DNA of 64,000 bases, from NCBI RefSeq assembly GCF_040954835.1, contig NC_090716.1, positions 12,709,275 through 12,773,274 on the forward strand. Reading direction: 5' to 3'. The notes under the pieces are model-generated. The model ran no database searches. It was given only the letters and a program-made list of their open reading frames with translations, and was not told the DNA's origin. A program made the translations under genes and the position numbers. Positions within the stretch are counted from its first letter, which is position 1; the number at the start of each line of letters is the position of its first letter. The DNA is from Lepisosteus oculatus (lineage: Eukaryota > Chordata > Actinopteri > Semionotiformes > Lepisosteidae). This document shows, piece after piece, positions 1-64,000 of the stretch.

Positions 1-30
1 AAGCTTACCATCATAGAATTATACATATCT

Positions 31-71
31 CACCATTAAATCACCGTATAGACATTGGTGATTTAATGGTG
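31..71. repeat. Perfect 15-bp inverted repeat (hairpin)
   Basis: CACCATTAAATCACC at 31-45 and its exact reverse complement at 57-71, separated by 11 bases. Confidence 0.85.
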
Positions 72-177
72 AACTACAAAATCTCTTGGATTGTGGTTCT
101 TCAGGCCAAGGGCTTGAGATTTCTGCTGTACAGCAGATCCTATGACATGCATTCCACTCATGAGTCTAGTACTATAT

Positions 178-232
178 ACTGAAGTACAAGAACATAGAAT
201 ATACACTGTTCTTGTACTGAAGTACAAGAACA
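178..232. repeat. 17-bp direct repeat with an inverted copy between
   Basis: ACTGAAGTACAAGAACA occurs at 178-194 and again at 216-232. The reverse complement of its last 12 bases sits at 207-218, so either direct copy can pair with the middle one. Confidence 0.85.
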
Positions 233-1623
233 AGAACCAAACCAGCTCTGAATTCTGTTCACTCACATTTTATGTAACGCCAGTATTGAAAGTATCTAAT
301 TCTAAAGTCAGAGCACAGGATGGGCAAAATAATCATTGTATGCATTTCTCTTTAAATTAACTTTGCTATTTTTTTTACTGGTGTAAAACACCACAAACAT
401 CTGACACATTAATTATTTTAGCCTGTGGTCAACACGTGATGCAATGGTTTAGCATCTACATCAGCCAACAAAGACAAGAACAAACAATATAAATTCACAG
501 AATTTTCTGCTCTTGATTTCTGAGGAAAGAAAATGTTTCAGTTAAAGAGTTTTTGTTCACATTCTTTATCAATAAAAATAATCCCTACAACAATAACTTC
601 ATTACAGCTCCTACAGTATTTTGCACTTCGGGGTGTTTCTGGAGTTTTTAATATGTTTGTCAAAGAGGCTGGAAAGCCTGAGGGCATCAGTGAGGATGCA
701 ACTTGGGAAATTCTTCAGAGAATCTTAAGGAATTCCCCAAAGAAGTATGCGTCACATTAAAGGAATCTAATGCTTAAAAGAAATGTATCTCCTAATAAAG
801 CATTGTTGAAGGTAAAGACAGCATCTCAATGACAAAAAATGCTTATTATGTTTTAACAGCCTCTGTTGTTAGTTGCTGCCAAGTACGATATCACCATTGT
901 GGTTTTTGTACAGACTAGGGCTCCTGGGAAATTCCTGCCTCTCCAGAGCCCTGTTCCCACCCTGACATCATGAGAACATGTTGCTGCTTTAGTATGCCAT
1001 GTGTGAGTGAGTGCTACATGAGCTTTCTCTAACAAACATCACCTCTCATCTGTTACACAGGGACTGCTGTGGTTAGGTGAGACGCGTTGGCATTCTCTTC
1101 ACAGCACATGGAGGGCACTGATGGCAGTTTTGAGCTTCCTGTGCACTGCTGTTGATTACATTTTTGAGACAGGTATTTTGTTTGATCTCAGGTGAAGTCT
1201 GTATTGAAAGACCAGCAACGTTTTGCTGAGAGTTTCACACCTCTCAGTACTGAGCTTCTGCAAAGAGCACCGACCCCTCTGGCAGCACATACTGTAGGCT
1301 TAAGATGCATGGCTTTTCTTAGAAAACACAGATTCATTTTCCTACACAGGGTAATTCCAATTAGCAGTTAGCTAATGAAAAAATAATTCTGTCTTGTCCA
1401 GCATTTCCCTCTTTTACTTCTTCAGGTATACATACACAGATACCACAGTCCATTATTTTACCAGCTTAAATGCATGCTTATGTTATTGTACTGTATTTAA
1501 TCCTTATATATGTAAAATGCATGGTAGCATAGACAACAAAACTATTAAGACACAAAACTGTAATAATACAAACTCATATTGCATGGATTGGGTCTCTGTA
1601 ATCAAATTAGATGTGAATCTCAC

Positions 1624-1689
1624 CCTGTCAATGAAGCACTGAAGAAACCACTTGGTTGTGTAAATCCCTGTTGACATCTGCTCCTTGTC
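1624..1689 (-). CDS. TBC gene coding exon ([22 protein letters not shown])
   Basis: 66 nt, acceptor TTAATTCAG, donor AGG|GTGAGA. Last coding exon in the window. The next family exon (TPFTL..WDIYI..) is not found between 1 and 1623, so it should lie left of the window. Confidence 0.92.
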
Positions 1690-4600
1690 CTGAATTAAGA
1701 CATAGAGGTGTGGTGAAATGTGATGCCAACAGCACTGTAAAAATTCTATAAGTAGCACAATTACAAACTGTCTCAGAACTACTGAAAAACTTGATCTTCT
1801 GTCACACTGTCAGAATCTTATCTGTAAATCGATCAGTCATTTTAAGCAGGGACATTCTTTCCTTCAGTGTTATCGGCCTGAAACCTGAGGTATTTTTTTC
1901 CCCATTTAAAATAAAACCTAAAATCACTGTTCAGTCGCACAATAGAAGAATAAACTCACCAAGTGTTTCTTCAGCTTTGGAATCAGCTTAGATAATATCT
2001 GATCATGGTGCACCTGAAACCTCTGAAGTTTGGGAAATCCTGGGATAAAGAACCCTTTGAAGTGAGAAAACCAAGTAACGAGGATTAAAAACAAAAGATT
2101 TAGAAAACTATTATCCTTCTAAAAGTAAAACGTGATTTAGGAACATGCAAATTCAACTGTAATCCCTATAATATAAAGCAATATTAAGATATTTATTAGG
2201 GGCAACAAAACAGTCTTGGTGTCCTTGTTACTTAAGAATGAAGACATACAGTACAGTATACATACACTTGAGAAGTTCACCATTTCAAACTCTTACCATG
2301 CATTGCATGCTTCTGGTTTGTCAGCAGCTGTGACAGGGCCCAGAAGGCGTCCTCCTCGTTCATATACATCAGTAAGATGGCTGCTATCTGACTCATGCCT
2401 TGACAGTAGCTCACCTCCTGCAAACAGACACAGCTCACATCAGAGAGCCCCTCAGTGCTCTGAACTACACCTGAACAAAAACATGCTTTCCAACTGCTGG
2501 GCTATCAGTTGGTAGCAGCATTATTTATAAGAATAAAAACAACTTAAAGAATCTACTATATTAAAAACATATATCAGACAAAAAAATGAAACCTAACCTT
2601 GTTTCATCTCAATATAACCTAGACATTGTCAAGTGCCACAGTTTATTATTGTACTTATTTTTCACAAAGAAAAAAAACAGTTCTTTGATTAAGCAATGCT
2701 GTCATTCTTCACCACATTCTAAGCTAAAACTAAATAACCAAATAAAACCATTGCCCAAAGTGCAAGAGAGAGAAGTACACCGTCTCATTGTCTCAGTGAG
2801 CACCATCTCAAATATATGTTATACAATTGTATTGTAGTTGTTCTTTATTCTTTGTACTACTTATGTCCGAGAGCTAGCTAAATAGCTTTTAGTTATACCA
2901 TATACCTGTATATGAGTATAAAGACAATAAATTTGAACTTGAAACAGACACTTATATTCGCAGAAGTAAAACTGTTTTTTTTCTCCTTTAATACATTTTC
3001 TCCACACTGCTTTTCTCTGGGCAAACAATCTCTGGTTTGACCTCTATCGCCACCAGCTCAACAGGGGGCCAGTGGTGAATTTAGCCAACCCAGTCAATTC
3101 CTCCTGTTTATGTCACAGAGTGCTCATCACCCCAGGTCCCTGGCAGAAAGCGTTTGATCTGCATGTGAAATGGGTGTTCACGACCTGAGTCGACACAACA
3201 CACTGAGGTAACCGAGGGACTCTTGTTTTTACAGTTGAAGTTATTCCATGACAAAACTGCGATGGTGTGTTTTAAACTCACCGTGTTATAAACGGAGTAG
3301 GCTGCCAACACGTGGAACAGGGCCTGCTGCCTGTGAACAGAATGGTTTCGTGAACATACAGCACATCTCTGTCTCACTCCAATGAACAAGGAACATTCCC
3401 TGCTTCTGATTCATCTTGGCCCAGGGAAATACAAGCAGGGTTTATCCCTCAGAATCAGACATTAGTTAAGGGGTTGCAAAGTAACAGTTTATAAATACAT
3501 AAGCCAGTAGTTAATACTCTTCTAATGTATTATGGCTGGAACAAGTGACCTTCCTTAAATAACTATAGGATTAGGATAGGGGTATCATTTGAGATTTGTC
3601 TTAGTTACTAATGTAATGTTGGTTCTGATCATATTGTTGTTAGTAAATGAATACTTTATATATATATTCCACTAAGAAATAACATTTTCAACTCCTAATC
3701 TAAAATATTACCCAGAAACCTAATTTTGTTTTTTTCTTTATTATTCTCGATGGTAGGAATTAAAAAAAAATTGGTGTGCTAGACTCATTTAGCAATTTCA
3801 CCCATGAAATATGCTTTCTTAACCATAACCATATAAATATATCCATCTATTCTCACAGTAATGAAACAACATTGCGATTGTGTAGTTAGTCTGACACCAA
3901 TATATCTGCTTTCTATGTTTCTTTAAAATACTGGCTCAAAAGCATGTGCTGGAGGAAGAACAATAGTGCAAAGTCTGCAATAGGATTTTTGCCTATTAAC
4001 ATTCACACCCAAATACTGTTAAGAAACATTAGACTTCAGAATTTAAAAAGTAGTCTGCAAAAACATTTGCCTTTTAAAATATTAAGGATCCATTGTGGCT
4101 TTGTAAATATTTCCACTGAGCCTCCACAGCCTGGAATGTGTTTGCTTGTGAGTGACGACCGAACATTTCTGGCCTGTATTCCACACAAGCGCCTCTTAAC
4201 AAAGCTGTTGGAGTGCTTTCAAGGACTGCTATTACTGTACTGAAGAAGAAAGAAAAACTAGAGGGGAAAAGAGTAAATGACAGTTATTTCCTTTTGTGCT
4301 CGTGCTAATAACCATCTTAAAAAGAAAGCTCAACTAAGCAATTCAATTTTAGTTTAGAGGCTTAAAAGAGCTTGCCATTGTGATACTTGGCTGGGGTATT
4401 GGAATTTCAAAGGTCCAACTGGGGGTTTTGCATTTACTTATGTATCACACAAGCTCTGAAATCCTAAAATGTGCTTCCAGCTGCTAATTAAAGTGTTTTG
4501 TAATTTTCTAGTTGGGCTTGTAGACTTCTCTTGAAGGTACATGTGATCCCAAGAACATTATTACAAAGAAGGTTTGTACCAAGAATCTGGATTGTGGATT

Positions 4601-7600
4601 TCGAGAAATTAATAAAACTTAAAAACTAATACAGATTGCCAGGTAAGCTAATTTTAGCGACATCTGTGTACTTCACCCCTGAGAGGTAAGGGAACTGAAG
4701 GCCGGTACATGGGTGTTTCCTGTAAGGCTGCACTGTCACAGGAAGGCTAATTAAACACGCTGACAGAAAGGAAATGGCTTTGTTTTGGCTTGCGAGTTGC
4801 AAGGTTACAGTCAAGCACAGTTACACTAAGGTGTAAAGGTTTAACCTCTTCAGTACTGCACAGAAATGTTCAGAAGGATAGTATCCACCCACAGAAAGAG
4901 TGACATGAAAAGAAAATTCTGAATTTGTAGACCAAACAGATGCAGTATCTCAAAATGCTTCGTTATCTTATTATTTAATTCTGTTTGTTTATTTCATTGA
5001 TATAATTAATTAGAGCTTGTTTTCAGTTCTGAAAACTTAGAATCCAGACGGTTTTCTAGGTCTCTTTAAATCATTAACAGTTTAAGACCTTTGATGTGTT
5101 AATTTGGTCCAGTTCAGCTTATCATTGGCTCAATTAGGTGGTTAAGAGCAGGAGAACAGCAGGCAATAGTGGAACAAAATCCTACAGACATCGTGGGCCC
5201 CCAGGACTAGAGCTGTGCACCACTGTCAATAAATCACTCATGTGGATGGATAAGTATCCTGCGTTGGGCAAGTCTGTGCAATAGTGACAATACAGGAATC
5301 AGTGCTATTGTGGAGTTTTGACACCTGTAATGGGTGGCAGTTTTCACAGATTATCACACTCAGTGTGCATCAAGAATTTATGCAGATGGACGGAATTTCC
5401 TGATCTACACAAACAGCCAAGTAGTTTATAGGCTACACAGAAGAATGGTGAATGGTACCAGAGTGTTGCAGTGAGTTCATTTGCCTTGAATTGCTTGGCA
5501 CCGGTCTTTGTGTGATTAAAAGGCAGGAAACATGCCGCTTTTAAAAAGAAATGCAATAAGGATGTGCTTAAAATAGAAACCTTATACATCTGGTAGTTTA
5601 AAAAGGAAGCAAAAAAACTGTAGTCAATTCATAAATAATATAAGTAACGGCCAAGTACAGTATCATTCCCTGGTATGTGACTCGGACATTTCTCGATACC
5701 ATCATACCAACACAGGTTGTTGGACTTTGTGGTGGCTAGGGAAAGTTTCTTCTCAGAGCCCGCCTTTTGTGGGTTCAAAGAGGTAAAAAATCATGATGGT
5801 GGCAACACGGCTGTTCTGCTGCAGCATGAGAATACAGAACCACCACCAGCTTCTTGAACAGTCTGCACTTCAGGTCTGATCGTGTCCCACTCAGCTTTCA
5901 CCTCAGGCCCTGAAGGTGTGCAGTTCAATTCATGATACTAGGTCACTGACTCATTCATTTTTAAAAACTGGTATAGATTGTGTGTACATATATACCATTT
6001 ATTAGAGTAAACATCCTCTTACACTTTCTAACTTTGTGCTTTAGAAGTTAATCTGTTGTTTTAAATCTTAGAAACATATCTTCCCTAAAGAACTTCCTTG
6101 CACATTAAACGGTTAAATATTTTACAAGAGAAGTCCGTTAACATACAGAATTATATAAGGAGAAACAACACAAAATACACATAAATAGTTGGACAAATAG
6201 GAAAGGATGCAAAGGGAAAAAAGCGATAAGAGATGTGATACAATATGTGAATCAAATCAAACTTTAACAGAACTCTTTGAGATAACTGGCACTGGTATTA
6301 ACTTACTTCACGTCAAACCGATCCCTGAACATTATGTGATTCCGGAAGGTCCTGTTAACATCAAGATCTATTTGCTTAATTTCTGTGGAGTAGCTCCTGG
6401 CCTGTTCTTTCATTTTCTGTGGAGTCAAAAATAACGAGAGATATTAATAACAATTACCAAAAATACTTAGCAACTTATGTGTGACTTCTAAAAAGTAAAA
6501 TCCATCTCTCTCTAAGGTTTTGACTTTGTCTTCCCTGGTGTCATGACTAGATGGGCAGATTTATGGTGTCCTCTTTGTTTTCTTTAACACCCTGGTCTTA
6601 GAGAACTCCAATGCAGTTATTCTCATAGGTCACCCAAAATCCCTGCTACTGTATGAAAAAATCAGAATTACTTATTTAAACCATTTATTACTATATAATA
6701 TATTATAAACATAATATTATTAAGTAAATTTATTAAGTCAATCGTGAGAACATTGATGCTTGAGGAGCAAGATATTTTGTTAAATTGTTCTAAACTTAAT
6801 TTAAATGAGTTTATTGAGCACACCACTGATCAAAGTTAATCTATTCCAGAACTTTAACATTTCTGTTTTAAATGCTGCCTATGAATCCTTCTGGACTGTG
6901 ACTCTCCAGGAGCAGGGCTGGAGACACTTAAGGTAGTGTAATACAAAAACAGAAGAAAAGTTCCAAAAAGACTGTGAGCTCAGACCTTCAGTGTCAATTC
7001 CTATCTCATTGCTCATAGCTCACGTGACACCTATGACATGTTAACACTTCTAAAGTGACTATACTATCACAGCCTTTAGTGGGGCACAGTGCAACTCCAG
7101 AGAAAAATCCATGGTAATATAAGGCAGAGTATACTGTAATACAACTTTTTGAATTACTCTGAAAGTAAGACAGATGTCAGGCAAAAGTACTACAATATGC
7201 TGCAAAATTACCCCCATCTTACCACAATGCACAGAGTTAGTGTGCTATTTATAATACACTTTCCAGTAAAACAGTTTTGCTGATTAATAATAATATAATA
7301 TGACCAAGACTGATTTTTTTGTGCTGTAGTACTAGTACAATGGAGTAGTCTGAAAAGTGCAGCAAAACCTTGAGACAGTGTTGCAGCCGTGCTCTCCATC
7401 TGAAGGTCTATACAGAAACCAACTGTGAACAGGACTATTTCGCTGGTTTATAGAGGGTTAAGTTAGATCATAACTGACAGGTACAGCATGTTCATAACCC
7501 TGTTCTGTTTATTCTGCCACTGGCTTTCCATTTCAGAGCCCAGAGTCTGTGCTGCTCCCTAACACAGGGCAAATTATCTCAGTGTATAAGCTATCTCATC

Positions 7601-10600
7601 CTTAATTCCATCCTAGGTAATCCTATCATCTGTGCAAAGATGCTAACCCCAGTCAATTAAATTACCAACATCCCTTTCCTCGTCAGTCCAGCATATTGTC
7701 CTGGTACAACTGCAGATCTGCCACCATCTGCAAGCTGAGTGTCTTCGTTAGTACTGAACATCGACAGACATGAACTATCTCCACTACAAAGTGCACTTTT
7801 GTTAATAACATCTGAATCAACTTCAAGGTTGCTAAAAACCAGCTATCACACTTAAAGTGAAGGAACAAGCTTGCCAAGCTTTGAGCAGGTGTGCCTACCT
7901 CATACTTTCCAACATTTTCATTCTTTAACTTCTCAACTTCCAAAAGGACGGACCACACCTGACCCCGAAGGTGTAAAGGAATTCCTTTATAGACTCTCCG
8001 CAACATCTGGGAGGCAGAAAGAAGATTGTGGATGAGGAGAGGAATAAAAGCAAACATCTCAATGCTGGAGGTCTGGACTTCACTGGTACAACTCGACTTG
8101 CATAACCAGGAAGGAATGAAAGCCACACAGTGGCTGTTCACTGTTCTCACCTTTTCGCTGTTTCGGTACTTGTCCCATTTCTTCAGCATTTTTAGCCATT
8201 TGTCCACTCTCTCAATCTCTTGTTGTTTTTGCTAACATTAGAGAAAAAAGGAACGAGAAGATAAAAATATACATAAAAGGCTACAGCACGTGGTACACAT
8301 CAAATGCAGTTTGAAAATATTAAATATGGTAACAATAAAAAGAAATGTATTTCTCTGTTAACATTTCACTGTATCTTTCAGAGAGTTATTAAACATTAGA
8401 AGGAGGTTACTAATAGTCCCATACTTCGATTTACACTCTTTATACAAAAAAACAGAGTGTTATAGCATAAAGGTACTGTAGGGGACATTTAGATGGAGAT
8501 TTAATATCCTCTGTGTCAGCTGAAGTTTTACTTTTAGCTTCAGCTGTAAAACAGCTGTTTACAGATTGTGAAGGCAGTTTGATTCTTTGGTTACAAATCT
8601 AACCTGAAGATCACAGTGAGGTATTTTTGAAGAGTTAAGTTACTTAAGGCTACTAAATTGCTCTGAAGGCTTTTTGAGAGGAGCTGTGTAACAAAGACAA
8701 GACAACAGCTTGTCCACACTCTGAATTCTGAGTCTGTGAACAACATTATGCTGTAATATACAATATATTATTCAAAGATCTTTGTTGTTTCTACTGTACA
8801 TATGTTTCCTTGGTGACTCGGTCTTATTTTTTACACCAGATCCTAACTAGCATATGTTGCTCAGCTGCTGAACTCTAGAACACTGAGCGAAAGCCTGGAA
8901 CCTTCTCAGGCGGCCCTTCTATGAGAGCAAAGCCAGCTCTATGAATAACTGTGGCTGCCATACAGTCTTAAGTATATTCCGGTGTTTCAAGATTAGCTTG
9001 ATTATGTGTGGTTTAATGTAGCATAAGTTGCTGTCACAGAAGGTGTACAATTTGGGAAAATTACAACCATATGCAGAACTACCCTGCTGCACTTCTGGTA
9101 AGTGGTCAGTGATTAATGTTGTCCTTTTTGGACAATGCCCCTGAGCTGTAATGGTTTTCCCTGTGCTATGAACTGTTTGGCTCCAGCTGTCTGGGTGATA
9201 CTCAAAGGCCAGAATCCCCAAGCATCCCATTACCTTCTCCTCAAGTGCACTCGGTGTTGGAAGCTCCTCCTCACTAACAGAAATAAAACAGGGAAACTGT
9301 TAGCTCTGTGTCAGGAAAAAAAAAAAGTCAGGAGCGGCAGTGCTCCCAGAAGAACCTGGAAAATCCAGGAAATGTAGAAGATAACAATGTTTTTCTAGAA
9401 GTGGACAAGGACTTTTGCAGGTGGGGTGGCGGGGGCCAGATTATGGGTGTTGTTAACCACTCTTTCCATTACACATATTTTGTACTGAGTGAAGAGACGC
9501 TTGAACTTTTGACACATTTTCATATGTAGCGTTCTCTGTCAAACACCATCTAAAATAGTATAAAATTGCCACAGAAAAGACCTAAGTTTATACATGGATC
9601 AAGTGAAGGTAGGAATCTCTCTGACAGTACTAGGCAGTGAGTTCCAGATCAAGCTGCAACACACAGTGTAGCTCCATTCCAAGCAGGAGAAGCAGACGGG
9701 CCACAGTGAAATGAAATGAGTTTACATTTACAAGCATAATTGGTGTGTACAGGCCAGACAGGTAATCAGGGCTGGTGTTGTAGTGGGCTCAGCAGGATAG
9801 GGTCTTGAATGTGAATGGAAACATGATGACTGGACAGTGCGATGAGGCCAGGTGAGGAGTTATGTGTTCACTGTCTGCTGCATCGATCTCAGGAGCACCT
9901 AGCCAGGTAGGCAAAATATAATGGAATCATAATCATTCATAAAGAGCGCCAATGAAGCCCTGTGTTACTCAACCTCCAAAATATGATGGCCAACGCTGAG
10001 GTAAAATGGAAAAAGGTCAAGGCTAAATAAGAGCCCTAATAACTTATGGCTACTCACTGCAGGAAACCGAAGCGATCGGTAACTTTGTAGATGTTGAAAT
10101 CGGCATCCTCCCACGGGTCAATCTCTACACCCTCATGCCTGCCCTGCAATCAGAGAGAGCAACAAAGGGTTGGGGAAACAGGATTGAGTAAAACACGTGA
10201 AGGAAAAAAAAGGGCACATCAGCCAGCAGACACTGGAAATGCAACACCCACGGCACTCCCAAAGAACACAGTCACTGACCTCTGACTTATCTCACAGATA
10301 ACTCCTGTTTTACCTCAAAACATTAAAGAATGTGGGAAAAAAAAGATTAAAAGAATATTGTTTGGAAAAACCTCAGCCATTTGTTTGAACTATCCTGATT
10401 TTTGGCTGTATTTTTGTGGCCATTTGAAGCAAACGAAGCCATCAACTTTAGTCATAGCGGTGTGCTGTCCTTTCCTCCCCTTTTACATAACAGCCAGAGG
10501 AGAAAAACAACAAACATGACCCCGGACAGATCTGATCACATTGAGTCTCACCCAATGGCCCTGAAACGTCTGAACCTTCAGGCAAATGTGCCTCTATGAA

Positions 10601-13600
10601 TCAGTAGTTGAGCCAACTATGTTTTATTTGCTTGGAATAATTATTCAGGGTGTTGCCTAGTAAAGGAGAAGAGCTCTGGATTCAGCCAGTTTAATTTACG
10701 TATGTATTCAAGTGTCCAGGTTTTGTCAAAAGAAAAATCAATTTTACCAAAGAAGAACATCGAGTGCAAAAGGCCTTCCCAATAGATTTGATCAGTTCTG
10801 TGTTAAGATGGAGGTGTACTATGCAACACCCACCCACTAAGGAATTGCGTACTGAGTTTCTCATGTCTCAGGTCGCAGTAAAAACCCCACATCCGCACAC
10901 AGGGGAAAATACACAGAACGTATAGGCAGACTCTTCCAACCCGTCTAACTCTGAGCCATCTTTTAACATGTCGTATGCGACACAGCCCCATACTGAAGAT
11001 TCAGCATTGATTGGAAGCCAGAGACGTCGCTAAGAGGCGAGAGAACTGATTAAACCCCCCCAGACAAGCCAAACGAGTGAGATGGGCCAAACTTTCCTCC
11101 CTTCGTTACCCTGTGACCTAATAATATTAAAATAATTGAATTGCTCGAAAATGTAATAATGCTTTCTGTATTAGTTTATTTATAATTATTTGAAAGAACT
11201 ACATAAATTGCATTGCATTCTGTGTGATTCTATTTGTTTCTTTACTGGTTTTTTTTTGTTTCTTGACCATTCTTTACTGGAAATGGCAGAGAACTTTTCC
11301 TGAACAAACAGGACATGCTGGTTGCACCATAATGGTTGGTCAACAGGCAGACAGGCAGCAACATTGTGACATTAATCTGTCTCCTCAGTGTCCATGTTGA
11401 CAATAACATTTGAGGTATTTTTTATATCAATATTTAACGAACCCCAGAAAGCATTAGACTAACAGAAAGAAAAACACTAAAACCTATAATATGGAAACAA
11501 AATTTCTAATAGGAAAAAAAGCATATGCAACTAATAAGTTCTTGAACATATCAGGAAAAATTATTTCTTAAAACATCTCCCCTGCGGACCTAAATTAAAG
11601 ACAATGATCAGATCACAAAAGACACTGAAACTGAATTGATTTAAATAGATTCTGCCATAATGTCACTAAATCAGAGAAAATGTTCTTAGAAATCATGCAG
11701 CTCATGCAGTACATTTGTCAGTGACTGAGAGGATTAATAGTAGTAGTGAGCAGCAGATCCTATTGTAAGATCAATTTAAAAAATAAGAAACGCTACATGC
11801 AAAAAGTAAAGGCAATGTCATAAGGCTGTAAATCTACTGTTATGACTTAATATGTCCACTAAATGTATCTGATATGAATTCAAGCCTTAAAAAGCCATTG
11901 GATTGTGATGAAAAGCCTTTAGCTAAGCTGGGGAAAAGGAGCTAGAAGTACTACGTTCCGGGAAGTTGCTAGGTAAACTTCAACAGTGAGAAACAAGACC
12001 AAATTAAACAACATGTACTTGAGGATGGGACCCAGTTCGAAATAGCCAACTGCTTTTTAACACTTGACTCTCCGTAACAACTCCTGCACCCGCTCAGGAG
12101 AGGACAAGATGCTGGACATCTCTTCTGACCTGCCCAAGCTCTACTGCCACTGACACATCCTAGTCCTGCCTCTGTAGCATGCTGCCAGTGCTGCACTTGA
12201 GCATGACAGGAGATCGTAGCAGGATCTCAGCACTAAGCGTGGACTCTGAGCATCTTTACAGATTACCCTCAAATCTACATGGACTCCTCTCATAGTCAGG
12301 TCACATGTCAGTGTGCATCATTTCCAAACCTGCTCCAATATACATAGCTTCTCAACTGTCTTACTGTGAATCATGTTAAAAATGATTAGTATACCATATA
12401 TGCTGTTTATATTTTGTGTGGAAATTAGTATAACTGCCATGATTTTAAATGGATTTTTGTAGGCAGAAGTTAATGATACACTATATATCATTGGGTGTTA
12501 AAAAGCCCTTAAATGTATCCATACTAGAAACCTAAAACACCAGGTCATTTCTTGACTCCATGCATTTCTGGTGTTTCTTCAGGCCATTCCTCACCTTTTA
12601 TTGTGTGTGTAGTGAAAGAGATATAAAGTGATTAGTGAATCACAACTCGATAACCAGTGACTGGCAAAACAGCTTTCAACCCATGCTGTGAGTTAAGAGC
12701 AATATGCTGAGTTAAGTGATGTTGGTAGAGTAGGGTATAGAGAAGATGCTTTCCTATTCCTAATCCTAATAAGGATTCGTGGTTAAGGTACAAAGGCAAT
12801 TATTTTCTTTGAGTTCCATTTTCTATTTGGTTTTTCAAATTAACTTGAAAAGTCTCTGACACCTTGAAAGTCTTTTATTCATAAAGCAGCCACTAAGATT
12901 GAATGGAACATTGTTACTTGCTCAGACCAGCCTGGTTTGGTGCGTCTTGAGTGTGCAGTCTCATCATTAAAGGGTCATCATACTACACACTTACAGATAG
13001 CGCTTTTAAGCATTTTTCTTAAAAACAAGAAAATGTAGAATGTTTTCCATTAGTACATGCACAATGGAGTACTGTAGAATTTACAGAGTTGAGATCCCTC
13101 ACTGGTTTACAGGCTCCTGGTTTATCACAACAGTGAGAGAGCTTCTTGCTCTCCTACGGGTCAGAAAATAGTGGTGAAACACTTTTTTCTAACCTTTAGG
13201 AGTGTTAATAGAAGTGGGGACCAATTCCACTAAATGTGGCTGTACTGTCTCAAAAGAATGACGCAGGAGGAGTCAGTTCTCAAAAACAACAGCCCCACAT
13301 CAGCAAATCAATGGACTCAAAATACCTTGTGCTTTTCACTCAGTTTTAAGGGAAAAAAATTACTCTAAAGAAATAAAAAGCTTTCAGAGATGTTTTAGTA
13401 CTCTTGCATGTCTAGTATGAAAGAGACAATACAGTTTACAGTATTAAGTGGGGAAAATATTTTTTTTCCTTTTCTTTTTTAAGAAATCACTCTTTGCACA
13501 TTAAAAAGAATACTTCCACACTTTTACTAAATGAAAAACGTCCTTCTGAGAGTTTGATTTCTCAACCTTGTGATTATACAATTACAGTTCTCAATCTTCA

Positions 13601-14910
13601 CATTTAACAATTTCTTGTTTTCACCCTCTCAAACATAACTGAAGAAAGCATAGGGGTACAACTGGAAATTCAGCTAAATGGAAGCATGGGAATTCTTCTC
13701 CCAAAATGTCTTTCGCAATTCTGTCTAAAAACAAGGACGACACAAAAGGGCTTCCTAGACCACAGTTTTGAATGAGCCCAGGTCTACAGGCGGTCATTGC
13801 AGCCTCTCACTAAGGAGTGATCTAGTACAAACGATGAGCAACAGAGTGAAGAAGAGTTTCCAAGATTTTCAAATCAGGTGCAAAGAACAGTCATTCACAA
13901 AAATTTATTTCCTGCCTCTATGTTTCATGTCATAGTGTTAGATGCCATTTAGTACTTGCATATGTATAGCAAACCTGTTGTTAAACAGTCAAGCACTAGA
14001 CAGATACACTTCCCACATCACCATTGTCATGCTTAGATGCTGACTGGCATGATGCCCACTAAATGCCATGTAACATATCTTATTTTACATTAGATTCTTC
14101 CTGCAGGCCTTGATGCTGCTTTAAAAGTGGATAAAAAATGGACCTGCTCCTCCTGTATAAACAAAACAGAAACATACACCATACACGTGAAAATACAGAA
14201 CACTTCAGCATTCTAAATGTAGTACATTTTACATAATTAATCACTAAATGTTTTGCCAGAATATTTAAAGCACCGTGCACACATACCAAAGTTCAAACTA
14301 CCATATAAACCGTGCGGTGTACATAGTTAAAAATGTTAAACAGATAATTTTATATATTTAAAGCACACTAATAAAAATACAAAACTATCAAACAATCAAC
14401 ATTCTGTTAGAGTTAAAAAAACCATAAGTGTAGTGTCCTTTTTTCGAAGTGCTGTCCAATGGCAACACAAGCAGTGAACAGTGAAACCTAGGGGAAGCAA
14501 AACACTCTTTAATGTTTAATGAGGTTATGGAAGCAATATTGACTTTCCCTTTAATATAAGGGTTTTGTTACCTCAATATCTTCTTGTTTTTACCAGTCAT
14601 TTTGTAATGCAATGACATTAAAATTACTACTTGCACTCCACTGATGACAGACGTAATCTAACTCAAGAAAATACATAGAACTATCATATTCCTGTGTCTT
14701 TCTGCTGAATTATTTCAACCATGACAAGTAAAAAACCCTGATGGGGAACAGAATCCCATTTTCAAAACCAATTGAGAAGAAAAAGCTTAACATGTTTCTC
14801 AGCTGAAAGTAAAAAAAAAAGTAAATTAATTTAATCAGCAGTACCTTGTCATATTTTGAGATGATTTCAGCCCGTTCCTCTGCTATTAATGTCTCAATAT
14901 CTTTCTTCAT
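1624..14910 (-). CDS. USP6NL/RN-tre-like TBC-domain Rab GTPase-activating protein, 5' ten coding exons (gene continues left of window)
   Basis: Ten coding exons on the minus strand (14910-14845, 10143-10058, 9273-9234, 8231-8151, 8006-7899, 6416-6307, 3330-3282, 2417-2297, 2054-1960, 1689-1624) all have AG/GT borders and compatible phases, and sum to 822 nt = 274 codons. The N-terminus ([20 protein letters not shown]) and the order [87 protein letters not shown] follow USP6NL (RN-tre). The TBC domain starts near [10 protein letters not shown]. The arginine finger of IDLDVNRTF and the glutamine finger of YCQG are both present, so GAP activity toward a Rab (known for RN-tre in endocytosis and Golgi traffic) is expected. 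Only the first two-thirds of the TBC domain is in view. It also resembles the mammalian TBC1D3/USP6 N-terminus, so it may be the non-mammalian relative of that branch rather than the USP6NL orthologue; I leave the symbol empty. Confidence 0.92.
1960..2054 (-). CDS. TBC gene coding exon ([13 protein letters not shown]...KKHL)
   Basis: 95 nt, acceptor TTCAAAG, donor TTG|GTGAGT. Conserved GFPKL.RFQ segment of the TBC domain. Confidence 0.92.
2297..2417 (-). CDS. TBC gene coding exon with glutamine finger (YCQGMSQI)
   Basis: 121 nt, acceptor TTTGCAG, donor G|GTAAGA. Carries YCQG, whose glutamine stands in for the Ras-family catalytic glutamine, followed by [14 protein letters not shown]. Confidence 0.95.
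3282..3330 (-). CDS. TBC gene coding exon ([16 protein letters not shown])
   Basis: 49 nt, acceptor TTCACAG, donor ACG|GTGAGT. Almost identical in wording to the human USP6NL segment [14 protein letters not shown]. Confidence 0.94.
3331..6306 (-). other. Intron of the TBC gene
   Basis: Bounded by verified splice sites. AT-rich, with no exon, RNA gene or recognisable mobile element seen. The open frames here lack family resemblance. Confidence 0.75.
6307..6416 (-). CDS. TBC gene coding exon with arginine finger ([10 protein letters not shown])
   Basis: 110 nt, acceptor GACTCCACAG, donor AA|GTAAGT. Carries the IxxDxxR motif whose arginine is the catalytic arginine finger of TBC GAPs. Confidence 0.95.
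7899..8006 (-). CDS. TBC gene coding exon, start of TBC domain ([13 protein letters not shown])
   Basis: 108 nt, 36 codons, acceptor CTCCCAG, donor GAG|GTAGGC. Carries the TBC motif A ([15 protein letters not shown]), which opens the TBC fold. Confidence 0.94.
8151..8231 (-). CDS. TBC gene coding exon ([20 protein letters not shown]...)
   Basis: 81 nt, phase 0 on both sides, acceptor AATGTTAG, donor AAG|GTGAGA. Charged helical segment with the KWLKML motif that precedes the TBC domain in USP6NL. Confidence 0.92.
8517..8546. repeat. 9-bp stem inverted repeat in intron
   Basis: CAGCTGAAG at 8517-8525 and CTTCAGCTG at 8538-8546 form a small hairpin; a further CAGCTG follows a few bases on. No function is indicated. 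Confidence 0.6.
9234..9273 (-). CDS. TBC gene coding exon ([14 protein letters not shown])
   Basis: A 40-nt micro-exon with acceptor TTCTGTTAG and donor AAG|GTAATG. Its first base completes the His codon of the preceding exon, and the EEELP motif is typical of the family. Confidence 0.88.
10058..10143 (-). CDS. TBC gene coding exon ([16 protein letters not shown]...FGFL)
   Basis: 86 nt, acceptor TGATTGCAG, donor CA|GTGAGT. Codes for the conserved WEDAD and KVTDRFGFL blocks upstream of the TBC domain and ends in phase 2, completing a histidine codon with the next exon. Confidence 0.92.
10144..14844 (-). other. 4.7-kb intron of the TBC gene
   Basis: Between the start-codon exon and the WEDAD exon. 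I see no coding exon, RNA gene or clear transposon in it, only AT-rich single-copy-looking sequence. Confidence 0.75.
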
Positions 14911-14918
14911 GTCAAAAT
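14845..14918 (-). CDS. TBC gene exon with start codon (exon 2 of the transcript)
   Basis: The acceptor TTTGTTTTGCAG precedes 8 untranslated bases, then ATG at 14910. The exon codes for 22 residues ending ISKYDK and closes at AAG|GTACTG. The start matches the family, whose N-terminus also begins just before an [14 protein letters not shown] motif. Because an acceptor precedes the ATG, an upstream non-coding exon must exist. Confidence 0.9.
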
Positions 14919-17900
14919 CTGCAAAACAAATGAGACAGAAATTTGATGAGTTAAAAAAACCCTCAGTTCCATAACAAGTTATAATAAAAGTAGCAGCAGT
15001 GCAATGGATAGGTTAATGTATTGAATGACATTTCAATCATTATAGACATACATGACAATTTAAACCATCTTTTTTTTCTTAATGCTGCCTATAAAATAAT
15101 GCACTTTTCTTTGAAAAACACATTACAATATAATGATGACAACTGTATAATGTATTTGGCATGTAATGGCCTTTAATCTATGAGAGACACTACAACGTTT
15201 GTTTGAAGCATCTCTAACTTTCCAGCTTTTTCTTACTTTTTACATTTTTGAGTAACATTGCATTCTGCAATTTGAATGCTCCACCTTATTCCATTCATTG
15301 TGAAGTCAACAGGAATAGCTGTTCATTAACAGAACAGACCTGAGATACTGTACAGAGAAACACTTTGGAAATTCCCCATCAGTCTAATTGGACTGTGAAG
15401 ATGCACTGGGCAAAGTGACCTGGAGATTCGCTGCATGCTGCAGAACTGGACTGTAGCCCCAGGGGAAGTGAGTAACACAGCAACAGTCAATTCAATGTGG
15501 AGAGAGTGCAAACTGGATGCACCTAGTTCAGAATCACAGAAAACAAGAAGTGTTCTCCACACATGCGAAACCAAAAGAGGAAAGTAAAAACTCACATTAT
15601 CCTGGTACCTTTTTTGGGCAGGACTCCCAGAAACATTGGAAATTCATTTGCAGATTACGTTTTTTTTTTGTTCCCCTTGTTCAATTTGCGATTCAAAAAG
15701 CACTGGGGATCTTCAGAGTAAGCAAACACATTTTAAGGGGTGCATTTCAAGGGGACATTGAAATAGGTAATGCAACTTTCACTATTATACGAAATTACCA
15801 CTGAGCATCACTAGTGTGGGTTTGCTTTAGTTTCAGAATAAGCAGTAACTTTGCACTTAGTTCAGGTTTTGAAATCCAGCCCCATTTCCTGTCATTTACG
15901 GTCAGTGACAGAAATTAACAGCAAAAACCCCAAATGCAGAACACGGGGAGAGACGATATGTGTTTTTATAGAAAAACAATCCTTTGTGCAAATCAGCTTT
16001 TAATAAGCATACTGTACACTTTTGTTGGTAAATGTCACTTTGCTATATTCATTGAAACCTGATGTGAATTAAGAGTTTCTTGGAATAACAGCACTGATTT
16101 TTGTTTTCAACAAGCTGACAGACAAAACGATGTGCAGAGCATCATAAATGCAAGCTGAGTGGCTTTTGGCAATTTTAGAGCTCGGAATCATTAGTATCTG
16201 TGCACCAAAACATGATGAAGCAAACCAACAGCTCTGAGATATCCATACCTCAATGGGGATGCTACTGTTTAATGCCTAATGTGATATAAAATTTCATGAT
16301 ATGGTGCACAGGTGTCCTTCATAAGGGTCTGCGGAAGTGGATTTGCAGAAGGGACTGAACTGCTGTGTTGCTGTGAAGCTGTGAGGTGCTGCAAGTCTGC
16401 CAGCTCTGCAGCAGTCCTCAACGGACTTTCAATGAAGCAGTGGAACAGACTCGCTCTAAAACTCAGTTTAAAAGTGACAGAGATAAACCTTGGCAGCCTT
16501 TAAGATCTAAATCAGAAATATCAGAAAGAGGATATTGCTTTTTTATTTTGTATCTGTCCACACCTCCTTACATACTGTATCTTAACATGTATTTTTTTCA
16601 GACATGTTTTATTTTAAACAACAGTCAACCTTTGATGCAGCTCTTGATCAAAAACCCTGTTTTGCTCTCTGTTAAAAGTAACAATGTGTTCAATAGAAAA
16701 TGATAATTAAATCAACAAATAAAGGTATATTAGCATATTCAGCTGCTTGACTGCTTGAATGGTGTGAATATTTTTTTCTACGGCTTCAAATTAGAAAACA
16801 AAATGGAACTACCAAGTGAAACCATTTATGTATATTGTATGGACATTATAGCGGGGGAAACTTGCTCTAATCTTTCTATTTCAGTAACCTGCATTAGGCT
16901 ATTATAAGCTTGGTGGTTAAGTTTATCTGTGTAGCTAGCGAGAGCTGTATTTGAAAAGACCACTGGCTGAAGAAACAGATATGGTTTAATCATCATCTGT
17001 GTTTTGTAAATGGGTTGGTTACATGTTATTCCTGTTTTTCATGCGATAAATACTTACCCCTTTATTCTAAGCATAAATCTAGTTTGACTGTCTTTGACTG
17101 TTGTTACCTGTTCATGAACGTAGTCAAATTGCATTAGGAAGCAAACAGAAGCTGACAAGGGCTTGGCCTGAGATAATTCACCTCAAGGGGCTGGTGGGTT
17201 GTGGGTGTTAGTGCAGAGCAGCGAGCTGCACAAATTAAATTGCCCTTCCAGACTCAACACAAAGGTTTAGTTTCTCTCTGAGTCCACTGATGCACTAATA
17301 TCCAAAGGGACAAAAGCCTGCACACACTCAAAACAAGAAGCAAGCCTGTTGCCTCCTAAAAACGTGGCAGCTAACTAATTCTTCAAAAAGCAAGGAGTCG
17401 GACTTTGACTCCTTTATGCGGGCCACGTTTGTCAATTCGTTCCAAGTGCCGTGTTCTGACTCTCATGGTGTCGGCCCCATGTGGCAGAGCGTACGGCTCT
17501 TCTTGCAGCTGCTGGAGGCATGCCTTCCCCGAGCCCCCGGTGCGACTGAAGTGCCCCCAGCTGCCTGTTTGCCAGCTGCTGGGAGCTACATGAGAAGGAC
17601 GGCAGCCAAAAGATCCCACCCGAGCCGCACTGAGGAGGATACAACACTGAAAGCACTGGCCCTTGCGTCTTCGCAGTTTAAGATGGGTCAGGATTTGAAA
17701 AATGTAAAAAAATAGATTCTCGTGAGTAGGCAGTTGTACTATGAGATGCTGGTGGAGATGCTATGCAATGCTGTGTTTTTCAGACCCCTGCTGCACTTCA
17801 CTTCACAACCCGGGCTCATGGAACCACAATGCTGAGAGGAAAAAAAGAAACTTCGACAGCGGCACCTTCTCCGAGACCAAAACAAAAGAAGCCGTGGAAC

Positions 17901-18952
17901 AGGACTGCCGTGCAGGTGCACCCTGACATGTACGGCTGTTCCACTCCTTTGGTCCATCGGCATGACATCACAGGTTCACTCTCTTTCCTACAAGGCTCTC
18001 AGCCTAAATTCTTGCTAGATCAAAGATCAAAGCGTGCCACGCACTTCTGCGGAAAAGAAACACCTCAATTCCGATTTCTTCATTTCAGTGGTTTAATTGC
18101 CCACATCTGACTCTGTAGCTTTTTTCTAAAAAGTTACCAAAAGACTTTAATGGCATCTGCTTCTGCATTCATTCCCTTTCTCAGCTGTGTGTAATGTCCC
18201 CTCAACAGCGCTAAAACAAGGCATGGTTTACTTAATGTTGTACCATACAAAACTGATTTGAAGTGCCAGTGGGGAAATGTACTTTCTGTTGAGCAAATAT
18301 TTCAAAACGCCAACACCTGTGAGGTCACACTGACTGCCAGTGCCATGTGTTTTGCATTGAAGGTGTCTCCCATGTGAACAGAAACATTATCTTACTTTTA
18401 ATAGACATCTCTGAGAAACAGGCACCCCTGCCAAGCTGAGCTTCAGCTGTGTCCTCGCTGTCACTGGTCAGCAGACATCTGTTTCGCATCTGCAGAAACG
18501 CACTAATTTTGACAGAGAAGCTTGTGATCTCTGCCTGATAAGAGTCAAAATAAGCTTGCATTTCTCTTCCCATGCCAAAAAAATGATATATGGCTATTTA
18601 AAAGATTCTGCCCTCATTCTTGAGGTACACTTCCAAGTACTACAGAAAAAACCAACCTAGTTCAAAAAGATCGTTGCTTAAAATAAACGACTTGTATGAG
18701 TGTCATGTGACTGCCAGGTTTTATACTGTTAAGTCCATTACGTGTGGTGGTATGCAGTTGTTTCAGCTGCTCGCCTTTGGGCTGAAAGTCCAGATACACC
18801 TGTCACAGACTGTCAAGTGGCAAACCTGCATGTGTTGAGGGGTTAAAATCCTGCTTAATCAGTTAACTGTGCAGCACCGACAAGGCTTGATGACCAGTGT
18901 CTTAAATACACACCACAGATTTGCTCCAAACTCTACAGACCCCGCCACCCTG

Positions 18953-19384
18953 TCACTGGGGGTGACCGCCAGGGCCGGAGCAGATGATGCCCATTCCTGA
19001 CCCCCTTTCTCGCTTTTTGCTGGCTTCCCACATGGTCCGCCCTCTCTGACCCCCCTCTCTGGCTTCTGCTCTGCTGTCAGCCTCAGCCAGAGGACTGGCA
19101 CTCGTTGCCTCGGTCACATCTCCCTCCCTGGCCTGGCAGCCACATCGGCTGACCTCCAGCTTCCTCCCTTCCTGGCACCATCTAGCATGTGCCGCTTCCC
19201 CCTTGTTGGATCGGCAGAGATTATACAGCCGCAGCCATTCTTCTGCCTTCGCCTCTCTCAACACCCCCATTCCTGTTGCACGTCTGGCCTTTTCTTCTCT
19301 GTTGCTCGCTTCTGCCTTTCTGTGGGTCCCAGGTTCACCTGGGCCCTTGAGATCAAAGGCAGCACACTCTTTGCTCCTTGACAT
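18953..19384 (-). other. GC-rich 143-codon open frame of unknown nature inside intron 1
   Basis: An uninterrupted minus-strand frame rich in Arg, Ala, Glu and Gly, in a patch with much higher GC content than its AT-rich surroundings. It has no domain I recognise, no splice context and no poly(A) signal of its own. The charged, low-complexity composition could be a decayed retroelement gag-like piece or simply a by-product of C-rich DNA on the other strand. I do not call it a gene. Confidence 0.25.
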
Positions 19385-22300
19385 TAAATATTATCAGTGG
19401 CTCCAGCAACACCAGTCACTAGACCCAATTGTACCAGATATTCAGCAATATATATGCTGACTTCCCCTTAATGCTCTTCATCTTTCCTTACAGTCCTCTC
19501 AATGTCTTGTTTGGTTTATTTCATTCAACAGTTTCTGAAACTAAGCTGTTGCTCCTAATCTCAATTCTGCGCATTTCAACAGGGTCGAGAGGAAATCTTT
19601 CTGGTTTTTCCTTTCTAGCAGGGATATTTCAGAGGAGAAAGTACACCCATAATTCATATATTAATCCGTAAACACTAATTGGCTGCATTGCTGAACATTT
19701 CTAAAAAAACTTTTACATACATATTTTTATATTTAGCAGCTGCAACCTGTATTCTTAGTATTTCCTCCAACTTGGTATTGTTAGTTTCTCATTCTTATTG
19801 GCTTCTTGCATGCACAAGCCCTTTTTGCTTCCAGTTGTCAGAAGATCTGCAATTATTTTTACTGATGTTGCCCTACTATTGAGCTCTTATTAAGGAAAAG
19901 TGACTTTCAAATGCTTTCACTCATGTTTGTTTAAGTACCATGTCTACATTTCTTTGGATTTCTTTGGAAGTGTGTGTATGAGATTTTGTTTCTATATTAC
20001 AGCGAAATGTATGATGAAAAAATTAATCTTAAAATCAATAACAATGCCACAGTAAATCTCCAGAATGTTAACATCACTTATAAACAAATCTGACAAAAGC
20101 ATACACACCTTACAAAAACCCTAAATGAGAAGCAGTAGTCTTGAAGTATGGAAATTTCCACATGGCCACACATTAAAACAGGAAAGAAGAAACATTCTTA
20201 AGTTTGCTTGTTTTCTGAGCAGGGAGGAGAAACTGAGAGACCACAACAACTCATTCTTCTATGAGTCGAAAATGCAGTCATCCTTTCTTTATAATAGGTC
20301 TTTGCCACAATGATGCAGTCAAAACTATTCCCAGCAGAGAATCCAAAGTGGGATTTCAATGAGAGGACTTTGACTCATTAGAATGAGATCACAATATAAA
20401 ACAAGTTAAAATCAACTGAAGGGTATTCACTGTCTGGTATACCATGACGAGAGTATTTAACACCTTCCACTCGCCTGAAAAAAGGAAACAGGTCATTAAT
20501 CCTGCCCTCGCCCTTTGTGTGTGTGTGTTATTCGAGACCGAGTCAGCCCCACTAAACCTCCATGCGCTCCACATTCCTCTCGGGGCTAATAACTGCACTT
20601 CCTGTTTGTGTCTGTAATTACCAGGCCTGCTGATACACGGCCTGAAACTTTAAATAACAAACCTAGCGGCAGGCAGACTTCGCCATTTCAGACAGGTCAT
20701 CATTAAATGCAAATGAACCTTCAAATAAAAAAAATGAACCATACTGTATGTTTTACCGCTCTTTTAGAAATTTCATAAAATCTTAGAAATAATAATTTAA
20801 AAAGCAGCTCCTGACACTACTAAGGCTTTATCTCCATGAAAAAATCTTGTGGATCACATGGCAATACTTCTGCTGCCTTAGTGGGGTTTATTCTTAACGG
20901 TAATTCAGTAGATTGCATTGTATAATTTTCCTTGACCGAATACTAATAAACAATTATGGGGATGCCAGCTGAGTGACACCAGATTGACCCCCTCACAGAG
21001 GTCAAACCGAAAAGGCCATTATTAGATTGAAAGAAAATATGTGTCACTCATCACAGCCTTCCACCAGTCAGTGATGGCTCTTTTAGTTGTGTTGTAAAAG
21101 CACCCCGATTGCTCTTTAAGTGGAGTGGCAATGCTGCATTTGCTGCTCTTGGCTGTTGCCCCACTTGGGGTGCAGAATGAGACACAAGCCAGAGCCAAGA
21201 GGCTTCAACACTGGCAATAGAATGGCAATACCCCAGGGCAATATACATACCCCAAAGGGCCATACCGCGATTATACAGAGATTACAAAAGCATTTTTTAA
21301 GTCTGCAAGGTTAGGTTCCAATCTCTTGTTAGTAGCTCTGGAGAATAAGGGTGTACTTTTCCACAAATGTAAGCAGCCTGTAAACTCATTGGGTCCATAA
21401 CAAACAGACAGTAGATCATGATCATTTTTAAAAGGTTTACAGTAATAGTATTATTGAAAATGCAACCAGCAACGCAGTGATGGATGTATTTGCAATAGCC
21501 AGGTTCATACCATGGGTCTTGACATGGTTGTAATGTCAAAGGTGCCATTGAAATGAATTACAAAGCAATTCCTTCTGTTATCTTAGCTTCTTTCATTTTT
21601 TTTCTTTCATTTTCTTAGCTGCAGAAAACACGAACAGCCCATGATGTTCTGATTGCACACAGAACATCTCTTTTGTGACAGGAAGAGACTTCAGAATGTG
21701 TCATTTACAAAACCCAAGCATCAAACCCTGTTATAATAAAGTATTTTTTATGATAAAATTGTTTTTCTTTGTACATTTCAACTGAAAAAAAACAGAACAT
21801 ATACTGTAAACTCCAACACCAGATGTAGAAAGAAAGACCCGGTTACCTCAGATAATATTAGGTCTCACTGTCTATTAATGTGCTCCTCAGCCACAAGCCA
21901 AACCCTACCCGCCTGTTAACCCTGCCCTGCTGGTTTCCTCTGCTCACACTAGCTGCTGAACAGCCTTTATTGCACCTTTTTGGAGATCAGCACCACAGTC
22001 ACTTTCCTAAATTACTTAGGGGTGTCAGCTGCTGCAGAACCACTGAGCACTGCCTTAATGGATTAGTGCATCTTTAATGAAGCCTGGGGCAGATTCATTT
22101 CTCTGGGGTCACTCCTGAAACTCAAGCAGGAAATGGAAACATTCCTGTAAGAGTATACTGTGCATATGTAGTCCTCTTTAAAGAATACAGACTCTCAAAG
22201 TAAATGTCTATATTTATCATGAGATTGGTTCTGTGTTTTCAAAAGCCGTTTGTTTACTGGTATCTTGAGTTAGATCTTGTAAGCTCTGCAGTCAGTAATG

Positions 22301-22689
22301 CAAATCTCAGTGATAAAACACCAGTCTCATGGTTACCAATGGGATCAAGAGATTTCTATGGTAATTTTTACTTACCACAAACTGTACAAGTGTAATGATG
22401 TCTTGTAGAATAGTTCAAAATATCTGTAGCAGATCTAATCCTGGAGAGCCACCGCGCAGTCCATTATATCAGTCACCTTTAAATCATCAATTCGAAAAGG
22501 CATAGAATGTCTGATCAATAAAATAGTTTGTTAAATGAGGCAATTTTGGAATGAGGTATGAGCATACAACAAACGTTCAGAGCAAGAGCTGTTATTTCCA
22601 GTCTTATGTAAAGAATTTACTGAATTTTCTTCTAAATACAGTATATGAAAAATTGTAAGTCTTTAGAAATGAAGGTGTAGTGAACGGTA

Positions 22690-23080
22690 CTGTTCAGGCC
22701 CAGGTGCAGGGCAGTGGAAGTGTGAGGGTCCAAGGAAGCATCTGCTTTAACACAAGATCAAGGGTGACCTTTCTGCTCATTGTTACAGTTGACAAATCTC
22801 TTGAGTCAACAGTCCTTCATTCCTGTAAACCAATCCAGAAGAGTCAATTTTCCCACGGGACAACGCAAGATTATCTGAGCACTGAGGAGTGCTAGGATTA
22901 CAATGGTCTGACTTCAAGGAAACATTGTGGACATATTGCCATGCAAAGATTTCTCTCCTGACTCTCTCCTGAATCCAACAGAAAGTCTATGGCACCAGTT
23001 TGCCAATGTCATCCCCCACAAATGGCCAATTTATGCCAACTGGCAGCATTTACACATGAATGGTGGAGGTACTGTATATT
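22690..23080 (+). pseudogene. Tc1/mariner-family transposase relic
   Basis: In frame from about 22,690 the words GSGSVRVQGSI echo the Tc1 block GGGSVMVWGxI. At about 22,847-22,873, in another frame, IFPRDNAR matches the FQxDNARPH block with the second catalytic Asp (22859-22861). At about 22,939-23,000 LPCKDFSPDSLLNPTESLW matches WPAxSPDLNPIExLW with the catalytic Glu at 22981-22983. Frameshifts, a stop between blocks and a small insertion in the last motif show that it is dead. Terminal inverted repeats were not located. Confidence 0.72.
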
Positions 23081-24829
23081 CCCCAGCAGTCCATCTCCAC
23101 TCAGCGAGGATCAGCGAGATCATTCTTAAAAGTAACTGTGATGTTTTCAGTCTGACAGTTTGTTATGTTTCTTATTAAAGATCGAGATTTTCTGGGATAC
23201 AGTTTAATATCTAGGTTTCAAATGTTTCATGAAATCCATCGAGCCTGTGCTTTGTGTGCACCACTATACTGTAGCTTTTTCATTAAAGAGTTGGTATAAA
23301 TAGCACTGCAGCCCTGCTGAGAGTCTTTGCACACCATTTCTTTCTGCACAGAGAGCACAGTGAACAGATGTCGCCTTTCTTTGTGCTAGGCAAATTGGTT
23401 AATTGACTTTTACAACCACCGGCTCTACAGACAAATCATCTGGCAAACTAATGCCACTGAACCTACAGTTTAAGATGTTCAAAGGCAGATTAACACAATC
23501 TCCAAGACCAGTCTAATGCTCCTCAAAAAATATCCTTTAAATACACTTGAGCATATTAATAGCAGCCAGTAATGACTATCAGGATGAGGGCAACTGATTG
23601 ATTATAGATGACAGCTCCAATAACAGCAATGTGACACGTTGCTGCACAACCCAGAATAACGTTCTCATGATTTCTTTTTGCTTCGATTGCATAAGATCAA
23701 TCCAAAGCCCTGTGGTTACATATGGAAACGATCTGGTTTCAAACAGAAAGCTCTGGCAGCATCATTTGCTGAAACAGAAAATACAGCAAGGGTAAACTAA
23801 AAAGATTTTGTGGGCTTTTTCTTGGTGTGTGTACTGTATTAGATCTCAAAATACTGCCGATGCAGATATTTACTTTTAATTCTGCACTATGGAAAAATAA
23901 ACAGAAGGTTAAAAGTTTTCACTGTATGATTTCTGTTATATGATGGCATTTGAATGTGCTAGAAAACCGTGTCGTTGCTATTCTTGTGTACCATGTTTTA
24001 AGATTAATCTTGTTTTTTTATCTTGATTTTTGGAAAAATCCCAGTGCATTGAGGAATGTGCACAAAAGGGACAAACCGAACACTTAATGAAATAAACACA
24101 TAACGAAAAACACATGGAATACAAACAAGGGCAATATTTTATGACATGAAAAAGCAGAACCACCTTCATTTTTAAAACAAAATCCTAAAAAGACACATAC
24201 TGTAGTTTGTGAGATTTGGAAAAGGAGAGGCTCTCCAAAATTAAAACAAGACAGCACAACAACAAATGAGAAGCTCAGACACTTCTCATTACAATGATGA
24301 AGGTTCTCAATACACAGTAAGCAGCCCCACAACTTGATTTTCACTTACTCACTCACTGTCCTTGGTACAGGATGTATTTTTATAAACAAAATCCATAAAG
24401 CTAAAAACCACGAGGCTGCTCCAGTGTCAACTAGTACTACTATCTACTATAGATTATTAATTACATGCAAATAATAGGAATATCGAGAGGAAATATAATA
24501 TTCATCTGCTAAGTAAGATGTCTTACAAGATGTCTGCTTTCTGGATCAGTTAGTTCTGAGAGCAGGTGACGTCTGTGGCAGATATAAACCATTTTACAAA
24601 CAGGAACCAAGCACTGAAGCATGCCTTACCACCCTCAGTTAGAAGACGCAGTGCTTCAAGCTACGGATGAGCGAGCTCTAGCACCGTAAATCCAGCCAAA
24701 AGCAGCAAAACAAAAACAGATGTTGAAAGATGAAAAGTTGGTTACAGCACAACACGGTCTCAAGTTTCTCTAAAACGGGCCTCCTTTAACACTGGCACAG
24801 ATACTGTATATCCGCTCAATGTACTGCTT

Positions 24830-24980
24830 CTCCTATTCCTACTACTGCTAGAACAGCTACAAGCATCACTACTACAGCAGCTGCAGCTACTGTAGCTGCT
24901 AAAGCTATTACTACTACAACTACTCTGGCTACTGTTATTATTACTATTACAGGTGCTACTGCTGTAAGTACTTCAAATGC
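24830..24980. repeat. Imperfect CTA/CTG/ATT triplet-repeat tract
   Basis: About 150 bases of irregular trinucleotides (CTACTACTG, GCAGCTGCAG, TATTACTACTACAACTACT, TTATTATTACTATTAC). It creates a spurious Val/Ala-rich open frame on the minus strand. Confidence 0.75.
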
Positions 24981-27900
24981 CAAATATACACCATGCATAC
25001 TCCACTTGTACAGCAGTGCTTATCGTTGGAAATCAGACACAAAGCACATACAAGTCATCGCTAAATTTACATGGTCCATGTTTCACATCAATATGTTCAG
25101 TCTAAATGGTTTATTTCTGTATTTATAACCGTCAGACTACTGGGTCTAGTATATATTTATATCATGTTTGATTTTGAGTTTGGTTTGGCTAAAAGTTCTA
25201 AATCTAAATGTCCATAACAAAATAATAAAAACCCTGAAACCACATACTAGTTCTTGTTCTTCACACTGTCTTAATGGCAATCTTGATATGTGCAAAACTT
25301 AACTTTTCCCAAAAAATTCATCATTTTGAATAAAACCAATGTTTTGCTACGGACTGATGCTCTGTACTAATGCAGTATTCAAGGCATAACAATCTCACAA
25401 TTTGAAGAAATAGATTATGATATGTGGTTCACAAGAATTCTCCAAACATAAATTCTGTATTAGGTCTGTATTAAAGTAAAATTAAGAATGACATAATATG
25501 TATAATTAGCGTGGAGTGAGTAGCAGGTCAACAAAATGTCAGGCTATTACACCATAAATAATAACCTGTGACTCATTTCCCCAACTTTTGACTAAAGATA
25601 ATTTAGTATTAGAGTGCAATATTAAAAAACACAACCTCTATTAGTCCAATTTGTATGCTTTTCTAATCTCACATGATGCTAGTTAAAGAAAACTATGACA
25701 TTTCTGTGCTGTCTTCATCTGCAAGTCCTAATACCACATGAAACATAGTCTTACGACTGATAGCAGTATAGGATAGTGTTTTATCAAACATGATTTAATG
25801 GTGTGTCATTAAACTGCAAAACAAGAAGGAAGCTTCACATTTCCACACAAATATTGTAATAACATTTTTAATTACTCTGTAATTAGTGATTACGTTATGC
25901 AAGAATAAGCAGACTTCCATGTACTACATCTTAATACATTAATATAACATGATATAATACATTATATAACATGATGTTCTACACTGAATAAGGACTTCTA
26001 TGTTCAGTATTAGCTACAAAAAAGGTTTGTTCTAGTAAAAAAAATAGACCATAAGTCTAACAATGTATCTACTGAAGAACATAAGAACCTACATTTTGTT
26101 CCCGTTAAAAACCTGTCCGCATAATTTGCTACCAGAACTTTACCAATCACACGGGTTCAATTACAAATGCAGAGTACTCATTTGGCCTTTCTGGTGATAA
26201 AAAGGTCCTTTTTTAGAGACTTATTTAAAACTGCCTTGTTAAGTGGGAGTGGGAGGAAGCTGGGGACATTGAGAGGAGTGTGTGCATTTGACTGTTTGAG
26301 ATAAGGTAACTTTTGGAATGGGCAGTGGTGAGAGAAAAAAAAATTCCTTTAATAATAGCTGAAATAAGTTGGGGATTTCTCTTACAGGGTCTTTCTGTGT
26401 ATTACAGGAACACCTTTCACATTAAGAAACAGGCAAGAGATATCTAGCCTCTCAACTAACAATGCTTTTAGCTCTTTACTTTTGTAAAACAGATTTACTT
26501 AGAACGTAATTTATAGTGTTTTGTTTCCAGTTTTCTGGAGCATATTCCAGCAGTATTCTATTTACTAGAGTATCAACATTCTCTTTACCAAAGACTTTTC
26601 AGTTCAGTATAGCTGAATGTTTTATGTTTTAGTGCTATAAAAAACATATGTCACTGAATACATGAAGTCAATACTTCATGAGAATGTCAATAACACTGAG
26701 AATAATGTGTGAGCAATTCTCTTCTCTCCCTTTAAAAATAATTATTAATATCAAGTCACAGATGCCCAGGAACCAGAAAAAGGAAACAGAAAACATGAAC
26801 AGACATCCAATACATAAAGCAAATTCTGACCATTCAGATCTTGCCAAAATCTAGTTTCACCTTATTCTGGAACATTTGCCAAATAAACCAATATATTTAT
26901 AGGTAGTACAGAATCCACTTTAGCCCAAATAGATTTTCATGTATCAACTTAATGCTACATATTTTGGAATTACAACTGTAAGTCTTGTGTAAATTGAATT
27001 TCTCTTTAATGCACAAATTAAAAATATTTGTTTGTACATTTCTGCATATTTATGGAAACCATACACCATTACAATGACCCTAAAATACTCAAATACTGTA
27101 TATTTGCATTTTTATATTTAGGAATAATAAAACATCTAATAATATGCATAACATTTCACATTTCTTTTTTTAGTTCACATTTGAGTTTGAAAGCATCTTT
27201 TAAAAAATAAAGCTTTTTAGGAACATTAAAATTGTGATTGCTTAGGCTACAAGTTACTGATTTTAAAACAGGTGACCCAATAGTTAAACTCACACATTTT
27301 TAGTTGTTATCCCATAACCTTTTAACACACATAAAGATAAACCAAAAGCTGAATCACATGCAATTTTAATAATGCTGCTATCACTCACTGACCTTGTCCA
27401 ATCACTTTTCTGTATGTCACATGTGGCTTTTTTCATGAGGCCTGTTTGGTTGCTTGTTGTGAAGTGCAGGAGATCTCTGTGTGGTGTGCAAACACTGTGG
27501 CTCAGTGAGGAAAGGGAGTGCTGCTTTAAATTCCTATTCAGATGGAGTTAGATTAAGAATTAAGAACAGGTTCTAAGGTTTGGTCCAAGACAATTATAAA
27601 ACTATGAAACACAGTCACTCTGCCTGCTGAGCCACTGTGAAGGCCTATGACACTGGAATAACATAAAGAATCCAACTTCTCCCTCAGCTGCATCAGTAAA
27701 ATAGGACCCTAACTGACAGGCCAATGTTTCTCAAGAAGCAAGAAGAATCCAAGAGTTATTCATACTTTTTCTGTGCCTTATGGATTAACACACAAACATA
27801 ATCAAAATGTCACTTAAACAGCAGAGTACACATTAAAGAATAAGAAAATATTAACAATAACAATTAGTTATAATAACCAATGAAAACTATATGGATTTAG

Positions 27901-28089
27901 ATGTCAGACTCGAGTCATAAAACAAGCCTCTCTTTCAGCATTCCTGCACATTATAAAATATTAATGGTGAATATTGGTCATTGATCTTCTTTTCAAAATA
28001 AGCTATAGTATACTGTACATAGCACTTTTGTTGTGACATTACTCAATATTGTGTGCAGAAATCCATGCATCAATAAATCTAACAACATT

Positions 28090-28330
28090 AGTTTTAATGA
28101 TAATAAATAGGTTTTCTGAGCATGAGAAATACCCCAAACCCCAGAAAGAAGAAGCTAACCCACCAACAAGCAGATACAGAGGTTCAAAGACTTTTGGAAT
28201 GAATAACAGGTGGTGGACAGACCAGGCAAAGGTAGTTCAACATCTTGCAGACATAAACAGTATTTATAGTTTCTTTAGGACTGTCTGCTGTCTACAGGAC
28301 TTTTATACCGATTCTCTTCAGACCTCCTGA
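28090..28330 (+). pseudogene. Non-LTR retrotransposon (LINE) ORF2 fragment
   Basis: The frame contains RWWTDQAKVVQHLADINSIY followed by SFFRTV, which resembles the WWxxKAxExQxxADxxDxxxFYxxLKxVYGP block between endonuclease and reverse transcriptase in jockey/CR1-like LINEs. It is cut short at a stop at 28330 and has no flanking endonuclease or RT motifs, so it is a decayed fragment. The clade cannot be fixed. Confidence 0.55.
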
Positions 28331-31300
28331 TCAATGAAAGGGAGGTAATTATTGCCTCTAGAAAGGAGCATACATAAATACATAATAATAACAACAATAA
28401 ATACATAAATATTCCAGAAAACCTCAAATACAGTACTAGCCATTGACATGAAAGGCCTTTCTGTCTCAGTGTTTTGTCTATGTGCAATTATTATTATTGC
28501 TTCTACTATTCATAAGTGCTCGTCACATCAGATGCTAAAAACCCAAAGGGGGCTGGAGACTTCCGTACAATGGCATTCTTGTTTTCCACTCCGGGGATGG
28601 TTTTCATGTTTAGACCCCAAAAAAAAAAAAATCTGCTGCTGGGAATCTGGAACACAGAAGGACAGAAATAGCCTGCGACCCCGCGGGCAGCGAGGGACTG
28701 TCACTTCAGTTCTTGTTCCTGCTCCAGTCCAGCACTCGCAAAATACCCAACGCTGCGCCACGAGCTCCAGTCACCGTCGTCAGCACAAACAGAATTCTTA
28801 TCCCTGGCCCTGAGGGCAATATTCAGCCTGAGAATAGCTCCCGCCATTCTCTGAAAGTACTCAGGAGTATACAGGAATAAAAAGACCACTTTGTGGGTTA
28901 CATTTTTCCCAAGGAAGCAGCACCTATTTTGGTGGAAACAGAAGACCACATCTTTACTGGGCTATAAAGAGAGATGTGAATCTACTGGTGTGTTAAAGGA
29001 CCTCCTTTCCCCTGGCACAACTGTTCGCCTATTGGCATCCTTCTTAAAAAAAGAATCTCTTTGTAGCAGATGGAAACATATTCCCTTCTGTGTTTCTATT
29101 TTTTTTTTACCTGCCAACAAAACGATAACAAGTGTTGATCTCGTGAAGATGTTTCCCAGGCAAAACATGGTACATGGTAGACATGGTAGGTGAATAACAC
29201 ATCATCCTGGCAAAAATCTACAACATACGCTGGAAAGCAAGCTTCAGCACTGCAGAAAGACACCTATGGGCTTTGCAAGTAGGACACCTCATCGTGCCAA
29301 TGCTTATGGCTTTACACTCCTCCAAGATACACAATTCAGCTACTCAGCCTTTTTTATGTCAATACATGGGCATCAGTATCTGCATTTTTTCTCCTGTCTT
29401 TTCAATTCAATTATATGCATGTAGTCTTAGCAAAGCAGAGCTTAAAAAAAAAAAAACGCCAGAGTAAAAATACAGTCAAGGAGTTTGCAAACCACAGACG
29501 CCAGACTGAATTCATACCATTTTCAAGTTCAGTCATTTATGCCCAAGCATGCAATTTACTAGAAGCTAAAAAATCCTAAGTTAAAAGGCAACAAAATGAA
29601 ATCATGACTAACTAAACAGGGAAATATGGATCAAGGAGAGGCTGCCTAGATAGAAAAAAAATAACACACTGGTGGCGAGAAATTTAGCAAATTGTGAACA
29701 TAACACTTTTCTGTCCATCTAATGTTTCCTGTTCCTTGTACAATTGTGCCTGCAAGAAAGACTGTAGACAAATGAATGCTAAATCATTCAGATAATGACT
29801 TTTTCTCATCAAACATCTTCAACAGAGAGAATAAAACACCTCACCTCAAACTAGCAGGCCTAAGTTTAGTCAGTAATGGCCCACAAAGAGCCTAAATTCT
29901 AGCAGGCCTCCTCTAGACTGATCTTACTGACCCACTGAGTTTCCTGGCTTTCATTTCAGCTGAGCTCATGTTTACTTAATTGACCCCCTAAACATAAATG
30001 ACTAATAAATTACTAGTTGTTCAATAATTGTTTGTATTAAGTTAAATATTTTTAGCTCACCTAGAATGAAAATCAAAGATGCATGGGAGCCTCTATTATG
30101 ACCAGGATTGAGAATTTTCTGATTTGGTGCAGTGGGGAAAAATAAATCAAGAGAACCAGGCTGTTTGTTTTACCAACCTGAATGCAATACCTACAAAAAT
30201 CCTGAACATGCCACTAAGGGTGTCCACCTGATGCCACCTGAAGTGTCTGTGGGGCTCTCTTACAGCTTGGACAGTGTATATTTGAGTACTGTCTTTATAG
30301 ATAAAAAACTCAAAAATCAATTGCTCAACTGTGAGAAATGACCCCATGTGTCAATTATGGTAACCTGTTCCAAACAAACATGTACTGTACTAAGTATATC
30401 TGATCTGTTGCAGAACTCCCCTAAAAGAACTTAAAGTGTAGATATGACATTTCCTCAACATTAAATGAAATAAATCCTGAATAGCTATTCACTATTGTAT
30501 GTGACACAGTACCAAAGGAAATATGTCAAATCTCAAGCTCATTCAGGAACCAAACGGTATAAAAAAGAAAAAAAGAAAAATAAAACAAAGCTCAGAAGGA
30601 AGTATGTACAAAGTGACTCAATTCAGGTTTTACTAACAGCTAATACTGCAGCAGTATGATCCTGGCCTTGTCCATTATCCTTCTTACCATCAACACTCTG
30701 TGTTTGCGTCTGCATGTTCACAGTATGGCCACTGCCAAGCCAGATGTGGTCTTATGCTCAAATGCTTCATATGTAAAATCATTGCTTCATTGAAAACATG
30801 TAATATGTTGCCTCGGTCACAAAGCATTTTAATCACGCACATCAATAAAAACTAAACTAAATTCAAGCCTGATAGATATGGACATTTGCAATCAGGATTC
30901 TTGTTACATTTCAGTCTACCAGTTTAGAGCTACCAAGTTACAATGACTCCGCACTGCACATCAAACAAGTCGGGAAAACTTGTTCTAAAAACGAAATAGA
31001 CTACAACACACCGGCAATACAGATCTAACAATCTATAACTACAATAAGAAATCCTGATTAGTAATTAGAATTAAAGGAAAAAACCTTGTCATCTCAACAA
31101 GGTAGAGGTGACGAGCTCATTAGAAGTTTCATCTTTTTGCAGAAAGCATAGTGAACATCACAAAGGGTTTTCTTAGTAAGTCAAACACTGCTATTGTATA
31201 TTTGTCATTATCACATATACGATTAAAAGGTATGAACACTTCCAATTCATTTCATATCTGTATATCTATTATATATTAATGCATTCTTTATATTTATTTA

Positions 31301-34300
31301 TATTTTATATTGATTTGCTATTAGAGCAAGGTATTCTGGTTCTTATACATCATCCTTACTGATCGAGAGAAACAACAAAATCCATTCTACACTACTACAG
31401 TAGAGTAAATGACACTTCAAATGCAATAATCAAAAACCTTGTGTTTTTGTTTTCTAATAATCAAACGTGTTATTAATATGCCTCCACAATATGGTTTATG
31501 GTGCATCAATGATGCAACATATGATCAGTTGTCTCAAGCAAAGGGACATTTTCATTCTTCTTCCTCTCCATACACAATTCCTCCTTTCTATGTTTATTCC
31601 ATTTCGTACAGTCCTTGCCAGTGCATACCCTATGCTATTTTTTACTTGTTTACGTCTCTCAAACTGCTGTAAGCAATGACTTGACTCTGCACTGCAGGTT
31701 ATTAATTTCCCCAACAGCAAGCCCAAATCAGACCCCTTCATTTCCATATTTCAAGGTGTAATTAGGTCTTACTAGCTGCAGCAATTTGCAATCATAGATC
31801 GTCTTTGGCTTATAACAAAACACAGCTCTCAATGAGAATGAAAAAAATCTAAACACTGACAAATGGCAAGATATAAGGCAGTTCTTGAATTTCCACTCCA
31901 GAGCCTAAAAAGCCTGCAATAGAAAGCTGGTCTTTCAAACTAATCTCAGCTCTTCTGTTGAATGTGCTACTGATTTTTCTGCAGAGGACACTGATGACCT
32001 CCGTGTGCATTTTCATCATTTTTTACAGGGAAAGGTAAAAAACTAAAATTACAAAGCATTCTATACACAACTGTATCATTATGGTAGGTTACAGTAATGA
32101 AAGTACAGGAAAATATTTATGGTGGGTAACTGCATTTAACAACAAAGATGAAAGAAAACTAAATAGAATTGTTAAAAAAACGTATTATTTTCACTAGGTT
32201 ATAGTTTTATGTTTAAACGCAAAACACTTTGCTATCTCCAAGTTCCATTTACGGTAGATCTAGCGTGTCACAGAGAAGCCGTGCAGACGATTTGCCTACA
32301 AGAGGGTAAAGGCAATTTCGAAGATTAGTGACACCGATGATGTGGTCAAAGACTTACTGTACACTACAAAGTGAGTAATGTCTGAAGCCTTACATTCATG
32401 ATCAAAAGCTGCCAGATTACCTTCTCTAACCTCAAACATGGTGCAGACACAACTTAAAATGTATGTATATGTGTTTCATGAAAAACATTCTTTGCTTCAT
32501 TTCACATAATGCTTTGAAAAAATGACTATAGTACCTCTGGGTACTATAAACCAGAGTCTGTTTTTAATGAATTCTTATGTAATTAGTTGACCGCGAACAG
32601 ATTTAAATACATTAATCACAATATAGTGCCAGTATAGTGCACCAGTAAACCTCTCAGGAAACACAGAGAACAGTCTGAGATCAGGTGTATCTTGTAAACA
32701 CAACAGCAAAGCCAAGAGTTCGTGGAATGCAGGCCACACTGTTTGAATTATCTGTGCAATGTGGATTAACAAGAATCTCAAATTGCAAATTGTTTCCCTG
32801 ATCAAATATAACTGCTGTTACCTGACTTGACAGAGAAATCCACCCTCCTGCAATTTCACTTTCACCTACTGATTTTACCAGACATGGCCCTGAAGTGCTG
32901 GCAGAGGGGAGGGGATGAAATTTAATACCATAACACTCAGCCCACTGATCACACGAGCAGAGAGTCTAGGGACATCTGTGAGTGCTATCACTGCCTTGTA
33001 CCAGCCTCAACACAATTGCCAAAGAACAAGGCTTCAGAAAACTGAGAGTTCTTGTTTGCTATTCATTTACTTTGGTATATATACTTCTGTACAATACCAA
33101 GCCAGGAAACAAGAGAGTAGAATTTCTCATCTAAACCTGAGAGCATAACGAACCCTTTATTAATTATTATTGTATAATTTATTTGGTTGATTTTTTTCCC
33201 CCCAAAAGTGACTTTTTTTGTATGCATTTCTGCAGCTGGGTATTTTACTGGACCAATCTGAGTTACAGAAATGTACAACAGCAGTGAACCAATCCAGAAT
33301 TTAATCCCACTTCTTCTCAGTTATGAGCCCACAGCCCCTAGGTACTGTATTTCAAGACAATGTTTTAAAAACCTGAGGATTCATGCTATCCCAAAAAGAA
33401 TTAATTTACTTTCACTTTCTTGTGAAAAGTGAAAAGACTGCCCCTTATTTAACAATGAAACCTCCAAATCATGTTCCACACTGCAAGCTTCACACAACTT
33501 AGAACATAACAAAGAGTTATTTTCCTTGCATATCCAAATTGTTCTGCAATGACTATGGCATTCAGTATTCCAGCCTAGAGTTTTCTCTGCAACACAATAA
33601 ATCATTTTTGCAGTTTAAAAATTTAAAGGGGGTGGACTTTTTCTCAGAATGAAGAGACATAGTACAGTACTCATGGACTAAACTGTCAGAGGTTTTTTAT
33701 TGAGAATATAATGGTGGGACGCTCAGCTACCAGAAATTGGAATTTGACTGTTGGAATAAGCATTTCATGATAAGATCATTCAGGAGAAAGAGAGGGCCTC
33801 AGACTAAGTGCTCATGAAATTTGGAAAGAAAAAGGAAAATTATATCCTCTTTATGCAAAAGCTATGCATGAAATATTTGAAGAGAAACAGTGCCTGAGTC
33901 AGGTCTCCATTAAATGTACAAATAGACCCAAATAACCATCAGCTTCACCCTTGAGTAATACAAATTGCCTTGACAGAGGCCAATTTGCCATTGAAGAGAT
34001 GCACGATTGCACTGTGTGCACAGTAAGCACAGAGACAGAGAGGCAGGCACAGGAAGGAGACAATGGTAGCTTAATTATAGTTAAGACCACCTCACCGAAA
34101 ACTGTTACCAACATTCGAGTTACATTTAATTATACAGACACTAAGTGTATAATAGATTACAGTGGCAATAGGAAAACTATTTTTTTTACCTTTTAAATCA
34201 TGGGCACAAGTAAAAAGCAGAGTCCTTTCTGCAGACGAAAGTGTACTTCTTATGGCCATATTTAAAGAGTTTAATTCACAATGACTTATTGTCCCAAAAA

Positions 34301-36561
34301 GATGCCATTTTCTTCTAAATTGAACAATACATATGTTGACATAAAAGAAAAACAATTTCATGAACATTTCTAAACAATATTGAAGTATAGTCCTTAATTA
34401 CCAAATCATCTGTTCCCCGAGTGAAAACACATTTTCCAAAAACATTATGGGAAATTCTAAGAAGTTTCTTTCATATTTAGCTAGTCTAGCAGATAAGCAT
34501 CTGCTGCACTTTTTCAGATAAGACTAAAGGAACTGTGAAGATGGGAAGAGAACAGTGACAACACAAGAAATCAGCTTCAGCCCATTTGCTATAATATGTA
34601 CATTATTGCACTACTACAGGGCTGACTGGGTCAGAAGCTGCCATCCTTCAGTGATCCCTGCAGCTTCAGTGAACTAAAACATTTCTCAGCGAGAGCTGCA
34701 TCAATACTCCATCTCATCTGCCGCTAGAGCTGTGGGATTCTTCGGGATTGCAGGTACAAAAGAGGAGCCGGGTAGTCCTCATTTACACTATGTGGTAAGA
34801 TACATGCATGCAATTGTTTGACTCTCCTGTGCTAGTACAGTATATAGGCTGTGGCCGTGAACCAGATAAATTAAAAACTGCTGTTCGGGCTCAGCAACAT
34901 GGTTGCCATTTGCGACTGTTGACTATTATCCCCTCAGCAGACACCCCTCCTCCTCATCAGTTTAATTAAGTACATCACCCACTTAAGCATAGTAATGATA
35001 GAGGGAAAAGAGAGAAAACATAAATCACACCCAGAGTCCACATCAAATAAAGGCTGCCCCCTCCTTTAGAAATAAATGGATTTGTGTTATGTCAGGGTGG
35101 GGATTAAACAACATGAACAGTGAGAACAGGAGAGCAAAAACTCTCGGGAACTAAAAGACTCCAGACCTCTGAACTGGTGATGAATCAGTGAATCGGCATT
35201 GTTGGAAGCTCTTACTAGTTAACGAAATGACTGCTTTACACTCCTCACACGGAGGTGGGCATCTTAATGCAGTTTAAACAAACCTGGTATCAGAGGGGTG
35301 CAGAAAGGGGAGGTAATACCTACAGTAAAACTCATGTGAATTCCTTTTTTTTTCCCCTGCAAATGAAACTGCTCCTTGTCTCACTAAAGGGATCCAGCCC
35401 AGCTCACACTGTTCTGTTGAATACAGAGGGATGCCTATGTGAAAGATTCCTCAAGGATTATATTAGAGGGGCACAAGGTGGAGGTATTGATGAATTAGCG
35501 AGGAGAATAATCTGAACTAAGACAGAGTTGGGTTTTCAAAAAAAAAACAGCCAACAGCACGCCAGGAAAGACGATGATATAAACCAAGCCTTTAAAAATA
35601 AAACCCACAAGCTCATTGGCTGTTATTAATCATGTTAGCCCTATAAATAACTTACCACAGGGGACTATGCAGTAGGAGTTCTCTTTTAATCAGGTAGAAT
35701 CTGTTCTGATAAAGAGGAAAGACTTCTCTGTCACTGCTGGCTTTCCTTTGTGCGGCTAACTTCGTGTTTCAGTCTAAGTCGTGACACAATGCATTTCTGA
35801 ATGGTGCATCAGATTGCCCTCTCAAACCTGAGGTTTAAAGGACAAGGCAGTTTGCTGACAAATTACAAGTGGGAAGAAAAGCTCTAATGTTCATTTAACT
35901 CCATTACAAAGCATTTGAGGTTCAAAAAGTCCACTTCTTTGTCAATTTTTGCTAAGCTTCAGAGATACAGGATGTGGTCTAGAAGCCTGTGGCATTTATT
36001 GCACTGAAATGGTCAGCTGCTTCTGTGAAAAAGGACTTCAGCAACAACACGTCAGACCTGGGCTTGCTAAGCAAACTCAGCATACTATTACTTTTACAGT
36101 ACGTCTAGGCGAGACTCTTATTCCTAGTTGTACCCCCAACATGTCTGCCCTTCAGTACAGATCATCTGTCCCGTATCTTCCTGGTGAGACAGTGTTTGTT
36201 TCAGACTCACAATATATCGTGTCAAAATGAAGGGGCAGCCAGGTAACAGATGAAGAGATAGTGGGGTCATGTAATAATCATGCAGACACTTTCTTTTCAC
36301 CATTACTCCCACTCTGAATGATCCTCGGCTGTACCCCGAATGAAAACCACCAATTTAGACCTGAGATTACTTAAACATTACTGTCATTAGAATCCTGAGT
36401 CAATTCTTATTATTATTCTTATGTGATTCAAATATTGGCATCTAAATAACGATTGTACTTCTATCCATCTATTTTCAATCAGTTTAATCAGTTTCATCCA
36501 ATTTAGGGTTTGAGGGAGATGAATCTTACCCTGGCAAGTAATAGTTGTAAAATGAACCTGA

Positions 36562-36596
<35 letters not shown>
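36562..36596. repeat. (ATT)n microsatellite
   Basis: About twelve uninterrupted ATT units. Confidence 0.95.
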
Positions 36597-39500
36597 GCTT
36601 GAACATTTGTTAATTTAGCAGTTGTCTATATAAAGGGGATAAAACTCAATTGTGTTTGTATAGATAAACCACTCTTACAATTATTACATATAATGTAATA
36701 ATCTACATGATAATAGGATTTAATGGAATACACAGCATACTGTAGATTTATAAATGGAATGCTTTGCATAATTAACCAGCAACAGCATTAAATGATCAAT
36801 GTTTTGCATTCTGATGGTAATGCTGCAATAAGATGATTTGGGTCTAGACTTACTTTGGTCTAGTATTTCTACAAAGAAAGTTCATTTCAGCACCATGAAG
36901 AACGATTTGTTTTTTCTAATCTATTGTATCCTCACTGATACCTGAACTGCAGTTCACCGCCTTTTTTTTCCAAATTTGCAAATGTGCTTGATTTCAGAAG
37001 GTTTCATTCCTCACAGATTGTAGGCACATAAAAACCAAAACCCATAAAGAGTAAGTGGTAATTCTTAAATGTCTGGTAAGGATTTTTTGCAAATTGTTTC
37101 TGTTTGATTAATTCAGACAAATGTTACCCTCTTTGTAGAAACCATAAAGACATAAGTTTTCAGCTGGATTAGTTAGAAGTGGAAATCACACAAGGCAATG
37201 TGTGTGAAATGTAGTTTGTTGTTAGGAGGCAAAACATAGTCACCTACTGTATAGACCAGTATATGGGAAGTATGTTAGAATCAAGGGGTGGCATTCAAGG
37301 GTACTGGGGCCCTGGAGTTTGTACCCTGTTCAAGAGGGAGGTCTTGTTACCCATCTTCTCCCTTCTGCTTCTGAGAATGTAAATGACAAGTCTGAGGCCG
37401 AAATTAATTTTGGAGACGAACCGAAATTTCAGTGTGTTGTCTGAGTGTCAAATGCAACAGGAAGTAGTAACCAGCAGTCAAACCACTGAGACTTTCTGTC
37501 CTGATGCGGCCTGTGTTTTTGTTCAATGCACACCAGACCTCTCCCTCCCTTCAGCATCTCCGAGACCAGTTCTGCTACAGGGTGGACTTACTGTAAATAT
37601 ACCTACTTTACTGAACAAGTCAATGCCTGAATGAAAAGGAAAGGCGAGTCAGCCTGATCAATCACTTTTCTCAAACTTGTCCTCTCGTTATAATTGTGCA
37701 TTCTGTTAATAAATTCAGATGCAGAAATCAAATTTTTATAGTGAAGCACACCTATATGGAAAGGCCTTAACGCACCATATGCAGGACACCCTAATTTTCC
37801 TGATGTGTCTATCTGTCACAAAGGCAAGAATAGCATCTGATTTAGGATTTTGGTGTTCCCAACAGTGCACTACACTTCTTAAGTTATGATGGGTCTTATC
37901 ATCACAGAGACATGCCTCAGTGTCCTTTATGGGAATCCAACAAAACTGAAAAAAGAGGACAACTGTTTTGTGGAAGAGCCACATAGCATTGGTACATAAA
38001 CAGAAGCTGGACCAAAGGAACAGTTCGACAACAATACTTTACGTATCAAACAAGAAATCTGTACAGCTATCTCAGCAGCAGAGTTCTACTACTCTTACAG
38101 AAAAAATAAAAACATTTTCTTTTGGCCATTTTCACTAGCTCTTAACCTAACAAGAAATTCAACAGAGGACTCAATGAACCCATTACAGTAAAATAAACGT
38201 AAAGCCGAAAGGATATCTGACTGAGCTGTTCTAGCTTACTTGTCCCTTTGTTTTGTGAACTGAGGTTTTTCTTTGGCTTGTCACCATGGCAAAAAAACAC
38301 TCAACTAGTCAAATGAAATAAAGCTAAATCATGATCTCATTTCCTGCCTTCTCAAATTTGTTCAAACGTCAAACCACATGCCTACCATCAGCTACATACA
38401 GAGGCCTACACAAACTCAATATGATGTATTACATGCTCCCGCACAAGGTGCAGTCTTACAAAGTGTTTTCAGAATTAGTTGTTTCCCAGGCTACTTTTCA
38501 GACCAATAAAAGTTACTACTTAGCATAACACCTCTGGATATTCAGTAATTGAGTGGGGAAAAACTTACATGTATTGTCTACCAAAGTGTAATTAATATTG
38601 TGGATTACGAAAAAGAGGGATAAAAAGGATCTACTGTACAAACCCAGTAACAACCAATCTGATGACTAAGGTTATAAATGTGTGCGTTATTGATGATAAA
38701 GTCTCCATCCTCCGTGTTTAATCTGTTGTTTTGGGGCTCACTTAAAAAGAATGTTAATGCAAATGGTATGTTTCTGAACGAAGAAGTAAGAAAAGTTATA
38801 CTGATGCAGGCAGTTATCTTGTGAGTCACAGAAATTCCTAGTGGCCTCCTACTCACTAAAAGGCCTGTTGACAACTGAACTGTTCTCACCAGCACAGTGG
38901 TGTTTACTGTAGATTAATACGGTATAACGCAAGGCTCTCAGTCCTGTTACCAACCACCAAAGGAAATTAAAATAAAAACAATCTGCTGTATATATACACG
39001 ATATACATAAGGAACTATATTTCTTTTTTATATCGTTGTTCACAGAAAGACTACAGAGTTGATACCTGCAGTATCTCCTAACACACGTGTTAAATTCCCT
39101 ATGCCTCCTTCAACAGCATGGAATTCTGGCTGCTTAGTCAGCATAATGAAATCACATCAATAACAAATATTTCCCCCAGTGCAGTGCAGCACAACTCTCG
39201 TTCACTTCCAGCCCGATTGCGCCCTAAACCTATTTAGTTACATGACTAATACAATATAACTCCGTAACCATAACCATTCAACCAGACTACGTTTTCCATC
39301 ACCGGCGCTAGCGAGGATTCAGTGTACAACAACTGTGGGATTAAGATATCACATCAAAACCTCTGGCTGTGGTGCTCATTCACAATAAAAGCAATTTGGT
39401 ATCACAGCCGATTAAAATTGCATACCGTACTGCATAACTAAACTGAAGCATTTTAGCTCGACCGAACCTGGAAAAAAAGTAAAAGTGATAAACTCCAGTT

Positions 39501-40419
39501 TTACCCTGCAATGTATCTTCACGGTGGTTGTTATTCCTTTCTACAATAATTTCATGACTTCTCTTACTTTCAACATTAAATTTTAGGATACAAAATAGTA
39601 TATTTATTGTAAACAAGTGCCAGACACCATCCAAAATGAAAAGAAACTATCAACAATCCGTCTTGTAATAGCATTACAAACTACAAGGACCACAGATGAC
39701 TAAAATTGCTACACATTTCTGTGAGGCCTAAATGTTTTTTCCCTAAAATTACAGCAATACGGAAACACACTGATACATAAACGGATAGTCTTTTAAGAGC
39801 AGGATGTATTAGATCGCATTTATTGAAACTGTGATTTTATACGTTTTTTCTTACTTACTAAGTAGTATTACAGTGATAATAAGTTGCAACTACAAGACAT
39901 AAAGTCGTTATTTTGTAGATTTACAGTTGACAGTGTACAAATAATTTCTAATACTGTACGGTTTTGAATAACTTCAGTTAGATTTGGATTAATTCATGAA
40001 GAGGCTCAATGAGCACATTCTGAGCCCCTATCATATTTTCAGATATTTAGGGGAACTACAGTACTTGCACGATGGGGAAGCAACAAAACCAAACATCGTT
40101 TTATGTGCTCTGCGTGTGTAAGATTCTCAGATTCATTTGCAGTGGTCTTACACTCTTTTTTTTTTTGCTTTTGTTTCAAATGAGAAAAACGTGTCTGCAT
40201 CCCCGAAAGCAGAACCTTTGTTACGATACATTGGATTGCGTGGATCCTACAGAAGAAAACAGCTCAACGTCTGAAGCTCTCTTGCATGCATTTGGCAATA
40301 GACCGCGTCCTTTGTGATACCTCAAGTCTGTAAGCAATTTACACAGCTCACAGGACATCCAGTCTGGTAACGTTAACAGCTGCACAACACGGCTTTAAAA
40401 AATGGGAAAGCAAGATTAC

Positions 40420-40790
40420 CGTTTGTGAGGGTGACCGTTTCGAGCTGCCCGGACAGTCAGTGATCGTCCTCTTCTCATTCTTTCCTCGCTCATAGACAGA
40501 TGGATCCAGAGGAGCTGTCACCCAGAAAACAATGTAACGATGACAATGTGCTGCCCCAGTCAAGCACAGACGCACTCAATCAATGGCACCCACGGACATG
40601 CGAAGAGCCGCTGTCAAGATGCTAGTGCTAACAGAGCAGGCGCAGGGGGAACAGCGCTGGGCAGCGAGACAGCACTCAGGGACGGTCAGCATTTTACTCT
40701 CGTACTCCCAAAACGAAGAGTAGCTATTGCATCGCCAGGGGATGCGAAGCGAGCAGCAGCACTGATTCGCACTGTAAAGTAATAACACCT
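40420..40790 (-). promoter_or_regulatory. Candidate non-coding first exon and CpG-rich promoter of the TBC gene
   Basis: The start-codon exon of the TBC gene needs an upstream non-coding exon. Here the minus strand has a CpG-enriched stretch of about 370 bases, unlike the AT-rich surroundings, ending in a possible donor ACAAACG|GTAATC at 40420/40419. If used, intron 1 is about 25.5 kb. No TATA box is evident. The choice rests on composition and one donor site only; another CpG-richer patch at 17.4-17.9 kb could hold an alternative first exon. Confidence 0.3.
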
Positions 40791-42980
40791 AGCGATAAAA
40801 AGCTAGAACCTGTTATTTGGTTCTTGCCTATTTTGTGAATACCAGCGTTTCACGGGTTATCTGGAAATGCTGTCGTTTCTTGCAAAAAGAAAAATAATTT
40901 TGTTTCTGAAGCCCCTCTTTTTTTTTTCCGCCCCTGCTTGGTTCTGAGTTAAACCGCTCCCCACCGCGGGCATTTGAAGTTATTAGAGTGTAACATTAAA
41001 ATTATAACGGCAAATAATGGCAGATATCCGTCTTTGTTAAAAAGACATCCTCAAGGGTGAATTCGGTTGAGGATGAGTCAAATGGTATCTACTGGTAAGA
41101 ATATAATAAAGGTTAAAAAAAGAGTAGGCCATTCACCCCACCTGGATCATCTGGTATTTAGTAGCTGATTAATCTAAGGATGTCACCCTTTTCCCTCCTT
41201 TTTTGGTGAACAGAGTCAAAATACTGACTTCCACATGGCAGTGTAGTTTGGCAGCGATGACCCAGTACCGCCAAGTTCAGAGCGTCTCCAAAAACCAATT
41301 GAGACCAGTTCTTACAGACAGTTTACATGCCTTTGGTAATTATTGGTGACGATACGCTAGTAATTACTTTCACTGGTGATCTACAGTAAGTAGAAGTTAT
41401 CAGTGAGCGGTTTACGTTCATACCGTTAGATAACTTTAAACCATTACAAAACCAGCTGCTGATTTCTGTTGAAACCAAATAAAATGTCCATCCGTTTATG
41501 TGTTTTTTTTAATCAAATAACACATTTTCACTTACTAGAAATTATAGTTAATAGTATTATTTTATTTACTCAAATAAACAAACGAGTTCTTTTTTTAAAA
41601 TGAAAACGTCTTTTAATGTCTTTTTGGAAATGAAATTTCCCTTTTTTGCCACTTTGTGCTCCGAATGGCAAACGGCCTCCAATGATTAAGGCCTCGTGTA
41701 ACGGGCAGAAGGTGAAGAAATTGAGCGATACGCCAATCCTTCCAAGCTTGTCAGATATAAGGAGACATGCAATTTTGTCTAAATTTATAATAATAAATCG
41801 TTAATAATAAACCATTTCACACCAGAAGCACTTTTGCCATTGGTAAATATCTATAGTGTGATTTTAGGATATTACTTGGGAATGCACTGTTCAAAAACGG
41901 TAAAGCCCTCAACAGAAAAAAAAAACATAAAAGGTTTAAATAATTAAAACTGTTATTCCAAAAAACTGTTATTTTTTATCATTTAACTACGTTACATTCC
42001 TATTATATTTAGTGTAAATGTTACTTTAAACGTAAAATCATTTGATTTACAGGAGAACACCACAAACCTTGGAATTATTGTCACTTTGGAAACTTTGTTT
42101 CGGTGGCGTTTAATCAGTGTATTAATGTATTGTATACTGTTTTGCTAAAATCGGACGAACTGCGTAGCAAAGAGCCTACAACCCCCCAAAGACCATGCTT
42201 AAAATCGAGTAGTTTTGTAATAACAATAGTTCATAACCGTAGCAGTTCACAAAATGGTCTCAAGCGCCATCTGGTGGTCTTTTATTTCATTTACAAAAAT
42301 ACAGTCCATTAATTGTTATGTTATCTGAACATAATATATTAATTGTATCTTTTTAATAAGGCAGGTCCAATAAAATCACATAATAGACATTTAATATTTG
42401 CTCCGTAATGTTTTCTGAGCAAATACGGTTCGGGTTTCAAACACGGTTAAGAAACAGTTTCACTCCCAAGTTCTCTCAGTCTATGAAAAGTCTGTGCCAT
42501 CTTAAAGAATCAAACACGATGACAGATATCTCACCAAAATAATTTGATGCCACAGGACTATGTGCATCTACTGTATAAAGCAGACTTTTACAAAAAACAT
42601 CAATCTGTAATTTATTTCAAAACGTCTATTGAGATGTACAGTGAATATCGACCTCGTGGGCATGACTATGTAAAAAAAATCTATTTGAATGATTATATGA
42701 TCAAGATCCTTGCCAACATTCGTTTTATCTTCATGTTTTATTAGTTTTGTAAATATAAACATATCGCGTATTTTTTTTAAAATAAAAATGAATTGAGTAT
42801 AGGGATATTTTTATTATACATTGAATAATAATTTTCTGCTGTCTAAGTCTGATTGAGACGTCACACACACGAAAAACCGCTTCCGAAGTGGAGTGATAAT
42901 TACTCTCCTATTATACTAAGGCCACGTCGGAATTATTAGGTTTCCACAGCTGCGTGAACTCTCCTGCCCTCGTGAAAATG
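40791..42980. other. Intergenic region between the TBC gene promoter and the novel secreted-protein gene
   Basis: About 2.2 kb of AT-rich DNA without recognisable genes. It holds one perfect CTCF core (42264-42277). The two flanking genes point away from each other here (head-to-head). Confidence 0.55.
42264..42277 (-). promoter_or_regulatory. CTCF core motif
   Basis: On the minus strand the sequence reads CCACCAGATGGCGC, an exact match to the CTCF core consensus CCASYAGRKGGCRS. It lies between two divergently transcribed genes, a common place for a boundary element. Binding itself is inferred. Confidence 0.6.
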
Positions 42981-42987
42981 TATAGAA
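42857..42987 (+). promoter_or_regulatory. Putative promoter of the novel secreted-protein gene
   Basis: A 7-of-8 CRE (GACGTCA, 42857-42863) and a TATA-like TATAGAA (42981-42987) lie 131-137 bases upstream of the start codon and would place a start site near 43,010. An alternative reading is that the pyrimidine-rich run ending TTCCTTCAG at about 43,040 is a splice acceptor of an upstream non-coding exon. Confidence 0.35.
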
Positions 42988-43117
42988 TTAAGCAGCACTC
43001 ACTTGTTTTTTTTTCCCCCATCTCACATGCACATTCCTTCAGCGATTTATAGAGGTCTTCAGCATAGTGTTCTTATTTCGGATCCTCAGCGTGTTTTGTT
43101 CCTCAGTTGCCAAAACA

Positions 43118-46100
43118 ATGCTGCAAGCCCAAGAAATGCTCTCGCGGTTCCTACTGGTATGGTGTTTCTTCGGCATATTGGAAGCCTTTCCCTTTCGGAC
43201 TCAAACCGATAACACTCCCTTGGAAGTTCAAGAATCGGAGGATAGCCAAAATAACTTAAACGCTAGACTGACGTCCGTTAACGTGCTTGTTCCTCAAAGA
43301 GTTGAGACTGCTTCTTGGGATTCTCGGGATCCCCAGTTTGTTAACGATATGCCAGTATTTGCAGACGTGCAATACACTTCAACAGACCTTGTTGAACAGA
43401 GAGGTTTTGGCGACCACATTGACAGTCCTAAAGAGGAAGATGGTTATTTCAGTGCATTTGATAGTTCAGATGCACATTACAAGTATAATGCCTATCCAAG
43501 ATCTATGGGCTTACAAGAGAGAAGTAATTACTTTGTTCCCAATGAATTCCATTCAGATGTCTGGCCTCCTAGATCCTCTTTGGACTTGATTGACCAAACC
43601 ACCATAGCTGAGGGTTACAAGGAGAAAGAGAACATGGGTTTCTCTGATACTGATGTCAATGTTGCATCAAGTCCTGTACTTGTTGATCATAATATGGATT
43701 TTAGTCTTTGGGACACTACTTCTATTGTAGCCAACAGGGATTCTAGTGCAAGGGGATCGTCTGAGAAAACCAAGAACGCCCCTGATGTCATGCTCTCTGA
43801 AGACCATGATGACCTGTATACCTTCACCACTACTTCTGCTCCCAGGATTGTGGAGCCCAGAGGTGAGAACACTGCTTTTGGGTCTACGCAAAAGAGCTCC
43901 AAAAGTTCTGCCGCAGCCACCTCCAAAGAATCGGCTGCCATGATGGCTTCTTCCAAAACAAAACCTCTTGAACTTTCTGCTGAAGAGTACGTCTATCTGT
44001 TTGGCCCATATGACATGGGTGGAGCTGAAGTGGTTATACCTTATTCCAAATGTGATCAAGATGCAGACTTCAACAAGTATCACTTGATCAAAAAGGAGTT
44101 GGAGCTGGGTATAAGAAAGCTGCCTCCAGGGTTGTTTAAGACCTCTTCAAGTCTTGCTGGCCAGGGCTCTCAAAGCAGTACCGCAAAACCCACCACCACT
44201 GTGAACACAGTTAAGCCTGAAACAAAGTCTAGTCCAGGTGATGACATCTCAAAGCATGACCATCTCTCACCTACTGGCACGTTAAGCCAAAATGAAGATC
44301 CGGAAGATTTCAATATACCAGGATTTAAAAGACAAGATTCTCTCTCCCCAAGCAGGAGGATAAAAATAGAATCTTCAGAAGATGCAGGTTTTGCTGATGT
44401 TTATAATTCCAATTCAGACCCTGTTTCAATGGGCGAGCAGCTTTTTGAGGATCCTGGAACTAAAGAGGGGAATGACCATGCACGAGGCCAAGCTTGGAAT
44501 GACTTGAAGTATGCAAGCATGAGCGAATCAGATTCGGTGTTTAATGAAATGGAAGTAATGCAGGAATTTGGACTGAAACACGGAAGTTCTGCATTAAACA
44601 CTGCAACTGAGGTTGACTTAAATGACCCTCGTCGCATACTTGCCGTGGAATTAGGAATGCATGTCCCTGAAGATTATGGAGACCTAGGCTTAACTGCACG
44701 GAGTAATGTTGACTACAAGGCTTCACCCAGGTTCAGTGATATTACTGCTGAAGGGCATGACCCAGGAACCAATGTGTACACCAGCTCTGATCAGGAATAT
44801 GACTCTGAAGATGGTTACTTTGACTCTTTGCCACAGAATTCAAATCTCGAGGACCACATTGGTCACAGGAGTTTCCCTTCGACCACTGGTCTTACCAATG
44901 TAATGGATAAAACCCCTAATGATTCTGATGTATTTCCTTTTCAGTTTTCCACGTCGGATGGAATGGAAAATGTTGGAGATGCTGAAATCAACTCCCGTTC
45001 AAGTGCAGATGATGGATTGAACCAATGGGGTTTTGATTCAGAGGGTCAAAGCAAAACATTGAATTTAAAAATCTCTGAAGCTATTGGCAATAAGGAAGGA
45101 TTAAGCTCTACAGAAAATGAGGACAGTTCTGTGAGGACTTCAGATGGAGATGATTATGAATGTGAGGAAGATTCAGGATCTGGTGCATCTTTGGATCATG
45201 AGACAAGTGTGCCAGACCAGTATTCTCAAGATTATGGTATAAATAAAGACCGCCAAGATTTACGAAATGAAAGACCCAGTGATGTTCGTGACACCAGTAT
45301 GGAGTTTGATAAAGACATAATGAGTGATGCGTTTGCTGAAAATCCTCCTCCTCCTCAGCCTAGAGGCTCAAATTCAAACCTAGAGGAGGAGTCTTCCAAG
45401 AGCTCTTCTATTCAAGAAGAGGGTTATAATGGCAATGAGGCTACCACTGTCGTGTCGGCATCCTTTGGTCAAGAAACTGAAAGGATGGGTTTCACTGCAG
45501 ATACCAATAAGTTTGAGATGAATGAAAATGTTTCCACTTGGACAAATGAGAAGAAGCCCATCCTTCGCTTTAAGACTCATGAGAAGTTTGAAGGTCCAGT
45601 TTCCGCAACGGGTGCTCTTGTTGGTGAGGAATCTGGTTGGGATGAAGACCACATGTCTTTGGTCATTCCAGAACCAGTACTACTAGAGTCAGATCTTGAA
45701 GCCAGTAGCACTGTGGCCAACAGCACCCCAGACCAGCATTTCATGCCCACTACGTCCGGGCATGAAAATCTCAATAAGAGATTGGATTATGAATCCATGC
45801 AGCTCCAGCGCAATGAAGAAACACATGGGGGACAAGAAGAATCTATCTCCCATGTGAATCAAGACCTCAAGTTGGCCACTGACCCTAATCCTGACTTGAA
45901 AGACATATCGGTCAATAAGAACAAGGAAAGTGCTGTAGAGAGCAGTGGCTACAGATCTGGTAGGGAGGATGATGAGGCCCCTTTCTTGGAGGATGAGAAT
46001 CCCACTGTTTCTGAACATGCCTTACGAGACAATGGAACCACAGATGATGACAAAAAAGGTGTCCTCGGCACTATTTTTAACTTGGGGGTTAATGCCAGGA

Positions 46101-46198
46101 CGTTTCACCCAAGTGGGGAAGAGAACCCTGACCGAGGTGTCAAGTTCCCTATATCCCAAGATGCTGGTTTGGCCAATGTACAAAGCCATTCAGACTGA
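43118..46198 (+). CDS. Novel single-exon gene: large acidic secreted protein, 1,026 residues, family unknown
   Basis: Uninterrupted 3,081-nt frame. I start at ATG 43118, the first ATG (A at -3); a second in-frame ATG is at 43136. Residues 1-23 are a signal peptide with a hydrophobic core (FLLVWCFFGIL) and likely cleavage LEA|FPFR. The rest has no membrane segment and looks disordered: rich in Ser, Asp, Glu, Asn and Thr, with many SxE/SD-type sites suited to secretory-pathway casein kinase (Fam20C). It has only two mature cysteines (312, 682), sparse N-glycosylation sequons (NDS, NVS, NST, NGT) and dibasic sites at 404-405 and 413-414. The motif EDGYF occurs twice (near 107-111 and 564-568). 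A more ordered hydrophobic block lies near 287-345 (EEYVYLFGPYDMGGAEVVIP). The style recalls mineral-matrix or egg-envelope proteins, but SCPP genes split the signal peptide from the body by introns, and here one exon holds all. No function is assigned. Confidence 0.85.
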   Translation: MLQAQEMLSRFLLVWCFFGILEAFPFRTQTDNTPLEVQESEDSQNNLNARLTSVNVLVPQRVETASWDSRDPQFVNDMPVFADVQYTSTDLVEQRGFGDHIDSPKEEDGYFSAFDSSDAHYKYNAYPRSMGLQERSNYFVPNEFHSDVWPPRSSLDLIDQTTIAEGYKEKENMGFSDTDVNVASSPVLVDHNMDFSLWDTTSIVANRDSSARGSSEKTKNAPDVMLSEDHDDLYTFTTTSAPRIVEPRGENTAFGSTQKSSKSSAAATSKESAAMMASSKTKPLELSAEEYVYLFGPYDMGGAEVVIPYSKCDQDADFNKYHLIKKELELGIRKLPPGLFKTSSSLAGQGSQSSTAKPTTTVNTVKPETKSSPGDDISKHDHLSPTGTLSQNEDPEDFNIPGFKRQDSLSPSRRIKIESSEDAGFADVYNSNSDPVSMGEQLFEDPGTKEGNDHARGQAWNDLKYASMSESDSVFNEMEVMQEFGLKHGSSALNTATEVDLNDPRRILAVELGMHVPEDYGDLGLTARSNVDYKASPRFSDITAEGHDPGTNVYTSSDQEYDSEDGYFDSLPQNSNLEDHIGHRSFPSTTGLTNVMDKTPNDSDVFPFQFSTSDGMENVGDAEINSRSSADDGLNQWGFDSEGQSKTLNLKISEAIGNKEGLSSTENEDSSVRTSDGDDYECEEDSGSGASLDHETSVPDQYSQDYGINKDRQDLRNERPSDVRDTSMEFDKDIMSDAFAENPPPPQPRGSNSNLEEESSKSSSIQEEGYNGNEATTVVSASFGQETERMGFTADTNKFEMNENVSTWTNEKKPILRFKTHEKFEGPVSATGALVGEESGWDEDHMSLVIPEPVLLESDLEASSTVANSTPDQHFMPTTSGHENLNKRLDYESMQLQRNEETHGGQEESISHVNQDLKLATDPNPDLKDISVNKNKESAVESSGYRSGREDDEAPFLEDENPTVSEHALRDNGTTDDDKKGVLGTIFNLGVNARTFHPSGEENPDRGVKFPISQDAGLANVQSHSD

Positions 46199-46226
46199 AT
46201 ACTTTCCAGGCTTCTTCACACATCAG

Positions 46227-46303
46227 GTAGGGGTTGCTTCTTAATTTCTTCACTTGATTGAATCCTAGGGCTTGTCTTCCCCCCCCCCCCCCCCCCCCCC
46301 CAG
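46227..46303 (+). other. Possible 77-nt intron in the 3' UTR, with a C23 tract as pyrimidine run
   Basis: CATCAG|GTAGGG at 46227 looks like a donor. A run of 23 C (46279-46301) followed by AG (46302-46303) looks like an acceptor, with TTGATTGA as a possible branch region. The donor is 28 nt after the stop codon, close enough to avoid nonsense-mediated decay. Speculative. Confidence 0.25.
46279..46301 (+). repeat. Poly(C) tract, 23 C
   Basis: Uninterrupted run of C in the 3' UTR of the novel gene; its exact length may be affected by sequencing. Confidence 0.9.
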
Positions 46304-46585
46304 TTATTATTTTTGTTTAAATTAAAACCTTCTGTAACTTTTCAGGTTCCTTTTTCATGAAGCATTATTTCAGTTCTTTGTATGTATATTTTGATATCTT
46401 AGTTTCCTGAGTTAGCTTTGTTTAACATGGAAAGGAACAATCATTTATAATGAAGGGCATGTGGTTACATGGATCTTTTATTTTTCCAGACCCTGCTGTC
46501 TTCCAGAGCCCTGCTGATGGTATTGCAATGTATGATTCATCCAGTTGGGTCAACCTTTGATCCTCTTGTAAGATTGTAGAGCAAT

Positions 46586-46610
46586 AATAAAACTGGGGAA
46601 ATCCTCAACA
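46586..46610 (+). terminator. Poly(A) signal of the novel secreted-protein gene
   Basis: AATAAA at 46586-46591, followed about 20 bases later by a GT-rich stretch (GTGTCTCTGTTCTTTC), a standard cleavage arrangement. It gives a 3' UTR of about 410 nt. Confidence 0.75.
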
Positions 46611-49600
46611 GTGTCTCTGTTCTTTCATTTCTTAGCCAGAACTGAGGCCAATGGCAATATCTGAATTGGACTGACTTCTAACAGCCCCAGTACTTATGGC
46701 TTGCCACAGTTTTTGCTTCTCAAGCTGTTTTTGCCAGTCATAATTTTAGGAAAACAGTATGGAGTATTGCTGCTCATCTGTGAGCAGCATGAGAAGGATG
46801 TGGCATGTGTTTCTGTTACTTGATGATGGTATTTGATTTAATGCTCTTTTTATGAGGATTATTGAGAGCTTTTCAGTTTGGTTCGTCATAGGCGTAAGGC
46901 CAGTGCTATAGATTATAGCCATGATAGTGCAAACAGCATAAAGAGAAGTATTCTCTTGTACTTTCAGTTTGGGACTACAGAATTAATGTCCACAAGAGGT
47001 CACTATATATCTATGTACGGTACTTCTTTCAGTTCACAATTTGGCTTCAGGAACAAAGCTGAAACCTGGGTGCTCTACTACCAACAGCAGTAGCAATTGC
47101 TTGCTTTTGTATACCGCCTTCCATCCTGTGCTTTAGACGGAGGAGGGAACCAACTAAATGTAGATGGAATGAGAAACTTCTTCACTACCTGATTTAAGGC
47201 TGTGTTGTACAAGTCCAAAGTTAAAATCGCAACTCTTACAAGTGGCCAAGTAGTCATGGCCTCAGCCTAAGGACAGCCCCTCTTCTGAATTCAAAGTGGG
47301 ATTTACTGTAGGTTTGAGTTTTCAGGCCATTTGGTAAATGCTCTTGCTGCAAAGGGTAGCATCTGAAATCAGTTTATAGGTTTAAAATTGTGCTCTGATG
47401 GATAACTTTGTATTTAGGGATATTTTATTAGTTTGTTGCAAACCTCGATCGAGTTTATTTGTCACTCTGGAAGTCAGTCTTAGTCCCATATTGCTGCCTT
47501 GTTAATGATAGTATCCCACTTATCTTGTGAAAACAGTAGGTATTCTCCACAAGTCTTTTTCACTGTCCACAGCTTTTCCATGTTTCAAAACGAAAAGCCT
47601 TCTCACTTAAAATGTTTGCATTTATTTTGGACATGCATTTCAGGACATTCTCATGTGTTAAAAAGTCCTTCTGTTTTTAACTACCCTCCATTTTGTGCAC
47701 TGGCAAAATGACCTTAAACCTACAGGTTATCATGTCCCTGCTGTGCTCTAGGTGCTCTCCTGGAAGATAACTCAATTTAGTTACCATGGCTCCTGGGACA
47801 GAAATAAAATGTGTTAATCATGTATCCATAATTACATCTTGTGAGGAACGGTACTCTGTGAAAAAAAATGGCAGGAAACTACAGTGCTTTGCATTATGGA
47901 GTCCACACCTCGATCAAATGACTATAAATGTTAGGTAAGCATAGTAAAAGATTAAACATACTAGTCTATACAAAATACTCTTCTAAAAAAAAATGTTAAT
48001 GTGATACTGATCCTTGTTGAGTGTACCGAAGCTTTAGAAGACGGGTTAGTGTGCTGTGAAACATCCTTAAAATAATTCCTTTTATGCTCTGATGTGCAAT
48101 CAACTTATTTTGACCTGTTCTCTCACACAAAGCATTTTCTTTGTTTTTTGTTATGCTTAAGGCAAATGGTTTTTTCCTTTAATATTTTTATGTGCCATAA
48201 GTTTATTTATACATATTTGAGGTTTGAATTCTTAGTTTTCTCTTTTACAAATGGTGATCAAAGCAAAATGTGAGAGTGAATTATAGCTCAGCAGAGCGAT
48301 GCATATTCATATCTAATAACAGTTCTGGAGCATGCACAAAAAGCGAAAGATGTTTGTACTAAAATGTGTAACCAAGGGGATTTACATAACATATGTGCTA
48401 GTTTAATTTATGTGACTGTGAAACAGCTCAGAGACAATGTAAGGCACCTGCAGTCAGCAAAGAGCAGTTTACAGCCTAACAGTATAGGGGGAAATGTCAG
48501 AGCAACCTTTTTTAGAATGAACAAATGCAGCAAAATGAACAGATTCTGTTTAAATATTAGCTGAATGCATCACCAGGACCTGGCAAAAAGGGAGCTTAGC
48601 ATTTCTCCAGCAGTATCTACTGTTAAAAGGGCGCATCTGCCCTTAGCACTTCAATCTGTAGGTTAATATCTGTTTGTTCTCCCATGTGCAGATGAGAGAT
48701 AAAGCTTCTCTTCATTTTCTTTCATTTGGGGAGGTCTTTGACTGAGCAGTAATTTAACAAAGAGTACTGTTTGCATTTGGGGCTAATTGTAGTACAGATT
48801 AAGTATTTTGTATTTGTTTTTTTTTCTACTACAGCCTTAAACTGTATTTCCCTTTTCTCTGGGCATAGTTTGCGATGCAGGCTTTTGTACAAGTATGGGA
48901 TGCTTTCTGCAGACGTAGCAAGTACATCAACACCAATGTTTATGTCAGTATTGGTCCAGGTCTTGAATGGGTGCCAGCTGAAGCCCTACTAATTTCATGG
49001 CAGAGAACACAATTCCTGCAGAAAATTGAAACAACCTACCAATTATTAATAGCACCTTTGAAATTCTTGGCAAAATTAGATGGTAACAAATAATACACCT
49101 TAAGAAAGCTTGTCAGTTTTTTCAGTAATTCTCTAAACATCACACACTTTTGCCACAGATTTATAGATACAAATTTTTGTATAATACAGTACCTTGACAC
49201 AAATAAGCATGGCGCCTCGTGTTGGAACATCAAATTCTGAGGCGTCTGCTGCATTTCCCGGCTTCGGGACTAATCCAATGCACCTGTATTGTAGACAGCA
49301 TTACTTAGCTGGATCTCTTCTGGTCTAGGAAGTCACAGAGACTGTACCATTTGGCTCCTAATTAAGCTTGACTTTCTAAATTCAATGACGTTAAACAGAA
49401 TGTGCCCGTGGGCAATCTATCCGTGAAGTGACCTTCACCTGAATTGGTCAAACAGACAGAAATAAAAAAAAACAGGGATTCTGAGGCGCTCTGGAAGAAG
49501 AGCTGCATGGAGAGCACTGAAAGTTGACTTGGAATCCAACATTACATTTTTCAAATCCTATTTCCTCCCAGATTGCTGATCTATACAACGTCCGTGTGGT

Positions 49601-51562
49601 GACTGTTTTTCTTATTGACTGTAGCGTAATTATGTGGCCAGCCCTTTTCACCCGCTCTCCAGCGCTACACTGACAGATGATTCCTGCATTGGCTTTTAAG
49701 TTAAATCGCACGCTCCAAGATTGGTGTATTGACATGGCCAGAACCTGGCAGGGCCACTTCCCGACAGAACCTGTCCAAGCATCCTCCGCTGCTCATTAGG
49801 ACGCCTCTTCATCAACAGATTTGTAATAGTTTGCCTGTGCAGCTTTATGAGAAACGGAGACACTTGTGAAAAGCTGGAGGGTCGACTTATATGAGAATTT
49901 GTCTGCAGCAGCTGCACTGGCTATTGATGAGCTGCACAATTTGAAAAATAAAAACGTCTTTTGGAATTGTGTCGCGCTTGTCGTGCATCGATTATGCGTT
50001 TCAGTCAAAGAGCTTTTTCATTCGACATATTGCATAGTAAAAGCAATTTACTTTAATGGTCACCCATAAACAATTTCGAAAGCTTCATTTTTAGATAATT
50101 TTACACATAGTTTGACACAGATATATGAAAGGTAGGCTTTCAGTTCTCACACTGACATAAACATTGTTTTTATATGCTATTAGGCAAAAGTTTGTAATTT
50201 TTCACATTTTTCCTAACATGTAAGGATAATGGCAGTAAAAAACTCCAGCAGACCCATTGCCAGTAGTAATACATTTATAAATCCTCATGTTTTGGGGAAA
50301 TTTGCAAGAGCTTTAGTAACTACAGACAAACCCACACATTGTATCAAATGCAATGGATGTGTCTGCCATTAATTTAAATACAGATATTTGCGAATTACAG
50401 TACAGTATATATTGGCAGAGACGTTTCACAAAGACGATAGGCATGTATGTCCATTCTGCAAAGCAAGTGCCAGATCGGTGATGGTATTTTGTTGTGGCTG
50501 TTAAATTCTCAGAAGGTTCTGATCCTTTGACCCACCAATGTATGGAATTACAGTACTTTAGAATCTGATGTTATTGTTCCTGTCCTTCTTTAAACTCCTT
50601 CCCAAAGCAGGATGTAGGCTTGATTTTTCTATTGTAGTCCTCAGAAAAACACTTCTTAATTCCCCTGTTATTGGGGAATAAGTGATTCATAAATTCATTT
50701 TAATGATATTCGATTGAAAGGTCCCTTTTCAATATAATTGTAGCATGCTCTCACACCCTAATCTTACATACTACAAATACAGATACATATATACAGTAGA
50801 TGTGTGGTTAGTCCTGGGATTTTTGGAATTCAGTGCATAGGGAACATAAGGAAAGATTAACAACATGAGACATTCAGGGATAAAAGCATTCTACCATGTC
50901 CAAAGTAAACAAGAGGACTTCACAGGTTTGCCAGCAAAATGTCACTTTTGTCCTGAAGGGTTAAACTTTTTTAAGGCTTCAACACTCCTATCTAAATATC
51001 ACAAGCAGCACTGACGCTGGTACGTACTGTGAAGTGGAAATGTCAGAGTTTAATTTTGATACTCATCAACGACAGGCCTGTAATTATCACAATGTGGCTG
51101 CAGTTGCCCTCAGGGCAGATTGGCTAGTGAGCCACAGAGGCAGCACATGGCTCCATTATGAATGGTAAATCCAATAAGCCATCATCCTACTAAAAAGGAT
51201 CCTTATTAATGTGAAAGAAGCACTATCATTAGATTCAGTGAGCCTCAGGTAAAAGCAGGCTGGTGTAATAATACAGCAAGATTTGTTTAATTTGGGCTTT
51301 CCTGTAAGGATACGAGTCATTTGAACACATACTGCAGTGTGCTTTGAGCCTGACAGTGTAGCTTCACGCAGGTGTGATTCACACACCCACCGGCTAGTTA
51401 CAGGTATTTGCAAGCATGTAAATCTTAAGCTCACCCCCAGTTTCTCCCACCCTCATTGAGCATTCTAAGCTTTTCAAATTACAAGACCAAAGCCAAAGAG
51501 CAGGAGATGGATTGGCATTTCAATGGTTCCTTCTACCCTTTCCCCCATTATGGAAATTGAAA

Positions 51563-51582
51563 TACTGTACAGCTGTACAGTA
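51563..51582. repeat. Perfect 20-bp palindrome
   Basis: TACTGTACAGCTGTACAGTA is its own reverse complement and carries the locally over-represented word TACTGTA on both arms. Confidence 0.9.
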
Positions 51583-52150
51583 CATAGAGATGTATTAGGC
51601 TCTCTCTGTCATCCCTGCTTCTGATACATGAGACATATAATCCTCATTATTGATATTTTCTATGGTTTAATTTTTTAAGTGTGCACATCAGCTACTGTAT
51701 ACAGACAAACACACAACTTGCACATATCCACATTAATGAAGAGAATATAATTCACCTCAAAGATGAGTAAGCTTGCTCTTAGCAAATTATTTCGTGAATA
51801 CAAAGTGGCCAAAGTGATGCTACTGGAGCTCTTCCATAGCTAATAATGAACTACTGAGAGGACAGGGTCAGTCCTAACGTGTTAATTATGTTTCTGGAAG
51901 AAATACCAGCTTTCTTCGAAGGGTGACCTCTGAAAATTACAGCCTATCAAGCCATATTAAGGAAGTCTTAATTACCCTCTTCATGCAGATGACTATCCAA
52001 GTGCCAAAAGCAGTATCATACAGTGGAATCGAACTGCCAAGGAAGAGCATTTGAGAGCATACAGTACAAATCAAAGGTGATTAATAGAAAAGTGAATCTC
52101 GACCATTTTTTTCCTTTGCACTATTAAGCAACCTCATACTGCCATGGTAA

Positions 52151-52390
52151 ATATAGATAGATATTTTATTAATCCTGTGAGGAAAATTGCAGATATGAAT
52201 TGCAATATGAAATACCATATGAGCCTTGAATGAGCAACATTCTCTCCAAAGAGAAATGGGTCAATTGAACTTTGCTCTTGTGCACAGTTAGATGAGTTGA
52301 GTGAATTTGTTATCAATATAGATGTTTCCGTCTTTATGTTTGCCACCTTGACTGTCTTATATACAGTCCATGCCAATAAGTCTCTCCAGC
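52151..52390 (-). mobile_element. Decayed LINE 3' tail (L2/Rex1-like) ending in an ATCT repeat
   Basis: Read on the minus strand the piece ends GGATTAATAAAATATCTATC, close to the 3' end of many fish LINEs and the SINEs they mobilise (GGGATCAATAAAGTATCTATCTAT). The upstream bases include CTGTGCACAAGAGCAAAG, in keeping with such tails. No intact reverse transcriptase is attached. Confidence 0.5.
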
Positions 52391-53535
52391 CACCTCCTAA
52401 AATCTGTCTAAAAACAAATTATTTGGCACATTGCTGTATGTCTTACTTACTTCACATATGGACAATGTCCAAGTTTGCACTGGGCTACTCAACCTGTTGC
52501 TAAGGACATTTAAGAACAAACCTCTTTACATATTTGTGGTTTTCTTGTGTGGATACAGGTACATGCGGTGGCTAAATGGAACATGTAGACAAAAAGATAA
52601 GATGAACACAAGGATTGTGGTGCATTTGTATTTGAGTAAATACTTTTTTTCTTTACTTTGAATGTGTAAGATTGAAGGAATTAGATTACATGACTCAGTT
52701 CTAAGTGTTACTGTATTCCCTGCCTGTTGATAGATGTTGGCAAAAATACACTTTGTTTCAACGAATTGTTACCTGAGCAGAGATGTCCAGGTCTTAACTC
52801 CACTGATTTTTTGTGATGACTATTTACTTTCTTCAATGGACAACGTCCTTCGAATGTTCTTGACTCTCAGCTGTGATTTTGAGAGAGGGATGTGCAACAC
52901 AATAATGGATTTTAAGCTCTCTTATTCAGCAGCAATCATCCAGCATTTAAAGTGCAGTCTTGGCTTTTTGAATTATATGCCTGGCTGCTGTAATTTATTA
53001 TTGTCCTTGTCTGTGCACCTGTTGTCTGGAACAACCCAAAAATTGTGCAATTTCTATTGTAAATAGAAATGGAAGCATCTCATCGCAAGCAAATGGGAAA
53101 TTCACTTAATGGAACACACGCTGTCATTTAGGAGGAAATATATTTTTGGACAAAAAATTGACGTTGCTTTGTCCCACATTTTACTACCTGCCCTTTGCTG
53201 TCAGTGTCTATTTCATAACTGACACACTTTTTGTTTGTGTTGCAGGATGATGGCTTTCGTGCTCTCACTACTGCCAGCGTTGTGGGTCCAGTTTCTAACA
53301 ATCAGAAATTGTCGAGTTCTTACCTCACACCAATTACACAACAAGAGATTCACTCAACGTACATAAATAATATTTTTGCTTAAGAAACTTAATGTTATGC
53401 TACATAGAGTATGATGAAAGTTAAAAGAAGTTGGTTCCTTTTTCCTAGAACTATGAAAGGTTACTCACACGGAAGAGATTATTTTTACAAAAAATGTATC
53501 TATTTTAAATATATACAATTTTTTAGAAATATATT

Positions 53536-53577
53536 ATATAATACTATATATTAAATACAATATATTATATAGTATTT
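53536..53577. repeat. AT-rich inverted and direct repeat
   Basis: AATACTATATA and TATATAGTATT form arms, with the direct repeat AATATATTATATA in both halves, in an almost pure AT block. Confidence 0.6.
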
Positions 53578-55533
53578 ATTCACTGTAATTCATTATAACA
53601 TAACAGAATAACAGGGCATTCATAATCATTGCAGATTCAGTCTCAAGTGGACCATTATAGAAATTCTTACAAATTAATTAAAAGTCTCACCTGGATTTGT
53701 TGGCAAACCTCCCTTTCTAGATACATGCTGAAAATGCCACCAGAAATAGCATTTCTTTTATTTTACTCTGAACTACCTTTAATAGTCCTTCTGGTCATTT
53801 AAAGTATATAAAATACAATCAATTATTGCTCAGTCCAAACCAAGACACTAAGAACAAAAAATTGATGTCACTTCTTCCACTTTTTTAAGCAAGACGTGCA
53901 CATCATCCAGATTCAATATGCAGTGGTGTGCGTAGTTTGTCAGTACTGATATAAATCACAGAAAGATCTCTGTGATTCTCAAAAAGGCAAAGCTTATTGA
54001 GAGATTAAGGTTTGAAATTCATTGATTATAGCAGTAGGCCCGATACACTCTAGTTTCAGAACTGCAGCGAGGGTCTTGTGTGTTCCTTTGTCCATCAAAG
54101 AAATGTGGTGGAAAAGGGATCAGCAACACTACCCAAAGTAGGCATCGCTATTGCTGCTGCTTACCAACCTTCTCTGGAGATGTCACTTATTTGCAGTAGA
54201 TAACACATCTCAGTGAAGTGATCACCCTCAGCGCCCTCTGAAATCTGCCACTTTTGACAAATTACATGTGTAAAAGCAATAAAACACCACTCTAGACAAT
54301 TACTCATTCCAGCCGGCAGCTGTATTTTGACATATGCTAAAGCAATCATTGGTACTGGTAATTGTGAAGCCGAATTCCTGTAAAAATGACAAGAAAAGTA
54401 CAGAAAAAAATGCTCAAATCTTCTGATGTATCCACAAACAACTCTTCTTTGATCATATGTGTGGTATAAATGAGAGTATACGTCTCCTTGGATGGGGTCC
54501 AATTATGCTCTAACAATGGCATTTCATCTCACCATAGCAAAGGTTCGTATAGCAAGAGTATTAGGTAAAATGACACAATATTGGTTCCATTGTTAAGGAA
54601 CACATTCAGGACATACTAGAAGCAAAAAACTTTAAAAAGAGTTGGAAAGTGCAGAATAATACCGAATGTTGCTCTTGAGATTTAGAGTGGACTAGATTAA
54701 ATACTGTATGTACTGCTATTCACTCCATTAAATCTCAGCTGCATGACTTCCCTGTCAACAACTGTGTGCCATTGATTGCACTTCTAATTACCTTTAGAAA
54801 CATCCCTTTTTATTCTGGATATTGCAGGATGCCCAGTCCAATAGGAATTTCATGATACAGTATATGTAGCCCTTCAAATTTCCCTGGCGGGTGTCAGAGT
54901 CTTTGGTTTTGGGCAGTTCTGCAGGTACATAGTCAGCAAGGAACAGCCAATGAGCAGAGAGCTAGAGAATTTATAAACTTATACTCGTCTTGTAACTTTT
55001 TTATCCAGCTCCTTCTGAGGCCAACAGGAATGAAAATGGTAGCACTGTGTATCTCTAATGCTGCAGATCCCTGTTCTGTAGAATATGTTGCATTGGCTGA
55101 AGACCACATGACACATCCTGCAAGTCTGGGACACTAAGAATCTATGACTGGACAGGCTCTATGGGCATCTACAGTACAGGATGGCACAGGGGGGTCTTCT
55201 TAGGTCTATATTTTGTCTTACTACTTGTTAGGTCCCAAAACAGGACACTTGTCATGTTTTACCACCTCACCAGGGTGGTGTATAAAAAAGGGAGTTTGTG
55301 GTCGGAGTAGGGAATTTTTAAAGATGATCTTTATTACTGTGTACTCGCATAAAAGTATGGATTTCATGAGTGTCTTTATTATCTTGAGTGCCTTTATTTA
55401 TCATAAGCAAATACTATTTTATACTATACTAATACTGTACTATGCTCATTTTCTAACTCTCAGAGTGACACAAAGTCATCACATGCCAGCTGGGATACAG
55501 CACAAAGCCAGCTTTTGGTATGCAAAAAGCAAA

Positions 55534-56119
55534 ATTTAACTCAGAGGTAGCCTGTTACAGTATATTGAATGTGAATATTAATTTCATGCTAACGGAAAGA
55601 AATCCTGCTAAGCATCTAAGCACCTTCTGTTCAGTAAATACAGTGCACGTCTTTAATAATAAAGTCTGAGCTTTCACCTAGAAATACAATGGAGAGTCAA
55701 ACATTTAAGTGAATTTTTGAATTCTCTGCTGAATACATTTCACTGGAGGGCTATACTGGTTTATCAGCCTCACAAGTTTATAGATACATTAATAAATAAA
55801 ATGATGTTGTTAGTCCCAACATCATTTTTGCAGCATTGAACCTGCTTGTCATAATAGAGTTGAAAATGTGGTGAGATTCCTTTACCGTGTGGTGACTCCT
55901 AAGAGGAAGCAGCCAGCTCTGAAAGGCAAAGGACATCATTTTGCAGCATGAAAACACTAAGCCAATGAATAACCTGGCACTGTTACCCCAATTACTTTAT
56001 AGACCTCATCACGTGCTTTGAGGGAGTTCTTACAAGCTGTGGTAGCAGGATTTCTTTCCGTTAGCATGAAATTAATATTCACATTCAATATACTGTAACA
56101 GGCTACCTCTGAGTTAAAT
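55534..56119. mobile_element. Non-autonomous DNA transposon (MITE) with 77-bp terminal inverted repeats and TTAA borders
   Basis: Bases 55534-55610 and 56043-56119 are reverse complements of each other over 77 bp as far as I can read. The outer edge reads TTAA-CTCAGAGGTAGCC on the left and the mirror image on the right, so TTAA at 55536-55539 and 56114-56117 fits the target-site duplication of piggyBac-like elements. The 432-bp centre has no transposase frame; it holds a small 12-bp-stem hairpin at about 55,798-55,828. Near-perfect arms suggest a fairly recent insertion. Confidence 0.75.
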
Positions 56120-56543
56120 AAAACCACTCAACTTACAAAGAGTAGCTTCATATTTACTCTTGGAAAAGTGAAAATGCAGGTACTGTACAAGGGTGCTTTT
56201 AGTTTTTGTCATTGTATTTAACGTTCTTGGACTTAAAGACTTTATACAGTAAATCCAGACATATCTGCTGAATCCCTACTTCATACAGACGTGTAGTTCA
56301 CATTAAAACTGAAGACCTTTGCAGTACTTATAAAAAGTCTTTGATTATGCTTTGTGGATTTTGAGGTGGGAGTTTTTATGGACACCAACAGTATTTAGTG
56401 ATCAATTAAAACTTCTGAAATACATAGTGGAGATATTGAAAACCAACCTTAAAAACTAAAACATGACGTCTTTGGACATGACTCATAGCACATTTGAGAA
56501 TTAACAGGGTTACTGACGTTGAGAGTTGTTAAATTAGGTGTTT

Positions 56544-56573
56544 TTTTGTTTGTTTGTTTGTTTGTTTGTTTTT
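56544..56573. repeat. (TTTG)n microsatellite
   Basis: Seven or so uninterrupted TTTG units flanked by T runs. Confidence 0.9.
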
Positions 56574-57810
56574 ATTGATCTTGGATGTTTTGGATTTTAT
56601 TTGCAATTTCTTTGGAGCAACGCATGGCCAAACATATTGAAGCACTGGCCCTGTGTTGAATATTGTCCTCAGCCCCCTGTTTGTTAGCAGTCTCTCAGAG
56701 TCTTGCAGAGAAAGCAGTCTACCAAGCCTCTCTGCTGAATGTGCACCTGTAACTAACAGCTTCCTTCTGCTAATGCTCTCCCTGCAACTACAGATTGTTG
56801 CAATTTAGATTTTAACACAAAATCCATTTTCACTGAACATCAATGAGAGTTTAGGGAAAAGGATAGTTGTCTAGTTTTTTATGTGCATATTGTTGATATT
56901 TATATTCAGGTATTATTATGTGTTATTAAACTTTTTTATGCTTCCGGTAAGTCTTATCAAAGCTACAAAGGCAACCTTCAATAACAAAAAGAAGGTGGAA
57001 GATCATAAATAATTGCCCAGCTGGGCACATTGTAATTATTTTGTCTGAAATCTGCTAATTATGTGGGAAAGCTACAGAGCACTGTACATGGGGGCAGTAT
57101 AGAAATCAATACATGATTGGGATAATTGTTGTTCTAATGCCAGTTTGTGTTTCTCTGTAACTTTAAAAAATCATTTAATGGCTCTATGCTAAGACAGAGA
57201 ACTGCATCACCTCATCAGACACGGCATTTAAAACAAAGAGCAGACAGCATGGGAGGTTTAATCATCAGGCTTATCAATCTGTGCCAGAAGTTGGTTAGAA
57301 TGAAGCTGACAGGAGTGTTTGTAGACAGTAAGCTGAGATAGAGTGAAAAGGTGTATTGCCTATCAGCAGGTGGAGTGGGTGTTGTGTTGGATGGAATGAA
57401 GATGTCAAGCCAAAACAGCCAGAAAAAAGATAATAATTTCACTGGTCTAATTCAAGATCTTTTTGAATTATTCTATTCTATTTCCATGTGTCGTAGATAT
57501 TCAATTTAATGTTTGCAATATGAGGAGCCATGGCACATACTGACATGGAGGCTGCCTTAATTCTTGCTTGAGGTTCTCCAATGCAGTTGTATGCAGTTTT
57601 GGATCATACTCTTTCAGTCTGCTTTCCATTGCTCTGCTACTTTATATTTTTTTCATTTTTAACCTTCTTCCTGTATATGCGCATGATGTTAATGGAAATT
57701 TCATGCTTGTATTGTAAGTTTGAGGGGAGAACTGCATCTGTGTGCGAGCTGCAAAGGAACAATTCAAGATTAATTTCTGGCTGAAATGTATAATGAAAGT
57801 AAAAGTGTCT

Positions 57811-57848
57811 GACACCTGAGGAAGGCTTAACAGCCAAGACATAGTGTC
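57811..57848 (+). ncRNA. Degenerate hammerhead-ribozyme-like motif, probably from a retroelement
   Basis: Outer stem GACAC (57811-57815) / GTGTC (57844-57848), then CTGAGGA (matches CUGANGA), a hairpin AGGC-TTAACA-GCC, then AAGAC where an active ribozyme needs GAAAC. Dispersed vertebrate repeats with CUGAUGA-AGGC..GCC-GAAAC are known from Penelope-like and related elements; this copy has lost the GAAA box and should be inactive. Confidence 0.35.
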
Positions 57849-60527
57849 TTTTCTTTCTTTCTGTATTTCAGATTGTTATTAACCTTGCCCTGTGTTGTAT
57901 GTTGTCTGTTTAAGCATGTAAGCTAAGAAAGTAAATAAAATAAATAATGATAATTTAGTCTTGGGTTTATTCCATCATCCCAAAATCAGATGGTGAATCT
58001 CATTAAATAGATGTGCCAATTATTTACATGCAGATCTTTACAGGAACCCAATTTTCAATGCTTTATCTGTTTAACCAGTTTAGTATACTACCATTGATAC
58101 ATACTGTATTAAGTTGTCAAGGGGATTTTTGAATAGCCTATGGTAAGAAGTGCACTAGTCTCATTTTCTGGATAATTTTTCTATGGCTTTTCAGTATATC
58201 GGATATTGGCACAAGTCTTATGAATCTGACACTCATGTGACATGTTACACAAATATACACTTATATAGTTATACTGAGAAAACTGTTAAGGAAATGGGTT
58301 TAAATACAGTTTCCTTCATGTTTTATATAATATCTGCCTATATATAAAATATACAGTGTATTGATTTCTGAAGTAAATACAACAAGCCCTGAATTTAATT
58401 TATCTTTCCTAGCTCTTGTTTTCAGGAATCACTGTCCTTAGTATTGAGGGAATTAAGAAATGTTAAACTACTCTTCTTTAATCTTTCTTGCTTCTCGGCA
58501 AAGAATTAAACTGTTCGTTTTCAAGCCCCTCCAAGCACCACAGGATTTGTGCTGTTTCAGGATGACTAAGAATAACATGAGCACAACAGCTCATGAAACG
58601 ACCACATATCCTCTTTTCTGAAAACTTACCATGTATAGAATTGTTTTTCTGTTAACCCAGCTCAAGAAAATTGTGTGTTAACATTTGTATCGGATATTGC
58701 GTTATGTGTTGTCTGCACCAAACTTTGTTTGTTACACTGTATAAAATTACTCACTTTAGAACTGTTCGGAGAGACCGGCCAGTGCAGGCTGCTCTCCTGT
58801 ATGCATACAAAATAAACGACTCCTCTTTCACAGACAGCAGGACTCTGTCATTTATATGACACAACAGTATCTTTGAACTATCTTTCAGAAAGACAAAAAC
58901 AATTAATGCCTATCCAATTAGACATAAAAACAGAAGGATTTGATTAAGTAACTGAGAGTCTAGATAGAATCAAAAACCAGAAGACTGCGGCCAGCCAGGA
59001 TTTCACTCAGCCCTGGTCCTGGCTGCGTAGTATAGCATAAATGTCAAAGTCAGTGTTTTCCATTTTTATTTTGTGAAATTTAAAAAAAGAAAGATGTTGA
59101 TTCAACTGAATTTCATGCAGAACATCGAAATGACATGTGGAATATTTTTGGTGTATTTCTTAATGCCAGTCTTTTATCTCCTTCTGCTTCTCTGTCCTTT
59201 CTAATAAATGCAACTCTTTTGTTTCCCAGCCTCCAGCAACATCAGTGCTCTTTAACATTTTCCTTGTGTACACTAAAGACATAACCCTTGGTGCTCAAGC
59301 AGGGATTCCAGCTGTTGCAGCATTCAAAGCAAAGACTGTCTCTAATCCTTTTAGCCTAAATGCCTTGGGCCACATGCATCAAGTTTTCCTCATATTAACT
59401 ATCGGAGGGTTTTCTGCACAGGGTAAAATCCCACTTGATGTCACTGCAGAAATGGAAACCAAGATGCAGGTTTAAAAATCGGATTTTGCAGAGGGTTCCA
59501 AAACTATTGAATTGGGCTAATTAAGGCTTAATTTGAGAAAATTGAGCCTTTTCTTTTCAGCTCTTAACATGTCAGCAATGAGCAGGTACAGTACATAAAT
59601 AAACAGAATGCAACAGATAAACTGCATCTTACATTGTAATCAGTGTCATTTACCTTGTGGACTGTGTACTTCGTTTGCTTCACTGAGAAAGGTTGCTCAT
59701 AACGGTGCTGGGAAGTTCACTTTTTTATTATCTGGAAGGAATCAAAGCTTCAGCTGTGTAAAAATAGAGAGCAATGTGGTTTATTTTGCTGCAAAACTCC
59801 CTCCCTGCTACCAATATTATCCTGGCATGTTTTCTAACACTCTGGGATGGAATAGTCTGCAGCCAAGGTACAGTATTAGCAACTTCAACTGAACCTATGA
59901 GACCTGCAACAAACACTTCTAATACACCTAAGAACAGGTATAAAAAGCAGTGCTTTTTAGCAGGCATTGGGTACTCATTTTGTCATAGCCAGAGATACTC
60001 TGGTCATTAACAGCTTTCAAAACAATGACCCCCACCACTCCTGCCCTTGAAGGGATGTGTTTCATGCAGCTTCCTTTGGACCCCTTATGAGGTCCAGTAG
60101 AACCATTCTAATTAGATAACCATGAAAACGCTTGTCATGTTTGTTAACAGTATACCTTGTGCACTCCTTACATTCAGATCCGTTGTTCACACGTACATTT
60201 ACTTTCAGTCATCATCCCTCTCATAGTGTTAAATGTTTAATGTAAATCGTGTAAAACCTAATTTTAGAAAAAGGATTCCTTATTCTTCAGCTCACACATG
60301 CTTCATGCCTTAAAGACCTTTCGTGAACGTGGTCGCGTTTGAGAAGCAAACACAGGTACTCTGCTGCGGGCAGATGTTGAAATTTGGACCTGGTTAAGCA
60401 CAGCTCCTGATGTAACTGGGGAAAAAAAAGGTGGAAATAATATTTGTCCCCGAACTATTGAATGAATTAAATTAAATGGAATAGGAGTGACAGAGGCTGT
60501 GCTGGTTGATAAGGAAATCGAGAGGAT

Positions 60528-60561
60528 TGACGTCAGGAAAAAGAAATGACCTCTATAAATA
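60528..60561 (+). promoter_or_regulatory. TH: TH core promoter: CRE plus TATA box
   Basis: A perfect CRE TGACGTCA (60528-60535) lies 18 bases upstream of a TATA box TATAAATA (60554-60561). This puts the start site near 60,585 and the start codon about 57 nt further on. Mammalian TH promoters have the same arrangement, with the CRE at about -45 and TATA at about -30, and depend on CREB there. Cyclic-AMP control of this gene is therefore expected. Confidence 0.85.
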
Positions 60562-60641
60562 TGGGAGAGGGTCGGAGCGCACGCAAGAAGAGTTAGTGTG
60601 GAAGCACTGCTGCCCGGGAACTGCCAGCATAAAGACTAGCG

Positions 60642-60731
60642 ATGCCCATTTCCAACAGCTCCACTTCTTCAACGAAAAGCTTCCGCAGGGCAGCCTCTGA
60701 ACTCGACTCGAAACAGGTGGAATCCGTGACG
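60642..60731 (+). CDS. TH: TH coding exon 1
   Basis: 30 codons from ATG 60642, starting MPIS and ending KQVESVT, donor ACG|GTAAGA. Contains Ser19 in RRAAS. Confidence 0.95.
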
Positions 60732-63578
60732 GTAAGAATTTGACACTTTCGCCGACCCAAAAGCAAATGATTGGACCTGCATCCTTTTCCACGCCAAAAC
60801 GGAATTAAATAACTAATTATTCTGGGTGTTATATTTACTTAGTGTTTCTAAGAAAGTAGCTGGTTTGTTAATCTCACTGTGCGTTAAGGCAGTTTTCTTC
60901 AAGTTTAGGCTTTCTATATAGTACTCTGTACTATATTAATGCTCTATACTAAAGTACTCAATACTGGGGCAAAGGGGACGTCTGGAATGTTAGTGTGTGC
61001 GCTATATATGATAGGTATCATCAAAGCTTTTAATTATTAATTGCATTTTGGAAAGTGATATTTTACAGATTATAATACATTTGGCTTGTAGAACGGATTC
61101 GTTCAACGATTAATTTGGCGTGTTTAACTTTCCAGCCCACCACATTTAATGTAAGGAACTCTGGTCATGAATTTCTAACCTACTGTATGTGTTGGTTCAA
61201 TGTGACTATTGTGTGCGCAACTATGTGATATGACCAAAGCTCAGCGTGTAAAGCAGATACTGTACAGTAGCTCCGTGCAGTCCATCCTAGCTTCTTAGAA
61301 ACGGCTCTGAGACTTGTGAAATGTGTGCAAGTCGCACAGTTCGCGGTAGGATTGTGCGGTCCCGCTTAAGCCTCGCAGGTGAGTGCTGTCGCTCGGCTTT
61401 GAATGTGCAGGGTACTGAACTGCACCCCCCGACTCCCCCCGCTCCCCGCGCTTGGTTCCTAACTCTCAGCGTGCGTGAGTATTTCGGTGTTTGTCTCAAA
61501 GTCTCCCAAGTTCGTGGGCAGGCGGCAGAGCCTGATAGAAGATGCGAGGAAAGAGCGAGAAGCCGCCGCAACCGCCGCCGCGGAGTCGTCGGACTCCGGC
61601 GACCAAATCGTGTTCGAGGAAGAGGATGGCAAAGCCATGCTGAACTTGTTCTTCACCCTCAGGAATTCCAAAATTCCCGCCTTGTCCCGCGCATTGAAGG
61701 TTTTCGAGGTAAGAACAAGAAGTCACCCGTAATCTAAATACAGCTGGGGTTATCTTTCTCACGAATATCTCCAGTGTATATGCGTTTATTTTGAATACAG
61801 CATACAGCATGTGCGCATGTCTTACACAGAAACATGACAATGCAGTTGTGCCCTTTTTTTGTGTGTGTGTGTGAGGTTAAGATGAAAATTCAACAGATCG
61901 GGTGCACTGCAATCTTTTTTGTTTCGGCAACACCTCGTTATGTGTGCAAATCAATAACATTCTGAAAACCTAAGGAACTTTCCGAGTACATTCTGAAACC
62001 CGACGAAGTATAGATCTTTTTAAAAAAATTGCAAAGGCACCTGTGCAGCTGTGTTACGCTCGTTTTAATTTTTATTGAATAAAACGTAAACGACTATTGT
62101 CTGTCGCTTTGTGTTTCGTTACAAATCATTTCGCGGTTACATTTAGACTGACCCTTTTGCTATATCTCGAAGGACGGTTGTTTAAATGCTGTAAGTTAGA
62201 ATGTTATGGACATAATTGTTACACTTGCTTATGCTGTACAAGACGAAATCGTGTTAATTCGATGGTGTTGATCAAAATTATTGCAACGAAGATTTTAAAT
62301 GTTGGAAACGCCAAGAAACATTTGACGGAACTGATCCAACTTCAATGCACCGAGGAAGTAAATAATAAGAAGAATGGGGGATAAAAATATTCCTCTTACA
62401 GAGATGGAAAGATTAATGCTGCTCTTTTCTTTATCTAATTTTTATCCTCTCCAGGTGTACAGGGTATAAAACTAGACAATGGAATAATAGCATTTCTATG
62501 TTAAAACCGTTGCTTCGGGGAATGTTTCGCAGACAGCCATGGATCAGATGTTGTTACCATTCAGTTAATTCAATCTATACTGTCAAATTATTACAAATAA
62601 ATCAATTTTCCTGTCCCACAGAGCAAGAAGTGGTGTTGGAATAAATTAGAACATGGGCTAAATTGAATTAAAACTTGAAACTGCGTTTTTTCTTCTGCTT
62701 TTTAAGGGAAGTGAAACAAAACGTCTGTACTTCCACGTTTGCTTGAAAGCATTGTTCGACTGTTTATTAGCTTCTGGATTAAATGTGTGCTCATTTAAAA
62801 GTATTATAAACTGCAGAAATATTTGTTTAGGATGCGTTTTGTAGCGAAATGCATTGTTTGTCCTGTATGTGCGGCAAATCAGAAAATGTATTTAACCTTT
62901 TCAATATATAAAGTACTTTGAACTGTCAATTGCAAACTCACATAAGAAATCAGTGCGATGTTATTATTATTTTTTATATGTGTGTGAATTTATCTGAACC
63001 AGAGGCGCATCTTCACTTTTAAATGAAGTTTCAGCACCACGGAGAGCGCAGAGGGCAAGATGTTGCCATTGACATTTGATGTTGATCAAAAACAACAAAC
63101 GCACATGCTCATTTGCCTTTGGAAAAATACCTGTTATCAAGTATCACAGCACATACTTCCATCAGGTTTTAATCTGAGAAAATCCCTTTCAGTCTCGACT
63201 GTGCGCGTTATTTAAAACGATGTATACGTGAACATTGTTTTTCTCATAAGAATATGTAATATTTAACAAAATATACAAAAGAAAACATATAAACAATGAG
63301 GGTTAAGATGCATCTAAACAAATAAATCACTCTGGGATCTCTCCCTCGCTGCTTCTGTATTGCTCAGCAGTTATTATCTAGTCTCCTTTTTTTTGTGTGA
63401 CAGACGTTCGAAGCAAAAATTCATCACCTCGAGACCAGACCCAGCAGAAAACCTAAAGACGCTCTGGGAGAGCTGGAATACTTTGTCCGCTGCGAGGTGC
63501 ACCTGTCAGACCTCAGCACGCTCATCAGCTCCGTAAAAAGGATATCGGAAGAGGTCAGAACAACCAAAGAGGAGAAAT
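60642..63578 (+). CDS. TH: Tyrosine hydroxylase (tyrosine 3-monooxygenase), first three coding exons; gene continues right of window
   Basis: Rate-limiting enzyme of catecholamine synthesis; cytosolic, uses Fe(II), O2 and tetrahydrobiopterin to make L-DOPA. Exons 60642-60731, 61502-61708 and 63404-63578 join in frame (157 codons plus one base). Together they encode the whole N-terminal regulatory region and most of the ACT-like domain. Regulatory serines fall exactly at Ser19 (RRAAS), Ser31 (SPKF) and Ser40 (RRQS, PKA site). The alanine-rich stretch and [22 protein letters not shown] and LEYFVR blocks are diagnostic for TH and separate it from PAH and TPH. The sequence is of the fish th1 type. 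The catalytic domain (PWFPRK onward, with the iron ligands) lies beyond the window. Confidence 0.97.
60732..61501 (+). other. TH intron 1
   Basis: 770 bases between verified splice sites. GC content rises toward exon 2. Contains the 12-bp palindrome TACTGTACAGTA at 61258-61269; nothing else recognised. Confidence 0.9.
61502..61708 (+). CDS. TH: TH coding exon 2
   Basis: 69 codons, acceptor TGTCTCAAAG, donor GAG|GTAAGA. Opens [20 protein letters not shown] (Ser31, Ser40), then poly-Ala and the start of the ACT-like domain. Confidence 0.97.
61709..63403 (+). other. TH intron 2
   Basis: About 1.7 kb between verified splice sites, with a short TG run near 61,860 and the RE1/NRSE site listed separately. 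No exon seen. Confidence 0.9.
63030..63050 (+). promoter_or_regulatory. TH: RE1/NRSE (REST/NRSF binding site) in TH intron 2
   Basis: The left half TTCAGCACC is exact, the two-base spacer AC is as in the consensus, and the right half GGAGAGCGCA differs from GGACAGCGCC at two positions: 19 of 21 overall. REST silences neuronal genes in non-neuronal cells through such sites, and TH is a neuron/chromaffin gene, so the context fits. Confidence 0.8.
63404..63578 (+). CDS. TH: TH coding exon 3
   Basis: Acceptor GTGTGACAG, opens [13 protein letters not shown] and continues [20 protein letters not shown]. The likely donor is AAAT|GTGAGA, leaving phase 1 (a T that could begin Phe before PWFP or HWFP in the next exon). 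Confidence 0.93.
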
Positions 63579-64000
63579 GTGAGAAGCCTTTTCTCTTCCG
63601 TGACACTGAAAGCTATGAATACAGTACTGTATACAATATGTTACCAACCCCAGGGACTTGGAACATAGTAAAAAACAATCTTTTTACAGGAAGAGTCCCA
63701 GGAAAACAGACAAACAGACAGTTGATGTAACATACAAAACAAGACCTCTTTTGTTTACAATATTTATTCTACTGATCCTCCTCGAATCAAAACAAATCCA
63801 CAACAAAGCCTAGCTTCTCTTTGAGCTTCTTGATAACTCACTTCAGGTCCCTCTCTACCAATATCACTGGGAAGCTAAGCTGCTTCCCAGCTTCAACTCA
63901 AATCTTTTCCCTGACTTAAGAACTCAACATCATAAAGAATCTCCAGGTCTACTCAGGATGTTTCAGCTTCCCAAGGAGGATCTGACATCACCTAGACCCC
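63579..64000 (+). other. TH intron 3, beginning
   Basis: Includes the palindrome ATACAGTACTGTAT (63619-63632) and a 9-bp-stem hairpin CTGGGAAGC/GCTTCCCAG (63867-63890). No further exon before the edge. Confidence 0.8.

Follow-up and report, generated by a model that had tools for sequence, protein, structure and literature searches.

The window analysed here, a 64-kb stretch of spotted gar DNA, contains at 43118-46198 a genuine, intact protein-coding gene. Its product is identical across all 1026 residues to an nr entry, "PREDICTED: uncharacterized protein LOC107075772 [Lepisosteus oculatus]", and the gene, which the initial annotation had presented as unrecognised, is thus already catalogued by NCBI (LOC107075772); it is uncharacterised, and its family is unrecognised. 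The recognised neighbours of LOC107075772 are a USP6NL-like gene and TH, of which the latter, named earlier as the adjacent gene, was confirmed about 15 kb downstream. The features of the locus are:

1927-2118, minus strand: second TBC-domain stretch of the USP6NL-like gene (below the Pfam cut-off)
2280-2501, minus strand: partial TBC domain of the USP6NL-like gene (Pfam E 6.5e-13; best PDB match USP6NL, E 3e-16)
43118-46198, plus strand: CDS of the 1026-aa protein (NCBI LOC107075772), with the stop codon (frame, nr identity, periodicity)
46227-46489, plus strand: possible 3'-UTR intron, CAG/GTAGGG at 46226/46227, acceptor-like ends at 46345 or 46489 (splice-site scores)
46586-46591, plus strand: AATAAA poly(A) signal, 388 nt past the stop (sequence reading)
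61463-61729, open stretch: start of TH (profile/sequence match)
63401-63727, open stretch: next exon of TH (profile/sequence match)

Coding frame and exon structure

The frame runs from an ATG at 43118 to a TGA at 46196-46198, with 1026 uninterrupted codons in between. Upstream of the ATG it is stop-free back to 42992, without any earlier in-frame ATG, and the full stop-free run of 1068 codons beginning there compares with 182 codons for the second-longest run in the 64-kb window. In 60 Markov-1 simulations of 64 kb each, matched to the frame's own composition, the longest random frame had 253 codons. The period-3 signal was 5.4-12.4 inside the frame (8 windows of 600 bases, with starts from 43201 to 45301), as compared to 2.9 for the 95th percentile across all windows; away from the surroundings of the frame the highest value was 3.9. 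A codon score spanning 1020 of the frame's codons was trained partly on the frame itself, and is therefore circular and descriptive only. We conclude that the frame is coding from its length relative to the simulations and from its 3-base periodicity, in agreement with the earlier statement that a frame this long is not due to chance. The base at -3 of the start codon is an A, and both this purine and the poly(A) signal, placed previously about 390 nt past the stop, were recovered as described. That no homologues were found might be taken to indicate a chance frame, a pseudogene or an annotation artefact, but against 1068 stop-free codons, at most 253 in simulation and a strong periodicity, the probability of this is close to negligible.

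The same protein occurs in what look like two assemblies, which suggests that the frame is intact in both. A spotted gar assembly of 945 Mb is described in PMC10320754. LOC107075772 is not named in the literature searched, and the portions of PMC6591164 and PMC4992253 that were available contain nothing on this gene.

The gene was initially described as having a single exon. For the coding sequence this is likely, all 1026 codons being contained in one continuous frame, but for the transcript it is less certain, as splice-like signals would allow an intron in the 3' UTR, which is plausible. A donor-like GT lies at 46227, separated from the stop by 28 nt, and acceptor-like sites follow that end at 46345 and 46489. 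Splice-site scores were calculated with a hand-written matrix and serve as a rough guide; in a check on TH, the matrix gave 6.4 at the one exon end used (61709) and only 2.2 at the site at 63554. The scoring also identified a donor-like GAG/GTGAGA at 43863 and several acceptor-like sites within the frame, and an acceptor-like site ending at 43089, upstream of the ATG. These sites, together with the frame being open upstream to 42992, would fit a frame that is a large exon of a multi-exon gene with missed coding exons, or that is partly spliced out in some transcripts. We consider both arrangements very unlikely: a signal-like segment comes directly after the first in-frame ATG, the stop comes before the downstream donor, the NCBI protein model is likewise of 1026 aa, and the period-3 signal is present in all 8 windows examined along the frame.

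Properties and relatives of the protein

The protein contains 126 Ser, 97 Asp, 92 Glu and 3 Cys among its 1026 residues, with one of the cysteines located in the putative signal peptide. Residues 23-1026 have a pI of 4.4, a charge of about -100 and a mass of 110.6 kDa, and the earlier description of an acidic protein with few cysteines is therefore accurate. The features discussed below are:

43118-43186, plus strand: putative signal peptide, residues 1-23, with inferred cleavage between EA and FP (sequence by eye and hydropathy)
43436-43450, plus strand: first EDGYF motif, residues 107-111 (sequence reading)
43964-44152, plus strand: residues 283-345, including Cys312, within the longest fold-prone stretch, 243-353 (positive charge-hydropathy windows)
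44807-44821, plus strand: second EDGYF motif, residues 564-568 (sequence reading)
45173-45184, plus strand: SGSG in acidic context, residues 686-689, a possible glycosaminoglycan attachment site (sequence; P 0.08 against shuffles)

The signal peptide proposed in the initial annotation is supported, as judged by eye and by hydropathy, by an N-terminal hydrophobic segment with a mean of 1.6 over residues 8-26. From residue 26 onward the best 19-residue mean is 0.73, and the hydropathy scan gave no later segment sufficiently hydrophobic for a membrane anchor. The LOC107075772 protein is thus probably secreted. With a charge-hydropathy value of -0.136, the mature chain falls on the disordered side of the boundary, and it is a reasonable inference that the protein is largely intrinsically disordered. 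It does not appear to be uniformly so, since five stretches of windows score as fold-prone (residues 43-93, 243-353, 463-543, 813-863 and 973-1023). A single-sequence structure model of residues 275-351 was poor (mean pLDDT 48.7) and too weak for a fold search; this low confidence is no evidence of disorder.

We compared motif counts with 2000 composition-preserving shuffles; as 15 features were tested, a P-value near 0.04 means little. The S/T-x-x-D/E motif was found 48 times, as compared to 35.7 expected (P 0.007), while S-x-E was found 7 times, with 11.2 expected (P 0.09 for a count this low), and S-x-E/D 21 times against 23.4. The protein may thus have the phosphorylatable acidic body proposed earlier, although S-x-E does not bear out a Fam20C argument. 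N-x-S/T motifs were fewer than expected (4, with 11.3 expected; P 0.011 for a count this low), and acidic tyrosines were close to expectation (3 against 2.5). Two features chosen after looking, G-[YF] (11 against 4.4, P 0.003) and G-Y (5 against 1.7, P 0.02), were in excess. Repeated 5-mers, EDGYF included, numbered 3 against 0.6 expected (P 0.04, with 15 features tested).

The two far-apart copies of EDGYF reported earlier are present, and a self-match of the protein gave no significant longer repeat around them. The best ungapped self-match scores 47; 60 block shuffles averaged 43.4 and reached 55 at most, and a repeat architecture is thus unsupported. A match of EDGYF and SDV[WF] at a common spacing (offset 457) was dropped, with a best segment score of only 31.

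Searches of Pfam (with the whole protein and six pieces), NCBIfam and PDB gave no family above the cut-off, in keeping with the earlier statement that none was recognised; the stray matches below it were a calcitonin profile (E 0.15) and an EsaG chain (E 0.49). The whole protein was searched against 5.8 billion proteins, and among the 7987 candidates that were scored, a subset of all candidates, only the protein itself was found at E <= 10. A query of residues 280-345, covering the segment around residues 287-345 where homologues had been thought most worth seeking, returned only itself among 15 candidates from the same collection, and a shorter query of residues 283-605, aimed at relatives of about 180-565 aa, returned no relative among 1451 candidates. 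Candidates had to share 5-residue words with the query and fall within a length range, and fast-evolving relatives may be missed because of the first of these requirements; proteins of bowfin, sturgeon, bichir and other gars may be absent from the collection. No paralogue was recovered from the gar assembly of 1.2 Gb in 813 contigs, where the only candidate scored for each of two queries (the whole protein and residues 280-346) was the protein itself. Viral contigs gave no match to the protein. In genome contigs there were 4 pattern matches, of which the one kept is a Bacteroidales stretch with 29% identity over residues 16-96 and an E-value of 1e-4 that takes only the candidate stretches as reference; it was judged to be a chance match and rejected as a relative.

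Most likely, to judge from these searches, the protein is taxon-restricted or evolves too fast for relatives to be recognised. Medaka Starmaker-like counts as a putative homologue of zebrafish Starmaker in spite of having no sequence similarity to it (PMC4260845), and a lack of match therefore does not prove the lack of an orthologue.

Candidate functions

The functional readings are weakly separated, with an extracellular polyanion the best of several and a proteoglycan core second. Tentatively, and with somewhat less than even confidence, we favour a fast-evolving or taxon-restricted, secreted and largely disordered polyanion with calcium or basic matrix as its extracellular ligand. The N-terminal signal would direct secretion, and outside the cell the polyanionic chain of about 110 kDa would bind calcium and basic matrix or mineral surfaces, with phosphorylation of the acidic S/T-x-x-D/E sites tuning the binding and the G-Y/F spots acting as contact points. 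The coding evidence, the composition (pI 4.4, charge about -100, charge-hydropathy -0.136) and the excess of S/T-x-x-D/E and G-[YF] argue for such a polyanion. Against it, acidic runs of at least 5 and Ser runs of at least 4 are absent from the 1026 residues, and S-x-E is not enriched. The strongest mineral binders carry acidic and serine blocks, and the gar protein is thus without them.

Like Starmaker and Starmaker-like of the fish otolith matrix, as described in PMC4260845, the LOC107075772 protein is putatively secreted, very acidic and, by charge-hydropathy, disordered, with a mature mass about 1.7 times that of Starmaker (110.6 kDa against 64.0 kDa). The medaka protein Starmaker-like, itself acidic and disordered, is reported to have an effect on calcium carbonate crystals in vitro (PMC4260845). 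The comparison was made by description. A pI of 4.4, a charge-hydropathy value of -0.136 and a hydrophobic N-terminal segment give the gar protein a composition of the Starmaker type, a likeness in kind and not in descent, and its mode of action would be that of disordered acidic proteins of the matrix, Starmaker-like among them, without established kinship.

That the protein is a secreted proteoglycan core of the chondroitin or heparan sulfate type, with the glycosaminoglycan attached at the acidic CEEDSGSGASLD site and the disordered body serving as a spacer, is unlikely, though to be reckoned with. One SGxG with at least 2 acidic residues just upstream was found where 0.08 are expected by shuffle (P 0.08), and it directly follows an acidic tyrosine stretch, GDDYEC. 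Such an acidic SGSG site would be a likeness to secreted or part-time proteoglycans, but unlike these the gar protein has only one in its 1026 residues, and no Pfam domain. Moreover, neither SG dipeptides (7, with 8.2 expected) nor acidic SG sites (3, with 1.3 expected, P 0.13) depart from chance level.

A reproductive or integument-specific protein, from the egg envelope, the seminal fluid or the scale or ganoin matrix, would explain fast evolution. Rapidly evolving tissue-specific secreted proteins are expected to show no relatives, as was the case in our protein searches, but neither a zona pellucida domain nor any other Pfam domain is present, and we regard this origin as quite unlikely.

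It is also doubtful that the protein is a granin-like secretory-granule protein or prohormone that is cut into peptides at dibasic sites. The granins SCG2 and VGF have their coding sequence in one exon, and the gar protein probably resembles them in this respect, as well as in being acidic and soluble with a putative signal peptide. The dibasic sites on which the initial annotation based its granin argument do not sustain it: there are 8 pairs, FKRQ and NKRL included, as compared to 7.1 expected from the shuffles (P 0.43), and 4 K/R-R against 3.2. Unlike in granins, these sites are thus at chance level, and neither the whole protein nor the six pieces matched a granin profile in Pfam.

Like DMP1, DSPP and MEPE of the SCPP family, the protein is acidic, putatively secreted and rich in Ser and Asp. 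SCPP genes have the signal peptide and the body on separate exons, whereas in gar a single unbroken genomic frame, the translation of which equals the NCBI model, holds both the signal-like segment and the body. The gar protein further differs from SCPP proteins and Fam20C substrates in that S-x-E is not enriched (7 against 11.2 expected), and the gene differs from SCPP genes in its recognised neighbours, the USP6NL-like gene and TH. The granin and SCPP ideas are both weakened, since dibasic sites are at chance and S-x-E is not enriched.

We consider it improbable that the gene is confined to gars or holosteans, arose or was radically reshaped next to TH, and encodes a very large, acidic, secreted polyanion that supplies lineage-specific matrix (scale ganoin, otolith, egg coat) outside the SCPP family. 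LOC107075772 is a true but ordinary orphan gene. In gar, whose genome evolves slowly, long intact genes for which no relatives are detected make good test cases for the origins of orphan secreted proteins. Should the protein turn out to belong to a matrix or an egg coat, it would become a candidate in gar-specific hard-tissue or reproductive biology; for now, the gene adds to the list of uncharacterised orphans.

Surrounding sequence

Upstream of the start codon, a CRE-like octamer, GACGTCAC, at 42857-42864 (plus strand) and a box, TATAGAAT, at 42981-42988 (plus strand) were noted by eye, and may point to a promoter near the frame. Scans of the 64-kb window for bacterial-type promoters, Rfam families and tRNAs gave nothing useful. 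A run of 23 consecutive C is located at 46279-46301 (plus strand), in the presumed 3' UTR or 3'-UTR intron and upstream of the candidate acceptors. No other gene was recognised by eye at 46.1-48.3 kb (open stretches of at least 58 codons) or from there to TH (at least 48 codons).

Just left of the window there is a long open frame, L009:6732-8276 (minus strand), which has no Pfam match and may be the C-terminal exon of the USP6NL-like gene. Other gene-like stretches upstream of the window, on the USP6NL side, are L010:6500-6637, L011:8505-8720, L014:945-1118 and L015:8572-8772. They match best the structure of ubiquitin-conjugating enzyme E2 variant 3, which we take to be UEVLD, as well as an SPT2 domain and immunoglobulin domains, presumably from SPTY2D1 and IGSF22, respectively. 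Gar TH presumably sits near genes that in human are located in 11p15.1.
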